Origin: Gammaproteobacteria bacterium
GTDB lineage: Bacteria > Pseudomonadota > Gammaproteobacteria > Steroidobacterales > Steroidobacteraceae
Length of the DNA: 64,000 nucleotides
Assembly (NCBI GenBank): GCA_025359565.1
Contig: JANYFY010000026.1
Coordinates: 1-64,000 of the forward strand
Direction of reading: 5' to 3'
Positions 1-64,000 of the stretch are shown piece after piece (position 1 is the first letter of the stretch; every line of letters starts with the position of its first letter). Below the pieces are notes generated by a model. That model made no database searches. It saw only the letters and a list, made by a program, of their open reading frames with translations, and was not told where the DNA came from. The translations under genes and the position numbers were made by a program.

Positions 1-664
1 TGGAAATAAAATCTGCGGGCAACGAATTGGAACGACAAAAGGCCAGGAACTCCTCAATCCAGGCATTTGCGGCAGTGGCGGGTCCGCCGACTTTGAGTGC
101 GCTATCAACACCTTTAATGGCTTCTACCGTATATCGGTACAGCTTGAAATAGTCACCTGGCTTGCCGCTGCCAAACGCAGTTAAGTTGGGTTCATTCCAT
201 ACTTCGAAAAACCATTGCCGCACTTCTTGCGTGCCATAGCGTTCGACCCAATGCTGCACCAATTTACGAATTAATGTCGACCACATTGTATAGTCTTGAG
301 GTGGTGTTACGTTCGCCTGGTAATGGAATACAGTTTTATCGCCGGAGGCTAGCACGCGAGGCATGAAGCTTAGTTCGACAAAAGGTTTCATACCGATGGA
401 AAGCAAAAAATCGAATATTTGATCCGCGTTGAAAAACGAATAGAATAAAGTATCTCCTTCGGCGATTAATGTGCCCATGTCATCGCAAAGGAGGCCGTGG
501 AAACGCACGTGCATCATCCCAAGCTCATTATGAGCGCGCCGCAGCTGGGCTTGCCAATCCGCACGCAGTGCGAGCGTCGCATGCCCACTGCCGATGGTAT
601 GTTCCCAAAAATGCGGCAATGCCGCGGATGTGCCGTAGAGATCACCGCTAAACTTAGCGGTCAC
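1..664 (-). CDS. GH39-family glycoside hydrolase (beta-xylosidase-like), partial
   Basis: Reading the reverse strand from 664 to the left edge gives an uninterrupted frame of about 221 residues that runs out of the window, so the C-terminus is missing. It shows GH39 landmarks in order: PHFWEHTIGSGHA near the N-terminus, HVRFHGLLCDDMG, FVELSFMP, and WFFEVWNEPNL, in which the Glu of NEP is the general acid/base of clan GH-A. Family members release xylose or related sugars from oligosaccharides. No signal peptide is visible. I chose the GTG at 664 because residues downstream match the family start and the GTG overlaps a stop codon (GTGA) of an upstream frame. The same frame stays open further upstream without ATG. 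Substrate is not determinable. Confidence 0.85.
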   Translation of the reverse strand, partial: MTAKFSGDLYGTSAALPHFWEHTIGSGHATLALRADWQAQLRRAHNELGMMHVRFHGLLCDDMGTLIAEGDTLFYSFFNADQIFDFLLSIGMKPFVELSFMPRVLASGDKTVFHYQANVTPPQDYTMWSTLIRKLVQHWVERYGTQEVRQWFFEVWNEPNLTAFGSGKPGDYFKLYRYTVEAIKGVDSALKVGGPATAANAWIEEFLAFCRSNSLPADFIS

Positions 665-1099
665 AGCGCTGCATTTCTGCGATGAATTGCGACAATCGCT
701 GCGGCATCGCTGTCCGCTGAGCCAATCACTTCGGTCAGCTGGTCGACCAACACTTAAGAATCCTCGATTAAAAGCACAACTAATGCGGTTGCAAACATTG
801 CTCGTCCAGGCGTTGAAATCAAACAATCAGAGTCTTCAATTGACGAGTTTACTTTATGAATATATCTCGGTCTTCAGAACCGGCACTTGCGTGCTGTAGG
901 GAGATTCCTACACCAGCGGGACCGATCGGCACTTGATCGAGAGGCATCTGGAAATCACGGATGGGTTTCCAGCGCGCGCCGCCAGATAGGCTGATATGCC
1001 TGCGGCTGTCGGATGTCATCCTAATTCGGCTGGTGGGCGCACGATCACTTGTATTGTCTGTTAAGTTTGTTATGTTGTAGATCTTGGTGAGTAAATTGC
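665..1099. other. Gene-poor stretch with short, probably decayed minus-strand frames
   Basis: No convincing gene. On the minus strand a 56-codon frame runs 1019..849 (starts MTSDSRRHIS, ends RDIFIK). Two further fragments in another frame end at 758 and at 661. The last, about 29 codons ending RRNAAL, overlaps the GTG of the GH39 gene by GTGA. No fragment resembles a family I recognise. Neighbouring open fragments in different frames look like the remains of a coding region upstream of the glycosidase, but this is inference. The right end (about 1020-1099) holds the leader of the next gene. Confidence 0.4.
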
Positions 1100-2029
1100 T
1101 TGTGGGTTAACAATTTGCGCTATTGCTATCACCCGGGATATCAACTGGGGCTGTCACCAAAGCATCCCTTCCCCATGAGCAAATATCCGTTGCTCATGGA
1201 ACTCCTATTGGCTGAAGGCGTATTGCATCCTAATGATTTGTTGGTACCTGAGCCGCTGGATAGGTGGACCTTGGAGCGGGTTCATACTCGTGAGTATCTT
1301 GATAAGTTACAGTCCTCTAGTCTTTCTTTGGCGGAGCAACGAGTGCTGGGCTTTCCGTGGTCGGAGTCTCTGTGGTCACGGTCGCGGCTTGCGGGTGGGG
1401 GTACCTTGCTTGCGGCCCGCACGGCGTTAAAGTTAGGTCTGGCTGCTAACTTGGCGGGCGGAACCCATCATGCCTTCGCTGATCATGGCGAGGGATTTTG
1501 TGTGCTGAACGATGTGGCTGTTGCTATCACTCAATTGCGTGCGGAAGGACTCATCGACCGAGCAGCCATTGTTGATCTTGACGTTCACCAAGGTAATGGC
1601 ACCGCAGCTATTTTCGAGGGGGTGGATCAGGTATTTAGTTTCTCAATGCACGGCGAGCAGAATTATCCCACCGTGAAAATGCGTTCTCGTATGGATATCT
1701 CCTTGCCCAATGGCGTCGGCGATGTCGAATATCTTGCGAGATTGGTAGAAAATCTGCCACGCGTTCTTGGAGGTAATCCAGAAATTGTGTTTTATCTCGC
1801 GGGGGTCGATGTCGCGGCGGGTGATCGTTACGGTAAACTGAAGCTGACCGAGCAGGGAATAAGTAGGCGTGATCGTACGGTGATTGAGGCGGTACGCGGT
1901 CTCGGGATTCCGTTGGTTATTGTCTTGGCGGGCGGTTATGCCGAGTCGCGGGTGCGCACCGCGGAGCTGCATGCGCTTGTGTTTCGCGAGGCGGTTGCCT
2001 ATGAGCGGTGTCAGCAATGCAGGTCCTAA
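1100..2029 (+). CDS. Histone deacetylase / acetylpolyamine amidohydrolase family protein
   Basis: A 309-residue arginase/deacetylase-fold protein that should remove acetyl groups from an acylated amine using zinc. Visible signature: GGTHHAFADHGEGFC at about 120-134 (the His-His charge relay), DLDVHQGNG at about 160-167 and AGVDVAAGD at about 234-242, supplying the Asp-His-Asp zinc ligands, and a late GGY carrying the catalytic Tyr. No signal peptide, so cytoplasmic. The frame is closed by TGA at 1088. TTG at 1100 is the first possible start and has GGTGA about 9 nt upstream. Bacterial members act on acetylpolyamines, acetoin-related proteins or other acetyl-lysines. The neighbouring amine-catabolism genes favour a small-molecule amide substrate, but that is inference. 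Confidence 0.85.
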   Translation: MWVNNLRYCYHPGYQLGLSPKHPFPMSKYPLLMELLLAEGVLHPNDLLVPEPLDRWTLERVHTREYLDKLQSSSLSLAEQRVLGFPWSESLWSRSRLAGGGTLLAARTALKLGLAANLAGGTHHAFADHGEGFCVLNDVAVAITQLRAEGLIDRAAIVDLDVHQGNGTAAIFEGVDQVFSFSMHGEQNYPTVKMRSRMDISLPNGVGDVEYLARLVENLPRVLGGNPEIVFYLAGVDVAAGDRYGKLKLTEQGISRRDRTVIEAVRGLGIPLVIVLAGGYAESRVRTAELHALVFREAVAYERCQQCRS

Positions 2030-2045
2030 AATCACCCAAGCTTAT

Positions 2046-2747
2046 TCATTCCAGAAAATTCACCATCCATTGGGCAAATACTTCGCCTTGTGCGTTCCTT
2101 TTTAGTTCCTGGCGAGCTTGCGCAATGACTTCGACGGGCAGTTTGCGCACAAGTAACTCAGTCAGTTCCGACATAAAAATGGGCGAGAACTCCGGATGGT
2201 ATTGCGTAGTCATGATGTGTTGGTCGCAAACGAAGGAAGCGAGTGGACAGAAGTCATCGCCTCCGAGGCGTTGCGCGGATGCCGGTAGTTGAGTTACTTG
2301 CTCGCAATGCGACGCGTATAGCTCAAGAGTAGATTGGTAAGGGGCCATCCAGGGCAATTTTTTAGAAAAATGGGTTGCAGCGATTCCCATGCGCCAACCG
2401 CCGGGATTCATCTCAACCCGACCGCCGAGCGCTAGGGCGATGGCTTGATGACCGAAGCAAAGTCCCACTAAAGGTATTCGTCGGCTGTGCAGATCGCGTA
2501 TTAAGACAAGCAGTCGCGTGATCCAATCTAATGGGTCGTGTACAGAGGCGGGACTGCCCGTGATGATGTACCCGTCCGCATCCGTGTTTGAGGGGAATTC
2601 GCCATCTTTCACAGACCATACGCGGTAGGACCAATCGGGTCTCTCTGCGCGTAATAGCGTAATTACCTTTTCGCCGTCATTGGGGAAGCGCCTAGCGAAA
2701 GCAGATTCGTCATTGCTGGTGAGTAGTACGGCGATTCGGCGGCTCAT
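2046..2747 (-). CDS. Class I glutamine amidotransferase domain protein
   Basis: A 233-residue stand-alone class I (triad) amidotransferase. The nucleophile elbow GLCFGHQAIA carries the catalytic Cys and QYHPEFS carries the His-x-Glu pair. GYIITGSPASVHD matches the oxyanion region. No synthetase domain is attached, so it either serves a separate partner or acts as a hydrolase of gamma-glutamyl amides, as PuuD does in putrescine catabolism. It is divergent from the P450 and GS-like genes, which start 92 bp away and may share control. Being beside a GS-like ligase fits a ligase/hydrolase pair for gamma-glutamylated amines, but the sequence is closer to the GMP-synthase-type GATase family than to the PuuD (C26) family, so function stays open. 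Confidence 0.8.
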   Translation of the reverse strand: MSRRIAVLLTSNDESAFARRFPNDGEKVITLLRAERPDWSYRVWSVKDGEFPSNTDADGYIITGSPASVHDPLDWITRLLVLIRDLHSRRIPLVGLCFGHQAIALALGGRVEMNPGGWRMGIAATHFSKKLPWMAPYQSTLELYASHCEQVTQLPASAQRLGGDDFCPLASFVCDQHIMTTQYHPEFSPIFMSELTELLVRKLPVEVIAQARQELKRNAQGEVFAQWMVNFLE

Positions 2748-2839
2748 GACTTATCATCTTAGTTCTGTTGGTTTCGTTGTCAATGCAATGATATTCTAAG
2801 GGGCGTTATGAAAGCTCTGCCTCGGGGGGTTAAGTCAAT

Positions 2840-4102
2840 ATGACAGTGTGGGTTCCGATCGATGATGGCCACGCTGACCTGTCCAGTCACGATAGCTTTA
2901 CCAATGGCGCGCCACAGAATACTTTTTCCCGATTAAGACGGGAAGATCCCCTGGCCTGGTGTGATTATGCGGCGGGCACTGGATTCTGGTCAGTCACGCG
3001 TCATGCCGATGTTTCACAATTGTTGCGCGACTATAAATGGATGAGTTCGGCACGCGGCATCCGCATGGAAGACCAGAGCTACGAGGAATACTTAGCGCGG
3101 CGTACCTTTCAGGAAACCGATCCCCCCGAACATACCGATGTACGCATTCGCGTCAGCAAAGCGTTCACTCGTCCAGTGATTGACCAATTCGACGCCCAGA
3201 TTCGCGAATTATGCAACGAGATTCTAGATCAGGCACTGAGCAATCCTGAGTTCGATGCGGTTCACGAAATTGCGAGACAACTTCCCATGCGCATGTTGGG
3301 CCAAATCATTGGCACTCCGCAGTCAGATCTTGATTGGTTGGTTCGTAAAGGCGATGAGTTGATTAGTAACACTGATCCTGAGTACACCACTCATGTGTTA
3401 GATAAAGTTGATACTGAAGCTTTTCGATTTATGCCGTTCCGCTCGCCAGCCGGTGGCGAGCTCTATGAATACGCAAAGTCGTTAATGGAGCAAAAACGGC
3501 GCAGCGGTGACGATGCGGGTGTGCTGGGTATCATTCTGCAACCTGATGCGAAAGGCAATGTCATTCCTGAGCATGAGTTCAGAAACTTCTTTTGTTTGTT
3601 GGTTGCAGCGGGTAACGATACTACGCGTTATTCGATCGCGGCGGCCTTGCATGCGATGGCGAATCGCCCAGCACTACTCAAGCAATTGCACGAAGGGGGT
3701 CCTGAGCTGTGGAACACGGCGCCTGATGAATTTATTCGTTGGGCCAGTCCCGCGATGTATTTTCGGCGCACGGCGAGTCGCGACGGTGAAATGCATGGCA
3801 AAACTATTCATAAAGGCGATAAGGTACTTCTGTGGTTTGTCTCGGCTAACCGCGATGAGGCGGCTTTTCAGAATCCTTTTGAAGTCGATCCGGCGCGTTC
3901 GCCGAATCGACATGTGTCATTCGGGCAGGGTGGCGCGCATGTATGCTTAGGCATGTGGCTAGCTCGACTCGAAGTGCGCTTGTTGTTACAGGAATTTGCG
4001 CGACGTGTGGCGAGCGTCGAACAGGTCGCGGCGCATACTTACCTGCGCTCAAATTTCGTGGGTGGTATAAAAAAATTGCCGGTACGCGTGCAATTGCGTT
4101 GA
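2840..4102 (+). CDS. Cytochrome P450
   Basis: A 420-residue soluble bacterial class I P450. It shows the ETDPPEHTDVRIRVSKAFT helix-C region, the I-helix oxygen-activation motif AAGNDTTR, an ExxR pair in the K helix region (EFIRW), FRRTA, and the heme loop FGQGGAHVCLG whose Cys ligates the iron. There is no membrane anchor. It resembles CYPs acting on terpenoids and small alicyclic compounds. No ferredoxin or ferredoxin reductase gene is adjacent; the nearest iron-sulfur protein is the CDGSH protein at 5470. The GS-like gene follows 32 bp downstream, so the two are probably co-transcribed. P450 next to a GS-like gene is known, as I recall, from mycobacterial morpholine/piperidine degradation loci. 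The substrate is not readable from sequence. Confidence 0.9.
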   Translation: MTVWVPIDDGHADLSSHDSFTNGAPQNTFSRLRREDPLAWCDYAAGTGFWSVTRHADVSQLLRDYKWMSSARGIRMEDQSYEEYLARRTFQETDPPEHTDVRIRVSKAFTRPVIDQFDAQIRELCNEILDQALSNPEFDAVHEIARQLPMRMLGQIIGTPQSDLDWLVRKGDELISNTDPEYTTHVLDKVDTEAFRFMPFRSPAGGELYEYAKSLMEQKRRSGDDAGVLGIILQPDAKGNVIPEHEFRNFFCLLVAAGNDTTRYSIAAALHAMANRPALLKQLHEGGPELWNTAPDEFIRWASPAMYFRRTASRDGEMHGKTIHKGDKVLLWFVSANRDEAAFQNPFEVDPARSPNRHVSFGQGGAHVCLGMWLARLEVRLLLQEFARRVASVEQVAAHTYLRSNFVGGIKKLPVRVQLR

Positions 4103-4134
4103 GCGTGCATGCAATTGCGTTAAGGAGAGTTTAA

Positions 4135-5418
4135 GTGGCTGCTGAGCGACTCAGATTATTATTTTGTGATCATTTGAATCTGGCGCGCGGAAAATATCTT
4201 CCGGCTTCCAAGAAAAGTGGCGGTGCATCGCGATTCGCCCAGGCGATTTATGCGTTGACTTACGGCAAGGATCTAATTCCCGCTCCGGGGACCAAGATGT
4301 TGCAGGGAATGCCCGACATGGATGCGGTGTTTACCGCTGCGGATATACGCGCTGGGTGGGAGATGAATACATCGGTGGCGATCGCCGATCTCAATGAAAC
4401 TGATGGATCGCCTCTGCCGATGTGTGGGCGTCAACTACTTAAACGTACGGTCAATGAATGGCGTTCGCTAGGGCTGAACCCTAAAGTCGGACTAGAGCTT
4501 GAAGCCTATGTATTTGAGCGCACTGAAGCGGGAAAGTTAGTGCCTTATGACACGCCGGGTGCCTATGTCTATAGCACCGGACCTGCCTGTGATCCGCGTC
4601 GATTTACCGATAACCTTTGGCACCGAGCGGAATCGCTGGGCTTTAAAGTAGAATGCATGACCTCAGAGTTTGACGCGCCCCAACTAGAATTTACGCTGGT
4701 TTATGACGATGCGCTACGCGCGGTCGATGACGCTTTTCTGTTCCGGTTGATGGCTCGCGAAGTGGCGTTTGAACATGGTTTGCTGCTGACTTTTATGCCA
4801 AAGCCCATCCTCGAGAAGGGGGGTAGCGGTTTGCACGTGAACTTCTCGTTTAATGACTCGACCGGGCATAATGTGGTTGCAGACGGTCAGGGTTTAGATC
4901 TTTCGCCCGTTGCGCGCAGCTCTGTGGCAGGCCTAATGCGGCATCATCAGGGGATGTGCGCGTTGGTGGCGCCAACGGTTAATTCCTATCAGCGACTAAA
5001 ACCGGGTTCGATGTCGGGTTACTGGCGCAATTGGGCTGTCGACCATCGCGGGGCAACTACTCGCATATCGGCACAGGGCGGAACGCGGGCGCGTATTGAG
5101 CATCGTATGGGCGACGCGGCGGCTAATCCGTATGTGTTAGTGGCGGCAGTGCTGCAGGCGGCAAAATTGGGCTACGCCGAAAAATATGCACTCCCGCCAC
5201 CGGAAAGCGGGGATTGTCTGAGTCATACCGACGCGACTGAGGGCGTGCCCGAGAATCTCGGCGCGGCACTCGATGCACTCGAAGCCGACAAGGCGTTTGT
5301 TACGAGCATGGGCGAAACGTTGGTGGCAAATCATGTGGCGATTAAACGGGCGGAAATCAAAGAGACCGAAAATTTGCAAGGCGACGCTCTTAGAGACTAT
5401 TACATCAACTATGTTTGA
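4135..5418 (+). CDS. Glutamine-synthetase-like gamma-glutamyl ligase
   Basis: A 427-residue GS-fold protein. Metal and nucleotide residues are visible: LELEAYVFER (ExE), EFDAPQLEFTL, GGSGLHVNFSF (the conserved His), NSYQRLKPG, and RIEHRMGDAAANPY (Glu-x-Arg and the NP motif). It lacks the adenylylation loop of classical GlnA and is the size of PuuA, GlnT or GMAS enzymes, which join glutamate to amines such as putrescine, methylamine or isopropylamine using ATP. GTG start at 4135 with AAGGAG about 9 nt before it. Placement after a P450 and opposite a sarcosine-oxidase operon points to amine catabolism rather than ammonia assimilation. The acceptor amine is unknown. Confidence 0.85.
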   Translation: MAAERLRLLFCDHLNLARGKYLPASKKSGGASRFAQAIYALTYGKDLIPAPGTKMLQGMPDMDAVFTAADIRAGWEMNTSVAIADLNETDGSPLPMCGRQLLKRTVNEWRSLGLNPKVGLELEAYVFERTEAGKLVPYDTPGAYVYSTGPACDPRRFTDNLWHRAESLGFKVECMTSEFDAPQLEFTLVYDDALRAVDDAFLFRLMAREVAFEHGLLLTFMPKPILEKGGSGLHVNFSFNDSTGHNVVADGQGLDLSPVARSSVAGLMRHHQGMCALVAPTVNSYQRLKPGSMSGYWRNWAVDHRGATTRISAQGGTRARIEHRMGDAAANPYVLVAAVLQAAKLGYAEKYALPPPESGDCLSHTDATEGVPENLGAALDALEADKAFVTSMGETLVANHVAIKRAEIKETENLQGDALRDYYINYV

Positions 5419-5469
5419 CAGCACACCGAGTTCGAATTACGGTCTATGTTTTGCCGCAGAGATATTCAC

Positions 5470-5709
5470 ATGACAAACCCAACGATTGCCCAAAAGAGTC
5501 CCTATGCCGTCGAGGTTGAAGCGGGCAAGACCTATTATTGGTGTGCCTGTGGCAAGAGCGTTAAACAACCGTTTTGTGACGGTAGTCATAAGGGCAGCGA
5601 ATTCGCTCCCGTGAAATATACCGCGTCGCAGTCGACCACGATATTTTTTTGCGGATGCAAGCACACCCACAAAGCCCCGTTGTGCGACGGTAGTCATCTT
5701 AAGCTTTAA
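5470..5709 (+). CDS. CDGSH iron-sulfur domain protein with two motifs
   Basis: A 79-residue protein made of two CDGSH units: C25-x-C27...C36DGSH40 and C61-x-C63...C72DGSH76. Each should bind one 2Fe-2S cluster through three Cys and one His. Paired CDGSH units are typical of bacterial members. Such proteins transfer electrons or clusters, and some partner glutamate-synthase-like or oxygenase enzymes. An upstream in-frame start at 5446 exists, but the ATG at 5470 gives the conserved N-terminus. It is the third gene of the P450/GS-like group. Its stop overlaps the soxG stop tail-to-tail. It is the only small redox protein near two oxygenases that lack partners. Confidence 0.88.
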   Translation: MTNPTIAQKSPYAVEVEAGKTYYWCACGKSVKQPFCDGSHKGSEFAPVKYTASQSTTIFFCGCKHTHKAPLCDGSHLKL

Positions 5710-6188
5710 GGATGATTGAATGCCGTGGCTCGAGTCGCACCGAGCTGCGTAATGACCTCCACGAAATGAGTCGCGTAGCTGCAATGCACCCAGATCGAAA
5801 ACCCCCCAGGATTTCGCGCGACAATCGTAGGACAGTCGAACAGCGCGAGTGCGGCACACGGGCGATCCTGTAATACCGCCTCGATGTCGATAGTGCTGGC
5901 GAGTAAGCGGCTCGCGCCGCTGCCCACGAGCGTTACTGCGTGCCATTTTCCACTGACATCAATAACTGTACCTAAGCCCGCGTCGCCGGCTGCTTCCATG
6001 AAAGATTGCATCGTGCCGTCCGCAGAGGGCGCGAACCAGCGGCCGGGTGCGATGGGGAGAAACGCCAGGGACTGGTGACCGGTCATTCCACCATTTGGCC
6101 ACTCGCCAAACGCAGTAAATTCATAATCTCTTGAGGCCGGCGTTTCCCATAACTGGCAGGAAAAATCGTCGAAAAGTGCGTGGCTCAC
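5706..6188 (-). CDS. soxG: Sarcosine oxidase gamma subunit-like protein
   Basis: A 160-residue protein, last in the Rieske-soxBDA operon, in the position and general pattern of the gamma subunit of heterotetrameric sarcosine oxidase (SoxG, YgfZ/GcvT-related fold). Recognisable parts are DVSGKWHAVTLVGSGASRLL and the conserved core IDIEAVL near the middle. Family members are usually somewhat longer (about 190-210), so this is a short version. GTG start at 6188 overlaps the soxA stop (GTGA), implying coupled translation. In known enzymes SoxG stabilises the complex and carries no cofactor. Annotation rests mostly on context. An N-methylglutamate dehydrogenase MgdD subunit would look the same. 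Confidence 0.75.
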   Translation of the reverse strand: MSHALFDDFSCQLWETPASRDYEFTAFGEWPNGGMTGHQSLAFLPIAPGRWFAPSADGTMQSFMEAAGDAGLGTVIDVSGKWHAVTLVGSGASRLLASTIDIEAVLQDRPCAALALFDCPTIVARNPGGFSIWVHCSYATHFVEVITQLGATRATAFNHP

Positions 6189-9091
6189 GGTGCGCGACTC
6201 ATCGATTTCATCCGAGCACCGCTTGGATCCAAGTGTACGGGGGATACCAAAAGCACTCGCGTGTTGCCGCTGCGCAATGGATCGTGAGCCCTCACGATGT
6301 CACCGAGTGCATAATCCCGCGCGACTAGTCCTAACCCGATCCATTCCTTCAGCGTGGGGCTATAAACTGTGGAAGTCACGTGACCGCAGGGGCGAGGCGC
6401 TAAGGACCCGATAAGCTGTGCGCCAGCGAGAAATTTAGATTTGCCATCAACAGCTTTAAGGCCCACCAGGCGTGGTCTGGAGGCTTCATGAAACGCCGGT
6501 CGATTGAGTAATTCGCGACCCACGCAGGTATTTTTTTGCTTGACCAGTCCGTCCATGCCGAGATCGAAGGGAGTAGTTTGACCGTTGATTTCGGAACTCA
6601 CCAAGTAACCCTTTTCCACACGTAAAATATCGAGAGCCTCAAGGCCATAGGGCAGCAGACCGGCGGCAACTAAGCCTTCCCACAACGCGAGCGTATGGGT
6701 CGGGCGGCAGTGCAATTCGAACGCAAGCTCACCGGAGAAACTTGCGCGCAGGACCTTGATGTCATGGCCCTGAAATAAGCCGACTGCGAAATCCATATGC
6801 GTTAGTTGCGCGATTTTCGCAAGCCACTCGTTGCCTAAGACTTGGGCCAGAGCATGACGACTAGTGGATCCGGCCACGGCAATCACCGACCAACTTTCCG
6901 TTACATCCGTGACTGACACCGCGCGGATGTCTGAAATTGTCGGGTAGTGCCTTGCAACACAATAATACTCAAAGTGCGAGAGCATGTGTTCAGCATGTCC
7001 TGAGCTCACCGTCGCGAGAAATCGATCGTCAGCAAGACGCAGCACGATACCATCGTCTAACACCATGCCGTCCTCGCGTAAGTTCACCATGTACTTACTG
7101 CGGCCGATTTTAATAGTGCTAGCCTTGCTGAGGTATATGGTATCGAGGAAGGCCGCTGCATCGGGACCTGCTACTTCGATTTTTCCTAAAGTTGAGCTGT
7201 CGATGATGCCGCCAATGCTACGCACACGTCGAGCTTCGGCAATCCCGGCGGTGAAGGCATCCGCACCATTAGCCTGATAGTATCGAGGCCGCATCCATAG
7301 TCCCATGGACTCTAACACAGCACCGTTCGACTCATGCCATTGATGCAGCGCTGTTTTGCGAGTCGGGCGCAGCGCCCCGTTCACGCGCAGTCCCGCGAGC
7401 GAACTTAAAGTCATCGGATAATAAGGCGGACGCTCGCGACTAGTGATGACCTTGGTGAGAGGGTCGCCTTTCAATTCCGCCACGATTCCTGCGCCGAGCA
7501 AACCGCTGGTGCGGCCTTGCTCGGTACCCACTCCAAGGGTGGTGTAACGTTTCACGTGTTCAATGTCGTTAAACCCTTCCGCTAGTGCGGCGCGCAAATC
7601 GGCGACAGTGACGTCGTTTTGTAAATCGACAAATTGATATTTTTCGCGAATAGGATCGCTGGGTGAGCGCCAGAAGGGCATCAGTGAGGGTGTCAAATCG
7701 CCGTGGCCTCTGGGCGCAGTTCCTGACAGATCTGTTTTACCCGCTACCTGTGCGGCGGTTCGCCCTGCCGTGTAACCGTCATGCAGCGCCGCATTAAGTT
7801 CGAGGCAGCCGTGTTCAGCACCCGCAATAAAGTGAGATTGGGTCAATTGAGCAGTAGCGGGCGACCAGCCGCCGCTCACTAGAACGCTATCGCAGGCTAG
7901 CGTACGTACTTGGTGTGGCGCATCGAGTGGCGCGATTTTAACCCCCGTGATGCGGTTGCCGCCTATCGTCGCGAGCACTGCAGTATTCAGCAAACAATGG
8001 ATTCCACTACGCATGAGATCGCCTCGTAAGGGAATGGTCTCTGAGGCTGTAAGCCGTGTATCGATGATGGCCCGGATGCGCATGCCTCCGGCTTGCAAGC
8101 GTGCGGCGGCAGCATAAACACGATCATGATTGGCAAATAGCACAAGCTCGTGGCCTATTTTTACGCCATAGCGCGCTAAAAATTTCTCGGCAGCATTAAT
8201 GAGCATAACGCCGGGACGATCATTGCCCACAAAGGCAATGGGTCGTTCCACCGCGCCCATTGCGGCTACCATGGCGCGGGGTTTCATGCGATAAACGGCA
8301 TTATTCCCGGCAATTCCGCCCGCTTCCCGATGCGCAATGATCAGATCGCTAGAGCCCCCCATGATAGTCGTGTCCGTGAATATTTTTACGTCACGCCGTG
8401 CAAGTTCTGCGAGCGTGGCGGCAATCCACTGCGCGCCGGGCAGGCCATCAATTTCACTTGCTTCAAATTCAAGCTCGCCTCCTACTACCGGTTCACGCTC
8501 GATGAGCCACACGTTTGCGCCCGCGCGGGCCGCAGCCAGTGCAGCGGCAAGGCCGGCAGGGCCAGCACCGGCTATCAGCACATCGCAGCTCGCATACATT
8601 ATTTTGGGAGGAGAGAGCGAACACACACCCGGTGCTGCACCAAGCCCGGCTAGATTGCGAATTAGTTTTTCGTAAGTTTTCCACGAAGGCCAGATAAAGG
8701 TTTTGTAGTAAAAGCCGGCACCCAAGAAACCGCCGCCTGCTTGCAGCAAAGATGCTACATCCCACTTCAAACTTGGCCACCGATTCTGACTGCGTAATGC
8801 CATACCGTTGCGCAGGACAAGTTGAGGTGCCGACACATTGGGAATGATATTAGGAAAATTACCCACGGTAAAAAGAGCGTTGGGTTCTTCGGGCCCTGCC
8901 GCGAGGAGTCCGCGCAGCCTGCGATACTTGACACTACGACCCATCTCGCGCACGCCACTCGCGAGTAGTGCAGAGGCGGCTGTATCGCCGGATTGGGCCA
9001 GGTACTCTTGGCCGTCGAAACTAAATTTTATGGATTTATTGGCTATTCGTGTGCCGACCCGCGTTGCCGCTTGTGTATCTCGATGACTCAT
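6185..9091 (-). CDS. soxA: Sarcosine oxidase alpha subunit (or N-methylglutamate dehydrogenase large subunit)
   Basis: A 968-residue multidomain flavoprotein. From the N-terminus: a Fer2_4-like domain (FSFDGQEYLAQSGDTAASAL, GRSVKYRRLRGLLAAGPEEPNA), a dinucleotide-binding FAD/NAD domain with VLIAGAGPAGLAAALAAARAG, and from about 600 onward a GCV_T-type domain (FDLGMDGLVKQKN, VGRELL) that in known enzymes passes the oxidised methyl group to tetrahydrofolate. The longer frame to 9187 is rejected because ATG 9091 overlaps the soxD stop by ATGA and gives the family N-terminus. It oxidatively demethylates a secondary N-methyl amine as part of SoxBDAG. The same subunit set serves N-methylglutamate dehydrogenase, so the substrate cannot be fixed by eye. 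Confidence 0.92.
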   Translation of the reverse strand: MSHRDTQAATRVGTRIANKSIKFSFDGQEYLAQSGDTAASALLASGVREMGRSVKYRRLRGLLAAGPEEPNALFTVGNFPNIIPNVSAPQLVLRNGMALRSQNRWPSLKWDVASLLQAGGGFLGAGFYYKTFIWPSWKTYEKLIRNLAGLGAAPGVCSLSPPKIMYASCDVLIAGAGPAGLAAALAAARAGANVWLIEREPVVGGELEFEASEIDGLPGAQWIAATLAELARRDVKIFTDTTIMGGSSDLIIAHREAGGIAGNNAVYRMKPRAMVAAMGAVERPIAFVGNDRPGVMLINAAEKFLARYGVKIGHELVLFANHDRVYAAAARLQAGGMRIRAIIDTRLTASETIPLRGDLMRSGIHCLLNTAVLATIGGNRITGVKIAPLDAPHQVRTLACDSVLVSGGWSPATAQLTQSHFIAGAEHGCLELNAALHDGYTAGRTAAQVAGKTDLSGTAPRGHGDLTPSLMPFWRSPSDPIREKYQFVDLQNDVTVADLRAALAEGFNDIEHVKRYTTLGVGTEQGRTSGLLGAGIVAELKGDPLTKVITSRERPPYYPMTLSSLAGLRVNGALRPTRKTALHQWHESNGAVLESMGLWMRPRYYQANGADAFTAGIAEARRVRSIGGIIDSSTLGKIEVAGPDAAAFLDTIYLSKASTIKIGRSKYMVNLREDGMVLDDGIVLRLADDRFLATVSSGHAEHMLSHFEYYCVARHYPTISDIRAVSVTDVTESWSVIAVAGSTSRHALAQVLGNEWLAKIAQLTHMDFAVGLFQGHDIKVLRASFSGELAFELHCRPTHTLALWEGLVAAGLLPYGLEALDILRVEKGYLVSSEINGQTTPFDLGMDGLVKQKNTCVGRELLNRPAFHEASRPRLVGLKAVDGKSKFLAGAQLIGSLAPRPCGHVTSTVYSPTLKEWIGLGLVARDYALGDIVRAHDPLRSGNTRVLLVSPVHLDPSGARMKSMSRAP

Positions 9092-9345
9092 ATGGCGGCG
9101 CCAAGTAAGTGTATTTCGAGCACGCTGCCACTGGACGGATTGCGGTGCACCCGTAGCCAGCTTCGGCACCCTCGCACATGCTGCCAATGTTCGATGCTCA
9201 AATTCGGGTTATCGATGCGCTCGTAGACCTCAGCGAAAGGAGAAGCATTCGGTGGAGCAACTGTTTTGTGAAACACAAATTCACTTAAGTGTCGCGGCCC
9301 GCAAAATGGGCAGGTCAGCCGAGTTTGCAGCGTGGCGAGCGTCAT
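9088..9345 (-). CDS. soxD: Sarcosine oxidase delta subunit
   Basis: An 85-residue protein with the SoxD zinc-binding signature: CPFCG at residues 12-16, then HWQHVRGCRSWL near 53-64. The length is typical. In the solved heterotetrameric enzymes this subunit binds one zinc ion and bridges the alpha and beta subunits. It overlaps soxB upstream and soxA downstream by 4 bp each. The gene order B-D-A-G is the canonical one for sarcosine oxidase operons. Confidence 0.93.
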   Translation of the reverse strand: MTLATLQTRLTCPFCGPRHLSEFVFHKTVAPPNASPFAEVYERIDNPNLSIEHWQHVRGCRSWLRVHRNPSSGSVLEIHLLGAAI

Positions 9346-10619
9346 AGGCGCACCGGGAAAGGCCCGCCGCCGCGCTCGTCGAGCAGGTGACCGGTTGTAA
9401 AGCGTGACAACCGATAGGCTTTTATGAGATCGGGTGCGCTGCCCGTGGCGACGAACGTTGCAAACGCGGCGCCCGAGGCGGGAATGGCTTTAAATCCGCC
9501 GTAACACCAACCCGCATTGACGAATACATTGTCATAGCGAAGTCGATCCATAATCGGACTGCCGTCCATGGTCATGTCATTGGTGCCCGCCCAATGACGC
9601 AGAATTTTGCAGCCAGCGATGTGGGGTAATAAATCAACTGCGCCTTCCACCACATCTTCCATGCGATCCCAACGGCCCTCGCGCGTGTAGGAAGGGAAGC
9701 CATCAAGCATTCCCCCCATCACTAATCCGCCACGATCGGATTGACAAATGTAGGTTTCGCCGTGACCGGGGTACACATACACCAGGACGGTGTTGAGCAA
9801 GGGTTTGATCGGCTCAGTGACCATAGCTTGCAACAGATGCGTCTCGATCGGCAAGGGTACGCCGAGCATCGAGCCGATCATGGCGGTGTGTCCGGCGGTC
9901 GCAAACACGATGCGCTCGGCCTCAACATAGCCACGAGTGGTTTCGACACCGCTTGCCATCCCGGCAGTACTGCGTACACCCGTGACCTCGCAGTCCTCGA
10001 TAATATCGACCCCGAGTGCGCTTGCGGCGCGTGCATAACCCCAGGCCACTGCATCATGGCGTACAGTGCCACCGCGTCGTTGTAGCAACGCCCCGACGAT
10101 CGGGAATCGCCGGGCGCGCTGGGTGTCTAATTCTGGACAATAACGCTTGAGCGCTGCGCGATCGAGAAGCTCGGCATCGATACCGGCAAGACGCATGGCA
10201 TTGCCGCGACGTGCAGCTTTCGACATTTCGTCTTCTGAGAGTGCCAAATCCAACACGCCGCGCGGACTATACATCACGTTGTAGTTCAAATCGCGCGACA
10301 AAGTTGCCCACCGACGTAGCGAGTCTTCGTAAAAATAATGATTTTCAGGTAACAAATAATTAGAGCGTACGATGGTGGTATTGCGCCCTACGTTGCCATA
10401 ACCCACCAAGCGTTTCTCGAGAATGGCAATGCGTTTAATACCGTGATCGCGTGCCAGGTGAAAAGCAGTAGCAAGGCCATGGCCACCAGCTCCTACGATG
10501 ACGACGTCGTAGGCTTCTTGGAGTTTGTGCCCAGTCCACAGCGGTTGCCAATATCCGTGACCCTTAATGCGGGCTCTTAGCAGTGACCACGCAGAATAAT
10601 GAGGCGAGGCTCCCCTCAC
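9342..10619 (-). CDS. soxB: Sarcosine oxidase beta subunit
   Basis: A 425-residue FAD-dependent amine oxidase of the DAO family. The N-terminal dinucleotide motif VVIVGAGGHGLATAFHLA follows a typical SoxB leader (GHGYWQPLW). RRGGTVRHDAVAWGYARAA contains the His to which FMN is covalently attached in characterised beta subunits. The C-terminal part shows NAGWCYGGFKAIPASG, the substrate/FAD region. It performs the amine oxidation step and passes electrons through FMN to oxygen. The GTG start at 10619 overlaps the Rieske stop (GTGA), so synthesis of oxygenase and oxidase is probably coupled. Confidence 0.93.
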   Translation of the reverse strand: MRGASPHYSAWSLLRARIKGHGYWQPLWTGHKLQEAYDVVIVGAGGHGLATAFHLARDHGIKRIAILEKRLVGYGNVGRNTTIVRSNYLLPENHYFYEDSLRRWATLSRDLNYNVMYSPRGVLDLALSEDEMSKAARRGNAMRLAGIDAELLDRAALKRYCPELDTQRARRFPIVGALLQRRGGTVRHDAVAWGYARAASALGVDIIEDCEVTGVRSTAGMASGVETTRGYVEAERIVFATAGHTAMIGSMLGVPLPIETHLLQAMVTEPIKPLLNTVLVYVYPGHGETYICQSDRGGLVMGGMLDGFPSYTREGRWDRMEDVVEGAVDLLPHIAGCKILRHWAGTNDMTMDGSPIMDRLRYDNVFVNAGWCYGGFKAIPASGAAFATFVATGSAPDLIKAYRLSRFTTGHLLDERGGGPFPVRL

Positions 10620-11728
10620 TTAATGCGTTCGCGAATATAACGCCGCATATCCAAATTCATATCTTCCATGGGCGCGTAGTACCCTTGGGTATGCAGGCGG
10701 GAGGCGATGCCTAGTTGCACGCGCTCGCAAATGGCCCAATCTTGTTGATTGGTCACGTCCCAGAAGGTACTGGTATCGGTGTGATCGAATTCCGACTTCG
10801 CTATTTCTTCTTCGGCAAATAAAAATAAACATTCCACTTCAGTGCGATACGCGGCAATAGGGTGCAAAATATAGGCTGTTACATGATCGCAGGCCATGCT
10901 CAACCATAGATTCGGATACACCAACTCACCCTTATGCTTGGTTTTTTCCGCATCGCTTAAGCCTTTTAACGGTGCCCGTCGCGTGGTGCCGCTCCACGTG
11001 AACGTGTAGGCTCCCTCGCGATGCGCAATCCCGTCCTGCCAGTCAAGCCCTGCACCGCCCTTCATGCGAAATGCGGGCACTAAACGGCACAGTTCCGGAT
11101 GCACGGGGCCGCAGTGATAACACTCATTATAGTTTTCGCAGAGAATTTTCCAGTTCGCATCGACCTCGTAGCGAATGCGATGACCAATTCGCATATCCGT
11201 TAACGGGTAATTTGCAATACGCGTTAACGCTTTAGTCATTTGCGCGCCCAGCGACTGAGCTTCTTTGGGCGAGCCATGTATAAACACAAAACCACCCCAA
11301 ATCTCACACCCCAACGGGTAGAGAGAAAAATCTTCGCGTCGAAATTCCGGGTCATCAGTCAGAAACGGTGCGCCGATAAGTGCGCCTTCGGCGTCATAAG
11401 TCCAAGCGTGGTACGGGCAACGAATACCACCGTTTGTGAGAACCGACGATGGTAATACCGCTCGACCCGGTTTTAAAACCGCATTCTTAGGCGCACATAG
11501 CTGCGCGCCGCGGTGACGACAGACATTGTAAAAGGCTCTCAGCTGCTGGTTTTTACCGCGCACGATGAGTACGCTGTCACCGACCAAATTGACCACCTGA
11601 AAATCACCCGCGGTGGGGATTTCCTCTGCTCTGCATACAGCGACCCATTCGCGCAAAAAAATACACGCAACCTCGCGTTTGAACACGTCAGCGTCAAGGT
11701 AATCGCGTGAGGGAAGGGATAATTCCAT
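10616..11728 (-). CDS. Rieske non-heme iron oxygenase, alpha subunit (N-demethylase-like)
   Basis: A 370-residue ring-hydroxylating-type oxygenase. The Rieske 2Fe-2S site is CRHRGAQLC...CPYHAWTYD (residues about 71-108). The mononuclear iron region is ENYNECYHCGPVHPE, giving the usual two His ligands. Overall it resembles GbcA/stachydrine demethylase-type enzymes that cut methyl groups from quaternary ammonium compounds. It is the first gene of the soxBDAG operon and overlaps soxB by 4 bp. No GbcB-like reductase is present nearby. The substrate is inferred to be a methylated amine whose product enters SoxBDAG; glycine betaine is the default guess only. Confidence 0.88.
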   Translation of the reverse strand: MELSLPSRDYLDADVFKREVACIFLREWVAVCRAEEIPTAGDFQVVNLVGDSVLIVRGKNQQLRAFYNVCRHRGAQLCAPKNAVLKPGRAVLPSSVLTNGGIRCPYHAWTYDAEGALIGAPFLTDDPEFRREDFSLYPLGCEIWGGFVFIHGSPKEAQSLGAQMTKALTRIANYPLTDMRIGHRIRYEVDANWKILCENYNECYHCGPVHPELCRLVPAFRMKGGAGLDWQDGIAHREGAYTFTWSGTTRRAPLKGLSDAEKTKHKGELVYPNLWLSMACDHVTAYILHPIAAYRTEVECLFLFAEEEIAKSEFDHTDTSTFWDVTNQQDWAICERVQLGIASRLHTQGYYAPMEDMNLDMRRYIRERIK

Positions 11729-11912
11729 CTGGCTATTTTAGCATTAGGCCAAGTAAAGCACGTAGCGCTTCTTCCAACCAGGCACAGGTCGAGCGAGCCA
11801 AGATCCGAACAGTGCTCAGCTCCTCAGTACCGGTAGCGGCAGTCAACCGAATGCGGCTCCGCGCATTGTTAGTCTTATGCAACGACACCTTGCTAAGTCT
11901 GAGGATGCGATC

Positions 11913-13298
11913 ATGATCCAACCCGCTATCGCCTTAAACCGATTTGGTCTTGGCGCAAGACCGGGTGATCGCGTCACGGGCGAGCCCCAACGCTGGCTGA
12001 TGGCGCAATGTGATCGCTTTGAACCTAAGCCTAAAGCTTGGGCGGGGATACGCGATTTGTCGACATCCATTCTCGAGAACCATGAAGTTCAAGTCGCGAT
12101 TAAAGCGTCTAAGATCAAGGATGAGGTTAATCGTGCAAAGTCCCTGAAAGCACGCGCCGACTTGGCTCAGTCCGTCTATTGGACAACCACCGATAGCCGC
12201 TTAGTCAGCGCGCTGACTACGAGTGCCCCGTTCGTCGAGCGGTTGGTACATTTCTGGGCTAATCATTTTGCAGTTTCCGTGGAAAAAGGCGGCGTTAATC
12301 TCACCGCCGGATTGATGGAGCGGGATGCCATCCGCGCGCATGTGCTGGGACGCTTCGAGGACATGTTGGTCGCCGTTGAGCAACATCCCGCGATGCTGGA
12401 TTTCTTGGATCAAAACGTCTCACTCGGACCGCACAGCCCCGCCGCGCAGGCCGCGTCACGCAACGGCAAAGAACGGGGACTCAACGAAAATCTGGCGCGT
12501 GAGATCATGGAATTGCACACCCTGGGGGTGCGCAGCGGTTACACTCAAACCGATGTCACCGAATTTGCCCGGGCATTAACCGGCTGGAATACGGCGGGCC
12601 GCGAAGACCACGCTGCGGACGGAATGACTGCGGCGCCGGGAGATTTTAGGTTCCGGCCACGTTCCCACGAGCCGGGAGTGCGCACGATTTTAGGCCGGCG
12701 CTACGAGCAAGTGGACCAGCATCAGGCACTGGCTGTGTTGCAGGATCTAGCGCACCATCCCGCAACGGCCACACTGATTGCGACCAAGCTGGTACGCCAC
12801 TTTGTGGCCGATGATCCGCCGGCTGCCGTCGTTGCACGAGTCGCCAGCGCTTTTCGCAATAGTCGCGGAGATTTGCCGAGCACCTACGCGGCGTTGGTTG
12901 CGGCACCGGAAGCCTGGGTTACCGCATTACCGAAATTCAAGACACCCTGGGACTGGATAGTGTCCGCACTGCGCGGGCTTGACCGAGTTGATTCCGACGG
13001 CCTCAATGTTCAGGCGATTTTATATCAGCTGGGACAGCCCATATGGAAACCCGGGTCACCGGCAGGTTATGCAGATACGGCGGCCGATTGGGCAGGACCG
13101 GATGCGCTGCTCCGACGTGTCGAGGAAGCCCGCCGATTGGCCACCCTAAGCGGTGCGGGTACTGATCCGCGTCAACTGCTGGATGAGCTGTTGCCTGGAA
13201 TCGCCAGTACTTTCACCCACACTGCTATCGCCCGCGCGTCTAGCCTGCCGCAAGGCATCGCCTTGCTGCTGGTCGCGCCAGAATTCATGAGGAGGTAA
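11913..13298 (+). CDS. DUF1800 family protein
   Basis: A 461-residue DUF1800 protein. Recognisable family segments are ALNRFGLGARPGD at the N-terminus, LVHFWANHFAVSV, REIMELHTLGV and the final LLLVAPEFMRR. DUF1800 genes are almost always followed by a DUF1501 gene, as here, and are thought to act in the envelope or periplasm, but no biochemical role is established. The start at 11913 has GAGGA upstream and gives the family N-terminus; a longer frame to 11877 adds 12 unconserved residues. The Shine-Dalgarno of the next gene is embedded in its last codons. No clear signal peptide. Confidence 0.85.
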   Translation: MIQPAIALNRFGLGARPGDRVTGEPQRWLMAQCDRFEPKPKAWAGIRDLSTSILENHEVQVAIKASKIKDEVNRAKSLKARADLAQSVYWTTTDSRLVSALTTSAPFVERLVHFWANHFAVSVEKGGVNLTAGLMERDAIRAHVLGRFEDMLVAVEQHPAMLDFLDQNVSLGPHSPAAQAASRNGKERGLNENLAREIMELHTLGVRSGYTQTDVTEFARALTGWNTAGREDHAADGMTAAPGDFRFRPRSHEPGVRTILGRRYEQVDQHQALAVLQDLAHHPATATLIATKLVRHFVADDPPAAVVARVASAFRNSRGDLPSTYAALVAAPEAWVTALPKFKTPWDWIVSALRGLDRVDSDGLNVQAILYQLGQPIWKPGSPAGYADTAADWAGPDALLRRVEEARRLATLSGAGTDPRQLLDELLPGIASTFTHTAIARASSLPQGIALLLVAPEFMRR

Positions 13299-13303
13299 GT
13301 GAC

Positions 13304-14428
13304 ATGATAGATCGACGTCAATTGCTGTTAGGAAGCGCACTGATCTTCGTGCCGCGCCTACTGTTCGCGAAGGTTGAAATGAAGCGGCGGTTCGTGTTTA
13401 TTATTCAACGCGGCGCAGCCGACGGACTCGACACCTTAGTGCCGACGGGTGACCCTGACTATGCACGGCTGCGCGGCGCGATCGCACTCGATCCCGCGAC
13501 TACAATTCCGCTGGGTGACTTATTTTCTCTGCACGGCGCACTACAACGCGTCGGTCAGATGTACCAGGCTAAGCAGGCGTTGTTTTGCCATGCGGTGGCG
13601 AGTCCCTATCGCGACCGTTCACATTTTGATGGTCAGAATATTCTGGAAAGTGGAGCGATGGCTCCGTTCGCTCGCGAGGATGGATGGCTCAATCGCTTGT
13701 TGACGCTATTGCCGGCGAGTCGCGCCGTGGCGCTGGCGCCGAGTGCCTCGCTCGCGTTGCGAGGACCTGTGCCAGTGATCACTTACGCGCCGTCAGGATT
13801 ACCCGATGCCGGTGACGACATGTTAATGCGCGTCGACCAGCTGTATGCCGAGGACGCGATATTGCATCCATTGTGGGGAGAGGCTTTGAGCGCCCGTGGC
13901 ATGACCGGTGCAGCTAAGCAACAAGATCCCGCGGCGATCGGTAAATTAACTGCCGGGTTTCTCGCACTATCGGATGGACCAAGAATTGCCATGATCGAAA
14001 CCGTCGGCTGGGATACGCACACCGCGCAAAACGCCCGCCTTGATCGCCAGCTGACCCAGCTCGACCATTTGTTAGGTGCCTTGATGGATAATCTGGGTCC
14101 GCTGTGGAATGACACAGTCGTGGTCGTCGCCACCGAATTTGGACGCACGGCAGCCGTCAATGGCACTCGGGGCACTGACCATGGTACGGCGAGCCTCGCC
14201 ATGGTGCTCGGAGGCGCCGTGCAAGGCGGACGTGTCATCACTGACTGGCCCGGTCTTTCGATCGGTGCTCTTTATCAAAGTCGCGATCTTAAGCCGACCC
14301 GGGCGCTCGACACCGTTCTTGCCAGCGCGGCGGCACAGTGCTTTCGACTCGATCCGCAAAAGACTGCTTTAGCCCTGTTTCCTGGCAGTACAGTTGATAA
14401 AACACTGGGCCAATTGATTGTCAGTTGA
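13304..14428 (+). CDS. DUF1501 family protein, probably exported by Tat
   Basis: A 374-residue DUF1501 protein (alkaline-phosphatase/sulfatase-like superfamily by general knowledge). The N-terminus IDRRQLLLGSALIF resembles a twin-arginine signal. Family blocks seen: FIIQRGAADGLDTLVP, SPYRDRSHFDGQNILESG, GWDTHTAQNARLDRQL and VVVATEFGRTAAVNGTRGTDHGTA. Metal-binding Asp/His residues are plausible in SPYRDRSHFDGQ and GTDHGT. It follows the DUF1800 gene by 5 nt with AGGAGG as ribosome site, so the two are co-translated partners. Enzymatic function unknown. Confidence 0.88.
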   Translation: MIDRRQLLLGSALIFVPRLLFAKVEMKRRFVFIIQRGAADGLDTLVPTGDPDYARLRGAIALDPATTIPLGDLFSLHGALQRVGQMYQAKQALFCHAVASPYRDRSHFDGQNILESGAMAPFAREDGWLNRLLTLLPASRAVALAPSASLALRGPVPVITYAPSGLPDAGDDMLMRVDQLYAEDAILHPLWGEALSARGMTGAAKQQDPAAIGKLTAGFLALSDGPRIAMIETVGWDTHTAQNARLDRQLTQLDHLLGALMDNLGPLWNDTVVVVATEFGRTAAVNGTRGTDHGTASLAMVLGGAVQGGRVITDWPGLSIGALYQSRDLKPTRALDTVLASAAAQCFRLDPQKTALALFPGSTVDKTLGQLIVS

Positions 14429-14447
14429 CTCGATTACCAATGACGCG

Positions 14448-15869
14448 TTACCTCGTAAACCATTTTAAACTTTTATACAACGCCACGACATCACCCACAA
14501 TTAATAGACCCGGCGACTCCAGTTGAGCCAGCGCTGCGGCCGCGCCGATCCCTGCAAGTGTTGCAGTGATGACACGCTGCTGCTCGGTGGTTCCTTGGGA
14601 GATGAGTCCGGCGGCGCGTGAGGGTGGTGCACCGTGTGCGAGAAGTCGCTCGACGATATGCTCGAGCCGCGCTAGTCCCATATAGAACACCGCAGTGGTT
14701 CCTGGCATCGCCAAAGCCCGCCAGTCGGGTTCCTTGCCCTGCCTGTCCGCATGTCCAGTGACGAAGCTTACACTTTGGGCATGATCGCGATGGGTCAGTG
14801 GTATGCCTGCGTAGGCGGCACAGCCGAGGGCGGCGGTAATGCCAGGAACAACGCTAAAATTAATTTTAGCCGCGGCGAGCGCTTCTAATTCTTCGCCGCC
14901 ACGACCGAAGATAAACGGATCACCGCCTTTGAGTCGCACCACGCGCTCGCCTTGTTGCGCGTGGCGGATTAGTAGCGCGGTGATGGAATCTTGAGTAGTG
15001 CTGGGTCCTCCAGAGGCTTTACCCACACATACACGGCTGGCATCTCGTCGTGCCAGATCTAAAATTCCGGCGGGCACCAATCGGTCGTAAAAAATAACAT
15101 CTGCGTCTTGCAATGCTCGCAAGGCTTTCAGCGTTAGCAATTCCGGATCGCCGGGTCCGGCGCCTACTAGCATTACAGAGCCTACCGTGGTTGGGTGCAC
15201 CGTGGTCTCGCCAAGCGATGCTAGGGTAGCCTCAAGCAATTCTTGCGCGATGCGGCGCGCGCCCTGCTTATCGCCTTCGATGAATCGGCTCGCACTCGCG
15301 CCATCGATAATAGTTTCAAAAAAACGCCGCCGTACCGCGGTGCTGGGTAGGCGCTCGCCGCTGGATTTGCGTAGTTCTTGTAACCATACGGCCAGTGGAC
15401 CGAAACGCTGAGGAATAAGGGCTTCCAGGCGTTCGCGCAAGCGACGCGCTAGAACCGGAGAAGCACCACCGGTAGAAATGGCGACGAGTACGGGGTCACG
15501 GTCGATGAGGGCCGGAACAATGAAGCGCGAAGCTTTGAGATCATCGACGACATTCACGGGGATAGCGCGCTCCTCGGCAAGCTTTGCAATAGAGCGATTG
15601 AGATCGCGATCTGCTGTCGCCACAATGACGAGTCTTACCTGATTGAGGTCATCGGAAATGAACTTGCGGATTTGCAAGTTCAGTTGGATTTGCGCGGCCG
15701 CATTAGCGTGCGCCATCTTGTGAAGTTGTGCCAAAATTTCTGGCGCAACAACCGTGATGAGCGCGCCCGTACGCATTAAAAGGGAAATCTTGCGAAAAGC
15801 TACTTCGCCGCCACCGACTACCAGCACCTTTTGTCCCGACAAATCAAAGAACATGGGAAAGTAATTCAT
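14448..15869 (-). CDS. cysG: Siroheme synthase (multifunctional CysG)
   Basis: A 473-residue fusion, close to the 457 of E. coli CysG. The N-terminal half (KVLVVGGGEVAFRKISLL) is the NAD-dependent precorrin-2 dehydrogenase/ferrochelatase. The C-terminal half (VGAGPGDPELLTLKALRAL, VRLKGGDPFIFGRGGEE, PGITAALGCAAYAGIPLTHR) is uroporphyrinogen-III C-methyltransferase. Together they make siroheme, the cofactor of sulfite reductase. It lies downstream of cysH in the same direction (88 bp gap), consistent with a sulfate assimilation unit. No sulfite reductase gene is in the window. Confidence 0.97.
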   Translation of the reverse strand: MNYFPMFFDLSGQKVLVVGGGEVAFRKISLLMRTGALITVVAPEILAQLHKMAHANAAAQIQLNLQIRKFISDDLNQVRLVIVATADRDLNRSIAKLAEERAIPVNVVDDLKASRFIVPALIDRDPVLVAISTGGASPVLARRLRERLEALIPQRFGPLAVWLQELRKSSGERLPSTAVRRRFFETIIDGASASRFIEGDKQGARRIAQELLEATLASLGETTVHPTTVGSVMLVGAGPGDPELLTLKALRALQDADVIFYDRLVPAGILDLARRDASRVCVGKASGGPSTTQDSITALLIRHAQQGERVVRLKGGDPFIFGRGGEELEALAAAKINFSVVPGITAALGCAAYAGIPLTHRDHAQSVSFVTGHADRQGKEPDWRALAMPGTTAVFYMGLARLEHIVERLLAHGAPPSRAAGLISQGTTEQQRVITATLAGIGAAAALAQLESPGLLIVGDVVALYKSLKWFTR

Positions 15870-15957
15870 GGCTTATCCTAGCGATGAATGGCGTGAACCG
15901 CGCGTCTATTGGCGGCCCTGGCGGGTAAGGTGATTGCCGCTAGCGCCGAATGTGTCG

Positions 15958-16698
15958 CTAGTGCCTTGAAACTGCGAGCGCGTGGACTTGGCGTTGAGGG
16001 TGAAGCCCGCATTCGCGTGATTCAGCCCGTTCCCATCCCCAGCGGCCTGAGCGTTCATCTTCCCCGGAGGGGACGGCGTGCGTGCAGGGAGCGCAGCCAA
16101 TGCTGGGAAAGCCTTTATCGTGCAGACTATTGTACGGAAGAGCTTTTTTGGCAATGTAGTCGGTGATTTCCTTTTTGCTCCAATCGAGCAACGGACTAAT
16201 TTTGTGTAGCCCGTATTCACCATCCCATTCCACAGGAGATGCAAACCCACGGCTCGGGGATTGATCGCGGCGAATACCGGTCACCCAGGCATCATGTCCA
16301 AAAATCGCACGCCGAAAAGGTTCGACTTTGCGAATCGAACAGCAGCTACGGCGTTGCTCTAGGCCTTCGCGAAATCCGTTTATTCCGTTTTCGGCCACCC
16401 AGCCTTCTAGTTGCGGCGTTTCGGGGTAATAAATCCGGAGCGCCCGGCCGTAGTGTTCTTGTAAGCGCCCCATAAGTTCGTAAGTCTCCGGATAGAGGCG
16501 TCCCGTATCAATACTGAAAATCTCAATTTGCGGCACGGCAGTCCAGATAAGATCAGTCAGGACGATGGATTCTAACCCTAAGCTATTGGCATAACAGACA
16601 TTTTTGTAGTGAGCTACCGCTTCGCGAAGTTGCCCAATGCTGGTTTCGGCGCGCTCGCGTAGGGTTTTAGAGAGTTCGGATAGCTGACCGTTAGACAT
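15958..16698 (-). CDS. cysH: Adenylyl-/phosphoadenylyl-sulfate reductase
   Basis: A 246-residue thioredoxin-dependent sulfonucleotide reductase. It has SIDTGRLYPET (nucleotide site), RRSCCSIRKVEP and GCAPCT: the paired Cys-Cys...Cys-x2-Cys that binds a 4Fe-4S cluster in APS-type reductases. ECGLH near the end carries the catalytic Cys. APS is therefore the likely substrate rather than PAPS. After ECGLH the frame continues for 13 unusual residues (PQRQVHALAVSRH) before TAG, a small tail not typical of the family. Divergent from cysB, 126 bp apart. Confidence 0.95.
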   Translation of the reverse strand: MSNGQLSELSKTLRERAETSIGQLREAVAHYKNVCYANSLGLESIVLTDLIWTAVPQIEIFSIDTGRLYPETYELMGRLQEHYGRALRIYYPETPQLEGWVAENGINGFREGLEQRRSCCSIRKVEPFRRAIFGHDAWVTGIRRDQSPSRGFASPVEWDGEYGLHKISPLLDWSKKEITDYIAKKALPYNSLHDKGFPSIGCAPCTHAVPSGEDERSGRWGWERAESRECGLHPQRQVHALAVSRH

Positions 16699-16738
16699 AC
16701 GCTACTATAAAATCCGCCTGGCTACTAGAAAACGAACT

Positions 16739-16754
16739 TGTGCTTATGAGCACA
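16739..16754. promoter_or_regulatory. Hyphenated palindrome between cysH and cysB
   Basis: The sequence TGTGCT-TATG-AGCACA forms a perfect 6-bp inverted repeat with a 4-bp centre, between the divergent cysH and cysB starts. LysR-type regulators bind such dyads, so CysB autoregulation or cysH control is a reasonable guess. No defined CysB consensus could be matched with confidence. Confidence 0.4.
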
Positions 16755-16824
16755 TACAATTTTGTGATGTCTCGCTCTTAAGGGGTTTGGGCATTGATCG
16801 CCATAAACTTATATCCTAGGCCCA

Positions 16825-17808
16825 ATGAAATTCCAGCAACTACGCTATTTAGTGGCCGTACACGAAAACGGCTTGAATATCACGGCGGCTGCGCGCCAAT
16901 TGCACACCTCACAGCCAGGGGTGAGTCGTCAACTCAAAATGTTAGAAGAGGAGCTTGGATTCCAATTGTTTGAGCGCGAGGGTCGCGCCCTTACTCGTAC
17001 CACGGCTGCGGGTACAGAAATTATTGCGCGAGCGACCAATATCTTGCGCGAGATGCAGAATATTCGGCGCACTTCGGCGGAGTTACGTAAGGCCGATGGG
17101 GGATCGTTGTCGATTGCGACGACTCATACTCAGGCCCGTTATGTACTGCCCCAGGTCATTCGCGCTTTTCGTATCCAGTATCCCAAGGTCCGTCTACATT
17201 TGCATCAGGGTACGTCGGAACAGATCGCTGAAATGGTAGCCAAGGATCGGGTTGATTTCGCCATAGCCACGGGATCCGAAGAATTATTTCCTCAATTGGT
17301 GCGTTTGCCGGTGTACCGCTGGCATCGTGCAGTGGTAGTGCCGCACGGCCATCCTTTAGTCACAGCCGGCAAATTAACATTAAAAAAATTAGCGGAATAT
17401 CCGATCGTGACTTACGTGTTTAGCTTCGCAGGGAGGTCATCGCTTCCGGCCTTGTTCGAAACCGCGGGGCTATCGCTTGACGTTGCCTTGACTGCACGTG
17501 ACTCGGATATCATAAAAACGTATGTGCGCTTAGGGCTGGGCGTCGGCATATTGGCGCGCTTGGCGGTCGATCCGCTGATTGATTCTGACCTCGTGGTGCT
17601 AGATGCAGCGCATCTATTTGAGGGACACACAACGTGGATTGGATTTCGTCGCAGTGCGTTGTTACGGGTTTATATGTATGAGTTTATAGAGCTGCTAGCA
17701 CCGCATTTGCCACGCAAGTTAGTGCGCGAGACTGAAAAAGTACAAACAGCAGAAGAAGTTAATCGAGTTTTGGGTGAATTGCGTGTTCCGCTGCGCGATA
17801 GTCCTTAA
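16825..17808 (+). CDS. cysB: LysR-type regulator CysB/Cbl
   Basis: A 327-residue LysR regulator matching the length of CysB (324). N-terminal winged helix: MKFQQLRYLVAVHENGLNITAAARQLHTSQPGVSRQ, where 'HTSQPGVSRQ' is the CysB-type recognition helix, followed by LEEELGFQLFEREGR. The effector domain includes TTHTQARYVLP and HQGTSEQIAEMVAKDRVDFAIATG, the ligand pocket for N-acetylserine/sulfate in known CysB. It activates sulfur assimilation genes and here is divergent from cysH and followed by cysA. Confidence 0.93.
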   Translation: MKFQQLRYLVAVHENGLNITAAARQLHTSQPGVSRQLKMLEEELGFQLFEREGRALTRTTAAGTEIIARATNILREMQNIRRTSAELRKADGGSLSIATTHTQARYVLPQVIRAFRIQYPKVRLHLHQGTSEQIAEMVAKDRVDFAIATGSEELFPQLVRLPVYRWHRAVVVPHGHPLVTAGKLTLKKLAEYPIVTYVFSFAGRSSLPALFETAGLSLDVALTARDSDIIKTYVRLGLGVGILARLAVDPLIDSDLVVLDAAHLFEGHTTWIGFRRSALLRVYMYEFIELLAPHLPRKLVRETEKVQTAEEVNRVLGELRVPLRDSP

Positions 17809-17873
17809 GGTGCAATGATTTTGCTCAAATTAGGAAATTTTGTGGTAGTGGAAAAAACACGTGGAGATAAGGC

Positions 17874-18932
17874 ATGAGCATCGCTTTGCGCGAAGTGTCC
17901 AAACGCTACGGCGAGTTTGCTGCTGTCGATGGAATTAATTTAGATGTACCTACAGGTGCCTTGATTGCGTTATTGGGTCCCTCAGGTTGCGGCAAGACTA
18001 CTATATTGCGGATTATCGCAGGATTGGAAACGCCGGATCGAGGCCAAGTATTATTCGATGATCAAGATGCGACTCTTTGGCCGATTCGCGCTCGCAAAGT
18101 GGGCTTTGTATTTCAGCACTACGCATTGTTTCGTCATATGACAGTATTTGAGAATGTTGCGTTTGGCCTTAAAGTAAAGCCGCGGCGCGAACGTCGTACG
18201 TTAAAAGATATCCAGCGAAAAGTGGGGTCATTATTGGAATTGGTGCAATTAGAATGGGCGGGCGATCGCTTCCCGGCGCAACTATCGGGGGGTCAGCGCC
18301 AGCGCGTGGCCTTGGCGCGTGCGTTGGCGGTTGATCCTGAGGTGTTATTGTTAGATGAGCCATTCGGCGCGCTCGATACTCAGGTGCGCCACGAACTGCG
18401 ACGATGGTTGCGTCGCTTACACGATGAATTGCACTTCACTAGTATCTTCGTGACACATGATCAACAGGAAGCTATTGAAGTGGCCGATACCATTGTGATT
18501 TTGAATCGGGGTCGAATCGAGCAAGCAGGGGTGCCGGGCGATGTTTACGATGAGCCGACTTCGGCGTTCGTGCATCGATTTCTTGGACAAGTTAATGAAT
18601 TGCCAGTTCGACTTCAAAAGGGTCGGGCTTTCTTGGGGCCAATAGATATTTCTGCGGATCCCGAGGCGTTAAGTGAACGAGCCGTGATTGCACTTATTCG
18701 ACCGCATGAGATTGAAATTGGCGGGGATGCAGCGGGTTGGTCGTCTAAGGTAATGGCAGTGCGCGTAATTGGACCGATTGTAAGGTTGGAATTGGTCCCT
18801 GAGGGCCGGGCGGCGCATGAGCGGCTTGAGGCGGAAATCAGTCGCGAGCGTTTTGAGGCCGAGCGATTCGTTGTCGGTCAGCGCGTCACTTTGCGTTTTC
18901 GTCGCTGGCAAATTTATGCAGCGGGAGCGTAG
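17874..18932 (+). CDS. cysA: Sulfate/thiosulfate ABC transporter ATPase
   Basis: A 352-residue ABC ATPase of the CysA/MOI type. Walker [11 protein letters not shown]-loop [17 protein letters not shown], signature [15 protein letters not shown], Walker [14 protein letters not shown]-loop [13 protein letters not shown], and a C-terminal TOBE-like regulatory domain ([10 protein letters not shown]). CysA normally energises import of sulfate through CysT/CysW with a periplasmic binding protein. None of those genes follows here, so the ATPase is an orphan within this window. Preceded by cysB and by GTGGAG as ribosome site. Confidence 0.88.
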
Positions 18933-18960
18933 GGCCGTGGGGAACCGACGTGGGTTGTGG

Positions 18961-18981
18961 TGGGGCGTTTGTTGCGCCCTA
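18961..18981 (+). other. Stem-loop after cysA
   Basis: TGGGGCG and CGCCCTA can pair (7 bp with one G-T) around TTTGTTG, about 30 nt after the cysA stop. There is no U-run, so it is not a classic intrinsic terminator. It could stabilise the transcript end. The rest of 18982-19065 shows nothing recognisable. Confidence 0.35.
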
Positions 18982-19065
18982 CGATAATGTAAAACTCTTG
19001 CACCTTCCAAACAGCGCAATGGCATTCACCGAAGCGCAGCTCCATGACTTCATTGACCTTGCCGC

Positions 19066-20358
19066 CTACGCGGGGTCACTTCTGCCGTAGTGAGTCGGGG
19101 GTTTAACATGACGCGTCCTATAGATGGCTATTAAAGCGATCGCGGCAGCAAGCGACAGCCACGCGCCTGGTATGGCGCGGTTGTTGGTCGCATGGATCAA
19201 ATAGGTAACGATGGCGGGGGTGGATCCACCCACGGTAGTTGCAAGACTGTAGGCTAGCGAGAAACCGGCCGTACGCACAGCGGCCGGCACCATTTCGGTC
19301 AAATGGACCACCATCGCGCCGTTATAGCCCGCGAAGATAAACGATATCCATAGTTCGACGCAGAGTAATTTGTTGAAGGTGGGTGATTGCACTAGCCAGT
19401 GCATCGCGGGATACGCGGTCAGGAGGGCGAGAGTTGCAAAAATCACAAGTAACGGTCGTCGGCCAATCCGGTCCGATAGCGTTCCCATTACCGGCAACCA
19501 AAAGAGGTTTGATAAACCCACACAAAGTGTGACCAACAATGCATCGCTTTGCCCAAGCTTCAAAACTTCTTTGCCGAAGGTAGGCGTATAGGCGGTGATC
19601 GTGTAGAACGAAACGCTCGTCATCAATACCATCGCGACGCCGCCGACCACAATGCGCCAGTGAGTAAGCAGGCTTGTGTAGATTTCAGAGGGTGTGGGGT
19701 GGTGTTGTCGCGCTGTAAATTCTTCGGTTTCCTGCAAGGTACGGCGAATCATGTAAATAAATGGGATAATCAAACAGCCAACAATCAAGGGGATACGCCA
19801 GCCCCACGATTGTAGGTCCTCGGGCGTCATTAGATGCGCCAAGCTGTAGCCGATTACGCCTGCGAATACTACTGCGACCTGTTGGCTAGCGGATTGCCAT
19901 GACACGTAAAAACCTTTGTGGCCCGGAGTTGCAATTTCGGACAGGTAGACTGAAACACCCCCTAATTCGACGCCCGCCGAAAATCCCTGGCACAATCGGC
20001 CGAGCACCACTACGAGGGGGGCAAATAGCCCAATGGACTCATAGCCCGGCACCAAAGCAATGCTTAACGTACCGACCGACATCAATGCCAGCGTCACCAG
20101 CAACCCTTTGCGGCGGCCGACATGGTCAATATAGGCACCGAGGAAAATCGCCCCTAGGGGACGGATCATGAATCCCACCGCGAAGGTCACCATGGAGAAC
20201 ATGAGCGATGCGAATTCGCTCTTGGACGGAAAATAGGCTCGACCGATCGCTGCCGAGAAATATCCGAAGACCATGAAGTCATACATTTCCAGGAAATTCC
20301 CACTGGAAACTCGCAATACGGCGTTAATCTTCGCCCAGCGATGCTGTGGCGCTAACAT
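19066..20358 (-). CDS. MFS metabolite:H+ symporter (citrate/proline-betaine type)
   Basis: A 430-residue, roughly 12-helix major facilitator of the metabolite:H+ symporter family. The N-terminus SSGNFLEMYDFMVFGYFSAAI, the loop GAYIDHVGRRKGLLVTL and GRLCQGFSAGVELGG are diagnostic. Close relatives carry citrate, tricarballylate, alpha-ketoglutarate, proline or betaine. The FLEMYDF start resembles citrate-type carriers more than ProP. Divergent from the two-component system at 20515, 156 bp apart, so the sensor may control it, as in other carboxylate-uptake loci, but nothing in the sequence proves that. Confidence 0.85.
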   Translation of the reverse strand: MLAPQHRWAKINAVLRVSSGNFLEMYDFMVFGYFSAAIGRAYFPSKSEFASLMFSMVTFAVGFMIRPLGAIFLGAYIDHVGRRKGLLVTLALMSVGTLSIALVPGYESIGLFAPLVVVLGRLCQGFSAGVELGGVSVYLSEIATPGHKGFYVSWQSASQQVAVVFAGVIGYSLAHLMTPEDLQSWGWRIPLIVGCLIIPFIYMIRRTLQETEEFTARQHHPTPSEIYTSLLTHWRIVVGGVAMVLMTSVSFYTITAYTPTFGKEVLKLGQSDALLVTLCVGLSNLFWLPVMGTLSDRIGRRPLLVIFATLALLTAYPAMHWLVQSPTFNKLLCVELWISFIFAGYNGAMVVHLTEMVPAAVRTAGFSLAYSLATTVGGSTPAIVTYLIHATNNRAIPGAWLSLAAAIALIAIYRTRHVKPPTHYGRSDPA

Positions 20359-20514
20359 TCTTAAGGTCCCCCCCGTCTGTATCGGGCTGAGCTTAAAGGG
20401 TATTTACTCTGCCGTCATTTAGTTTGCATTCAGGCTGAAGCGATAACTTATCGAAAGGGTGGTCGGGCGCTGATAAGATGTCAGCGCTGCAAACAATTAG
20501 AAAAGGGTGCCAAT

Positions 20515-21180
20515 ACGAAAATACTTATCGTAGAAGATCAACGTGGGATAGGCTCCTTTCTCAAGCAGGCGCTGATTGAACGATCCTACGCAGCTACTTG
20601 GGTGCGCTCCTGTCACGAGGCGCGCGATGCGCTCTGTGAATCGATGCACGATGCGATCATCCTGGATTTAGGGTTACCCGATGGCGATGGCCTAGATTTA
20701 CTAAAACAATGGCGCAAAGCAGGCTTCAATGAGCCAGTGTTAATTTTGACTGCGCGCGATGCGGTTGAAGACCGGATCAAGGGCTTGGACCTTGGAGCGG
20801 ACGACTATCTTTCTAAGCCATTTAGTATTGAGGAGCTAATGGCGCGTATTCGCTCGTTGTTGCGACGCCAATCGGCTGTCAAAGAGGCCATATTTGAGCA
20901 TCGTGGTATCAAGCTTGATCTGGTTGCTCACACGGTGCACGTGGCGGGCGATCTGATTGATCTGACCAGTCGGGAATTCGCGTTGCTAGAGATTTTCATG
21001 CAAAACGTCGGCAGAATTCTTACCCGCAAATTAATTTGCGAGAAATGCTGGTCGTCACACTGTGACAATGAAGCCAATTTATTAGATGTGTACATGAGCC
21101 GGTTGCGGTCGAAATTTGAGCTCGTACCTGGACCGCCTTTGTTCAAAACACTACGCGGCGTCGGCTACCAACTGTTGTGA
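20515..21180 (+). CDS. OmpR-family response regulator with an apparent ACG start
   Basis: Receiver plus winged-helix regulator of 221 residues. The receiver begins TKILIVEDQ: acidic pair E7-D8, phospho-acceptor D51 in ILDLGLPDGDG, Thr in LILTARDA, Lys in DDYLSKPFS. The C-terminal OmpR/PhoB DNA-binding domain follows. A canonical start appears only at GTG 20602, which would delete beta-strand 1 and the acidic pocket. Upstream in the frame there is no ATG, GTG or TTG. Codon 20515-20517 is ACG exactly where family members have ATG, with AAGGG 7 nt before it. I take ACG as the start; a sequencing error or mutation is the alternative. The kinase gene overlaps by GTGA. Confidence 0.85.
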   Translation, partial: TKILIVEDQRGIGSFLKQALIERSYAATWVRSCHEARDALCESMHDAIILDLGLPDGDGLDLLKQWRKAGFNEPVLILTARDAVEDRIKGLDLGADDYLSKPFSIEELMARIRSLLRRQSAVKEAIFEHRGIKLDLVAHTVHVAGDLIDLTSREFALLEIFMQNVGRILTRKLICEKCWSSHCDNEANLLDVYMSRLRSKFELVPGPPLFKTLRGVGYQLL

Positions 21181-22556
21181 AGTCAATAGGTGCGCGGTTG
21201 GCGTTATGGTATGCCGGGGCGGCGACCGCGACTTCAGCGCTGTTATTTGTGGGCGGCTACTACCTGCTGCAAAATCATTTGGTCAACGGGCTCGATTTGC
21301 TTAACGAGGCACAGTTTGCGCAAATTCGCGCGCATTTAGGTAACGACTACGGCGCCTTGAACTCGCGGCTTATTGAGGCCAGGATTCGCGAGACTACGGA
21401 TTATGCTTCAGTGTTGTTTTTTATCACTATTGATGATCGAAGGGGTCCTGTTCGACCAATATTTTACTCCACGAATTTACGCGGACTGCCAATTCCGGAC
21501 GTCGTAGGTCAGCATAAATTCAAGGCTTTTTTGCCCGGTATTGGCGAATTGCGGGTTGGAGAATATATTCTCGGTCCCTTCGATGTAACCGTGGCAACAC
21601 CGCTTGCTAGCGTGCGCGAAGCTATGAGCGATTACGGTGAGATTTCGCTCTGGTTGCTAGTGGTCATGGTTGCATTTAGTGTCGCTATCGGTCGGGGTTT
21701 AAGTCGCCTCGCGTTGCGACCCGTGCGCCTCATTCGAGAAACGGCTAACCACATCAGCTCCGATAATCTCAGTGAGCGAATCGCCGTGTCGCAAGTACGC
21801 GATGAGATCTCCGAACTTGCGTTGCTGCTAAATCAAATGTTCGATCGCCTAGAGTCCTCCTTTCAGCAGATTCGGCGTTTCACCGCGGAAGTCTCGCATG
21901 AATTAAAGACGCCGCTGTCATTGATTAGGTTGCAGGCGGAGAAATTGTTGATGCAAGGTAATCTGGATACGGCCAACGAAGAATCCGTGCAGGTACAGTT
22001 GGAGGAGATGCTGCGTCTGAGCCAGATCATTGATGAGCTATTATTTTTATCGCGCGCTGAGACACGAGACCTGCGCCTTAATCGGACAGCGCATGATCCG
22101 CAAGTGCTGCTAGCCAATTTTGATCAAGACGCTCGAGTACTGGCGGAGCACCGTGGCTTACAATATTTATATTCGCACGAGGGGCGTGGATTTGTACTAG
22201 TCGAGCCTCGATGGCTGCGTCGGATATTACTAAATTTGCTTACCAATGCGTTGAATGTGTCGCCGTCTTGCGGAGTTATTACTCTACACTCAAGTGTCAA
22301 TGCGGGCGTTTGGCGAGTCGCGCTCAGTGATGTAGGGCCGGGCATAGCGCCGGAGTATCGCGAGCGAATTTTCGAACGTTTTTTTCGTTTAAGTAGGACT
22401 GACGGTATGGATGATGAGGGCAGTGGTCTCGGTTTAGCAATTTGTCGCAGTATTGTCGCGTTACATGACGGCAAGATTTGGGCCGAAACGGCGGAAGGCA
22501 ATACGGGGCTTCGCATCGTGTTTGAAATTCCAGCAGTAGCCGGTGGCGCCAATTGA
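21177..22556 (+). CDS. Sensor histidine kinase
   Basis: A 459-residue membrane kinase. TM1 lies at about 8-31, then a periplasmic sensor of about 120 residues, TM2 at about 158-174 and a HAMP linker. The H-box is FTAEVSHELKTPLSLIRLQAE. The N-box is LLNLLTNALN, and the G boxes are DVGPGIAPEYRERIFERFFR and GSGLGLAICRSI. It phosphorylates the regulator encoded upstream (GTG start overlaps its stop). The signal is unknown. The pair resembles heavy-metal/QseC-type systems in architecture, but no metal-binding motif stands out. Confidence 0.92.
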   Translation: MKSIGARLALWYAGAATATSALLFVGGYYLLQNHLVNGLDLLNEAQFAQIRAHLGNDYGALNSRLIEARIRETTDYASVLFFITIDDRRGPVRPIFYSTNLRGLPIPDVVGQHKFKAFLPGIGELRVGEYILGPFDVTVATPLASVREAMSDYGEISLWLLVVMVAFSVAIGRGLSRLALRPVRLIRETANHISSDNLSERIAVSQVRDEISELALLLNQMFDRLESSFQQIRRFTAEVSHELKTPLSLIRLQAEKLLMQGNLDTANEESVQVQLEEMLRLSQIIDELLFLSRAETRDLRLNRTAHDPQVLLANFDQDARVLAEHRGLQYLYSHEGRGFVLVEPRWLRRILLNLLTNALNVSPSCGVITLHSSVNAGVWRVALSDVGPGIAPEYRERIFERFFRLSRTDGMDDEGSGLGLAICRSIVALHDGKIWAETAEGNTGLRIVFEIPAVAGGAN

Positions 22557-22609
22557 TAGCGCCTGTTTTTCCGAGCTGCAAACTTGCACGGGTGCGGTAA
22601 GGATTACCA

Positions 22610-23524
22610 CTAGAGCGGTTGTATTGTTAAAACTTGATCCGCAAACATTGCGCGTACGCCGGCACTTGCGGTCACGATATCGATCGCGCGCCGTGGCGTG
22701 AGCGCCAGTGACGGGCCGTGCAACACATAATCGTGTGCGCGGTCCGAAATATCGACTTTGGAGAATCGCAACGCCAAGCCGCCGCGTTGGGATAGTTCTA
22801 CTAGCACCGCGTACAAGGTTCGCCCTTCAATAATGGTTAAAGTATCTTTAGCCACCCATTGCCAAAGGTCATCAGCCTTTTGATCTGACAAGCGTACGCC
22901 TTGGCCGCTATTATTCACCAGGGTTGCTTCATGTGCCGAAATGACTAGATCCGCAACTTGGGGCGTATGTACAGTCAATTGCCCCTGGCGAACCGCAATT
23001 TGCACACCAGAATCGTCAAGGGCCGCCACAAACTGGGTGCCTAGATGGTCAAGCGTTGCAAAGGGCGTAAAGAGGCGAAATAGAGTTTTGTGGGTCGCGG
23101 TATCTCCGGTTTCGACGTACAGATTGCCGCGTTCAAGCCGCATGTCACTCTTCGACGCGGCTACTAATACAGAGTGCGCGGCCAAGCGCATGATGACCCC
23201 ATCCAACCGCGCTAGACGCAGCTCTTGGTCACCACTCACTAATCGCTCGCCAACATGCAGCGTTCGCCCAGTCGTGCCGGACACAAGGGCTACTAAATTG
23301 TCCGAATGGGGTTGCAACACCCAAGCTCCTACTACCGACAATAGCACCGATGCCGCCAATGCTAACGAGATTCTCGTCATTCTTCGACGGCGCACCTCGC
23401 GACGCCAGGCGGTCAATGCCGATTGATAGACGGCAGCCGTCACTTCCGGCTTAGGCGCTGAGCGCGCACCGACTGTGCGCAATAGGTCTGCTACATCTTT
23501 TTCAATAGACTCGATCATCGTCAT
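22610..23524 (-). CDS. FecR-family anti-sigma regulator with C-terminal STN-like domain
   Basis: A 304-residue single-pass protein. A cytoplasmic N-terminus of about 45 residues is followed by RRRRMTR and one transmembrane helix (about 50-68). Then comes a periplasmic FecR domain (LVSGTTGRTLHVGERLVSGD...LERGNLYVETGD...FATLDHLGTQFVAAL...VRQGQLTV). The last 70 residues (RTLYAVLVELSQRGGLALRF...LTPRRAIDIVTASAGVRAMF) look like an STN domain, the signalling module normally at the N-terminus of TonB receptors. It overlaps the ECF sigma gene by 4 bp and should control it. No TonB-dependent receptor is adjacent. Confidence 0.82.
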   Translation of the reverse strand: MTMIESIEKDVADLLRTVGARSAPKPEVTAAVYQSALTAWRREVRRRRMTRISLALAASVLLSVVGAWVLQPHSDNLVALVSGTTGRTLHVGERLVSGDQELRLARLDGVIMRLAAHSVLVAASKSDMRLERGNLYVETGDTATHKTLFRLFTPFATLDHLGTQFVAALDDSGVQIAVRQGQLTVHTPQVADLVISAHEATLVNNSGQGVRLSDQKADDLWQWVAKDTLTIIEGRTLYAVLVELSQRGGLALRFSKVDISDRAHDYVLHGPSLALTPRRAIDIVTASAGVRAMFADQVLTIQPL

Positions 23525-24129
23525 CCCTCCGCGCTCAAAGAAGCTAAAGTAGCGTAGGCATCGCGAAACGCTGCACGGGCACGCTGTAAAATGGATTGGG
23601 TGGCAATCATCGATTGCCCCAACCGTTTGGCAATCTCCACTACCGAAAGATCATTCAAATAACGCAATTCAAGCGCGTCAGCATAGTGTGTGGGCAGCGC
23701 ATCGAGCGCTACATGCACGCGATCGCGCAAATCAGCTTCATGATGCTGAGCTTCAGGCTCAGTAGATTCGGGTGCCGCAAGGGTCTCTAATGCCGCCATA
23801 ACGGCAGGATCATCGTCAATGCGAGAAACCACCTCTAACCTACGTTTCTCGCGGCGCCAATAGTCGGCAAGTTCGTTACGCGTGATTTGACACAACCAAG
23901 TGAATAACGATGCTTCACCCCGGTAACTGCCTAGATGGCGAAACGCTTTATCCATTACCTGTTGGCAAATATCCTGTGCCAGATTCTCATCGCGCTGCAC
24001 GCGCAGCAAGGCAAAGCGAAATACTCGAGGAAAATAGGTTGAGAAAAATTGATCAAGTGCGGCCTTTTCACCACGCAAAAGCTTGTCCACTAATTCCCGA
24101 TCAGCGCCTTGATCAATGTTAACGGTCAT
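23521..24129 (-). CDS. ECF-type RNA polymerase sigma factor
   Basis: A 202-residue sigma factor with region 2 (FFSTYFPRVFRFALLRVQRDENLAQDICQQVMDKAF, SLFTWLCQITRNELADYWRREKR) and region 4 (LDALPTHYADALELRYLNDLSVVEIAKRLGQSMIATQSILQRARAAF). The linker of about 45 residues is acidic and longer than in minimal ECFs. Partner of the FecR protein downstream (ATGA overlap). Upstream it overlaps a small DMP19-like gene. It probably directs transcription of cell-surface genes outside this window. Confidence 0.92.
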   Translation of the reverse strand: MTVNIDQGADRELVDKLLRGEKAALDQFFSTYFPRVFRFALLRVQRDENLAQDICQQVMDKAFRHLGSYRGEASLFTWLCQITRNELADYWRREKRRLEVVSRIDDDPAVMAALETLAAPESTEPEAQHHEADLRDRVHVALDALPTHYADALELRYLNDLSVVEIAKRLGQSMIATQSILQRARAAFRDAYATLASLSAEG

Positions 24130-24518
24130 GGGTTTGAGGTTTGAAAGCCTGTTTCATCAATACAACACCGCGCTGCAAAACTCATCAAATATCCGTCAAT
24201 ATCTTCATCGGTGTTACAAATCTGATTTTCAATATTACGAATAACAGTTGTCGACCCGTTTTGTCTGTCGAGGACGGTTGCCGTATGCCGTGCCCCTATT
24301 GCGTCGAAAGCTTTTTTTGCTCTGTCTAACTGCGGTTGGTATTGGGTACCCAAATGACTGCGCAGGGATTTATTTTCGCAGGCCAACCAAAACTCGCAGG
24401 CAGTGAGTAAAATCTGTTCATTTTCAGTCAAGGGACCCGAATCCTCGGACTGCTGTTTACGGTGAAGGGCTCTAAGGATAAAAATCGAAATTCGCTCAAG
24501 TTCGCCTTGCTTGCTCAC
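24126..24518 (-). CDS. Hypothetical protein, DMP19/DUF4375-like
   Basis: A 130-residue soluble protein opening the ECF sigma operon. The middle (NEQILLTACEFWLACENKSLRSHLGTQYQPQLDRAKKAFDAIGARHTATVLDR) has the spacing of DMP19/DUF4375 domains, in which an acidic surface mimics DNA, but the match is weak. The GTG at 24518 has GAGGAG 7 nt upstream and is preferred over the TTG at 24572. It overlaps the sigma gene by ATGA, so it is co-translated with it. Function unknown; a modulator of sigma activity is a guess from position. Confidence 0.6.
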   Translation of the reverse strand: MSKQGELERISIFILRALHRKQQSEDSGPLTENEQILLTACEFWLACENKSLRSHLGTQYQPQLDRAKKAFDAIGARHTATVLDRQNGSTTVIRNIENQICNTDEDIDGYLMSFAARCCIDETGFQTSNP

Positions 24519-24733
24519 CTGTATCTCCTCACCTTGTCTGTTATTTGAGACGTTAGCGTGGGTCGAAATCAATCGAAATTTATCGGTGCATTTTTAACCA
24601 AGGAGCATGCTGTTTCTAACTGTATGTATTTGTTGAATTTATTCTAGGAAATAGCAGTTTGAGCGCGAGTCGATACTGCGCACTTTATCCCGACGACCTG
24701 GCATGATGCTAAATAATCGGGAGCATAAGATTA

Positions 24734-25933
24734 ATGACTGAAAAGAAATCGCATTACGGCACCAGTACTCAGTCGGTTTGGGCCGCGGAAGAGGGTCCTT
24801 TTCCGTATGGTGCAGCGGTTATGCCGATTGTGAGCGCTGCTACTTTTGCTTATCCGGATTTCGATACCTGGCAAAAAGTGGCGAGCGGACAGGCGAGTGG
24901 GCATATCTATTCGCGCAACTCCAACCCGACAGTTGCCGTGCTCGAGGCTAAGATGGCGGTCCTTGATTGCACTGAAGCGGCGATCGCTTTTTCAACGGGG
25001 ATGGCGGCGATTAGTTCCACTTTATTTGCGCTGCTTTCGCCGGGCGAGCGAGTTGTCAGCATCAAGGACTCCTACGGCGGAACGAATGTGTTATTTGAGG
25101 AATTCCTGCCGCGATTTAAGATTTCCGTAACGCTTTGTGATACCACCGATCACGAGCGCATTGAGGCTGAGATTGCGCGTGGGTGTCAATTGTTGTATCT
25201 GGAAACCCCTACTAACCCGACTTTGAAAGTGGTTGATATTGAACGTTTAGCGCAAGCGGCGCATCGGGTGGGGGCGATTGTGGTGACGGATAATACTTTC
25301 GCCACGCCCATTAATCAAAAACCCGCAGTCTTGGGATCGGACCTTATTGTTTATAGCGCCACAAAGTTCTTAGCGGGACACTCAGATGTGATGGGCGGCA
25401 TCGTCTCCGGCCGGGCGAATCTTCTTAAGAAAATACATCATTTTCGCGAGATTGCGGGTGCGAGTTTGCATGCCGATGCGGCTTACGCCATCTTGCGCGG
25501 CATGAAGACTCTCGCGCTGCGTATGCAGCGCCACAACGCCAATGCATTGGCCATTGCTCAGCATCTTAAGCATCATGCGAAAATTGATAGCGTATTTTAT
25601 CCGGGGCTGGTTTCTCATCCTGGACATTTAATTGCAGCACGCCAAATGAGCGGATTCGGCGGAGTTTTATCGTTCACGCCCACGGGTGGTTTTACGGCTG
25701 TACGTAGGCTTTTAGATGGCCTACAGCTGGCACAACGAGCAGCACATTTAGGGGGCGTGGCAACCACCGCGGGACCTCCGCAAGTAACGAGTCATGTCGA
25801 ATTGACTACCGAGGAACGCGCACGTGCAGGAATACCTGAGAACTTGATCCGCTATTCGGCCGGCATTGAAGATGCTGAAGATTTGATAGCGGATTTGGAT
25901 CAGGCCATTGGCGGCCGTGATCGGGCGATCTGA
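24734..25933 (+). CDS. Cys/Met-metabolism PLP-dependent enzyme (cystathionine gamma-synthase / sulfhydrylase / Met gamma-lyase type)
   Basis: A 399-residue type I PLP enzyme. SRNSNPTVAVLEAKMAVL, FSTGMAAISSTLFALL (phosphate binding), LETPTNPTLKVVDI, DNTFATPI and YSATKFLAGHSDVMGG with the PLP Lys are all present. Family members form cystathionine or homocysteine from acylhomoserine, or degrade methionine; eye inspection cannot separate these. Placed near cysteine synthesis genes (14448-18932) and metR/metF at 61860-63715, a role in methionine supply is plausible. It stands alone, with a clear gap on each side. Confidence 0.85.
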   Translation: MTEKKSHYGTSTQSVWAAEEGPFPYGAAVMPIVSAATFAYPDFDTWQKVASGQASGHIYSRNSNPTVAVLEAKMAVLDCTEAAIAFSTGMAAISSTLFALLSPGERVVSIKDSYGGTNVLFEEFLPRFKISVTLCDTTDHERIEAEIARGCQLLYLETPTNPTLKVVDIERLAQAAHRVGAIVVTDNTFATPINQKPAVLGSDLIVYSATKFLAGHSDVMGGIVSGRANLLKKIHHFREIAGASLHADAAYAILRGMKTLALRMQRHNANALAIAQHLKHHAKIDSVFYPGLVSHPGHLIAARQMSGFGGVLSFTPTGGFTAVRRLLDGLQLAQRAAHLGGVATTAGPPQVTSHVELTTEERARAGIPENLIRYSAGIEDAEDLIADLDQAIGGRDRAI

Positions 25934-25960
25934 ACTTATAGCGATCTACGGTCGCTGCAT

Positions 25961-25995
25961 CGGCAAAACCTACCTTGTCAGAACGTTTTTTGCCG
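25961..25995. other. Inverted repeat between the PLP enzyme gene and vapC
   Basis: CGGCAAAA (25961-25968) and TTTTGCCG (25988-25995) pair perfectly over 8 bp around a 19-nt loop, in the interval between convergent genes. There is no long U-run on either side. It may act as a weak bidirectional transcript end. Confidence 0.35.
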
Positions 25996-26001
25996 AACAG
26001 C

Positions 26002-26388
26002 TTATGCAGCGATACGTTCAGCTCCTTCGAGTTTCGCCAGCGTACGGTCAAACGTACCCATCGGCACATGTCCCGCCTTACGTGCGATCTCAAGCACCAA
26101 ACAGTCAGAAAATCCCAGCGCAGGTTTGTTCCGATAGTGGACCAGAGCGGCAACGACGACTTCCGCATCTTGAATAGTCAAGTCACGGTGTTTGAGCAAA
26201 AACTCCACGGTCTGTGCAAGAGCCTGGGGATCGCGCTCGAAAACAGTTGTGAGTACCCATATTGTTTCGGCCAGGACTAGATGTGAAACCCACGCTCCGG
26301 ATGAAACAAATTTCTCCGCGGCCACGGTTTGAGTGGGATCATCACCCGTAATGAGTCGCAGCAACACATTGGTATCAACCGCGCGCAT
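26002..26388 (-). CDS. vapC: PIN-domain toxin VapC
   Basis: A 128-residue PIN-domain ribonuclease. The four acidic active-site positions are visible: AVDTN (D5), LAETIWVL, GFSDCLVLE and TFDRTLAKL. VapC toxins cut tRNA or rRNA when free of antitoxin. It starts inside the antitoxin gene (14 bp overlap), the usual coupled arrangement. No frameshift or truncation, so the pair looks functional. Confidence 0.92.
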   Translation of the reverse strand: MRAVDTNVLLRLITGDDPTQTVAAEKFVSSGAWVSHLVLAETIWVLTTVFERDPQALAQTVEFLLKHRDLTIQDAEVVVAALVHYRNKPALGFSDCLVLEIARKAGHVPMGTFDRTLAKLEGAERIAA

Positions 26389-26638
26389 ATTGACGCCGTA
26401 TGTATGCCTTCTTGCCGTCGTTTAGTTCGTCAAGCGTGTGCGACCGTGGGGGTCCATTCGGAAACAAGGCCTTGCGCACCTCATCCCATCCGTATCTGCT
26501 GGCCCGACGCACGACGATTTGATCGCCCTGCTCGTCCCATTCGAGAACAGAGCCCGGACCGACACCTAGCTTTTTACGAACCTCCGACGGGACGGAGATT
26601 TGCCCTTGCGCGGTAAGTTTAGATAGCGCGATTGTCAT
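26375..26638 (-). CDS. vapB: AbrB/SpoVT-domain antitoxin VapB
   Basis: An 87-residue antitoxin. The first 45 residues form an AbrB/MazE swapped-hairpin DNA-binding domain (SKLTAQGQISVPSEVRKKLGVGPGSVLEW). The C-terminal half, with DELNDGKKAY, should bind VapC. The start codon lies 3 bp from a perfect palindrome, which is the expected site for autorepression. Confidence 0.92.
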   Translation of the reverse strand: MTIALSKLTAQGQISVPSEVRKKLGVGPGSVLEWDEQGDQIVVRRASRYGWDEVRKALFPNGPPRSHTLDELNDGKKAYIRRQYARG

Positions 26639-26641
26639 AGC

Positions 26642-26667
26642 AAATACATTACCGCGGTAATGTATTT
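26642..26667. promoter_or_regulatory. Perfect 26-bp palindrome, probable VapB operator
   Basis: Half-site AAATACATTACCG followed immediately by its exact reverse complement, centred at 26654/26655, just upstream of vapB. A gapless 13+13 dyad is what two AbrB-type dimers would bind. It lies where the vapBC promoter must be, so occupancy would block transcription. The remaining bases to 26707 show nothing else. Confidence 0.8.
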
Positions 26668-26707
26668 ATGTCAAGCGACCGCAAACTTTGTTTTTGGCCC
26701 TGAGTGA

Positions 26708-27469
26708 CTATTGCCCTGCATACCAAGGTGCGCGCTCAAAATCTTCCCACCAACCGCCGCGACCTTTGCCGATAGCCGATAGGCGATCCACCACTTCGAT
26801 GCGATCTACGTATTTGGCATTCTTGTAGCCGATCTGTAGTTCGACTCTGAGCCTTAAGGGCGCGCCGTGTCCGATCGGTAGTGTGCTGCCATTCATGTCG
26901 TACGCTAAGATTGTTTGCGGGTGTACTGCATCGAGCAAGTCGATGCTCTCATAGTAGGGATTGCCATCGGCTTCCTGGGTGTCTAAACAGTGAAAAACTA
27001 CGTAGCGTGCATTCATTTGGGGACGGCAAAGGTCGAGCAGGCGTGCGAGTGGAACTCCTTTCCACTGGCCGATTGCGCTCCAGCCTTCGTCACAGTTATG
27101 CATCGTGATTTGCGTGCGGGAGGGTAAGGTACGTATTTGAGCGAGTGATAAGGCGAGCGGGTGATCTACTAGTCCATCAATGCGTAATCGCCAATCGCGA
27201 AACTCGTTTTCGACGAGTTTGCGGTAGAGGTCTCCTTTCGGAGCCACCGTGCCATTGGTCGGAAAATGGGCCGAGATATCCGCTATGTTCAGTTCCCGGA
27301 CCAACGGTCTTTGCGCGAGTAATAGTCTCTGCATGCGCAAGGTGAAGCGGTCCGTTAAATCAAGTAAGACGCTTGCGGGAGCGGTCTGATCCAAGCGGGT
27401 GCAGGCGGCGACTAGTCCCGTAGATGCAAGCGTACCCAGCAAGGTGCGGCGCGATACAGGATTCGTCAT
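26708..27469 (-). CDS. Tat-exported sulfite-oxidase-fold molybdoenzyme
   Basis: A 253-residue molybdopterin oxidoreductase of the sulfite oxidase/MsrP family. The N-terminus SRRTLLGTLASTGLVAAC combines a twin-arginine motif with a lipobox-like Cys. The Mo-binding Cys is in MHNCDEGWSAIGQW, followed by GVPLARLL, PIGHGAPLRLRVE and GYKNAKYVDRIE. Shorter than true sulfite oxidases and without their dimerisation domain. The cytochrome b gene upstream overlaps by 4 bp, so the two form a periplasmic enzyme/membrane electron-carrier pair. Substrate unknown. Confidence 0.87.
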   Translation of the reverse strand: MTNPVSRRTLLGTLASTGLVAACTRLDQTAPASVLLDLTDRFTLRMQRLLLAQRPLVRELNIADISAHFPTNGTVAPKGDLYRKLVENEFRDWRLRIDGLVDHPLALSLAQIRTLPSRTQITMHNCDEGWSAIGQWKGVPLARLLDLCRPQMNARYVVFHCLDTQEADGNPYYESIDLLDAVHPQTILAYDMNGSTLPIGHGAPLRLRVELQIGYKNAKYVDRIEVVDRLSAIGKGRGGWWEDFERAPWYAGQ

Positions 27470-28296
27470 ACCGGTTTCTCGGCCGGCGCGACATATCGTC
27501 CGGTGATTATCGAGCGCATGGAATTAAAAAAACCGGCGACAAAAATTTGCAAGACGTGGATTAAAATAAAACCCAAGAGTAATACTGCCACTAGAAAGTG
27601 AATAGAACGCGCAGATTGCCGTCCGCCAAATAGTGTAAATAAATGGGGAAAAACCGCTGTTACTGAATTTGACTGAGTCAATCCGCTTAAAATTAGTATG
27701 GGCATCAATATCGTTACGACCACTACATAGCTGAACTTCTGTAATAAGTTATAGCGCTCGGCTGCAGCTCCGCGCGCGCGCTTCAACAAAACATGCTGCT
27801 TAAGCTCATGCTTAAAATTTCTGAAGGTACGGTCTTCACGCGTAGGCCATAGTACTCGTGCGAATCGGCCGGTCAGTACCAGGTACAGCCCGTATATTAG
27901 CCAGGCAGTTACTAGCAACCATGCCGCCGCAAAATGCCAAATACGGGTAGCACCAAATTGAAAATCTTTGGGAGGTGCCGCAATTAGTGTGTATTGATCG
28001 CTGCCCTCAATGTCTATTAGACCCATCAATCCTGTCACATCCCAATGATGGCTGCCGATTTGAAGGTCAAAATGCGGGGTTTTAGCGCTGGCGTCGCTGG
28101 CCGAAAGCGATAGTATTGCCGGCATGCCTGCGTGACCGTCTTCGCCCCAATAGAGACGGGGGTGAATATTAAATATCAAAAGTCCGGTCATTAAAGATAG
28201 CGTGACGGCTAGCGCGTTTATCCAGTGCCAGGCCCGAACTGGCCAAGGATGGCGGATGAGAATTTTGGCGCCGCTATTTTTTGTGACTGCAATCAT
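27466..28296 (-). CDS. Di-heme cytochrome b (b561/Ni-Fe-hydrogenase type) membrane subunit
   Basis: A 276-residue membrane protein with four main hydrophobic helices and heme-ligand His residues in HPWPVRAWHWINA, RIWHFAAAWL, RSIHFLVAVLLLGFILIHVLQIF. ATG 28296 is chosen; the longer frame to 28338 would overlap the divergent amidase gene and adds a non-conserved extension. It should pass electrons between the quinone pool and the overlapping molybdoenzyme. This resembles MsrPQ-like or sulfite-dehydrogenase modules, though MsrQ is a different, smaller family. Confidence 0.82.
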   Translation of the reverse strand: MIAVTKNSGAKILIRHPWPVRAWHWINALAVTLSLMTGLLIFNIHPRLYWGEDGHAGMPAILSLSASDASAKTPHFDLQIGSHHWDVTGLMGLIDIEGSDQYTLIAAPPKDFQFGATRIWHFAAAWLLVTAWLIYGLYLVLTGRFARVLWPTREDRTFRNFKHELKQHVLLKRARGAAAERYNLLQKFSYVVVVTILMPILILSGLTQSNSVTAVFPHLFTLFGGRQSARSIHFLVAVLLLGFILIHVLQIFVAGFFNSMRSIITGRYVAPAEKPV

Positions 28297-28318
28297 ATGA
28301 GCGTACGATAAATGAAAT

Positions 28319-29257
28319 ATGAACAATAAACACACCATTCATCGGCATCAACACCATTTCGGCTGGAATAATGCCATTAACCCCGTTTTACGCGTGGCAC
28401 CCGGCGACTCCATTGAATTTGACATTGTGGATGCAGCTGCGGGCCAAATTTCCCAGCAATCCACTGCTGACTCGATACTGAAGTTTGATTTTGACAAGAT
28501 CAACCCGGTGTCTGGGCCGGTGTATATTGATGGTGCGGCGCCTGGCGATGCGCTAAAGGTCACGCTTTTGTCGTTCGATGCTTCAGGATGGGGGTGGACC
28601 GCGAATATTCCCGGTTTTGGTCTGTTGGCGGATGATTTCCGGCAACCCGCTTTGCATATTTGGAACTACGACCCGAAAACTTTCGCGCCGGCGTTTTTTA
28701 GTCACTGGGGAGCGGTACCGCTTAAGCCGTTTACCGGAACTATTGGCGTGGCTCCCGCCGCGTCTGGGTTACATAGCATCGTTCCGCCGCGTCGTGTTGG
28801 CGGAAATATGGATGTACGTGATCTAAGCCTGGGTACTGAACTATATTTGCCGGTGGAGGTGGAAGGAGCGCTGTTTTCGGTAGGTGATACACACGCCGCG
28901 CAAGGCGATGGTGAAGTGTGTGGTACCGCCATCGAAAGCCCGATGAAAGTCGGGCTAAAGTTCGAGTTGCTAAAGAAAACGCCACTTCAGTTTCCACGAT
29001 TCACGACGCCGGGACCCGTGACGCGTCATCTCGATTCTAAAGGTTATGAAGTCACCACGGGCATTGGACCGGATTTGATGGAAGCCGCGCGCGCGGCTGT
29101 GCGCTCTATGGTGGATCTGTTAAGCCGACGACACGGGATGCCTGCAGTGGAGGCGTACATGTTGTGTAGTGTTTGCGGTGACTTACGTATCAGCGAGATT
29201 GTCGATTTGCCCAATTGGACAGTGGCGTTTTATTTCCCGAGATTGGTATTTGAATAG
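28319..29257 (+). CDS. Acetamidase/formamidase family protein
   Basis: A 312-residue FmdA/AmdA protein. Family blocks seen: VAPGDSIEFDIVDA, GPVYIDGAAPGDALKVT, FTGTIGVAP, PPRRVGGNMDVRDLSLGTELYLPVEVEGALFSVGDTHAAQGDGEVCGTAIE. Members hydrolyse formamide or acetamide to ammonia and the acid in the cytoplasm. It is divergent from the cytochrome b gene with only 22 bp between starts, so promoters overlap. It sits near the second GS-like cluster, where a formamide or amide could be an intermediate, but the link is only positional. Confidence 0.9.
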   Translation: MNNKHTIHRHQHHFGWNNAINPVLRVAPGDSIEFDIVDAAAGQISQQSTADSILKFDFDKINPVSGPVYIDGAAPGDALKVTLLSFDASGWGWTANIPGFGLLADDFRQPALHIWNYDPKTFAPAFFSHWGAVPLKPFTGTIGVAPAASGLHSIVPPRRVGGNMDVRDLSLGTELYLPVEVEGALFSVGDTHAAQGDGEVCGTAIESPMKVGLKFELLKKTPLQFPRFTTPGPVTRHLDSKGYEVTTGIGPDLMEAARAAVRSMVDLLSRRHGMPAVEAYMLCSVCGDLRISEIVDLPNWTVAFYFPRLVFE

Positions 29258-29314
29258 ACAGGTCGGTCGGCGTACAGGAAGACATACTATAAGCCAGAAT
29301 ACATATCTTGATAA

Positions 29315-29331
29315 GTATCATTTTTTGATAC
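29315..29331. promoter_or_regulatory. Inverted repeat upstream of second vapB
   Basis: GTATCA and TGATAC flank TTTTT in an AT-rich interval 38 bp before the antitoxin start. The neighbouring words ACATAT and GGTATG suggest a longer imperfect operator. Likely the autoregulatory site of the second toxin-antitoxin locus. Confidence 0.45.
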
Positions 29332-29368
29332 ATATTTTGGTATGTTTTTTTGAATTCTTGGGAGTGCC

Positions 29369-29611
29369 ATGACGGATACAGCCAAGCTATTTGTGACGGT
29401 TCGTAGTCAAGCGGTGCGGTTGCCGCGCGCCTATCGGTTCGAGGGGCAGGAAGTATTCATCCGGCGGGATCCACAGAGTGGGGATGTGGTGTTGTCGCGA
29501 AAACCCGAGAGCTGGGAGGGATTTTTGACTTTGTCCGCGCAGACTCAAGTGCCCGAAGATTTTATGAAGAATCGGGAGGATAGGCCAGCGCCCGAGCGGG
29601 AGTTGTTTTGA
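29369..29611 (+). CDS. VapB-type antitoxin, second locus
   Basis: An 80-residue AbrB-fold antitoxin ([20 protein letters not shown], then [22 protein letters not shown]) with an acidic, proline-rich C-terminal toxin-binding tail. The frame is intact, yet the toxin downstream is broken (29608..29760), so this is now a lone antitoxin. It could still bind its operator or protect against related toxins. Confidence 0.85.
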
Positions 29612-29760
29612 GGTATCTGCTCGACACCAACATCGCGAGTGATGCCATTAAGGGCGAGCCTGCACGGGTGAGGAAGCGATTAGTAGGCTTACCGATGGGC
29701 AGCGTGACAATTTCCGCTGTCACGCAAGGCGAGTTGACAGCGGAAAACTGGACGCGCTGA
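29608..29760 (+). pseudogene. Truncated VapC toxin remnant
   Basis: The frame starts at TTG overlapping the antitoxin stop (TTGA) and reads [20 protein letters not shown]...[13 protein letters not shown], the first 43 residues of a PIN-domain VapC, including the first Asp and the Glu of GEL. It then departs from the family and stops at TGA after 50 codons. The C-terminal two acidic positions are gone, so it cannot be active. A 12-bp perfect inverted repeat sits exactly at the break. No downstream remainder of vapC is visible before the isochorismatase-like gene. Confidence 0.8.
29711..29746. repeat. Perfect 12-bp inverted repeat at the vapC break point
   Basis: TTTCCGCTGTCA (29711-29722) and its exact complement TGACAGCGGAAA (29735-29746) flank 12 nt. 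The first arm lies in conserved vapC sequence and the second arm just after the last conserved codon, suggesting a rearrangement generated the second arm. It could also fold as an RNA hairpin. Nothing gene-like lies between 29761 and 29841. Confidence 0.7.
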
Positions 29761-29841
29761 AATGACCGCCTTTATTAATTCCAGCGGCTGCGGAATCTAA
29801 TATAGCTCTAGCAACAAAAAAATCCCAGTGCGGGTGAGCAA

Positions 29842-30504
29842 CTACCGCTTGCCAAGGCGTGCAATCTCGTCCAGTAACTGTTGCGTAGTTCGCTGTCGGC
29901 AATAACCTTGATTTAGCCGTAGGGACCACTCGTGGCGCTCAGCGGATTGGGTCACGCAGGCATCTGTAGCAACGGTCACCAAATACCCGAGATCGCAGGC
30001 ATCGCGTACTGCCGAATCGACGCATTGATCCGTCAGACAACCAGCGATAATCAAATACTTGATACCGAGATTGCGCAATACATAGTCGATGTTGGTGGAT
30101 ATAAACACGGACGACGAAGTCTTCGGAAAGACGATTTCATCGACGGTGGGCGCCAACTCTTTAACCACTTTGGCATCCGGCGACCCTCTCGGCACATTAA
30201 ATCCGGTGATCTTATAATCAAGCGAGCGATCGCGACCATCCGCAGTTAGGCTCTCGATAATAGTATAGGTCACTTCGATTCCAACGGCTCGACACCCCTT
30301 TTGCAGCCGCACCATATTGGGTAATGCGCTGTCCTTAAGAGTTCGAAAAAAATAACCGTAGCGTTCATCTTTTTCTTTGCTATTGAGATGCGCATATTCG
30401 CCGCCTTCCCAAAGACAATTGTAATTCTGAACATCAACAAATAGTAATGCCGTATGAGCTGGCTCAATTTCCACTTCACGGCTTAAAAAAGCTGTCACAG
30501 TCAT
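29842..30504 (-). CDS. Isochorismatase-family cysteine hydrolase
   Basis: A 220-residue hydrolase. The triad is D24 (LLFVDVQN), K128 (VFPKTSSSVF) and C161 (IIAGCLTDQCVDSAVRDA), with the cis-peptide-type residues around TSSSVF. Members hydrolyse amides such as nicotinamide, N-carbamoylsarcosine, ureidoacrylate or biuret. It overlaps the N-formylglutamate-amidohydrolase-like gene by 4 bp and ends the four-gene cluster. In that setting it probably cuts an amide or carbamoyl intermediate of amine catabolism; the actual bond is unknown. Confidence 0.88.
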   Translation of the reverse strand: MTVTAFLSREVEIEPAHTALLFVDVQNYNCLWEGGEYAHLNSKEKDERYGYFFRTLKDSALPNMVRLQKGCRAVGIEVTYTIIESLTADGRDRSLDYKITGFNVPRGSPDAKVVKELAPTVDEIVFPKTSSSVFISTNIDYVLRNLGIKYLIIAGCLTDQCVDSAVRDACDLGYLVTVATDACVTQSAERHEWSLRLNQGYCRQRTTQQLLDEIARLGKR

Positions 30505-31280
30505 TTAGAAGCTCCTAAAAAAAGTTGTTCAGCATCTTGCAATGCTTGCCCTATACGCTGCGCCCATTCACGCTGTCCATTCGGGTCGCTGATAAGGTCT
30601 TGGCGAATCTCAATTTCCACGTACGGAAGTCCGCGTGCTTCGGCGTGAATTGGAATGGTGTAGTCGGTGGCATCGCTGACGAAATAGGGTTCATTGTCGG
30701 CGATGATTAACTGGCTTTCGCGCCTGAGCATGTCGAGCATGAAGCCTGCGAAACGCCGGTCACGGTTATAAAGTATCGCCGCGTGCATCTCGCGGCCTAT
30801 ACCTTTAAATAGATTCGTCATGCTGTGCTGAGCCACAATGATTGTAGGGCGACCCGCCGCGATTCGCTCGTCAAGCAAACTACGGATTTGATGATGGTAC
30901 GGTTCGAATATTTCCATTCGACGAGCGGTGCATTCAACCGCACCTATATTTATATTACCTGGGATCTCGATGTGCTCTCCGATAACTGGAATGGATGTGG
31001 CGACTTTAGGATCGCGATTGCAATCAATTACTAGGCGAGAATAATTTTGCGCGATTAGCGGCGCATCAAGTGCTGTGGCGACTTGACGCGCCACCGCGAG
31101 GCTGCCGATATCCCAGGCGATATGACGCTTGAGTTCCATGGCAGGCAATCCTAGGTTACCTAAACGTCGTGGAATCAGCGCGCTGGCATGATCGACGATC
31201 ACGACGAAATTAGATTTTCCCTGGCGTCCACACTCCATGAACGCGCAAGGCTCATCGACCGCTAATAATTTATATTCCAC
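30501..31280 (-). CDS. N-formylglutamate amidohydrolase-like protein
   Basis: A 259-residue FGase-family zinc hydrolase. VVIVDHASALIP, HIAWDIGSLAVARQVA, SRLVIDCNRDP, IIVAQHSMTNLF and VEIEIRQDLI match family blocks holding metal-binding His/Asp/Glu residues. Classical HutG removes formate from N-formylglutamate, but no other hut gene is present. Instead it is embedded with a GS-like ligase, suggesting it acts on another N-acyl or gamma-glutamyl compound. Four-base overlap with the next gene and 22-bp spacing from the GS-like gene support one operon. Confidence 0.85.
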   Translation of the reverse strand: MEYKLLAVDEPCAFMECGRQGKSNFVVIVDHASALIPRRLGNLGLPAMELKRHIAWDIGSLAVARQVATALDAPLIAQNYSRLVIDCNRDPKVATSIPVIGEHIEIPGNINIGAVECTARRMEIFEPYHHQIRSLLDERIAAGRPTIIVAQHSMTNLFKGIGREMHAAILYNRDRRFAGFMLDMLRRESQLIIADNEPYFVSDATDYTIPIHAEARGLPYVEIEIRQDLISDPNGQREWAQRIGQALQDAEQLFLGASK

Positions 31281-31302
31281 AACAAACCTGTTTTATAAGA
31301 AA

Positions 31303-32565
31303 TTAATAAACTTCTCGGTAACGACGACAAATCTCGATTTCATCAAGATCTGCTAAGCTTTTTAGCTCTGCACGCTTGAAAAGTAGATAGGCGGAATGTA
31401 GGTCGCTGCCTAGCCAATCTTTGGCTGCATCACTAGCCTCTAGAAGGTTCAGAGCGTCACCTAGACTAGTGGGTAAAGGGCGGGGGTCATTAAGATTGAT
31501 CTCTCTACGTTGACGAATACCCTCAAGTCCTGCCTGCACTAGCATTGCAAGGGCCAGATAAGGACTTGCGGTCGCATCTGCCACTCGAAACTCCACATTG
31601 CATTGCTTAGCGCGCTGCACGGGATCCGCCCCGATAATGGGGCACACGCGTAGCGCCGTGCCCCTGTCTAGTAAACCCGCATCAGCGGTCATCGGGGCCC
31701 ATCTATTGGGTCGCAAGCGATAGTAGGATGCAACGGAAGGCGTGGTAACGGCACACAACGCTGGGAGATGATATTGAATTCCCGCCATGAATTGCTGACC
31801 AAGCAGTGATATTTGCCAGCGTGCAAGTTCATCATAGAGCACGGGCTGATTGTCTAAATCGAGAAAACTCCAGTGAATATGCGTGCCGCTACCGACTCCG
31901 TTAGGGTCGGCAATCGGAGTAAAACTAACTCTATGTCCTAATCGGAACGCGACTGCTTGGGCGATCTCTCGTGTAATAACCGCATCGTCAGCGGCTCGCA
32001 TCCCGATCGCCGGCGCCGAAGTAACTTCAAATTGTTGGGGCCCAAATTCAGATAAAAACGAATCTGGAACTACACCTGCCTCCCGCATGGCCGCTAGCAA
32101 AGTTTCACCGAAGGCCCCTTGGCGGCGTAGGCTGTCGAGTTCGTAGGGTTGCGACGGATGCGCACTGACACCACTGTAGAGAAACTCTTGCTCGAACGTG
32201 GCTAGTAGACGCAAGCCGGTTTCTGTTTTCAGTCGATCAAGGGCACGACGTAGCACTTGTCGGGGACAAAAATCCCAAGCCTCGCCCGCGGCGGTTTTAA
32301 TGTCGCCTAGGAAAAAATACTCGGTGGTACTGCCGTCGAAGGGTACAAATACTCGCGTGGCTGCATCTGGAATTAGAAACACCTCTCCCTGCGTGCCAAA
32401 TGTTGTCATTTGAATAGAACCAAAAGCCGAGAGGAAGATATTGGTGGGCGCTAACCCGAGCCCCCGTCGCAGCCGCGACGCAAGGTCTACCGCCGGGAAA
32501 CTTTTTCCGCGAAAATGTCCAGAAAGATCGCTGGTCCCCACGAATATTATTGGTTCACGTTGCAT
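31303..32565 (-). CDS. Glutamine-synthetase-like gamma-glutamyl ligase, second copy
   Basis: A 420-residue GS-fold protein clearly different from the one at 4135. Catalytic blocks: FEQEFLY (ExE), SEFGPQQFEVTSAP (two metal Glu), GSGTHIHWSF (His), SVASYYRLRPN and VEFRVADATASPYL. The N-terminal beta-grasp part shows GTSDLSGHFRGKSFP. No adenylylation site. Such paralogs attach glutamate to amines or polyamines. It is second in an operon after an amino-acid/amine permease and before two amide hydrolases, which is the logic of a transport-activation-hydrolysis route. Confidence 0.85.
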   Translation of the reverse strand: MQREPIIFVGTSDLSGHFRGKSFPAVDLASRLRRGLGLAPTNIFLSAFGSIQMTTFGTQGEVFLIPDAATRVFVPFDGSTTEYFFLGDIKTAAGEAWDFCPRQVLRRALDRLKTETGLRLLATFEQEFLYSGVSAHPSQPYELDSLRRQGAFGETLLAAMREAGVVPDSFLSEFGPQQFEVTSAPAIGMRAADDAVITREIAQAVAFRLGHRVSFTPIADPNGVGSGTHIHWSFLDLDNQPVLYDELARWQISLLGQQFMAGIQYHLPALCAVTTPSVASYYRLRPNRWAPMTADAGLLDRGTALRVCPIIGADPVQRAKQCNVEFRVADATASPYLALAMLVQAGLEGIRQRREINLNDPRPLPTSLGDALNLLEASDAAKDWLGSDLHSAYLLFKRAELKSLADLDEIEICRRYREVY

Positions 32566-32579
32566 CGATTTCCTCTACG

Positions 32580-33932
32580 TTATTCTCGTAAGACCACAGT
32601 TTTATTGAGGAGTTTGAGCGTAAGGTAGTACAGAATTCCCGCGCCAATCCAGTAAGCCCCCATGATTTTCGCCGCGCTATTCATTTGATAGAGCACATAA
32701 GCGATTACTAAAAATCCTGCCGACGGAAATAGTAAGTGTCTTAGCCAATTGCGGCTGCGCTGTCGAATAATGTAGTGATTTACAACGGATAGATGCAGCA
32801 GTAGGAACGCAGTGAGTGCTCCGAAATTAACGATTCTATTTAAGTCGTCGAGACGGCTTGCGAAAAATAGTCCGACAATCAATGAAATAATTGCTACAAA
32901 CAGGGTGCTAACATAGGGAGTGCTAAACCGTGAATGGATGCGTGACAGCACCCTAGGCAACTTACCGTCACGAGCCATGGCAAACAAAACGCGCGCGACC
33001 GCCGCTTGGGAAGCCATGGCGTTAGCAATACCCGTGGCAATAATCACCACAACTAAAGTCATGATTTTAAACCAAGCGCCGCCGGCAAGGGCTGCTACGT
33101 CGTAGAAAGCGGTTTCTGGTGATGAGAATACCAATCCTTTAGCAAGATCGGTAGCAATCCAAGTTTGAATCATGAATAAAATACCGACTAATAAAAGCGC
33201 AAGGACCGTTGCGCGTCCGATGGCATTATTGCCGCCGCTAGTTTCCTCAGCTAGCGTCGAGATGCCATCAAACCCTAAAAAAGATAATACAGCTAGTGAA
33301 GTCGCCCCCGCGACGGTCGCAAGCGAAAATGACTGCGGGTTATAGACGGGGCTGAGCGTGAGGCCGCCTGCACCCTTGCCACCGTAAAGCGCGATAATTC
33401 CTAAAAGAATGAACATCGCCAGGACTACCAGTTCTAGGGCTAGCAGATATCGATTGGCTCGCGCTGTGAATGCAATGCCTATTACGTTGGCGCTTGCGTT
33501 AAATGAAATAAAGACGACTAACCAGACCCATTCTGGGACGCCAGGTAGCAAAGGTCGCAAAGCAATGGCGCTGAACAGATATAGCAATGCCGGAACGAGA
33601 ATATAGTCAAGCAGAATCAGCCAACCCGCAAAAAAACCGGCCACATCGTGCAACCCTCGTTGCGCATAAGAGTATACCGAGCCTGCAACTGGGAACGCGC
33701 GTGACATGGCGGCGTAACTCATCGCAGTAAAGAACATACCGATTAGACCCATTAGATAGGCCAGCGGCACCATACCCTTAGATTCGTTCCATACCTGTCC
33801 GAAGACGGAAAACGGCGCGATCGGCACAATATTAATGAGTCCATAGACCACGAGATCGCGAGTGCTCAACACGCGTTTGAGTTTGGCTGGATCAAGGCGT
33901 GCGGACATGCTTTCTAGGTATACTGATAACAT
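32580..33932 (-). CDS. APC-family amino acid/amine permease
   Basis: A 450-residue inner-membrane protein with about 12 hydrophobic segments. LSTRDLVVYGLINIVPIAPFSVFGQ and AGSVYSYAQRGLHDVAGFFAGWLILLDY are APC superfamily signatures (TM1 and TM3). It likely imports the amine or amino acid processed by the downstream GS-like ligase (14 bp away). ATG 33932 is used; ATG 33908 (MSARLDPAKL) is an equally possible start. Divergent from the carbonic anhydrase gene, 22 bp apart. Confidence 0.88.
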   Translation of the reverse strand: MLSVYLESMSARLDPAKLKRVLSTRDLVVYGLINIVPIAPFSVFGQVWNESKGMVPLAYLMGLIGMFFTAMSYAAMSRAFPVAGSVYSYAQRGLHDVAGFFAGWLILLDYILVPALLYLFSAIALRPLLPGVPEWVWLVVFISFNASANVIGIAFTARANRYLLALELVVLAMFILLGIIALYGGKGAGGLTLSPVYNPQSFSLATVAGATSLAVLSFLGFDGISTLAEETSGGNNAIGRATVLALLLVGILFMIQTWIATDLAKGLVFSSPETAFYDVAALAGGAWFKIMTLVVVIIATGIANAMASQAAVARVLFAMARDGKLPRVLSRIHSRFSTPYVSTLFVAIISLIVGLFFASRLDDLNRIVNFGALTAFLLLHLSVVNHYIIRQRSRNWLRHLLFPSAGFLVIAYVLYQMNSAAKIMGAYWIGAGILYYLTLKLLNKTVVLRE

Positions 33933-33954
33933 TAAAAAGGAGGATTAACTACTG

Positions 33955-34587
33955 ATGATAGCAGCTCAACAGGCGCTGGCAAGACTGAAGGAGGGTAACC
34001 GCCGCTTCGTTACCAACGTGCAAGGACGTGAACGATTTGTCAGCGGAGCCCGTCCGTTAGAATTACTGGCTCATCAAGAACCGTTTGCCGCAATATTAGG
34101 TTGTTCAGATTCACGTGTTCCGGTCGAGATCGTCTTTGATCAAGGATTAGGCGATCTTTTCGTTATTAGAGTTGCCGGTAATATCGTCGCCCCTTCGCAA
34201 ATTGGAAGCGTTGAATTTGCGGCTGAGAAATTCGGAACGCGTCTGGTCGTAGTTTTAGGTCATTCACGCTGTGGCGCTATTGAGGCTACCCTAGAGCAAT
34301 TACAAACACCAAAAGAGAATCAATCGCGAAATTTGCATTCTATCGTCGATTTGGTCCGTCCGTCGGTGGAAGGATTGTTAGCGACCGACCTTAGACATAA
34401 TTTAGATGCGCTGGTCCGTGAGGCTGTGCGCGCCAATATCCGTGCATCGGTAAATCATTTGCGGCATGGATCGGAGATTATCGAACAACTCATCCAGACC
34501 TCTGGACTACTGGTCGTAGGAGCCGAGTATTCACTGGAGACCGGATCGGTCAATTTTTTCGATGGAGTAGACGCGACTTATGGCTGA
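33955..34587 (+). CDS. Beta-class carbonic anhydrase
   Basis: A 210-residue cytoplasmic beta-carbonic anhydrase interconverting CO2 and bicarbonate. Zinc ligands and dyad are clear: CSDSRVPVE (Cys plus Asp-Arg), GHSRCGAI (His and Cys), with GDLFVIRVAGNIV between. AGGAGG about 11 nt before ATG 33955. It faces the permease operon, so it could supply or recycle CO2 linked to amide hydrolysis, or be an independent housekeeping gene. Confidence 0.95.
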   Translation: MIAAQQALARLKEGNRRFVTNVQGRERFVSGARPLELLAHQEPFAAILGCSDSRVPVEIVFDQGLGDLFVIRVAGNIVAPSQIGSVEFAAEKFGTRLVVVLGHSRCGAIEATLEQLQTPKENQSRNLHSIVDLVRPSVEGLLATDLRHNLDALVREAVRANIRASVNHLRHGSEIIEQLIQTSGLLVVGAEYSLETGSVNFFDGVDATYG

Positions 34588-34614
34588 CGAGTAATATCTC
34601 TGTGTTAGTTATTT

Positions 34615-34691
34615 GCGCCCGTAGCTCAGCTGGATAGAGTGTCGGCCTCCGAAGCCGAAGGTCCCGCGTTCGAATCGCGGCGGGCGCACCA
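34615..34691 (+). tRNA. tRNA-Arg (anticodon CCG)
   Basis: A 77-nt cloverleaf including the encoded CCA. The acceptor stem GCGCCCG/CGGGCGC is perfect. The D arm is GCTC...GAGT, the anticodon stem TCGGC/GCCGA encloses the loop CTCCGAA giving anticodon CCG, and the T arm is CCGCG-TTCGAAT-CGCGG. It reads CGG arginine codons. It stands alone between carbonic anhydrase and the molybdoenzyme. Confidence 0.97.
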
Positions 34692-34724
34692 ATTTGTTAT
34701 TACGCGCGTAGACGGAGAAAATCC

Positions 34725-36752
34725 ATGAGCGTCGAAAAAGCCAGTGTTTGCCCTCTGGATTGCCCTGACACCTGTAGCCTAACCGTAACCGTTGTAGGTG
34801 ATGAAGTGTCGGCGGTGCGCGGATCCAAGGTTAATCCCATTACCCACGGAGCAGTCTGCGCCAAGGTGGTCAATTACTACCCGGAGTTTGTCCACGGACA
34901 GAATCGGCTGCGTTATCCACTGAAGCGCGTAGGACCTAAGGGTTCAGGAAAATTTGCACGGATTTCGTGGGATGAGGCGCTTAACTCCATTTATACGCGT
35001 GTGCGGTTGATTATTAATGAGTTTGGTCCGCAAGCAGTATTACCACTGAATTATGCAGGTCCGCACGGGATGTTGGCCGGTGACTCGATGTCGCTGAGGT
35101 TCTTTCATAAGATCGGCGCATCATTACTGAATCGTGGCGCTATGTGCGGTGGCATCCGTAGCGCTGCATACGCCGGGACCTATGGTTCAACTCCAGGTAC
35201 CCCGATTCAGCAAGTAAGTTTAGCGAAGCTTATTATTGTGTGGGGGAATAACGCGAGCACTTGCAATCTGCATCTCATGCGGCAAATTAATGCCGCCAAG
35301 CGTAATGGGGCGAGATTGGTGGTGATTGATCCGCGGCGAGTCAAAGTCGCCGAGCAAGCGCATTTGCATTTGGCGATTCGTCCTGGCACGGATGTAGTAC
35401 TAGCGTGGGCAATCGCGGTTGAGCTGGAAAGATTGGGCGCGCTGGACCGTCACTTTATACTTGCTAATGTGCTGGGGTTTGACGCTTTTATGGCAATCGC
35501 GCGTAGCTACCCACCGGAGCGTGCAGCGGAAATTTGCGATATTCCGATAGAGGATATTCGAACCCTGGCCCGCTGGTATCAGGGCGCTAATCCTGCCGTA
35601 ATTGCTTGGGGAAATGGTTTGGAGCGTAATCAAAACGGCGGTTCTGGTGTTAGGGCAATCGCAGCATTGCCTGCACTCGCCGGAAAATTTGGTGTTGCGG
35701 GCGGCGGCTTAGTGGGCGGTGCGAGCCACGCCTTCCCCAAGACCCATGACAAACTGACTCGTCCGGATTTTGCACCGCCCAATACGCGGACGATTAATAT
35801 TATTGATGTGGGACAATTGTTGCTGAATGAAGCGCTCAGTCCGCCACTAAAATCCTTGTTCATTTATAACCATAATCCCTTGATTGTGCATCCAGATCAA
35901 AATTCAATCCGCAAAGGCTTGGCGCGCGAGGATCTGTTTACTGTCGGAATCGAGGTCGCTATGACCGATAGTATGGATTACGCGGACATCATCTTGCCGG
36001 CTTGCACACATTTTGAGCATGCTGATATTTATACCGCTTATGGTCAGCAATATCTGCAGCGCGCTGAAGCTGTAATTCCGCCAGTAGGCGAGAGTCTGCC
36101 GAACACTGAAATATTTCGACGAATAGCCGCTAAATTTGGATTTAATGAAACGGCATTTACGGATAGTGATAATACACTGATGGATGCGGCATTAGACGCG
36201 GCCGATCCGCGGATGAAAGGAATTCTCCCAAGCCAAGTTCCGCTCGATCAGGCTATTAGCATGGAATTTCTCGGTCAAGAGCCGATATTATTTCAAAACA
36301 TAGTGCCGCGCACTGCGAGCGGCAAAATCGAATTAGAGTCCGCGAAGCTTGATACTCTCTACGGTGCAAAGTTGCCCAGTTACCGACCTTTGACCTCGAC
36401 CTATCCCTTGACCTTGATCTCTCCTGCTTCGGATAAGCGTACCACCTCGACATTTGGAGGCCTCGCGGCCAACGATGCTACCCCCGTATTAGAAATGAAT
36501 CCCAGCGATGCGTTGACGCGTGGCTTAACTGATGGCGTTCCCGTTAAGATATGGAACGACCGAGGCGAAGTCTATTTGTTATTGCAATTAACTGACAGTA
36601 TACGTCCAGGAGTCGTTAGCTCCGATAAGGGGGCATGGTTGCGTACCGCTTCCAATGGACAGACGATATCCGCTTTAGCTCCCACTCATAAGGCAGACCT
36701 CGCCGAGGGCGCTTGTTATAACGACTCCCGAGTAGAAGTCGCCGCTCGCTAA
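34725..36752 (+). CDS. Mo-bisMGD oxidoreductase (DMSO reductase family)
   Basis: A 675-residue molybdopterin oxidoreductase. N-terminal 4Fe-4S motif CPLDCPDTC...AVCAK (residues about 9-47). RGAMCGGIRSAAYAGTYG lies at the Mo-ligand region. IIVWGNNASTCNLHL and VVIDPRRVKVAE bind the cofactor. The C-terminal molydop-binding domain starts near 560 (LTLISPASDKRTTSTFGG). No Tat signal, so cytoplasmic. Similar proteins are annotated as formate dehydrogenase-like or uncharacterised; no partner subunits adjoin. Substrate unknown. Confidence 0.88.
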   Translation: MSVEKASVCPLDCPDTCSLTVTVVGDEVSAVRGSKVNPITHGAVCAKVVNYYPEFVHGQNRLRYPLKRVGPKGSGKFARISWDEALNSIYTRVRLIINEFGPQAVLPLNYAGPHGMLAGDSMSLRFFHKIGASLLNRGAMCGGIRSAAYAGTYGSTPGTPIQQVSLAKLIIVWGNNASTCNLHLMRQINAAKRNGARLVVIDPRRVKVAEQAHLHLAIRPGTDVVLAWAIAVELERLGALDRHFILANVLGFDAFMAIARSYPPERAAEICDIPIEDIRTLARWYQGANPAVIAWGNGLERNQNGGSGVRAIAALPALAGKFGVAGGGLVGGASHAFPKTHDKLTRPDFAPPNTRTINIIDVGQLLLNEALSPPLKSLFIYNHNPLIVHPDQNSIRKGLAREDLFTVGIEVAMTDSMDYADIILPACTHFEHADIYTAYGQQYLQRAEAVIPPVGESLPNTEIFRRIAAKFGFNETAFTDSDNTLMDAALDAADPRMKGILPSQVPLDQAISMEFLGQEPILFQNIVPRTASGKIELESAKLDTLYGAKLPSYRPLTSTYPLTLISPASDKRTTSTFGGLAANDATPVLEMNPSDALTRGLTDGVPVKIWNDRGEVYLLLQLTDSIRPGVVSSDKGAWLRTASNGQTISALAPTHKADLAEGACYNDSRVEVAAR

Positions 36753-36759
36753 ATTGCCC

Positions 36760-37134
36760 TTAAGGCTGAAGGCTGTCCCGATTCTTTTCCCATTCGCGCC
36801 CGTTGAAGGTTGTCACGACCCTCGATCGCACGGTAGCACTATCAATGCAGCGTGCGTTGACACTAAAGCCATCGGGGTGAGAGCGGGGCACGTAAAATGA
36901 TTTCACGCCGCAGGTAGAACAAAACAGGTGTCGAGCTAAACCGGTATTAAAGGTATAAGTTATTAGCGAATCGCTCCCTTTAATTAACTTAAATTGTTCT
37001 CTTGGCACGATCAAGTGTAGAAAACCGGATTTATTGCAGATGGAACAATTGCATTCAGAAATCTTAAGATCCGCCGGCGCGACGACTTCAAATTGAACCC
37101 GTCCGCAATGACATCCACCCGTATGCGTGATCAC
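36760..37134 (-). CDS. GFA/CENP-V family zinc protein
   Basis: A 124-residue protein of the glutathione-dependent formaldehyde-activating enzyme (GFA) family. It has the two zinc sites: GGCHCGRVQFEV with ECNCSICNK, and FCSTCGVKSFYVPRSHPDGFSVNARC. Family members bind zinc, and a few catalyse glutathione adduct reactions. Most are uncharacterised. Convergent with the molybdoenzyme gene (7 bp between stops). Formaldehyde from demethylases in the window would be a natural but unproven connection. Confidence 0.9.
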   Translation of the reverse strand: MITHTGGCHCGRVQFEVVAPADLKISECNCSICNKSGFLHLIVPREQFKLIKGSDSLITYTFNTGLARHLFCSTCGVKSFYVPRSHPDGFSVNARCIDSATVRSRVVTTFNGREWEKNRDSLQP

Positions 37135-37174
37135 AGGTTGTAAGTGATCATAGGTTGTAAGTGATCACGCGGAG

Positions 37175-38107
37175 TTAATGCTTGTGTTCGCCAGTCGCTA
37201 AGTCATTGACCAGCGCTAGCAGTCGTTCTGGACTTTGAGCGGTGCCCACATCGGCTACAAATTTGCCGTTGACCACAAAAGTAGGAACACCCGCAATGCG
37301 GTAGCGCTGTACCAATTGATCGGCTTTTTGCATATTGGTTTCGACTGAGAAAGAGTGATAAGCCGTTTTAAAATCGCTTTCCGAAATACCGAATTTTTTT
37401 ACGAACTGGGTTTGGATCTGTTCCGAACCTAGCGCATCGCTCGCATCCTTCGCTACTAACATATTCCCACTCACATGAATGGACTTAAAGATGTCAGAGT
37501 GCAATTGCTCAAGTTTACCCATGCTGTCCAAGGCGTAGAAAAGGCGGGCCAGCGATCGATGCCCTTCATTCCACAAAACCGGTACGCGCGTAAAACTAAT
37601 GTAGCTTGGTTTGCTCTTGAGCCAAGATTCCACCTGTGCATCAATTGCATAACAGTGAGGACATGCGTACCAAAAGAACTCGAGTACTTCTACTTGTCCT
37701 GCCGCGACCGAGGTGGGTTGGGCGGGTACTAAACGAGTGTAGTGGGTGCCCTCAATCCAAGGAGTTGCCGTGCTGGTCGTGGCGGCCGCGGCGGTTGAGG
37801 CTACCGCTGCGAGCAATGCATTGTGGTTGCCGTTATCGCCACTGGTGTCTTCGACAGTTTCTGATCCATCTTCGTTAATTTGTTTGATCGTTGATGCAGC
37901 TCCGGGTTTATCGCTTGGCGCCGTTTGTGCGGATTCTAATCTACCGGCGGTATGGGTAACGCGGGTGGGAGGCTCAGAAGCAAGGGGTGTCGATAGCGAA
38001 GCGCTAGTGGAGGCCGGTAGTCCATGGCGAGTAGTTGAAATCTGGTTTATGCCCAATACAACGATGAGGGTTAATCCGATAATCAAAAACAGTCGTTTAG
38101 CGTTCAT
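37175..38107 (-). CDS. dsbA: DsbA-family thiol:disulfide oxidoreductase with long linker
   Basis: A 310-residue periplasmic thioredoxin-fold protein. N-terminal membrane anchor or signal at about 4-21 (RLFLIIGLTLIVVLG), then roughly 95 residues rich in Ser/Thr/Ala/Pro with no predicted fold, then the DsbA domain: EFFWYACPHCYAIDAQVE with the CPHC active site, and IAGVPTFVVNGKF with the cis-Pro. It introduces disulfides in exported proteins. ATG 38107 is preferred to 38167, which adds 20 non-conserved residues. The tether-like linker is longer than in E. coli DsbA. Confidence 0.9.
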   Translation of the reverse strand: MNAKRLFLIIGLTLIVVLGINQISTTRHGLPASTSASLSTPLASEPPTRVTHTAGRLESAQTAPSDKPGAASTIKQINEDGSETVEDTSGDNGNHNALLAAVASTAAAATTSTATPWIEGTHYTRLVPAQPTSVAAGQVEVLEFFWYACPHCYAIDAQVESWLKSKPSYISFTRVPVLWNEGHRSLARLFYALDSMGKLEQLHSDIFKSIHVSGNMLVAKDASDALGSEQIQTQFVKKFGISESDFKTAYHSFSVETNMQKADQLVQRYRIAGVPTFVVNGKFVADVGTAQSPERLLALVNDLATGEHKH

Positions 38108-38199
38108 GTTCAGCGAATCCCTTGAATGTAAGAGCAATTGAATGAGCGGTCCTCTTAAATTGTACACTACGGCCCTATTTAATCGTCCAAACTGTGTCT

Positions 38200-38790
38200 A
38201 TGTCTCTCTACCCTTTAGTTAAATTCCTAACGAGCGCTGCCGAAGCACACCAACTAGCGCCCGATGTGGGGCGCGAAGTTGCCTTCGCGGGTAGGTCAAA
38301 TTCCGGTAAATCGACGGCGATTAATGCAATTACGCAGCGTTCCGGTCTTGCTCGGGTTAGCCGTACGCCTGGGCGTACTCAGTTGATTAATTTCTTCGAA
38401 CTAAGCCCTGAACGGCGTTTAGTGGATTTACCCGGCTACGGGTACGCCAAGGTTCCAGAAGCGGTGAAAATCCGCTGGCTGGCACTTCTTGAACATTATT
38501 TCAACTTGCGTGCTTCCTTAGCTGGGCTTGTCCTCATCGTAGATAGCCGGCGCGGGCTCGGGGCGCAGGATGCGGTGATGCTGGAATGGGTACTTGCGCG
38601 TGACCGAGCGGCGCATGTATTGCTAACTAAGGCCGATAAGCTCAATCGACGAGACGGTCTTAGAGTGTTACGAGAAACTCAAGCGGCGTGTTCTGACACG
38701 CCTGTTACCGTGCAGTTGTTTTCTGCCTTGAAAAAACAAGGTATTGAAGCGGCTCGCGCCACGATGGACGGTTGGTTATCCGTCCCATAA
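38200..38790 (+). CDS. engB: Ribosome-biogenesis GTP-binding protein EngB
   Basis: A 196-residue essential TrmE-Era-EngA-YihA-class GTPase. G1 GRSNSGKST, G2 TPGRTQ, G3 DLPGYGYA, G4 TKAD and G5 SALK are all intact. It helps assemble the 50S subunit. ATG 38200 is chosen; a GTG six bases earlier is possible. It is convergent with polA and the small-RNA locus between them, the same order as E. coli yihA/spf/polA. Confidence 0.96.
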   Translation: MSLYPLVKFLTSAAEAHQLAPDVGREVAFAGRSNSGKSTAINAITQRSGLARVSRTPGRTQLINFFELSPERRLVDLPGYGYAKVPEAVKIRWLALLEHYFNLRASLAGLVLIVDSRRGLGAQDAVMLEWVLARDRAAHVLLTKADKLNRRDGLRVLRETQAACSDTPVTVQLFSALKKQGIEAARATMDGWLSVP

Positions 38791-38795
38791 ACGCT

Positions 38796-38837
38796 AAAAA
38801 AAAGCCCCGATGATCGCTTTGCAGCAACCACCGAGGC
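38796..38837 (-). terminator. Rho-independent terminator of the small RNA / polA transcript
   Basis: GCCTCGGTG pairs with CATCGGGGC (9 bp, two wobble pairs) around a 16-nt loop, followed on the minus strand by an uninterrupted U8 tract (A8 at 38796-38803). Confidence 0.85.
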
Positions 38838-38945
38838 AGACAAACCCGGCATGGGGATGACAAACCGGGTCATTCCTGCTCAGGGAGGAGAGCAGGGAGC
38901 ACCTCATGTGCTCACAGGATTAGATGGGGTCATTCGCTGAAAGTT
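38796..38945 (-). ncRNA. Candidate small RNA at the polA-engB (spf/ErsA) locus
   Basis: The 298-bp interval between convergent engB and polA is not coding but holds four consecutive hairpins readable on the minus strand: GAGCAC/GTGCTC (38897-38913), CCTGCTC/GAGCAGG (38875-38896), ACCCGG/CCGGGT (38844-38870) and a terminator (38804-38837) followed by eight U. The loop of the second, read on the RNA, is UCCUCCCU, complementary to a Shine-Dalgarno. In enterics and pseudomonads Spot 42 or ErsA lies exactly here, transcribed like polA. The 5' end is not defined; no strong promoter was found. It could also be the processed 3' UTR of polA mRNA. Confidence 0.6.
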
Positions 38946-39088
38946 CCAGTCAATTTAGAAGGATTTTTTACAATAAAAAAATGCCGTGATTCTGCGGGAA
39001 AAAGCTCCATTGTCGCTTGCAACCGACATATTCGGTCGCCAATAGCCAGAATATAGGATCGCTTAATTTAACCGATTGCGCTTTACGG

Positions 39089-41815
39089 CTAGTGCGCCTC
39101 ATCCCAATTATGACCGGTGCCGACATCCACTTTGAGGGGAATGCGCAAATTTGCCGCGCGTGCCATGCGATGGCGCAATTCTGTAGTCACGATTTCAATG
39201 CTCGGTTGCGCGACCTCTAGAACCAATTCGTCATGCACTTGCATGATTAAACGCGCTTCGATGCCGCTGTTGATCAGCCATGTATCGACATCAATCATGG
39301 CTCGTTTGATGATATCCGCGGCGCTGCCTTGCATCGGTGCGTTGATAGCGCTGCGTTCGGCATACTGGCGCTGAGCTTGATTGCGGGATCGTATATCCGG
39401 CAAATATAGACGCCTACCGAAAATTGTCTCTACATATCCTTGTTCGTGTGCCTGTTTGCGCGTCTCATCCATATAGCGTTTTACGCCGGGGTAACGCTCA
39501 AAATATAAGTCCACATATTTTTGTGCCTCACCACGCCCTATACCTAGCTGTCGCGCGAGACCGAAAGCTGACATTCCATAGATTAACCCAAAATTAATCG
39601 CTTTCGCCGAACGACGTTGATCGCTAGAGACCGCCTCAAGCGCTACACCGAAAACTTCAGCGGCAGTTGCCTGGTGGACGTCACGATCTTCAGCGAAGGC
39701 TTGCAATAAACTCGGATCGCCCGACAGATGCGCCATGATACGCAATTCGATCTGCGAGTAATCTGCTGCGATGAGCGCATAACCTGCGGGCGCGACGAAG
39801 GCCTGACGAATACGTCGACCTTCCGGGGACCGGATCGGTATATTTTGCAAATTGGGGTCGGTTGAAGAAAGTCGTCCGGTCGCAGCGATGGCTTGGTGGT
39901 AGGACGTATGAATTCGTCCAGTCGCAGGCTCGATTTGCAACGGTAATTTATCGGTATAAGTGGATTTTAATTTGGCTATACCGCGATATTCCAGAATAAG
40001 CTTAGGTAGGGCATGGTTAGCCGCCAACTCTTCAAGCACATCTTCTGCGGTGGACGGCTGGCCTGTAGGGGTTTTTCGCACCACCGGAATCGCTAGTTTA
40101 ACAAACAATATTTCCTGAAGTTGTTTCGGTGAATCCAAGTTAAAGGGGCTACCCGCTTCTACATGTGCCAGCGCCTCAAGTTCTCGCATGCGCGCGGTCA
40201 GTTCGATGCTTTGCGTCTTCAACATAGCGCGGTCCACGAGCACGCCGCTTCGCTCCATCCTATACAGCACTTGCACCAAGGGTTGCTCAATAGTCTCATA
40301 CAAAGCTTTAAGCGCCGGGATCGCGATGATTTGCGGCCATAACGCCAAATGTAGTTGTAAAGTCACATCGGCATCTTCCGCCGAGTACGCGCAGGCTCGT
40401 TCAACATCGACCTGATTAAAAGTGATTTGTTTTGCACCTTTGCCGGCAACATCCTCAAAATGAATTGTTTTGATACCGAGATATTTTTCCGCCACTCCGT
40501 CCATGTCATGACGAGTCGCTACACTATTTAAAACGTATGATTCCAACATGGAGTCAAATACGTGACCGCCCAGAGCAATGCCGTAATTCGCTAACACGTG
40601 CGTATCATATTTAAGATGATGCCCAAGTTTTGGCCTCGCAGCATCTTCGAGTATGGGTTTTAACGCGGCTAATACCGTGTCTCGATTTAATTGTTCGGGT
40701 GCTCCGGCGTAGTCGTGGGCCAACGGTACATAGGCAGCTTCGCCTGGAGCGACGGAAAAAGAAACGCCGACGATATGGGCGGCCATGTAATTGAGACTGT
40801 CGGTCTCAGTATCGAAAGAAATGAGCGCGGCCGATGCCAGTTTCGCTAGCCATTGGTTAAATGCCTGGGGGGTGGTTACCTGCTGATAGTTGCAAATCCG
40901 CGAGCTTAAGTTTTCTGACGTTGTAACAGGTGCAACGGCTGGCGCAATCAAGGGTGCGCCGTTTGGAGCGCTTGCGTCCAGCGCTTTTAATAAGTGGCGG
41001 AGCTCTAATCGCAGGTATAATTCACGCAGCTGCGGAAGATCCGCATCCCCCGCAATCAGTTCCTCGGGTTGCAGGCTCAAATCAACCGCAGTGTCGATGG
41101 TGGCGAGTTTTCGTGAGAGTTCCAAGGTTGGCAGTTCATTACGCAGGTTTTCACCTACTTTGCCGGCAATGCTAGGTGCATTCGCCACCAGCTCATCGAG
41201 AGTCCTGTAATAATTGAGCCATTTAGCCGCAGTTTTAGGCCCCACTCCGGATACTCCGGGAATGTTATCGGAGCTGTCGCCCACTAAGGCAAGGTAATCC
41301 ACTATCTGTTCCGGAAAAACATCGAATTTAGCTTTGACATTGTCGCGATCTAACCGCGTATTACTCATAGTATTAATCAATGAAACTTGGCTGTTGACTA
41401 GCTGAGCCATATCTTTATCGCCTGTTGAAATAAGCACCGCATATCCCGCCTTAGCACCTTGTGTTGCAAGAGTGCCAATGACATCGTCTGCTTCAACTCC
41501 GGCAATGCGCAGCAACGGGAGCCCCATCGATGCAACGATATCCAACAAGGGTTGCACTTGAACCCTAAGGTCGTCGGGCATTGGTGCGCGATGAGCTTTG
41601 TACTGGTCAAAAAGGTCATCTCTAAAGGTTCGACCGGGTGCGTCGAATACCACGGCAATTCGATCGGGTAATTCTTCTTTGATTAATTTATTCAGCATGT
41701 TGAGCACGCCGAGTACCGCGCCCGTGGGTTCACCCCGTGAATTGGTGAGAGGCGGCAGTGCGTGAAAGGCTCGATATAGATACGATGAGCCATCGACCAG
41801 GAGAAGTTTAGGCAT
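39089..41815 (-). CDS. polA: DNA polymerase I
   Basis: A 908-residue repair/replication polymerase with all three domains. The 5'-3' exonuclease lies in the first 290 residues (VDGSSYLYRAFHALPP, VSTGDKDMAQL-type block, GVGPKTA). The proofreading exonuclease contains SFDTETDSL and the DVTLQLHLA region. The polymerase contains ADYSQIELRIMAHLSG, KAINFGLIYGMSAFGLARQL and QVHDELVLEV. The proofreading Asp/Glu pair is present, so the exonuclease appears functional. It follows the lptM lipoprotein gene by 6 bp. Confidence 0.98.
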   Translation of the reverse strand: MPKLLLVDGSSYLYRAFHALPPLTNSRGEPTGAVLGVLNMLNKLIKEELPDRIAVVFDAPGRTFRDDLFDQYKAHRAPMPDDLRVQVQPLLDIVASMGLPLLRIAGVEADDVIGTLATQGAKAGYAVLISTGDKDMAQLVNSQVSLINTMSNTRLDRDNVKAKFDVFPEQIVDYLALVGDSSDNIPGVSGVGPKTAAKWLNYYRTLDELVANAPSIAGKVGENLRNELPTLELSRKLATIDTAVDLSLQPEELIAGDADLPQLRELYLRLELRHLLKALDASAPNGAPLIAPAVAPVTTSENLSSRICNYQQVTTPQAFNQWLAKLASAALISFDTETDSLNYMAAHIVGVSFSVAPGEAAYVPLAHDYAGAPEQLNRDTVLAALKPILEDAARPKLGHHLKYDTHVLANYGIALGGHVFDSMLESYVLNSVATRHDMDGVAEKYLGIKTIHFEDVAGKGAKQITFNQVDVERACAYSAEDADVTLQLHLALWPQIIAIPALKALYETIEQPLVQVLYRMERSGVLVDRAMLKTQSIELTARMRELEALAHVEAGSPFNLDSPKQLQEILFVKLAIPVVRKTPTGQPSTAEDVLEELAANHALPKLILEYRGIAKLKSTYTDKLPLQIEPATGRIHTSYHQAIAATGRLSSTDPNLQNIPIRSPEGRRIRQAFVAPAGYALIAADYSQIELRIMAHLSGDPSLLQAFAEDRDVHQATAAEVFGVALEAVSSDQRRSAKAINFGLIYGMSAFGLARQLGIGRGEAQKYVDLYFERYPGVKRYMDETRKQAHEQGYVETIFGRRLYLPDIRSRNQAQRQYAERSAINAPMQGSAADIIKRAMIDVDTWLINSGIEARLIMQVHDELVLEVAQPSIEIVTTELRHRMARAANLRIPLKVDVGTGHNWDEAH

Positions 41816-41821
41816 GAGGCC

Positions 41822-41986
41822 TTAGCTGCCGTCTGTGAGTGGCGCTTTGGGTGGCGCAGGCACAGGCGCCTGAGTATCAATTTTTGTTGGAGCTTGGCTA
41901 CCCGGCTTAACCAAGGGCCCTTTTTGCCCGCATGCGACCAACGTAAGGCTTGCAACAAAAATAGATATTAAGGGAACGTAACGCAT
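41822..41986 (-). CDS. lptM: LptM-type small lipoprotein
   Basis: A 54-residue lipoprotein (MRYVPLISIFVASLTLVACGQKGPL...). The signal peptide ends in the lipobox LVAC, and the mature start CGQKGPL is diagnostic of LptM (YifL), which in E. coli assists maturation of the LptDE lipopolysaccharide translocon. The rest is a proline/alanine-rich tail ending APLTDGS. It precedes polA rather than dapF here. Two neighbouring overlapping frames in other phases are shadows. Confidence 0.9.
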   Translation of the reverse strand: MRYVPLISIFVASLTLVACGQKGPLVKPGSQAPTKIDTQAPVPAPPKAPLTDGS

Positions 41987-42049
41987 ATAGAGCAGTATAA
42001 CCTGCGCTGTGATCTAGCATGTAGTTTGGACTCAATGGTAGGAGAAACT

Positions 42050-42667
42050 ATGAACAGACATTTACCAGCCGTATTGATCACTCTAGTAATCAGTATGAGC
42101 GGCGCCACTACGGCATTCGCATTCGATCCGCTGGGTATTTATATCGGTGGAGCGGTGGGTGAAGCGAATATAAGAAGCAATGAGAGTGTGTATGGAAATG
42201 CGCTGGCATTGAGCAAACACCATACTGCTTGGAAATTAGTCGCCGGTGTGAGGCCAATATCTCTTGTGGGTGCGGAATTTGAATACATCGATTTCGGGCA
42301 GGCTCAAGCAACAACGGATAATGGAATCGCGCAAGTGGCATCTGTTCTTCACCCGAAAGCCGAGGCGTTGTTTGGATTAGTGTATTTGCCACTTCCGCTA
42401 CCCATTGTAAATGTTTACGGAAAAGTGGGGTTCGCCCGGCTGCACTCGGAGGTAAATGCCTCCGTGAGCTGTAGTCGCGGTATCGCGTGCCTATTACCGA
42501 TAGGTTATGCGCCTTTTTCGACTAGCCACACGGATAGTCGGCTGGCGTATGGCGCCGGCGTGCAGGCCAAGGTTTTAGGCGTTGCCGTGCGATTGGAATA
42601 CGAGCGTATCAGCGCTAATTCCGGTGATCCGGATCTATTTTCACTTGGAGTAAATTGGACTTTTTGA
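42050..42667 (+). CDS. Outer-membrane beta-barrel protein
   Basis: A 205-residue OmpA-like eight-strand barrel. The signal peptide (LPAVLITLVISMSGATTAFA) is followed by GIYIGGAVGEANI, alternating strands such as AWKLVAGVRPISLVGAEFEYIDFG, VNVYGKVGFARL and a C-terminal FSLGVNWTF ending in Phe, the BAM signal. An unusual loop holds two Cys (CSRGIAC). ATG 42050 with GGAGA upstream is preferred to 42026. Function unknown; such barrels are often adhesins or structural proteins. Confidence 0.85.
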   Translation: MNRHLPAVLITLVISMSGATTAFAFDPLGIYIGGAVGEANIRSNESVYGNALALSKHHTAWKLVAGVRPISLVGAEFEYIDFGQAQATTDNGIAQVASVLHPKAEALFGLVYLPLPLPIVNVYGKVGFARLHSEVNASVSCSRGIACLLPIGYAPFSTSHTDSRLAYGAGVQAKVLGVAVRLEYERISANSGDPDLFSLGVNWTF

Positions 42668-42688
42668 AGACTCGTTTTAGGATTTCGC

Positions 42689-44404
42689 CTAGCGACTCGT
42701 GACGATAGCCACCGGATTAGCACCTGCGGTGACGGTCGGTGTGGGTAAGGGCGTGAGTGAGCCGTTTGCGTCCACCGCGAATTGAGAAATCGGGCCTGGT
42801 ATTATTGTCGAATCGCGATTCGTTACGTAAGCAAAGCGACCGGTTGGATCTATTGCTAACGAGCTAGGTCCTCCCTGGGGCTGGCTATTTGCTAAGTCTA
42901 CTAAGGTCAAAGTACCACTTGGAAAATTGCTGCTGGAGGAGTTGATGCGATAGTGCGAAACAGTGGCATCGCCACGATTGGTTGCATAAGCGTTCATCCC
43001 TTTTGCATCGACCGTGATGGAGCGCGGTGTTTTCCCGGTCGCGACCGTAGCCGGGCTTAGAAGGGCCAGAGAACCACCAGGACCGATTCTATACTGGGAA
43101 ATAGTGTTGTCGCTCGAATTGACGGTATAGACAAAAGGGGCGGTCGGGTTAACGACGATCCAATTAGGATCTACGCCGGAGGCTATTACGGATGTACTTA
43201 GGGGAGTGAGCAATCCGTTGGTGACCGAGTATTGCGATACGGTGGCCGAGTTGAAATTAGCCACATAGGCGAAATCTCCGGTCGGCGTAACGGCAATTGA
43301 TGCAGGACCCGCTCCAGTGGGCACAGGGGCAGCGGTGACCAGAGCAAGCGATCCGGTTGCGCCTAGAGTGTATTGAGAAATCCCGCCGGGGCCACCGTTG
43401 CCATAATTTGCGACATACGCAAACCCCCCATTCGGATTGACCGCTATGTCGTTTGGTCCATTGCCGGTGGATGTTGTGGCAGGCATCAGCGGCGAGAGCG
43501 ATCCATTCGAATTAATAAAAAATTGCGAGACAGTCCCGGCGCTGTTCCCCGGACTAATAAAGTTTGCAGCGTAGAGATATCGTCCGCTGATATCGATCGT
43601 CAGAGAGTAAGGGTTGAAGCCGATTGGCAAACTCGCGGGGTTCAACGGAGTCAGTGATCCGTCTGGAGCGATAACGAATTGAGATATCGTCCCGACACTA
43701 TTGGTATAAGCCGAAAAATTGACCACATACGCAAAATTAGCGACCGTCAAAATAATGATATTGGAGGTGACCGCACCCGACCTTGCGGCAATTCCCGTCG
43801 TGCCAATCGCGATGCCGGTTGTAATTCCGGAGGCGTCTATAGTGGCGATGGTCGTGTTAGTGGAGTTCCAGGTGGCCGTGCCGGTAATATCTTTTGTGGT
43901 GCCGTCCGAATAGGTTGCTATCGCAGTAAAGGGTTGGGCCCGCTTGACGCCTACCGTGGGATTGGCGGGTGTGACAACAATCGACACGATTTGGACGGGT
44001 GCTACAACCGTCACATTCGCCGTGCCTTTTATGCTGCTGAACGACGCAGTAATGAGGCTAGTTCCCACTGATGCGGCGGTTGCGAGGCCTGGTTGGATAA
44101 GTGCATTGTTAATAGCTACTACGCTGGTATTCGAGGAGGACCAGCCGACGATATTGGTTAAATCCTGGCGTGTTCCATCATTGTAAATACCTATGGCGCT
44201 AAACGCTTGCGTTGCTCCGACGGTCATTGTGGAATTCGGCGGTAGCACCAATATTGCCGTGAGCGTAGGCGGCGGCGGCGGAGGCGTGATAGCAGAATTA
44301 GACCTGCTTGAATATCCGCAGCTCGATACTAGCGTTCCGAAACACAACAATAATATTGGGGGTACCCCAATTCCCAGAAACCGACGTATACATTGTGTGT
44401 GCAT
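42689..44404 (-). CDS. Lipoprotein with Ig-like repeats and a beta-propeller
   Basis: A 571-residue outer-membrane or periplasmic lipoprotein. Signal and lipobox LVSSCGYSS, a PPPPPP linker, two Big_2-type Ig domains (VGATQAFSAIGIYNDGTRQDLTN..., VGVKRAQPFTAIATYSDGTTKDITG), then about seven lactonase/YVTN-like propeller repeats of the form 'NP.G.FAYVAN...ISQY' between residues 230 and 570. Such proteins are cell-surface binding or scaffold modules. ATG 44404 chosen (MHTQ); the extension to 44440 precedes the signal. Convergent with the barrel gene at 42050. Confidence 0.87.
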   Translation of the reverse strand: MHTQCIRRFLGIGVPPILLLCFGTLVSSCGYSSRSNSAITPPPPPPTLTAILVLPPNSTMTVGATQAFSAIGIYNDGTRQDLTNIVGWSSSNTSVVAINNALIQPGLATAASVGTSLITASFSSIKGTANVTVVAPVQIVSIVVTPANPTVGVKRAQPFTAIATYSDGTTKDITGTATWNSTNTTIATIDASGITTGIAIGTTGIAARSGAVTSNIIILTVANFAYVVNFSAYTNSVGTISQFVIAPDGSLTPLNPASLPIGFNPYSLTIDISGRYLYAANFISPGNSAGTVSQFFINSNGSLSPLMPATTSTGNGPNDIAVNPNGGFAYVANYGNGGPGGISQYTLGATGSLALVTAAPVPTGAGPASIAVTPTGDFAYVANFNSATVSQYSVTNGLLTPLSTSVIASGVDPNWIVVNPTAPFVYTVNSSDNTISQYRIGPGGSLALLSPATVATGKTPRSITVDAKGMNAYATNRGDATVSHYRINSSSSNFPSGTLTLVDLANSQPQGGPSSLAIDPTGRFAYVTNRDSTIIPGPISQFAVDANGSLTPLPTPTVTAGANPVAIVTSR

Positions 44405-44438
44405 GCATCGAATGTTGCCACAGCGAGACCTAATCCAC

Positions 44439-44463
44439 AAAAAATCGGGCCCCTATGGGCCCG
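44439..44463 (-). terminator. Rho-independent terminator after the FKBP gene
   Basis: CGGGCCC and GGGCCCG pair perfectly (7 bp) around CTAT, followed on the minus strand by a U6 run. A second 7-bp hairpin CTGCGCC/GGCGCAG lies at 44480-44499 without a U tract. It ends the FKBP transcript 50 bp past the stop, ahead of the next lipoprotein gene. Confidence 0.85.
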
Positions 44464-44516
44464 CAGTTAACCTAATGTCCTGCGCCCGGTACGGCGCAGA
44501 TTAATATTCCGCAATA

Positions 44517-45311
44517 TCACTGGGGTTGTTTGTTCCCCATGGGTTGTTTGTTCCCCATGGGTTGTTTTGGGACTACCGGCATCGTTGCATTCGGCGCAGC
44601 CGCCGGTGCTTTAACGCTCAACAGGTCTACATCAAATATTAATAAGGAACCTCCGGGTATGCCGGGTTTCGGGCTGTTGTCATAGGCGAGTTCAGGCGGT
44701 ATATAAAGTTTCCACTTTGCACCGGGCTTCATCAGAACCAATGCTTCTTGCCAGCCTTTAATCACGCCATTCACTGGAAAACTAACAGGTGTTGCACTTT
44801 TGAACGAACTATCAAACTCCGAACCATCAATGAGCTTGCCACGATAATTAACCGAGACCTCATCGGTGGGTTTCGGCGACGCGGCTTTCTCATCGCCTGC
44901 ATTAATGACTTTATATTGCAAACCCGAGGCCGTCGTTTGTATTCCTTTTTCTTTGGCATTGTGCGCCAAGAACTCAACCGCAGCGGCTTTGTTGTGCTTG
45001 ACTCCGTCTTCCATCGCGGTCTTTACAAAACTTTGTAATTGTTGCTGATCAGTAGGCGCCATTTTTTTGCCGTGCAGGCCATCTTTTAAGCCACGGTTCA
45101 CCGCTTCCGGAGAGATTTTGTCACCGATACCCATGCGCCCCATTTGTTCGCCGAAATTGACGCCGAATAGATAGCTACTTTGGTCATTGGTGAGCGGCGC
45201 GGGGGGCGCAGCGGCTGGCGCCGCTGAGTTAGCGGCGGGTGTTTGCGCGTGTAACAGGGGTGCCATTGCCACCAGCACCAGAAAATAGTACGGTTTTTTC
45301 AGTAGATTCAT
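44517..45311 (-). CDS. FKBP-type peptidyl-prolyl isomerase (FkpA/Mip-like)
   Basis: A 264-residue periplasmic isomerase/chaperone. Signal peptide FLVLVAMAPLLHAQ, an alanine/proline stretch, the N-terminal dimerisation helices (SYLFGVNFGEQMGRMGIG...), and the FKBP domain from about 150 (VSVNYRGKLIDGSEFDSSF, GVIKGWQEALVLMKPGAKWKLYIPPELAY, LLIFDVDLLSV). The C-terminus carries a tandem MGNKQP hexapeptide produced by an 18-bp DNA repeat. Length and order match FkpA/Mip proteins. Confidence 0.93.
   Translation of the reverse strand: MNLLKKPYYFLVLVAMAPLLHAQTPAANSAAPAAAPPAPLTNDQSSYLFGVNFGEQMGRMGIGDKISPEAVNRGLKDGLHGKKMAPTDQQQLQSFVKTAMEDGVKHNKAAAVEFLAHNAKEKGIQTTASGLQYKVINAGDEKAASPKPTDEVSVNYRGKLIDGSEFDSSFKSATPVSFPVNGVIKGWQEALVLMKPGAKWKLYIPPELAYDNSPKPGIPGGSLLIFDVDLLSVKAPAAAPNATMPVVPKQPMGNKQPMGNKQPQ
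44523..44568. repeat. 18-bp tandem repeat inside the FKBP gene
   Basis: Two exact copies of GGGTTGTTTGTTCCCCAT (44523-44540 and 44541-44558) followed by a partial third copy. In frame on the minus strand each encodes MGNKQP. Being a multiple of three, copy-number change would alter only tail length. Confidence 0.9.
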
Positions 45312-45445
45312 GGTTTGTGCATCTTTAAGGTTAGGTAATCCAGCGCAAACAATACGCCAGTTTCTGGGGTAATTGCTAGGGGCTGCCCCTCAATGGCCGC
45401 CTTCTTAGAGGTGGTCGCGTGAAACACCCGTTAGACGTTTGTGGC

Positions 45446-46627
45446 TTAGCGCAAATTTGCGGCAATGCGTCGATAGGCCTCGCGAAAGGGAATGCCCTCG
45501 TTCGCCACTAGGGCGTAAGCCGCGGCGGCGGCGTGTATGTTGGGATCAAATTTTATGTTTTTAGGATCAAAGCGTACGCCCGCCAATGCGCTGGGTAATA
45601 AATCCAAAGTCTCAAGACATGAATCGATGGCGCGAAACAGCGGCGGCTTAATAAGCTGTAGATCGCGGTGATAACCGGAGGTCAGTTTTTGGGTAATGTT
45701 GAGCACTTCGTTGAGCGCCGCACACGCTACCGCGCTGCGTCCGCGCACCAACTCAAACACATCCGGATTACGCTTTTGAGGCATGATGGATGAGCCCGTC
45801 GTGAATTCTTCCGGTAAATTCACGAAACTGAATTCCCATGTGTAAAAAAGTAGCAAATCGGCTGCGAGCCGCCCAGTATCTTGCGTTAGAAGGGTAATTT
45901 CGAACAGCAATTGTGCCTCAGCCTTGCCTCGCGACAATTGTACGGCGGTCACCGGTTCGTGATTAACGTTAAATTTTAGTTTTTCGCGAGTGGCGTCACG
46001 ATTGATATCAAGATTCGGTGTGCCGTAACCCGCGCCCGAGCCTAGAGGATTTTTTAGTATACGACGCGCGCAGTGTTCAAGCCCCGTGGCATCATCGCGA
46101 ATTTCGGATGCAAAGCCCTCAGCCCAAAGCGCGACGGTGCTAGGCATCGCTTGCTGCATGTGAGTATAGCCCGGCAAAACGATGGCACCGTCGCGCGCCG
46201 ACAACGCGTCCAGTGCATCCGCGACGTTAAGCGCGCCTTCGCGCAAAATCTGGCTCGTCGCATGCAGATAGAGCCGCAGCGCCGCCAGTATCTGATCATT
46301 CCTTGATCGGCCGGCATTTAGTCTTTCACCGGTGGACCCGATTCGAGCGGTGAGCAAATTCTCAATAGCGGTATGGCTATCCTCCTGTTCTAAGGGCACG
46401 CGCCACGTGCCTTCGCGGTGATCCTTGCCGATGAGAACGAGTGCGTCCCTTAAGGTTGACAGGTCGGTGTCTTGCAACAGGCCCTGTTCGCAGAGCATCT
46501 CAGCGTGTGCGATCGATGCTGCGATATCATATTGCACCAATCGATTATCCAGGATGTGATCATCCCCTGCAGTGTATGCCAGCACTCGGGCATTGAGTGG
46601 CACCCCTTTGTCCCAAAGTCGCGTCAT
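45446..46627 (-). CDS. argH: Argininosuccinate lyase
   Basis: A 393-residue fumarase/aspartase-superfamily lyase releasing arginine and fumarate. GRSRNDQ, the fumarate lyase signature GSSIMPQKRNPD, and GYTHMQQA with the catalytic His are intact. It is shorter than the 457 residues of E. coli ArgH because the C-terminal part is trimmed. The residues PLNARVLAYTAGDDHILDNRL at the start resemble Xanthomonadales/Bacteroidetes proteins. Overlaps argB by ATGA; last gene of the arginine operon. Confidence 0.96.
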   Translation of the reverse strand: MTRLWDKGVPLNARVLAYTAGDDHILDNRLVQYDIAASIAHAEMLCEQGLLQDTDLSTLRDALVLIGKDHREGTWRVPLEQEDSHTAIENLLTARIGSTGERLNAGRSRNDQILAALRLYLHATSQILREGALNVADALDALSARDGAIVLPGYTHMQQAMPSTVALWAEGFASEIRDDATGLEHCARRILKNPLGSGAGYGTPNLDINRDATREKLKFNVNHEPVTAVQLSRGKAEAQLLFEITLLTQDTGRLAADLLLFYTWEFSFVNLPEEFTTGSSIMPQKRNPDVFELVRGRSAVACAALNEVLNITQKLTSGYHRDLQLIKPPLFRAIDSCLETLDLLPSALAGVRFDPKNIKFDPNIHAAAAAYALVANEGIPFREAYRRIAANLR

Positions 46628-47565
46628 GCGGGCGCGCCTTGTTGTTCGGCGGGGCTGAGGGCATGTAAGTCCGCAACCACCATCGATCCGGTACCTTCGT
46701 TGGTAAAGATTTCGGCTAGCAGACTATTCGCCGAATGATAAGAGATTACGTGGACTCGACGCACGCCGGCCCGAATCGCATTTTCTATGGCCTCCGCTTT
46801 GGGCAGCATGCCATCTTTTAGGCTGCCTTGATCGCGCAGTCGCCGCAAACCGTGAATATCTGTATACGAAATAATTGAATTCAGGTCAGTCGAGTCTTCC
46901 AGAATGCCGGATGCACCCGTACAGAGTACTAATTTTTCCGCAGCAAGCGCACCCCCAATCGCGGCCGCCACCGTATCGGCATTGATATTGAGCAGCGTGC
47001 CCTTCGAATCCGCTGATAAGGGGCTCACTACAGGCATCAAACCATTGGCCATCAATTTTTCAAGTACGGCGATATTGACCGAGTCAATATCGCCGACAAA
47101 ACCATAGTCGATCGGCTCAATGGAGCCAGGCAGCGGTGGTAGGGGCAAACGCTTGTGAGCGCGAATCAGACCTGCATCGACACCGCTCAAACCAATCGCT
47201 TCGATATCCAATTCACGGCAAATGGCTAAAATGCGAGTATTGACCAAACCATTGAGGACCATGGCCGTTACATCAATCGACTTCTGATCGGTGACACGTC
47301 GACCATTAATTATTTTGGTCTCAATTCCAAGCGAGGCCTGCACGCTATCGAGTTGCGGTCCGCCGCCGTGAACAAGAACCGTTTTGATGCCCACTTGGTG
47401 CAGGATAGCGACCTGTTCAATCAAGCTACGAGTTGAGGATTGATTGCTAAATACCGCGCCACTCACTTTGATGACAAATACCTTGCCCTTGTACATGCGA
47501 ATATAGGGTGCGGCGCTTTTGAGCGCACGTACCGCTACCGAAGGATCAGGTCGTTTCAAAGCCAT
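46624..47565 (-). CDS. argB: N-acylglutamate kinase
   Basis: A 313-residue amino-acid-kinase fold protein phosphorylating an N-acylated glutamate. KVSGAVFSNQSSTRSL, LVHGGGPQLD, INGRRVTD, NINADTVAAAIGGAL and SLKDGMLPKAEAI are the ATP and substrate blocks. KVSGAV replaces the usual K-x-GG at the nucleotide loop. No acetyltransferase domain is fused, unlike the bifunctional Xanthomonas protein. ATG 47565 with GGAG 7 nt upstream. Whether the acyl group is acetyl or succinyl depends on the pathway (see argF'). Confidence 0.93.
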   Translation of the reverse strand: MALKRPDPSVAVRALKSAAPYIRMYKGKVFVIKVSGAVFSNQSSTRSLIEQVAILHQVGIKTVLVHGGGPQLDSVQASLGIETKIINGRRVTDQKSIDVTAMVLNGLVNTRILAICRELDIEAIGLSGVDAGLIRAHKRLPLPPLPGSIEPIDYGFVGDIDSVNIAVLEKLMANGLMPVVSPLSADSKGTLLNINADTVAAAIGGALAAEKLVLCTGASGILEDSTDLNSIISYTDIHGLRRLRDQGSLKDGMLPKAEAIENAIRAGVRRVHVISYHSANSLLAEIFTNEGTGSMVVADLHALSPAEQQGAPA

Positions 47566-47579
47566 CAATATCTCCGAAT

Positions 47580-48575
47580 TTAAGCCAACATACGATGCAG
47601 TATCGCCATCTGCACCACCAATCGATTGAATGCTTGTCGCTGCACAACGGCGCGCGGGCCGTCTAACACTTCATCAGCCACCGCAACATTGCGGCGTACC
47701 GGTAAACAATGCATCAGCTTGGCATCGGCGAACGCATTGGCGAACCAATTCTCGCGCACGCACCAGTCTTGCAGTTCCGCTCTGAGTTTCGCGTCCGCTT
47801 CCGGGGCGCCGTAGTGGGTTGTGGAACCCCATTCTTTGGCGTACAACACATGCGCTCCCTTCAGTGCGAGCGTCCGATCGCTGGTTTCAGTGACTGCTCC
47901 CCCTGAAGATTTTGCTGCAACCCGCGCTTTACCCATGACGGTGGGGGGCAATGCGAATCCCTCAGGGCGTAATACTACGACCTCCATGCCGCGCATGGCC
48001 GCCATGTGTAGCGTGGCAGACGGTACCGCAAGCGGTAAAGCTTTAGGATGATAGACCCAGGTTAAGACGAATTTCCCACCGCTAGCGATTTTTAACTCAT
48101 CGAGAGTTCGCCAGTCGCACAGCGCTTGGGCCGGATGATTCATAGCCGACTCCAAATTGATCAGCGGTTTGTCGCACAGTTGATCAATAGTGGAAAATAG
48201 CGGTTCGCTTAAATCTTCCAACAAATTTTTACCCTCTGCAAATGCTCGTACCCCGAGAGCATCGCAGTAAGACGCAAGCACAGGTAGTGCCTCGCGAATA
48301 TGTTCCGCGGCTGTACCGTCCATGACGACGTTATTGCGAGTCTCCAAGCCCCAGGTGCCTTGACCCGGTGTGATAACGAACGAGTTGCCCCCTAAGTGCG
48401 CCATACCTGATTGGAACGAGGCGAGAGTGCGCAGCGAAGGATTGAGGAACAGTAGTCCTAGCACTTTACCCCTCAATGCGCGGGGTTCAGGCTTGTCCTG
48501 GAGTTTTTGCGCAAGGGCTAAAAGATCAAGAATTTGTGCACGTTCGAAATCAGCTAAGCTTAAAAAACGCCGCAT
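47580..48575 (-). CDS. argF': N-acylornithine carbamoyltransferase (acetyl or succinyl specificity unresolved)
   Basis: A 331-residue transcarbamylase of the AOTC/SOTC subgroup. FLNPSLRTLASFQ replaces the OTC-type STRTR loop. MDGTAAEHI, ESAMNHPAQALCDW, TWVYHPKALPLAVP and LMHCLPVRRN follow. At the residue that sets specificity in characterised enzymes (Glu92 in Xanthomonas AOTC, Pro90 in Bacteroides SOTC) this protein has Ala90. Surrounding text (EALPVLASYCDALGVRAFA, AVPSATL) reads closer to the Bacteroides protein. ATG 48575 with GGTGGA upstream avoids the 53-bp overlap of the longer frame. Confidence 0.9.
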   Translation of the reverse strand: MRRFLSLADFERAQILDLLALAQKLQDKPEPRALRGKVLGLLFLNPSLRTLASFQSGMAHLGGNSFVITPGQGTWGLETRNNVVMDGTAAEHIREALPVLASYCDALGVRAFAEGKNLLEDLSEPLFSTIDQLCDKPLINLESAMNHPAQALCDWRTLDELKIASGGKFVLTWVYHPKALPLAVPSATLHMAAMRGMEVVVLRPEGFALPPTVMGKARVAAKSSGGAVTETSDRTLALKGAHVLYAKEWGSTTHYGAPEADAKLRAELQDWCVRENWFANAFADAKLMHCLPVRRNVAVADEVLDGPRAVVQRQAFNRLVVQMAILHRMLA

Positions 48576-48579
48576 ACGC

Positions 48580-49650
48580 TTAGGTCCACCCGGGCGCAGT
48601 GGCGGTAAGTCCACTATGCTCCGGAAGGTCAAACAGCCGATTCATCCATTGCACCGCACCGCCCGCTGCACCTTTAGTGAGATTATCAATCACGGCAGTT
48701 ACTGCAATCGAATTCTTATCGGTAGTTGCACTCAGATGAGCAAAATTACTACTCACGACATCTTTGATTCGAGGTGCCGCGCCGCCGACTTTTACAAAAA
48801 AACATTCTCGATAGTAGTTATTAAAAGCACGTTGAACGTCTGCGCTCGACATCGCATTTTTAAGCGTGGCCATGACCGTGACATGGATGCCTCGGGAAAA
48901 AGGTCCTGAATGCGGTGCAAAATTAAATTCTGCGTCTGTCCCAGTGGCAGCCTTCGCGCACGCAATGATTTCCGGTACATGACGATGTGTAAGAACATTG
49001 TACGAATAAAGATCGCTATGCCGCAGCGGATGGTGGGTGCTGTCTGTGGGCTTTCGTCCTGAGCCAGTGCTGCCGGTAATACCGCTAATAAAAAACCGTG
49101 CATCCGTTAATTTTAGCGCCAGCAACGGCACACTCGCGAGCAATATAGCCGTGGCAAAACATCCCGGATGCGCGATATGGGGAGTCGGCGAGAGTGGCAA
49201 ATGCTCCGGCAGTGCACAGGTGAAACTCGCTATCCGTCCCGGTGCAGCGTGAGGATGATGGTACACAGCCTCGTAGGCGGCAGTGCTGCGATAACGGAAA
49301 TCGGCTGAAATATCTACGCAATGCGCGCGGATATTTGATTGCTCGGCAATGTTTAATAAGTGATCGACGCGACTCGCCGATACTCCGTGCGGAGCGGCTG
49401 AAAATATCGCGCAGGCTGCTTGAGCGCGTAACACTGATTCAACGGCTTCAAGACTCGCGAATTGCAAAGTAGGGTAGACGCTAAAAAGGTGCGGGAAAGC
49501 GTCACTCACAAGGCTTCCGGATTGACTGTCGGACAGTATGGCGGCGAGCTGCAAACGCGGATGGCCCGCGATGAGGCGCAATAGCTCTCCGGCCACGTAG
49601 CCGGTGCCCCCCAGTACGATCGCGGAAATTTGGGCTGCATGATGGGTCAT
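48580..49650 (-). CDS. argC: N-acyl-gamma-glutamyl-phosphate reductase
   Basis: A 356-residue NADPH-dependent reductase. N-terminal Rossmann motif VLGGTGYVAGELLRLI, active-site HPGCFATA with the nucleophilic Cys, and GITGSTGSGRKP. It makes the N-acylated glutamate semialdehyde. Its stop sits just ahead of the argF' ATG, and it overlaps the P-loop gene by ATGA. All catalytic features are present. The semialdehyde would next need an ArgD-type aminotransferase, absent here. Confidence 0.95.
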   Translation of the reverse strand: MTHHAAQISAIVLGGTGYVAGELLRLIAGHPRLQLAAILSDSQSGSLVSDAFPHLFSVYPTLQFASLEAVESVLRAQAACAIFSAAPHGVSASRVDHLLNIAEQSNIRAHCVDISADFRYRSTAAYEAVYHHPHAAPGRIASFTCALPEHLPLSPTPHIAHPGCFATAILLASVPLLALKLTDARFFISGITGSTGSGRKPTDSTHHPLRHSDLYSYNVLTHRHVPEIIACAKAATGTDAEFNFAPHSGPFSRGIHVTVMATLKNAMSSADVQRAFNNYYRECFFVKVGGAAPRIKDVVSSNFAHLSATTDKNSIAVTAVIDNLTKGAAGGAVQWMNRLFDLPEHSGLTATAPGWT

Positions 49651-50735
49651 CCAGTCATCACTTTAGGTTCGCGCACATTATGCAACTTCAGTTGTGCAAT
49701 CAGATAATCACCCAAATCTGCGGGATGACTAATCGCATTGAACGCTGCGACGTTCATTTGATCCTGAATAATTTCAACACCCACTTGGTTGTCGGTAGCA
49801 GGGCCTGTCACCGCAGCCGGTTCAATGCCAAAACGTTCGCGCAGGAGTTTTACACCTCCCCAAGCTGCGACCGGGTCATTGGCTGATAGGACCACGGAAT
49901 TGAGAGCGGCTTTTATGTCGGACTGGCGCAAAATTGATTCGACTCCGTAGGTGCCTAGCAGGCCATCGCCCAACTCGAAGACAATGACATCCGGTTTGCC
50001 GCTGGCCATTTCGGTGAGCATGACGCGCGTTAACGCGGGTCCGCATTGTGCGGTGGTGGTAACGATTCCTAGATCGGTGAATATCATAGTGCGGCGCGCA
50101 CCCGAATCTTCAAATGCAAGAATATCTCGGCGTAGCGAAACCCCTGTGGCTTTAAAAGCATCCACAATGAGTCCGCGATGTCGCATGCGGGCAATGATTG
50201 CTGAGGCAGCCGCCGTTTTTCCGGCTTCCATGCAGGTGCCCGCTAGCGCTATTACCGGTACGCCGTACGTGTCGAGCGTAGCGTTGTAGTCTAAGGTTTT
50301 GTAGCCCACTCTGGCGGCAACACCGATGCGTTCGCCTAGATAGGGAAAGGTTAAAACTGCCCCTAACACTTTGCAATCAAATGGCTTGCCTTTGTCTTGA
50401 GTGGCGGAATCACAGATGCCAAGCACGCCACCGATGTTCAACATCTGGATGATATTGCCCGGTGCGAGATTCGCTGGAATATGACCGGAGTAACCAAAGA
50501 GCGCCTTACGATGCCCCAAAGCGCCTACCACAATATCGCCACGCGCAACCTTCGCCATACGTCCGCTCGTCAGTTCTAGCGTGTTGTAGTTGGACTTGTT
50601 GTTCAGTACTTCCACAACAATGACGACTCCTTCTTCACAAATGATTTCGGGAGCAATACGAATTTCATGCGATAAAGCGCAGGCCTGAGTGACCGAGGCA
50701 ATTTTGTCGACGTAAACTGTGCGCATCCCGGTCAT
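49647..50735 (-). CDS. P-loop protein related to BioD/DUF1611, unknown function, in the arginine operon
   Basis: A 362-residue soluble protein I cannot assign. Residues 1-160 are beta-rich (VVIVVEVLNNKSNYNTLEL, GDIVVGALGHRKALFGYSGHIP, GGVLGICDSA). From about 161 a P-loop domain begins: VIALAGTCMEAGKTAAASAI, whose G-x5-GKT spacing is that of dethiobiotin synthetase and DUF1611 proteins, then GLIVDAFKATG and PDVIVFELGDGLLGTYG. It is locked between argG (7 bp) and argC (4-bp overlap), so it should act in arginine synthesis. ATG 50735 is chosen over the frame to 50855, which runs into argG. See findings for the hypothesis of an N-acyltransferase role. Confidence 0.8.
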   Translation of the reverse strand: MTGMRTVYVDKIASVTQACALSHEIRIAPEIICEEGVVIVVEVLNNKSNYNTLELTSGRMAKVARGDIVVGALGHRKALFGYSGHIPANLAPGNIIQMLNIGGVLGICDSATQDKGKPFDCKVLGAVLTFPYLGERIGVAARVGYKTLDYNATLDTYGVPVIALAGTCMEAGKTAAASAIIARMRHRGLIVDAFKATGVSLRRDILAFEDSGARRTMIFTDLGIVTTTAQCGPALTRVMLTEMASGKPDVIVFELGDGLLGTYGVESILRQSDIKAALNSVVLSANDPVAAWGGVKLLRERFGIEPAAVTGPATDNQVGVEIIQDQMNVAAFNAISHPADLGDYLIAQLKLHNVREPKVMTG

Positions 50736-50742
50736 GAACGTT

Positions 50743-51990
50743 TTAAGATTCCGTGCGCGTGCACTCCACACGCGTAGCGCCTGCGCGACCATAAAAAATT
50801 CCCGGTAGGGCGAGCATTTTCGAATAACCCAAAGCGTCCGTGGCACTCCATTCACCGGCCGCTTCGCCGTATACGCCCTTGGAAGCTGCCATAAGGGAGT
50901 AAGGAGACGTCACTCCTTCAATGAACAGGGAACCGGGCCGACACGTTAAAACAACTTCTCCGCTCACACGAGTTTGTGAGGAAAGAAGTAGGGCTTCGAT
51001 ATCCCGGCAGACTGGATCCAAATGTTGCCCTTCGTGTACTAGGTCACCATAACTTTGCGCGACTATTTCTTTAAGGCGCGCCTGTTTACCGCTGAGGACC
51101 AATTTTTCAAGCTCGCGGTGCGCGCTCAGTAGCACCTCGGCTGCCGGTGCTTCAAAAGCAACCCGACCCTTGGTGCCGATGACTGTATCGCCTAAATGAA
51201 TGCCTCGCCCAATGCCAAAGGGACCGGCGAGCGATTCTAGGTTTTCAATAATGGTCACTGCAGATAAATGCACGCCGTCTAAAGTTACGGGAATCCCCGC
51301 TTGGAATCCGATGCAATGGCGTTTGGCGGCTCTAGGATGAGAGAACGCTTGTGAGGACAGCACCCAGGCACTCTCGGGGATACTCTCGGCTGATGTTAAA
51401 GTTTCCTTGCCCCCAATAGTCACGCCCCAGAGTCCACGATTGACAGAATAAGCGCCGCCGTAGGGTGGTATCGGCAACTGATGTTCTTGCAGATACTGAA
51501 GTTGTTCCGGACGTTTGAAAGCGCGGTCGCGTATCGGCGCAATGATATCTAAATCGGGTGCTAAGGTACGCAGGGCCACCTCAAATCGAACCTGGTCATT
51601 GCCGGCCGCCGTGCAGCCGTGAGCGACCCGTTGCGTTTTAAGTTTAACGGCCATTTGTGCAATAGTTTGCGCTTGTATCACGCGCTCGGCTCCCACGCAG
51701 AGCGGATACAACGATCCGCGGCGCACGTTGCCCATGATCAGAAATTTGAGCACCTGGTCGAAATAAGCGGCGCGCGCATCGATTATATGATGTTCGATGG
51801 CCCCCAATTTTAAGGCGCGCTCTTCCAGCGCGGTGGCTGCCGCCTCGTTTATCCCACCCGTGTTAACAGTAACGGTGATAACGGGACATTGGTAGGTGCT
51901 TTTAAGCCAGGGCACACAGAATGAGGTATCCAAGCCGCCGGAGAAGGCAAGGAGAATCGGCTGTTGGTCGGTCGCGAGGGAGCTGGGCAT
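50743..51990 (-). CDS. argG: Argininosuccinate synthase
   Basis: A 415-residue ATP-pyrophosphatase-fold synthase joining citrulline and aspartate. The PP-loop ILLAFSGGLDTSFCVPWL is followed by TVTVNTGG, GSLYPLCVGAERV, AHGCTAAGNDQVRFE and GLWGVTIGGKE. Slightly shorter than the 447-residue E. coli-type enzyme and closer to the 400-residue class. It is the second gene after argR (21 bp gap). Confidence 0.96.
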   Translation of the reverse strand: MPSSLATDQQPILLAFSGGLDTSFCVPWLKSTYQCPVITVTVNTGGINEAAATALEERALKLGAIEHHIIDARAAYFDQVLKFLIMGNVRRGSLYPLCVGAERVIQAQTIAQMAVKLKTQRVAHGCTAAGNDQVRFEVALRTLAPDLDIIAPIRDRAFKRPEQLQYLQEHQLPIPPYGGAYSVNRGLWGVTIGGKETLTSAESIPESAWVLSSQAFSHPRAAKRHCIGFQAGIPVTLDGVHLSAVTIIENLESLAGPFGIGRGIHLGDTVIGTKGRVAFEAPAAEVLLSAHRELEKLVLSGKQARLKEIVAQSYGDLVHEGQHLDPVCRDIEALLLSSQTRVSGEVVLTCRPGSLFIEGVTSPYSLMAASKGVYGEAAGEWSATDALGYSKMLALPGIFYGRAGATRVECTRTES

Positions 51991-52011
51991 TACGAGGTGC
52001 GAAATTAAATG

Positions 52012-52509
52012 TTAATGATTTAAAAAAATTGGCGTTTTTTTGCCGAAAATGGCGAGCAACCGCTCACCTAGTTTTTGTTGCTCGCGCCCGTCGCGAGTGG
52101 CGATAAAAATCGTGTCGTCACCGGAAATGGTGCCAATAACTTCCGGCCATCTCGCCGTGTCGATCGCAACCGCAACGCTTTGCGCCGAGCCAATAGTCGT
52201 TTTAAGCACCGTCAAATTGGTGCCGGCGGTCAGAATGACGCTTACAAATTGCGTGAGAGTTGAGAAATCGTTTTTGACGTTGTGGTGCTCATCCGGCATC
52301 ACATAACGATCGCTTTGTTTCGCGACACCTAATTCCCGTAAATCTCGACTGACGCTTGACTGTGTGGCGATGAAACCCTCTTTTTGTAACAGGGCGACCA
52401 ATTCTGACTGTCGGCCGACCTCGCGCTCGCGGATGAGCTTGGCAAGCATTGAGCGCCGTAAGTTACTGGTGTGATCGATGGAAGTTTTTACACCGGGTGC
52501 GTGTTTCAT
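52012..52509 (-). CDS. argR: Arginine repressor
   Basis: A 165-residue ArgR/AhrC. N-terminal winged helix (RQSELVALLQKEGFIATQSSVSRDLRELGVAK) and C-terminal arginine-binding trimerisation domain (TISGDDTIFIATRDGREQQKLGERLLAIFG), including the GDDT arginine-contact motif. ATG 52509 is preferred over 52539. It is the first gene of the operon it should repress, with two ARG-box-like sites in its promoter. Confidence 0.95.
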   Translation of the reverse strand: MKHAPGVKTSIDHTSNLRRSMLAKLIREREVGRQSELVALLQKEGFIATQSSVSRDLRELGVAKQSDRYVMPDEHHNVKNDFSTLTQFVSVILTAGTNLTVLKTTIGSAQSVAVAIDTARWPEVIGTISGDDTIFIATRDGREQQKLGERLLAIFGKKTPIFLNH

Positions 52510-52524
52510 GAAATTTTCATTATT

Positions 52525-52559
52525 TGCATAAGTTCCCAATAATTATGCATAAAAATTCA
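52525..52559. promoter_or_regulatory. Tandem ARG-box-like operator upstream of argR
   Basis: TGCATAAAAATTCA at 52546-52559 matches the ArgR core TGAATWWWWATTCA at 13 of 14 positions. TGCATAAGTTCCCA at 52525-52538 is a weaker copy. The two start exactly 21 bp apart, the spacing (18-bp box plus 3 bp) of tandem ARG boxes in E. coli. They lie 16-50 bp upstream of argR, so arginine should autoregulate the whole operon. Confidence 0.75.
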
Positions 52560-52599
52560 GTACTAGTCAACGAGTGGCGAGAATGAGTAATCTAGGGTC

Positions 52600-53259
52600 A
52601 TGCTTGAAACGATTGAAATTGAGACGGCGCCACAACCAAGCGCTGCGATTATTTGGTTGCACGGACTGGGGGCAGACGGGCATGATTTTGAGTCCATCGT
52701 CCCGGAAATTGTGGGTCCAGGTGAACGTGCCTGGCGCTTTATTTTTCCCAATGCGCCGATTCGTCCGGTGACGGTCAATGGTGGTAGCCGGATGCGTGCT
52801 TGGTATGATATTTCGGCATTGGGGCACGGTAGCGCCGAAGATGTGGCGGGTTTTCGGGATTCGGCCTCTCAAGTACAGGAACTGATTGCACGCGAAGGGG
52901 GGCGCGGAGTGGTCCCTGAACGTATCGTCGTCGCGGGATTTTCTCAAGGCGGCGCGGTGTCGCTTTATGCGGTACCGCGTTTTGATCAGCGGTTGGCGGG
53001 AGTCATGGTGCTGTCTGCCTATCTGCCGTTAGAGAGTGTTTTCAAGGGGGAGCGCTGCACGGTTAATGACGCAACACCGATTTTCATGGCGCATGGCCGC
53101 GCTGATTCAGTGATACCGATGTCATTAGGTAGCCAGTCCCGGGATTTCCTTAAACTCCTCGGCTATCGGGTCGAATGGCACGAATATCCTATGGCTCATT
53201 CGGTATGCCAAGCCGAAGTGGCTGACATTCGCAAATTTTTATTCCGGGTTTTGCCGTAA
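52600..53259 (+). CDS. Carboxylesterase/phospholipase, alpha/beta hydrolase
   Basis: A 219-residue cytoplasmic esterase of the Abhydrolase_2 family (Pseudomonas EstB/carboxylesterase II type). IIWLHGLGADGHDF (oxyanion), MRAWYDI, the nucleophile GFSQGGAVSLY, GRADSVIP (Asp) and PMAHSVC (His) complete the triad. Family members cleave short-chain esters and lysophospholipids or depalmitoylate. Divergent from the arginine operon. Confidence 0.93.
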   Translation: MLETIEIETAPQPSAAIIWLHGLGADGHDFESIVPEIVGPGERAWRFIFPNAPIRPVTVNGGSRMRAWYDISALGHGSAEDVAGFRDSASQVQELIAREGGRGVVPERIVVAGFSQGGAVSLYAVPRFDQRLAGVMVLSAYLPLESVFKGERCTVNDATPIFMAHGRADSVIPMSLGSQSRDFLKLLGYRVEWHEYPMAHSVCQAEVADIRKFLFRVLP

Positions 53260-53260
53260 T

Positions 53261-53284
53261 AAAAAGGGGAGTCGCCCCTATTTA
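53261..53284. terminator. Bidirectional terminator between esterase and Yip1 gene
   Basis: AGGGG/CCCCT (5 bp) around AGTCG, flanked by A5 on the left and TATTTAA on the right, between convergent stops. The stem overlaps the last codon and stop of the Yip1 gene. It serves the minus-strand transcript best (U5). Confidence 0.6.
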
Positions 53285-53916
53285 ATAATATGAGTGATGA
53301 CGGTTATAATCACTACGCTGAAGACCACGGCGATCAACTGACCTAATGCCCAAAATCCCAAGGCGCGCCGCGTCGCGAAGCCTAGGATTTCGCTAAAGCC
53401 CATGACTTGGAGTAGGAGGCTCCAGCAGGTTAGGAGTATATGCGCGGTGAATTGCGCATGTAGCAATAGAATGACAAACCCGTCGGTAGTGGTTTGTGCA
53501 GTCTGCATAAAAGCACTCGGGCCGGCTAGAACGGCTGTCATTAGCCAAAATCCCAGCGACGCGGTCAAGGGTACACTCCCGTAACTGAGCACGTGGAATA
53601 CTTGTTGCCGATTAGCGGCACCCCCGGTACGAGCGCTGAGTCGGGCATAGATGGCGGTCATGAAAAATAAACTGATAACCCCCGCAATAGTCCCGCTAGT
53701 AAGCGCCATCGCCAGTATCTCTGTTACTTGAAGTTTTGCCCCGGCATTGACCATTTGGCTTAAGGCAAGGACGCCGACTACCCCTTGAGCAGCACCCAGG
53801 AGATAATCGATGGCGCCGATGGGTTTGGCCGCCAGTTCGCGAAATACCCGCCTGGGTCGTAACCAGACATCGCGGAGTGGTTGAATCTGCGAATCATTGG
53901 ATTGTTGTTCAAGCAT
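53278..53916 (-). CDS. Yip1-domain integral membrane protein
   Basis: A 212-residue inner-membrane protein with five hydrophobic helices (AIDYLLGAAQGVVGVLALSQMV, AMALTSGTIAGVISLFFMTAIYA, FHVLSYGSVPLTASLGFWLMTAVLAG, LLHAQFTAHILLTCWSLLLQV, VFSVVIITVITHII) and the N-terminal DVWLRPRRVFRELAAKP of bacterial Yip1 proteins. Role unknown. It stands alone facing the esterase gene. Confidence 0.82.
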   Translation of the reverse strand: MLEQQSNDSQIQPLRDVWLRPRRVFRELAAKPIGAIDYLLGAAQGVVGVLALSQMVNAGAKLQVTEILAMALTSGTIAGVISLFFMTAIYARLSARTGGAANRQQVFHVLSYGSVPLTASLGFWLMTAVLAGPSAFMQTAQTTTDGFVILLLHAQFTAHILLTCWSLLLQVMGFSEILGFATRRALGFWALGQLIAVVFSVVIITVITHIIK

Positions 53917-53968
53917 GGGGCAATATCATACGGTGGGAAATGTGTTGAGCACGAGGAGATGACAAATC

Positions 53969-54346
53969 ATGGCAAAAAAGAGTAAAGCAAAGAAGCGCCC
54001 TGCGGTAAAAGCCAAAAAAAGTCCGGCTAAAAAGCGTACGGCGGCTAAAAAACGAGTTGCGAAGAAACCGGCGCGGCGCGTAAAAGTGGTCGCGAAGCGT
54101 AGTGTAGCGAAAAAGGTCGCAAAAAAAACCGCAAGGACAAAGCTTAAGAAAACCCAAGCGAAACCCAGCCGCAGTGTAAAAACTAAAGCTCCGGTTAAAC
54201 CTAGGGTCAAGACAAAGCCGAGAAAATCAACGGCGACATCGACTCCCTGGGCAGTCTCCTCTTTTGAGGTGCCACCTGCCGCACAAACCTCGGAGCCAAC
54301 GATTTCGCCGTGGACCCATTTGTCGGGAACTGAGCCTTCGGTTTAA
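53969..54346 (+). CDS. Histone H1-like lysine/alanine-rich DNA-binding protein (AlgP-type)
   Basis: A 125-residue protein. The first 90 residues are almost wholly Lys, Ala, Arg, Pro and Val in KKxAxKKxAKK-type repeats, like eukaryotic H1 tails and bacterial AlgP/Hc1. The last 35 residues (STPWAVSSFEVPP..., WTHLSGTEPSV) are acidic/neutral. It should bind DNA nonspecifically. GAGGAG upstream of ATG 53969. Repetitive composition makes orthology uncertain. Confidence 0.8.
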   Translation: MAKKSKAKKRPAVKAKKSPAKKRTAAKKRVAKKPARRVKVVAKRSVAKKVAKKTARTKLKKTQAKPSRSVKTKAPVKPRVKTKPRKSTATSTPWAVSSFEVPPAAQTSEPTISPWTHLSGTEPSV

Positions 54347-54472
54347 TTGGGGGCTTTGCAAACTTTCGATGCGTGCTTGTAAACGACAAAGATCGCCCGG
54401 ACGCCCGCGTCAGGCAAATCCTGCAGCGGGCTGAAAGGCGCTTGAGGGGTCGGATTGGGGTATGCTCTTAAA

Positions 54473-54808
54473 ATGAAACGACCTCAGTGGTTGAGCGTGC
54501 GCCTCGTAGGCGTTGTGGTCTTGCAGCTGACGCTGGCGGGATGCATAGTGATGCCGGATCAACGCCATTACGTCGGTGGTGTAGTTTTGGTGCCGCCGCC
54601 GCCGCCGCGTGAGGAAGTCTATGGTGTTGCTCCCACACCAGGCTACGTGTGGTTGCAAGGATACTGGCGTTGGGTGGGGAATCGACACGAGTGGATTTCG
54701 GGTCACTGGAATGCACCGCGTGCCGGGCGCCGTTGGGTGGCGCACCAATGGGTGAGGCAGGGCGATGGCTGGTACCTACGTCCGGGGCGTTGGGAGCGTC
54801 AGCGCTAG
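54473..54808 (+). CDS. YXWGXW-repeat lipoprotein
   Basis: A 111-residue exported lipoprotein. Signal with lipobox LAGC (LVGVVVLQLTLAGCIVMP), a PPPPPP stretch, then Trp-rich repeats YVWLQGYWRWVGNRHEWISGHW, WVAHQWVRQGDGWYLRPGRW typical of YXWGXW/BcpO proteins found in many proteobacteria. Function unknown; a periplasmic or outer-membrane structural role is usual for the family. ATG 54473 places the signal correctly. Confidence 0.83.
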   Translation: MKRPQWLSVRLVGVVVLQLTLAGCIVMPDQRHYVGGVVLVPPPPPREEVYGVAPTPGYVWLQGYWRWVGNRHEWISGHWNAPRAGRRWVAHQWVRQGDGWYLRPGRWERQR

Positions 54809-54852
54809 CCAAGAAACCGCAGTGCCGAAAGCTTAAGTATAAGGATAATGGG

Positions 54853-56217
54853 ATGTCGAATCGGATTAGGAATGATTTTGGGTGGACACTATGCTTGACG
54901 CTGCTAACTGCATCCGGCGCCACGATGACCGCGATCGCCGCGAACATAGGCGGAGGCGGTGCTAACCCTGCGGGTGAGGCTAGACCTGTGCCGGCGGCGA
55001 CTGTTCAGCGTATCGCGCGTCTGCTGACACAAACTCCGCTTATTGATGGCCATAACGATCTAGCCGAGACGTTGCGAGAAAAATTCGGCAATAAGTTGTG
55101 GACGGTTGATATGAACGGCACGCCGGGGTCACCGGTCACGTCGCTTCAAACGGATATTGCGCGTTTGCGTGCCGGACACGTGGGCGGCCAGTTCTGGTCG
55201 GTGTGGATTCCAGTCTCGGTTACAGGTTCTGATGCCATTCGCATGACACTTGAACAGATTGATACTGTACGCGGACTAGTTGACCGTTACCCGCAAACTT
55301 TTGCGCTTGCAAGCACTGCGGCGGATATTGAGCGCATTCATAAGAGCGGCAAAATCGCGTCCATGATTGGCATCGAAGGGGGTCATCAGATCGGCGAGAG
55401 CATCGCGGCCTTGCGGCAGTTTTACGCGCTTGGCGCGCGATATATGACTCTCACTCATAGCAGTAATAATGCGCTTGCGGACTCGGCGACGGATAATCCG
55501 CTGCATAAGGGGCTGACGTCATTTGGTCGCGCGGTGTTGAGCGAGATGAATCGACTGGGTATGTTAGTCGATATTGCACATGTCTCCCCGGAGGTCATGC
55601 GGCAAGCGATTACGCAGAGTAAAGCGCCTGTTATATTCTCACACAGTAGTGCGCGCGCAGTGACCGAGCATCCGCGTAATGTGCCCGATGATGTGCTTAA
55701 AATGCTGGTTGAACATGACGGCGTAGTCATGGTTAATTTTTATCCCGGTTATGTCAGTAACGCTTATAACCGATGGATCGCCGATCATGCCGCTGAGACC
55801 GCGCGTACTAATGCACCACCCTTTGGTGGCCTTTATATTGGGCAGCCGGAACGAGCAGCGGCCGCACTAGCGGACTGGGAAAAAGAGCATCCTAAACCGC
55901 GCGTCACCGTGCAAGCTGTGGCGGACCATATTGACTATATCGTTAAACTGATCGGTATTCAGCACGTGGGAATTGGTAGCGATTTTGATGGTATTGAAGC
56001 GGTGCCAGAAGGTCTCTCAAGTGTTGCCGATTACCCTAATTTATTTGCAGAATTGATCGCGCGTGGTTGGACTGACTCAATGTTGAGTAAACTGGCTGGC
56101 GGCAATCTGTTGCGGGTGCTGCGTAAGGCGGAGGCGGTTGCAGCTTCCATGAAAAGCGTGGCGCTTTCGAACCCTGCGATCGCGGATTTTGCTGATGGTG
56201 GTGTGGTTATGCGCTAG
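54853..56217 (+). CDS. Membrane dipeptidase (renal dipeptidase family), exported
   Basis: A 454-residue zinc peptidase of family M19. Signal peptide (LCLTLLTASGATMTAIAA), then LIDGHNDLAE (His-x-Asp), GIEGGHQIG (bridging Glu), YMTLTHSSNN (His), IFSHSSARAV (His) and GIGSDFDG (Asp), giving the full binuclear zinc set. Hydrolyses dipeptides, including D-amino-acid ones. Start 54853 is chosen because the longer frame runs into the preceding lipoprotein. Upstream of hmgA and possibly co-transcribed (22 bp). Confidence 0.93.
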   Translation: MSNRIRNDFGWTLCLTLLTASGATMTAIAANIGGGGANPAGEARPVPAATVQRIARLLTQTPLIDGHNDLAETLREKFGNKLWTVDMNGTPGSPVTSLQTDIARLRAGHVGGQFWSVWIPVSVTGSDAIRMTLEQIDTVRGLVDRYPQTFALASTAADIERIHKSGKIASMIGIEGGHQIGESIAALRQFYALGARYMTLTHSSNNALADSATDNPLHKGLTSFGRAVLSEMNRLGMLVDIAHVSPEVMRQAITQSKAPVIFSHSSARAVTEHPRNVPDDVLKMLVEHDGVVMVNFYPGYVSNAYNRWIADHAAETARTNAPPFGGLYIGQPERAAAALADWEKEHPKPRVTVQAVADHIDYIVKLIGIQHVGIGSDFDGIEAVPEGLSSVADYPNLFAELIARGWTDSMLSKLAGGNLLRVLRKAEAVAASMKSVALSNPAIADFADGGVVMR

Positions 56218-56239
56218 AGGATGATAGGAAATAACCCCA

Positions 56240-57571
56240 ATGCTGGAATCAAATCAAACGCGAATTCTATATAACAGTGGCTTTGGTAATGAATTCACCA
56301 CCGAAGCGTTAGCGGGTGCACTGCCCGTAGGTCGCAACTCCCCGCAGCATTGTCCTTATGGGTTATATGCGGAACAATTCTCAGGCACTGCGTTCACCGC
56401 ACCCCGCCATGTTAATCGTCGCTCCTGGCTCTACCGAATCCGTCCGGCTGCCATGCACGGAGAGTTTCGGGATTCAGGACGCATTTTAGGGGATGGCGGC
56501 GATCGCAATGTGTTCTCCGCGCCCGCTGTGGCGGTTTCACCTAATCAGTTACGTTGGGATCCATTGCCTTCCCCGCTAGAGCCGACAGACTTTATAGAGG
56601 GTTTAGTAGCGGTTGCCGGCAATGGTTCGCCGGAATCGCAAACTGGATGTGGTATTTATTTATACGTTGCAAACCGCTCCATGCTAGAGCGATATTTTTA
56701 TAGTGCTGACGGCGAAATTTTGATAGTTCCGCAGCAGGGAACATTAATCATTGATACTGAATTGGGGCGCATGCGGATTGAACCTGAAGAAATTGCAGTC
56801 ATTCCGCGCGGCCTACGTTTTCGCGTTCAGGTGGAAGACGTGCAAGTTCGCGGCTACGTGTGTGAGAACTATGGCGAACCGTTTAAGCTGCCTGATTTAG
56901 GACCTATTGGTTCCAACGGATTGGCTAATGCGCGTGATTTTCAAACACCGCATGCGCGGTATGAGGATCGCGAGGAAGCTTGCAAATTGTGGGCTAAATT
57001 TTTAGGTCGGCTTTGGGTCGCTGACATGGACCACAGCCCTTTAGATGTGGTGGCCTGGCATGGCAATAATGTGCCCTATAGGTACGATTTACGCCGCTTT
57101 AATACGCTAGGGTCGATTTCATATGATCATCCGGACCCCTCGATTTTTTTAGTGCTGCATTCACCCAGCGATACGCTGGGTGTCAGCAATATCGATTTCG
57201 TCGTGTTCCCACCTCGGTGGCTGGTGATGCAGGAGACATTTAGGCCGCCGTGGTTTCACCGCAACGTAGCCAATGAGTTCATGGGTTTAATTCGTGGCGT
57301 CTATGATGCTAAGAGTTCAGGATTTGTTCCTGGGGGCGCCTCTCTACACAATTGCATGAGTGCACATGGTCCTGACGTCGAAACTTTTGAGAAAGCGATA
57401 AGGTCAGATACCTCGATACCGCAACGCCTGGTCGACACGATGGCATTCATGTTTGAAACTCGTTTAGTGATCAAGCCGACGCGCGGCGCTATGGAAGGCA
57501 GGCCACCGTTGCAAACCGATTATATGCAATCCTGGCAGGGTCTAAAAAAACGCTTTGACCCCGGACAGTGA
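56240..57571 (+). CDS. hmgA: Homogentisate 1,2-dioxygenase
   Basis: A 443-residue non-heme iron dioxygenase opening the ring of homogentisate in tyrosine breakdown. [20 protein letters not shown] at the N-terminus, [30 protein letters not shown] (iron His/Glu) and [15 protein letters not shown] are diagnostic. Followed by fahA after 6 bp and hpd after 24 bp: one operon for the homogentisate pathway. Confidence 0.97.
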
Positions 57572-57577
57572 ATTTCA

Positions 57578-58912
57578 GTGCACTCGCTTAATTTGACTCA
57601 TGATCCGCAGATCAAAAGCTGGCTAGCCACAGCCAATCGACCGGACGGTAACTTTCCGCTACAGAATTTGCCATTTGCAGTGTTTCGACGCGCTCAAAGT
57701 CACGAGGCATTCCGCGGTGGAGTTGCCATCGGCGATCAGGTGATTGATTTGGCGGCAGTTGCGGCGCTAGTGGCGCGCGACTCGATGAGCTCTTTTAGCG
57801 CCGATGCGATTGTGGCACTAGAGGCCGGACGACTTCAGACGCTTAATCAACTGATGCAACTGGGTCCGCGTTTTTGGAGTGCGCTGCGCCTGGCGTTATT
57901 CGAAGGCTTTCGAACTGGCTCCTCACTGCAGTCCCAGTTGGAGCGCTGCCTTATCCCTCAAGCGGGTGTCGAGTTTACGGTGCCGGCGCAAATCGGTAAC
58001 TACACGGATTTTTACGCGTCGATTTATCATGCTACCGCCGTAGGTCGGTTATTCCGGCCTGACGAGCCTTTATTGCCGAACTACCATTGGCTACCCATTG
58101 GGTATCACGGGCGCGCCTCGTCAATCGGTATTTCGGGGCAGTCATTTCACCGACCGACGGGGCAAATTAAAATTTCAGGTGAATCGGCGCCGGTATTGAA
58201 ACCTAGCGCCCGCTTGGACTACGAGCTTGAGTTGGGTGTATTCGTGGGGACTGGCAATCCGCTGGGCGCGCGGATATCCATTCGCGAAGCAGAATCGCAA
58301 GTTTTTGGTTTGTGCTTGCTCAATGACTGGTCGGCAAGAGACATACAAGCCTGGGAATATCAGCCTTTGGGCCCATTTCTGGCGAAAAATTTTGCGACCA
58401 CGATCTCCCCATGGATTGTCACCCTAGAAGCGTTGGCACCGTTTCGTTCGCCCTGTACGCGGCCCGATGGCCCACCTTTGCTCGATTATTTAGATTCCCT
58501 TAGCAATCGACAGAGCGGGTCGATCGATATTCACCTTGAGACTTTAATTCGCAGCTCGAGCATGCGCGAGGCAAATGTTCCTGCCTATCGTTTAGCATCG
58601 ACGAGTTTCCGCCATTCTTATTGGACTATTGCCCAGTTAGTAGCGCATCACACGATCAATGGGTGTAATTTGCAACCGGGCGATTTGCTGGGTACGGGGA
58701 CTCAGTCGGGACCTACGCCTGCAGAAGCGGGCTCCCTGCTGGAGTTGTCGCAGGGAGGCAAACAAAGCTTCGCGATATCGCCCACTGAACAACGCACATT
58801 TCTCGAAGATGGTGATGTCGTTATCATGCGAGGGTGGTGTGAAAGCCCCAGTGCCACCCGCATCGGCTTTGGTGAAGTCATCGGGCAAGTTCTTCCCGCG
58901 ATGAAGCTTTGA
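57578..58912 (+). CDS. fahA: Fumarylacetoacetase
   Basis: A 444-residue hydrolase cleaving fumarylacetoacetate to fumarate and acetoacetate. DFYASIYHATAVGRLFRPD (metal Asp and catalytic His), NYHWLPIGYHGRASSI, LDYELELGVFVG, LNDWSARDIQAWEYQPLGPFL, and GTQSGPTPAEAGSLLEL are the family blocks. GTG start at 57578, 6 bp after hmgA. No maleylacetoacetate isomerase gene sits in the cluster. Confidence 0.96.
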   Translation: MHSLNLTHDPQIKSWLATANRPDGNFPLQNLPFAVFRRAQSHEAFRGGVAIGDQVIDLAAVAALVARDSMSSFSADAIVALEAGRLQTLNQLMQLGPRFWSALRLALFEGFRTGSSLQSQLERCLIPQAGVEFTVPAQIGNYTDFYASIYHATAVGRLFRPDEPLLPNYHWLPIGYHGRASSIGISGQSFHRPTGQIKISGESAPVLKPSARLDYELELGVFVGTGNPLGARISIREAESQVFGLCLLNDWSARDIQAWEYQPLGPFLAKNFATTISPWIVTLEALAPFRSPCTRPDGPPLLDYLDSLSNRQSGSIDIHLETLIRSSSMREANVPAYRLASTSFRHSYWTIAQLVAHHTINGCNLQPGDLLGTGTQSGPTPAEAGSLLELSQGGKQSFAISPTEQRTFLEDGDVVIMRGWCESPSATRIGFGEVIGQVLPAMKL

Positions 58913-58936
58913 AGTTGCAATAAATTTGAGGTGGCT

Positions 58937-59974
58937 ATGAGTATTGGGAATCCCATGCAAACCGACGGCTTTGAATTCGTCGAGTACGCGGCACCCGAAC
59001 CCGAGGTATTGCGTCAATTATTTGAGCGCATGGGGCTGCCTGCGGTGGCGCGACATCGCAGTAAAAATGTCACGCTACACAAGCATGGCGACATTAATTT
59101 TATCATTAATGCCGAGCCCGATAGCTTCGCTCAAGGATTTGCGCGCGCGCATGGACCCTCGGCCTGTGCTATGGGGTTTAGAGTGGCGGATGCTGCCCTG
59201 GCTTATTCTAGAGCGCTATCCCTAGGCGCTAAGCCGGGACCCATTACTGCAGGTCCAATGGAATTGAATATTCCCTCAATCGAAGGGATTGGCGGTAGTC
59301 TTATTTATTTGGTGGATCGTTACGGCGAGCGCACTATTTATGACGTAGATTTTGTCCCGGTCAAGGGCGTCGCGGTGGCGAGCACTCACCTTACTTTGAT
59401 TGATCATCTGACTCACAACGTGCGTCGCGGCCACATGGATGTATGGTGCGGATTCTACGAGAAATTATTCAATTTCCGCGAAATTCGTTATTTCGCTATT
59501 GAGGGCACTCAGACAGGGTTATTTTCTCGTGCACTGACTTCGCCTTGTGGAAAAATTCGTATCCCGATTAATGAAAGTCAGGACGACAAGAGTCAAATTG
59601 AAGAATATTTAAGAGAATATCAAGGCGAGGGCATACAACACATTGCACTCGCATCCTCCGACATTTATCCCACCGTGGATATTTTGCGGTTACGGGGCAT
59701 CGAATTTCAGGATACACCCGCTACTTATTATGAGCATGTGAATACTCGCGTGAAGGATCATGTTGAAGACACCAGCTCGCTCGCCGCGCGTGGAATTCTT
59801 ATTGATGGGAATCGAGAGAGTGGGATTTTATTGCAGATCTTCACCAAAAATGTGGTGGGGCCGATATTCTTTGAAATCATTCAACGTAAAGGCAATGAAG
59901 GTTTTGGGGAGGGGAATTTTAAAGCGCTGTTTGAGTCCATTGAACTTGATCAGAAACGACGTGGAGTTATTTGA
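58937..59974 (+). CDS. hpd: 4-Hydroxyphenylpyruvate dioxygenase
   Basis: A 345-residue two-domain VOC-fold dioxygenase converting 4-hydroxyphenylpyruvate to homogentisate. C-terminal iron site: STHLTLIDHLTHNV (His), EGIQHIALASSDIY (His) and GPIFFEIIQRKG (Glu). GFGEGNFKALFESIE is the closing helix. ATG 58937 with GAGGTGG upstream is preferred to GTG 58931. Third gene of the tyrosine catabolic operon. Confidence 0.97.
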   Translation: MSIGNPMQTDGFEFVEYAAPEPEVLRQLFERMGLPAVARHRSKNVTLHKHGDINFIINAEPDSFAQGFARAHGPSACAMGFRVADAALAYSRALSLGAKPGPITAGPMELNIPSIEGIGGSLIYLVDRYGERTIYDVDFVPVKGVAVASTHLTLIDHLTHNVRRGHMDVWCGFYEKLFNFREIRYFAIEGTQTGLFSRALTSPCGKIRIPINESQDDKSQIEEYLREYQGEGIQHIALASSDIYPTVDILRLRGIEFQDTPATYYEHVNTRVKDHVEDTSSLAARGILIDGNRESGILLQIFTKNVVGPIFFEIIQRKGNEGFGEGNFKALFESIELDQKRRGVI

Positions 59975-60042
59975 CCGGTTGCAGCGCCGCGCAAAGGCGT
60001 CACGCGGCTTTTAATTCGACAAATCGACCCCATAAACAAAAA

Positions 60043-60912
60043 ATGAGCATGAAACAAGTTTTAAGTGTGCAGGACGCCCCCGAGCCTCATTGGGTCGGCG
60101 ATGGTTTTCCGGTGCGTTCCATGTTCTCCTACCAAGGGGATGCCCAGGCTTTAAGTCCTTTTTTACTATTGGACCACGCGGGTCCGATGCAATTTCCGGC
60201 CGCAACAAAGCCGCGCGGTGTGGGTGAACACCCTCATCGAGGTTTTGAAACGGTCACGATTGTCTACCAGGGCGAGGTGGAACACCGGGATAACAGCGGG
60301 GGTGGCGGGAAAATTGGGCCGGGTGACGTGCAATGGATGACGGCGGCTCGGGGGATTTTGCACGATGAATTTCACTCGCGCGAATTTACCCGTACGGGCG
60401 GCGTATTAGAGATGGTTCAGCTGTGGGTCAATTTGCCCGCCAAGGATAAAATGACGGCGCCGCGTTACCAAAGCTTGCATGCAGCAGAAATTCCGGTCGT
60501 TGACCTGCCTAATGATGCGGGCACGGTGAGGGTGATCGCGGGCGAGTATGCAGGCCATCGTGGCCCCGCGCTGACTTTTACGTCTATTGACGTGTGGGAT
60601 TTAAAGTTACAGGCAGCGCGTCGTGCGGAGTTTAATTTTGCCACGGGACGCACCTTGGCGCTGATTGTGTTGCACGGTTGCGTTCGCATCAACGCGGCCC
60701 AGATCGTCAATGAGTCCCAGATGGTATTGTTGGCGCGTCGCGATAGCGAGGTGTCAATCGAGGCCAATACGGATTCGATTGTGTTGCTGCTCAGCGGTGA
60801 ACCTATTGACGAACCGGTGGTGGGTTACGGTCCATTTGTCATGAATAGCGAGTCCGAGATTCGTCAGGCTATTAGCGATTTCAATACTGGCCAGTTTGGG
60901 AAAAGTCTTTAG
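60043..60912 (+). CDS. Pirin family protein
   Basis: A 289-residue bicupin. N-terminal cupin metal site HPHRGFETVTIVYQGEVEHRD...GDVQWMTAARGILHDEFH, with His/His/His/Glu-type ligands. C-terminal LLLSGEPIDEPVVGYGPFVMNSESEI is the conserved pirin tail. Some pirins are quercetin dioxygenases, others redox-sensing cofactors. ATG 60043 chosen; the longer frame from 59971 overlaps the hpd end with non-conserved residues. Same strand as hpd, 68 bp later. Confidence 0.92.
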   Translation: MSMKQVLSVQDAPEPHWVGDGFPVRSMFSYQGDAQALSPFLLLDHAGPMQFPAATKPRGVGEHPHRGFETVTIVYQGEVEHRDNSGGGGKIGPGDVQWMTAARGILHDEFHSREFTRTGGVLEMVQLWVNLPAKDKMTAPRYQSLHAAEIPVVDLPNDAGTVRVIAGEYAGHRGPALTFTSIDVWDLKLQAARRAEFNFATGRTLALIVLHGCVRINAAQIVNESQMVLLARRDSEVSIEANTDSIVLLLSGEPIDEPVVGYGPFVMNSESEIRQAISDFNTGQFGKSL

Positions 60913-60919
60913 TACGAAG

Positions 60920-60945
60920 TTTAGCTCAAGGGTTTAGCTCAAGGG
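60920..60945. repeat. 13-bp tandem duplication at the end of the lipoprotein gene
   Basis: TTTAGCTCAAGGG occurs twice head-to-tail (60920-60932 and 60933-60945). The stop codon of the minus-strand lipoprotein gene lies at the junction (60934), so the duplication created or preserves the present C-terminus. Confidence 0.85.
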
Positions 60946-61863
60946 ATTAGCGAGAGCGACTGCTTTGTTAACAAAGGTTGCGCCACTAATCTCGGCCAGG
61001 CTAATTCCTCGATTCACATCCAGTCCTGTCAATTGCCAGTCATGTACGGCAAGTGGCAGCGGACAAATCAATCGCTCATGAAAACGTGTCGGCCAGCGTA
61101 CCTCATGAAGTGTTATATGCTCGAAGGCGTCTACTTCGGCAATCGCGCCGCGCGTTGACTCTAAACCATTAAGCGAGAAACGCACGCGACGCATTAAACG
61201 TTCCTTGATGTCAATGTAGAGTTCCAATTCGTCGGCTGCCGAGAATCCGAGTCCGGGTGCTATATGCACGCGTAGGACATCACATGAGTAGGGATGTCCG
61301 CCTACGACAAGCTTAGCAGCGCCGGCGAGTTGCAGAACGAGGGGTATTTGTTGGTCTTCGTTTAGCGCCAGTAACATCGGTCCCAAGAGGAACAAACTAT
61401 AGCCATCAACTACCAAAGCCGCCGCCGCACGACGCTCACTATTTTTCGCTTCCTCACCATTGAACCAGACAATCACCTCGCCCATGCTGGCATTTAAATT
61501 TCTGACGACCTGCTTGGTGCCTTGGGGTCCGGTGTGGGCTTGCGCGACCATGCGTTCGCTGCGCAGCCATCTTTCTTCCGAACGACCGCGAAAACCAGAG
61601 TCGACTAATACCGGTTGCAATTTTCCCACGAGAGTGTGCCACTTGCCGGCGTAACTGATGCTGAGGTCGTTGATCTTACTCAAGCCGGCAAGTCCATGTG
61701 CCGCGGCGCTCTCCGTGAGGAGTGCTCGCGCTTCTGGACTTGTATTATTTTCTAATTGCGTAAAGCGCGCGCCGCATCCCTGCAACGGTAATAGGGGTAG
61801 CAACAGCGAGGATGTTATTACGCGGCGGATCAAGTTCGGTTTGTCTTGTAAGTCTCTTGTCAT
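60934..61863 (-). CDS. Hypothetical lipoprotein
   Basis: A 309-residue protein with a signal peptide and lipobox (SSLLLPLLPLQGCGARF). I do not recognise a domain. The body contains strand-like stretches (LELYIDIKERLMRRVRFSL, VDAFEHITLHEVRWPTRFHERL) that resemble LolA/LolB-like or outer-membrane lipoprotein-sorting folds, but this is only an impression. It overlaps metR by ATGA, an odd partner for a regulator. Confidence 0.7.
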   Translation of the reverse strand: MTRDLQDKPNLIRRVITSSLLLPLLPLQGCGARFTQLENNTSPEARALLTESAAAHGLAGLSKINDLSISYAGKWHTLVGKLQPVLVDSGFRGRSEERWLRSERMVAQAHTGPQGTKQVVRNLNASMGEVIVWFNGEEAKNSERRAAAALVVDGYSLFLLGPMLLALNEDQQIPLVLQLAGAAKLVVGGHPYSCDVLRVHIAPGLGFSAADELELYIDIKERLMRRVRFSLNGLESTRGAIAEVDAFEHITLHEVRWPTRFHERLICPLPLAVHDWQLTGLDVNRGISLAEISGATFVNKAVALANPLS

Positions 61864-62786
61864 AGCGGCGTTACGCCCGCAAGGTCGGTCAGGCTCATAG
61901 CGCGCGTGAGCTCTATGAACTCGCGGATGTAGGCTGCGGCGCTACCTGCTCGAGTGGTCGCTGCATAAAGTTCGCAATGTAAACCGCTGCGACCGATGGG
62001 ACGTGATATGACGTAGCCTCGCGCAAGGTAGTGACCCACTGTCCAGGCTGGCAGTGCCGCGATGCCGCGACCACTTGCGACTAACTGGAGTATGGCTACG
62101 GTTAACTCGGCCGTTCGCCTGCGGGGGTGTATACGCGCGGGCACTAGGCAGTGCTTCATCACATCGAGTAACTCGTCTGGCACGGGGTAGGTGATGAGGG
62201 TTTCATCAGCGAAATCTTCTGCTTCGAGCCATGGCTTTGCGCTAAGGCGGTGGCGTGGACTCATAAGGGCAACGCTCTCGTAGCGAAATAGCGGGCTAAA
62301 TACTGCGTTTTGCCGCGCATCTTGCGGATCATGCATGATGGCGATTTCGGCTTCGTTGCGTTCAATTAATGGGAGAGGGTCGACAACGAACCCGGAAATG
62401 ATATCGAGCTCTACTTCGGGCCACAGCGAGCGGTAGGCATCCATGGCCGGCATGAGCCAGTCAAAACAATTATGGCATTGTACGGCGATGCGCAGGGGAC
62501 CTGCATGACCTTCAGCTAATCGGGCAATATCGCGGCCCGACTCTGCGACTTGAGGCAGTACTGCCTGTGCGAGTGCGAGTAGACGCTGTCCGATGGCGGT
62601 AAATCGTAGGGGGCGCACGTTTTTTTCGACCAACGCCGCGCCGTAATGTGTTTCGAGAGCTTTTAATTGATGAGAGAGGGCTGATTGGGTCAAGAATAGG
62701 CGTGCCGCTGCCTTGGACAAACTGCCGCATTCCGATAATGCCAACAGTGTTTCGAGATGACGGAGTTCGAGGGCGGTCGACGGCAT
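61860..62786 (-). CDS. metR: LysR-type regulator MetR
   Basis: A 308-residue LysR protein. N-terminal helix-turn-helix LLALSECGSLSKAAARLFLTQSALSHQLKALE, and a substrate domain with CHNCFDWLMPAMDAYR, the MetR-type block, and SGRGIAALPAW. MetR responds to homocysteine and activates methionine genes including metF. It is divergent from metF, with only 20 bp between starts. The gap contains TTCAT-TTCCTAT-ATGAA, a dyad that could be a MetR site. Confidence 0.9.
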   Translation of the reverse strand: MPSTALELRHLETLLALSECGSLSKAAARLFLTQSALSHQLKALETHYGAALVEKNVRPLRFTAIGQRLLALAQAVLPQVAESGRDIARLAEGHAGPLRIAVQCHNCFDWLMPAMDAYRSLWPEVELDIISGFVVDPLPLIERNEAEIAIMHDPQDARQNAVFSPLFRYESVALMSPRHRLSAKPWLEAEDFADETLITYPVPDELLDVMKHCLVPARIHPRRRTAELTVAILQLVASGRGIAALPAWTVGHYLARGYVISRPIGRSGLHCELYAATTRAGSAAAYIREFIELTRAMSLTDLAGVTPL

Positions 62787-62806
62787 GAGCTGGATTCATT
62801 TCCTAT

Positions 62807-63715
62807 ATGAAGATAATGAGTTTGAATCATAGCGCGACTGATCGCATGCTGCTATTGATGTCAGTTCCCGCTGTTTCATTTGAATTTTTCCCCCCTGTTA
62901 ATGAGGCTGCGGCTCTTCAGCTTTGGGAGGCGGTGCAGCGGCTTGCGCCGTTACAGCCACGTTTTGTGTCGGTGACCTATGGGGCGGATGGGTCCACACA
63001 GTCGCGGACGCATGAGTGTGTATTGAAGATATTGCGCGAAACTGACTTAACTGTAGCGCCGCACTTAACTTGCGTGGGGGCTTCGCGTCAAAAAGTTCTG
63101 GGTATTGCCGAGGATTATTGGCGACAAGGGGTGCGACACCTGGTCGCGTTGAGAGGGGACGTACCGGAAACTGCGCGGGGTGTTAACGGTCGAAAGGATT
63201 CCTCTTGTAGTAGCTTCCCGTATGCGTCGGATTTGGTCGGAGGTTTAAAAACGGCTGTGGACTTTGAAATCTCGGTTGCAGCCTATCCCGAGGGTCATCC
63301 GGAGTCGGGGAGTGTAGAGGCAGATGTTGAGAACCTTTGGCGCAAGATTGATGCCGGGGCGCATCGTGCCATTACGCAATTCTTTTTCGATACGGAGGCG
63401 TTTTTGCGATATCGGGATCGATGCGCGGCGCGCGGAATTGACGTTAAGATCGTGCCGGGGATATTGCCTATCTTACGTTTCTCACAATTGCTGCGCTTCG
63501 CGCAACGCTGTGGAACTGTAATACCTGATTGGCTGCATCGACGTTTCGCTGGTTTAGAGGACGATGTGGAGACTCACGCGATGATTGCGCAGCGCGTGGC
63601 GATCGATCAGGTGCAGCAACTGCAGCGAGAAGGGGTTGATGAATTTCATTTTTATACGTTGAATAAGGCGCCGCTTACCTATGCTGCTTGTGATGCGTTG
63701 GGGTTGCGGGCGTAG
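62807..63715 (+). CDS. metF: Methylenetetrahydrofolate reductase
   Basis: A 302-residue TIM-barrel flavoenzyme reducing methylene-THF to methyl-THF for methionine synthesis. VSFEFFPPVNEAAA (catalytic Glu), RFVSVTYGADGSTQSRT, HLTCVGASRQKVLGI, LVALRGDVPE, AITQFFFD and VPGILPI are canonical. A start at ATG 62858 (MSVPAVSFEFFPP) agrees better with the family length; the listed ATG 62807 adds 17 residues. C1 units from the SoxA reaction would enter here. Confidence 0.95.
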   Translation: MKIMSLNHSATDRMLLLMSVPAVSFEFFPPVNEAAALQLWEAVQRLAPLQPRFVSVTYGADGSTQSRTHECVLKILRETDLTVAPHLTCVGASRQKVLGIAEDYWRQGVRHLVALRGDVPETARGVNGRKDSSCSSFPYASDLVGGLKTAVDFEISVAAYPEGHPESGSVEADVENLWRKIDAGAHRAITQFFFDTEAFLRYRDRCAARGIDVKIVPGILPILRFSQLLRFAQRCGTVIPDWLHRRFAGLEDDVETHAMIAQRVAIDQVQQLQREGVDEFHFYTLNKAPLTYAACDALGLRA

Positions 63716-63722
63716 GTGCCGT

Positions 63723-64000
63723 TTAACCGATGTCGAGCGCGTCGCGCGTCAATAAATAACACGGCTCCATTGCTTGGCTCGGCGGGTACAACTCATGATG
63801 GGTATAGTTAAAACCGACCGCTAGTAGAATTCGACGTGAGGCGTCGTTGGAGGGATGGTGACCTGCGAAGAGCGCCTTCGCTTGGCAGGCGGTAAACGCA
63901 AAGTAGGCCGCTGCGGCGGCCGCTTCGCGGGCAATGCCTTGGCCCCAATGTGAGCGCCGGAGCTGATAGCCGAGTTCGTAAATATGACCGCTGGGGTCAC
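63723..64000 (-). CDS. GNAT-family N-acetyltransferase (RimJ/RimL type), partial
   Basis: The reverse strand from the right edge reads ...GHIYELGYQLRRSHWGQGIAREAAAAAAYFAF...GHHPSNDASRRILLAVGFNYT, ending at TAA 63723. GQGIAREA is the acetyl-CoA pyrophosphate loop, and HPSNDASRRILLAVGF is the motif B region of RimJ/RimL-like acetyltransferases. The N-terminus lies outside the window. Convergent with metF, 7 bp apart. Confidence 0.85.
   Translation of the reverse strand, partial: DPSGHIYELGYQLRRSHWGQGIAREAAAAAAYFAFTACQAKALFAGHHPSNDASRRILLAVGFNYTHHELYPPSQAMEPCYLLTRDALDIG

Follow-up and report, generated by a model that had tools for sequence, protein, structure and literature searches.

A P-loop protein encoded between argG and argC is a candidate N-succinyl-L-glutamate synthase of Steroidobacteraceae and allied Gammaproteobacteria

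Organisms with the ornithine acetyltransferase ArgJ can dispense with argA as well as argE, and DgcN proteins are said to use acetyl-CoA. A published account, in the part drawn on here, places dgcN in D-glutamate use and leaves the acyl donor unnamed. For Bacteroidetes, a succinylated arginine pathway has been described, with the synthase BT3761, the carbamoyltransferase SOTCase and the desuccinylase BT3549 (passages of PMC7311316); the passages used describe BT3761 as >50% identical to the Caldithrix synthase Cabys_1732. Acetyl-type carbamoyltransferases are marked by Glu92, Asn185 and Lys302, succinyl-type enzymes by Ala, Ser, Pro, Val or Gln, by Pro, and by Val, Ile or Glu at the same three positions (excerpts of PMC4581275), and succinyl is preferred with Ser, Pro, Ala or Val at the switch position (PMC7311316, same passages).

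The window, a stretch of 64,000 nucleotides at the beginning of contig JANYFY010000026.1 (assembly GCA_025359565.1) from a member of the Steroidobacteraceae, contains an arginine operon (Table 1). An earlier note, made from the sequence alone, had named argR, argG, argC, argF', argB and argH around a further gene, here called X, and Pfam and NCBIfam searches bear these names out. It had also listed argA, argJ, argD and argE as missing from the cluster, and none of the four is found there. The argB product is a kinase only and lacks the acetyltransferase domain of NAGS-kinases (NAGS-K). The argF' reading frame opens with TTG; its likely start is the ATG at 48575, residue 20 of the frame. Gene X lies where the note had placed it, runs from ATG to TGA, and overlaps argC as described (ATGA, the TGA of X with the ATG of argC). 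Because most aligned orthologues begin at its second methionine (residue 4, 50726), the true start of X may lie there.

Table 1. Features of the arginine operon, in coordinates of the window
Feature	Position	Strand	Evidence
argR, arginine repressor	52012..52539	-	PF02863 (70.4 bits) and PF01316 (51.7 bits) over their cut-offs; TIGR01529 114.8 bits, below 130.45
argG, argininosuccinate synthase	50743..51990	-	TIGR00032 276.2 bits, cut-off 268.2
Gene X, candidate N-succinyl-L-glutamate synthase	49647..50735	-	362 aa
P-loop GTCMEAGKT, X residues 166-174	50214..50240	-	G166, G172, K173, T174 invariant, 31 sequences
KATG motif, X residues 195-198	50142..50153	-	K195, G198 invariant, 31 sequences
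ELGDGLLG motif, X residues 254-261	49953..49976	-	E254 invariant, 31 sequences
argC, N-acetyl(acyl)-gamma-glutamyl-phosphate reductase	48580..49650	-	TIGR01850 277.3 bits, cut-off 233.6
argF', carbamoyltransferase with succinyl-type residues	47580..48632	-	NF003384 338.3 bits, cut-off 288
argF' Ala109 codon (ORF numbering), corresponding to Glu92 of X. campestris AOTCase, acetyl/succinyl switch	48306..48308	-	
argB, acyl-glutamate kinase, 314 aa	46624..47568	-	TIGR00761 212.3 bits, cut-off 151.3
argH, argininosuccinate lyase	45446..46627	-	TIGR00838 276.0 bits, cut-off 279.5; PF00206 140.2 bits, over cut-off

The position of X is highly conserved. We fetched 112 loci with X, namely 20 from a search for relatives (window included), 80 from a GTDB-based collection (the best 80 of 184 scan-confirmed relatives) and 12 from order relatives; some may come from one genome twice. 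The order argG-X-argC is intact in 111 of them, the exception being L078, where an argG match was not found. Strong matches to X occur in 48 of 60 genomes of the order. Across the class Gammaproteobacteria, the X profile matched 26 of 369 genomes at 1e-10; outside the order, four matches are strong (331-377 bits) and the remainder, at 116 bits or less, are more distant homologues. All four strong outgroup genes are placed argG-X-argC, and in three of them an argD-like aminotransferase gene, argF', argB and argH lie alongside (the fourth sits on a short contig). The aminotransferase is named from a TIGR00707 match of 320.7 bits, below the cut-off of 410. One locus with a Steroidobacteraceae-type arginine operon and X (L076, CAMCBU010000002.1) is titled as a Klebsiella pneumoniae MAG, probably a mislabel.

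Among 31 aligned X sequences, with identity down to 25%, the seven motif residues marked in Table 1 are all invariant, as is Asp204, and Asp210 is nearly so. The motifs are therefore not chance matches. Of those pointed out in the earlier note, the G-x5-GKT loop and ELGDGLL (254-260) hold with their key residues; in KATG the outer letters are the invariant ones, and the middle letters vary in the outgroup (KLTG, KTTG). A first structure model of X (pLDDT 76.8) was set aside as too weak in the N-terminal half, and a second was used. In agreement with the beta-rich N-terminal half described earlier, the first ~155 residues are predicted to form beta strands and one helix of at least four residues. 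The P-loop half is predicted to adopt a fold shared with DUF1611 and with BioD and CTP synthase, and a structural relative, PDB 7xrj, is titled N-acetyltransferase; the Foldseek and VIA rows for X cover mainly this half. X has the BioD-type P-loop GK-T, the following lysine and the acidic metal-ligand positions (K173, T174, K195, D204, E254, D210), a set that resembles the residues of the BioD ATP/Mg site. At the position of Thr174, six aligned DgcN-type proteins (DUF1611; NF041892; PDB 7xrj) have Lys or Met.

The label of a DUF1611/BioD-like protein proposed in the earlier note thus stands as a structural relation, not as a sequence assignment. X scored 13 bits against DUF1611 (PF07755, E 0.068), below the Pfam gathering cut-off of 25 bits, and 17 of 25 X proteins matched it at E ≤ 1 (best 3.3e-4). 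None of the 25 matched DUF1611_N (PF17396) at E ≤ 1, a threshold at which the HMMER filters drop most very weak matches. Profile comparison, with a profile from few sequences, aligned only 57 columns of X with DUF1611, at a probability of 7%. By sequence, we therefore ruled out X as a DUF1611 protein and kept the fold relation. X is also ruled out as the DgcN of this genome, which has a separate DgcN-DgcA-like pair (D-glutamate catabolism; L134:5686-7727, G000:C8), followed by a TPR-sulfotransferase protein. This DgcN-type protein reaches 243.8 bits with DUF1611 and 80.5 bits with PF17396; both members of the pair score just under their NCBIfam cut-offs. The suggested profile search for BioD gave no match of TIGR00347 to X at E ≤ 1, and a distant homologue on a Priestia plasmid matched at 7.2e-6, below cut-off. 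Searches for a solved relative by sequence returned only chance matches with phmmer and none with a profile. X matched no ArgA, NAGS-K (GNAT) or ArgJ model. Judged by its sequence, the family is undescribed, and neither Pfam nor NCBIfam covers it with a model above threshold. In the open-licence literature searched, we found no account for these bacteria of X, of an N-succinylglutamate synthase or of arginine synthesis through succinylated intermediates.

The presence of X goes together with the loss of two standard functions. ArgJ (PF01960) was absent from all 60 genomes of the order. The acetyltransferase domain of NAGS-K (PF04768) was detected in nine, all of them lacking X; the window genome has neither domain anywhere. 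The same nine genomes have argE orthologues, with scores of 260 bits or more; the query came from a cluster without X and is itself over the cut-off of 345 bits for the acetylornithine deacetylase model NF006439 (447.8 bits). None was found in the 48 genomes with X, where the best match was a paralogue of 105.5 bits. The 48 genomes with X thus lack the usual synthase as well as the usual deacetylase. In the four outgroup genomes the NAGS side was judged from the ArgA model only. What this model found there, as in the 60 genomes, were kinase halves of the argB type, all below cut-off. Its GNAT half was weakly matched in 13 of the 48 genomes with X and in two of the four outgroup genomes. In the window genome it found argB alone, with no GNAT-half match, so that the argA or argJ elsewhere in the genome that the earlier note had wanted sought is missing for all tested types. 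Three genomes of the order (G045, G048, G058) have neither X, nor NAGS-K, nor a special carbamoyltransferase over cut-off, and possibly use another arginine route or are auxotrophs.

These counts cannot be treated as independent. For 20 of the 60 genomes (13 with X, 7 without), a DapE tree requires two changes between presence and absence of X, one of them forced by well-supported branches. In a tree of 30 carbamoyltransferases, the sequences from genomes with X, from outgroup X genomes and from genomes without X each form one clade, with one outgroup sequence on a long, unsure branch. The contrast may therefore be one of two lineages of X operons against one lineage without. Over long divergence, the genomes sampled within the order have nevertheless kept X in company with the succinyl-type residues and without argE or NAGS-K.

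The carbamoyltransferases bear on the acyl group. We aligned 84 sequences from loci with X, representing 82 genes (the window is also included as fragment L001, and L052 comes as two pieces), with three from outgroup X genomes and eight from the nine genomes that have NAGS-K but no X; G053, with a contig-end fragment only, was left out. At positions 92, 185 and 302, genomes without X have E-N-K in seven sequences and E-N-Q in one. With X, position 92 is Ala (83/83 with a letter there) and position 185 is Pro (81/81); at position 302, 71 of 81 sequences have Ala and ten have Val. The outgroup enzymes read P-P-E twice and V-P-E once, and all three fit the published succinyl marks. The argF' of the window has Ala, Pro and Ala. 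Since Ala at 302 lies outside the published list, this argF' carries two of the three marks; nor is the third residue the Lys of AOTCase. Ala at 302, the rule in the order, counts against a succinyl reading. Taken together, the neighbouring genes suggest that the group which X would attach to glutamate is succinyl, not acetyl.

A succinylated route calls for a deacylase. The intact operons examined carry no dedicated deacylase gene anywhere from argR to argH. The window genome has eight M20 matches. Only one of these, the desuccinylase DapE, exceeds the cut-off of a curated deacylase equivalog model (TIGR01246, 544.6 bits). PRK09133, annotated as hypothetical, is matched by four others (three have N-termini that read as leader-like, the start of the fourth being unsure), another is dipeptidase-like with a score below cut-off, and the last two are without match at 1e-20. 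DapE exceeds its cut-off in 52 of the 60 genomes, among them 43 of the 48 that carry X; in the other five of these 48, it is in pieces in three, represented by a weak paralogue only in G014, and missing in G008. Purely by elimination, over the searches for argE, for M20 deacylases and for AstE/AspA-type enzymes, DapE is the best remaining candidate for the desuccinylase.

From the operon position, the conservation, the swap, the argF' residue pattern and the predicted fold, we infer the reaction, the acyl group, its donor and the role of DapE. In Steroidobacteraceae and allied Gammaproteobacteria, arginine synthesis probably begins with X, which at this first committed step would N-acylate L-glutamate, most likely with succinyl, to give N-succinyl-L-glutamate. 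The succinylated intermediates would then pass through ArgB, ArgC, an aminotransferase and the succinyl-type argF' product to N-succinyl-citrulline, from which a desuccinylase, perhaps DapE, would free citrulline for completion of arginine by ArgG and ArgH. The non-orthologous glutamate N-acyltransferase in place of ArgA/ArgJ, as which the earlier note had proposed X, is indirectly well supported by the strict swap with NAGS-K and argE and by the operon position. By analogy, the P-loop half may bind a phosphorylated cosubstrate. The donor could be succinyl-CoA, as in a DgcN-like reaction, or free succinate with ATP via succinyl phosphate, as in a BioD-like one; given a BioD-like site in X and Lys or Met at the Thr174 position in DgcN-type proteins, succinyl-CoA transfer and an ATP-dependent ligase both stand.

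The P-loop fold is more usual in ATP-dependent enzymes than in acyl-CoA transferases, and this counts against acyl-CoA transfer by X. We hold it possible, at low confidence, that X is specifically an ATP-dependent N-succinyl-L-glutamate ligase that activates succinate in BioD-like fashion, starting the pathway without acyl-CoA and sharing DapE, and possibly the aminotransferase, with lysine/diaminopimelate synthesis; argE would then be missing because the succinyl group lets DapE serve both pathways. The acyl group might instead be acetyl, with X an N-acetyl-L-glutamate synthase and an argF' product that works on N-acetylornithine in spite of its altered residues. The title of 7xrj, the score of argF' above the cut-off of the N-acetylornithine carbamoyltransferase model NF003384 and the prevalence of Ala at 302 fit this view. 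We think it unlikely, however, as Glu92 is replaced by Ala, Pro or Val, the residues of the succinyl-preferring enzymes in the passages of PMC7311316 cited above, and Asn185 by Pro in every sequence with letters there from genomes with X, the outgroup included; Lys never occurs at position 302, which holds Ala, Val or Glu, and the acetyl-removing argE is missing from all 48 genomes with X.

Doubt about X as the first enzyme itself comes from the weak GNAT-half matches, and unusual N-acetylglutamate synthases are known in other bacteria (PMC3827942, in part). X could then act elsewhere, for example as a regulator or as an enzyme that converts glutamate or carbamoyl phosphate in a side reaction, with an unrecognised GNAT protein taking the first step. 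This has little probability in our judgement: the weak matches are absent from the window genome and most genomes with X, the swap with NAGS-K is strict, and X keeps its place between argG and argC. Loss of both the synthase domain and argE is also the pattern of ArgJ organisms, and no AstE/AspA-type desuccinylase was found over cut-off in the 60 genomes. X might therefore be a transacylase, a non-homologous analogue of ArgJ that hands the acyl group of N-acyl-citrulline back to glutamate and thereby stands in for synthase and argE in one cyclic step. We consider this improbable, since such a transfer offers no evident role for the P-loop domain, whose Lys-Thr pair is intact, and DapE, where over cut-off, could do the release.

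Distant homologues of X were also found beside other genes. In relatives within the order, such homologues (~30% identity) adjoin an M20 peptidase (~390 aa) and a flavin reductase-like protein (~205 aa), as checked with Pfam in L135:5824-8661 and L137:6399-9246 and judged by neighbour size alone in L136, L138 and L139; these loci look like a module that protects, oxidises and deprotects. On the Priestia megaterium plasmid NZ_CP085446.1 (84762-93625, L122), a homologue annotated as hypothetical lies with a PEP mutase-family protein, a split TPP enzyme, an ornithine carbamoyltransferase, two ATP-grasp proteins, an M20 peptidase and an LLM oxidoreductase, a cluster that resembles one for a phosphonate natural product. 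In another group (L121, L123, L174, L175, L176), the X-like gene directly precedes a gene of 526-568 aa, for which the two named records give the annotation ABC transporter ATP-binding protein. The vicinity of M20 deacylases is only suggestive of a wider protect-and-deprotect enzyme family and would fit protection and release of an amino group.

If X is a succinylating synthase, most members of a bacterial order, judging from 48 of the 60 genomes sampled, and scattered other Gammaproteobacteria would start arginine with an enzyme family that lacks a Pfam or NCBIfam model above threshold, and N-succinyl-glutamate would be an unrecognised way into arginine synthesis. Succinylated intermediates would extend beyond Bacteroidetes, for which GapMind and PMC7311316, in the passages used, describe that pathway. 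An annotation gap in genomes with X would be filled, and a class added to the ArgA, ArgJ and NAGS-K types, with a BioD-like P-loop domain employed in amino-acid N-acylation. The service of DapE in two pathways would become testable.

Among known systems, the Xanthomonas-type combination of NAGS-K (an ArgA/B fusion), argE and AOTCase occurs in the same bacterial order, and shares with X genomes the kind of carbamoyltransferase and the inferred order of steps, with carbamoylation before deacylation. X genomes differ from it in a kinase-only argB, the loss of argE, the presence of X and the succinyl-type residues of the carbamoyltransferase. These residues are common to argF' and the succinylated pathway of Bacteroidetes (PMC7311316, in part), whereas X is a P-loop protein and the genomes that carry it are Gammaproteobacteria. 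With ArgJ organisms, X genomes have in common the dispensability of argA and argE, yet PF01960 is absent and X resembles no ArgJ model. DgcN and X reside in one genome, the former paired with DgcA and the latter with arginine genes. In contrast to BioD and CTP synthase, finally, X carries an additional N-terminal half rich in beta structure.
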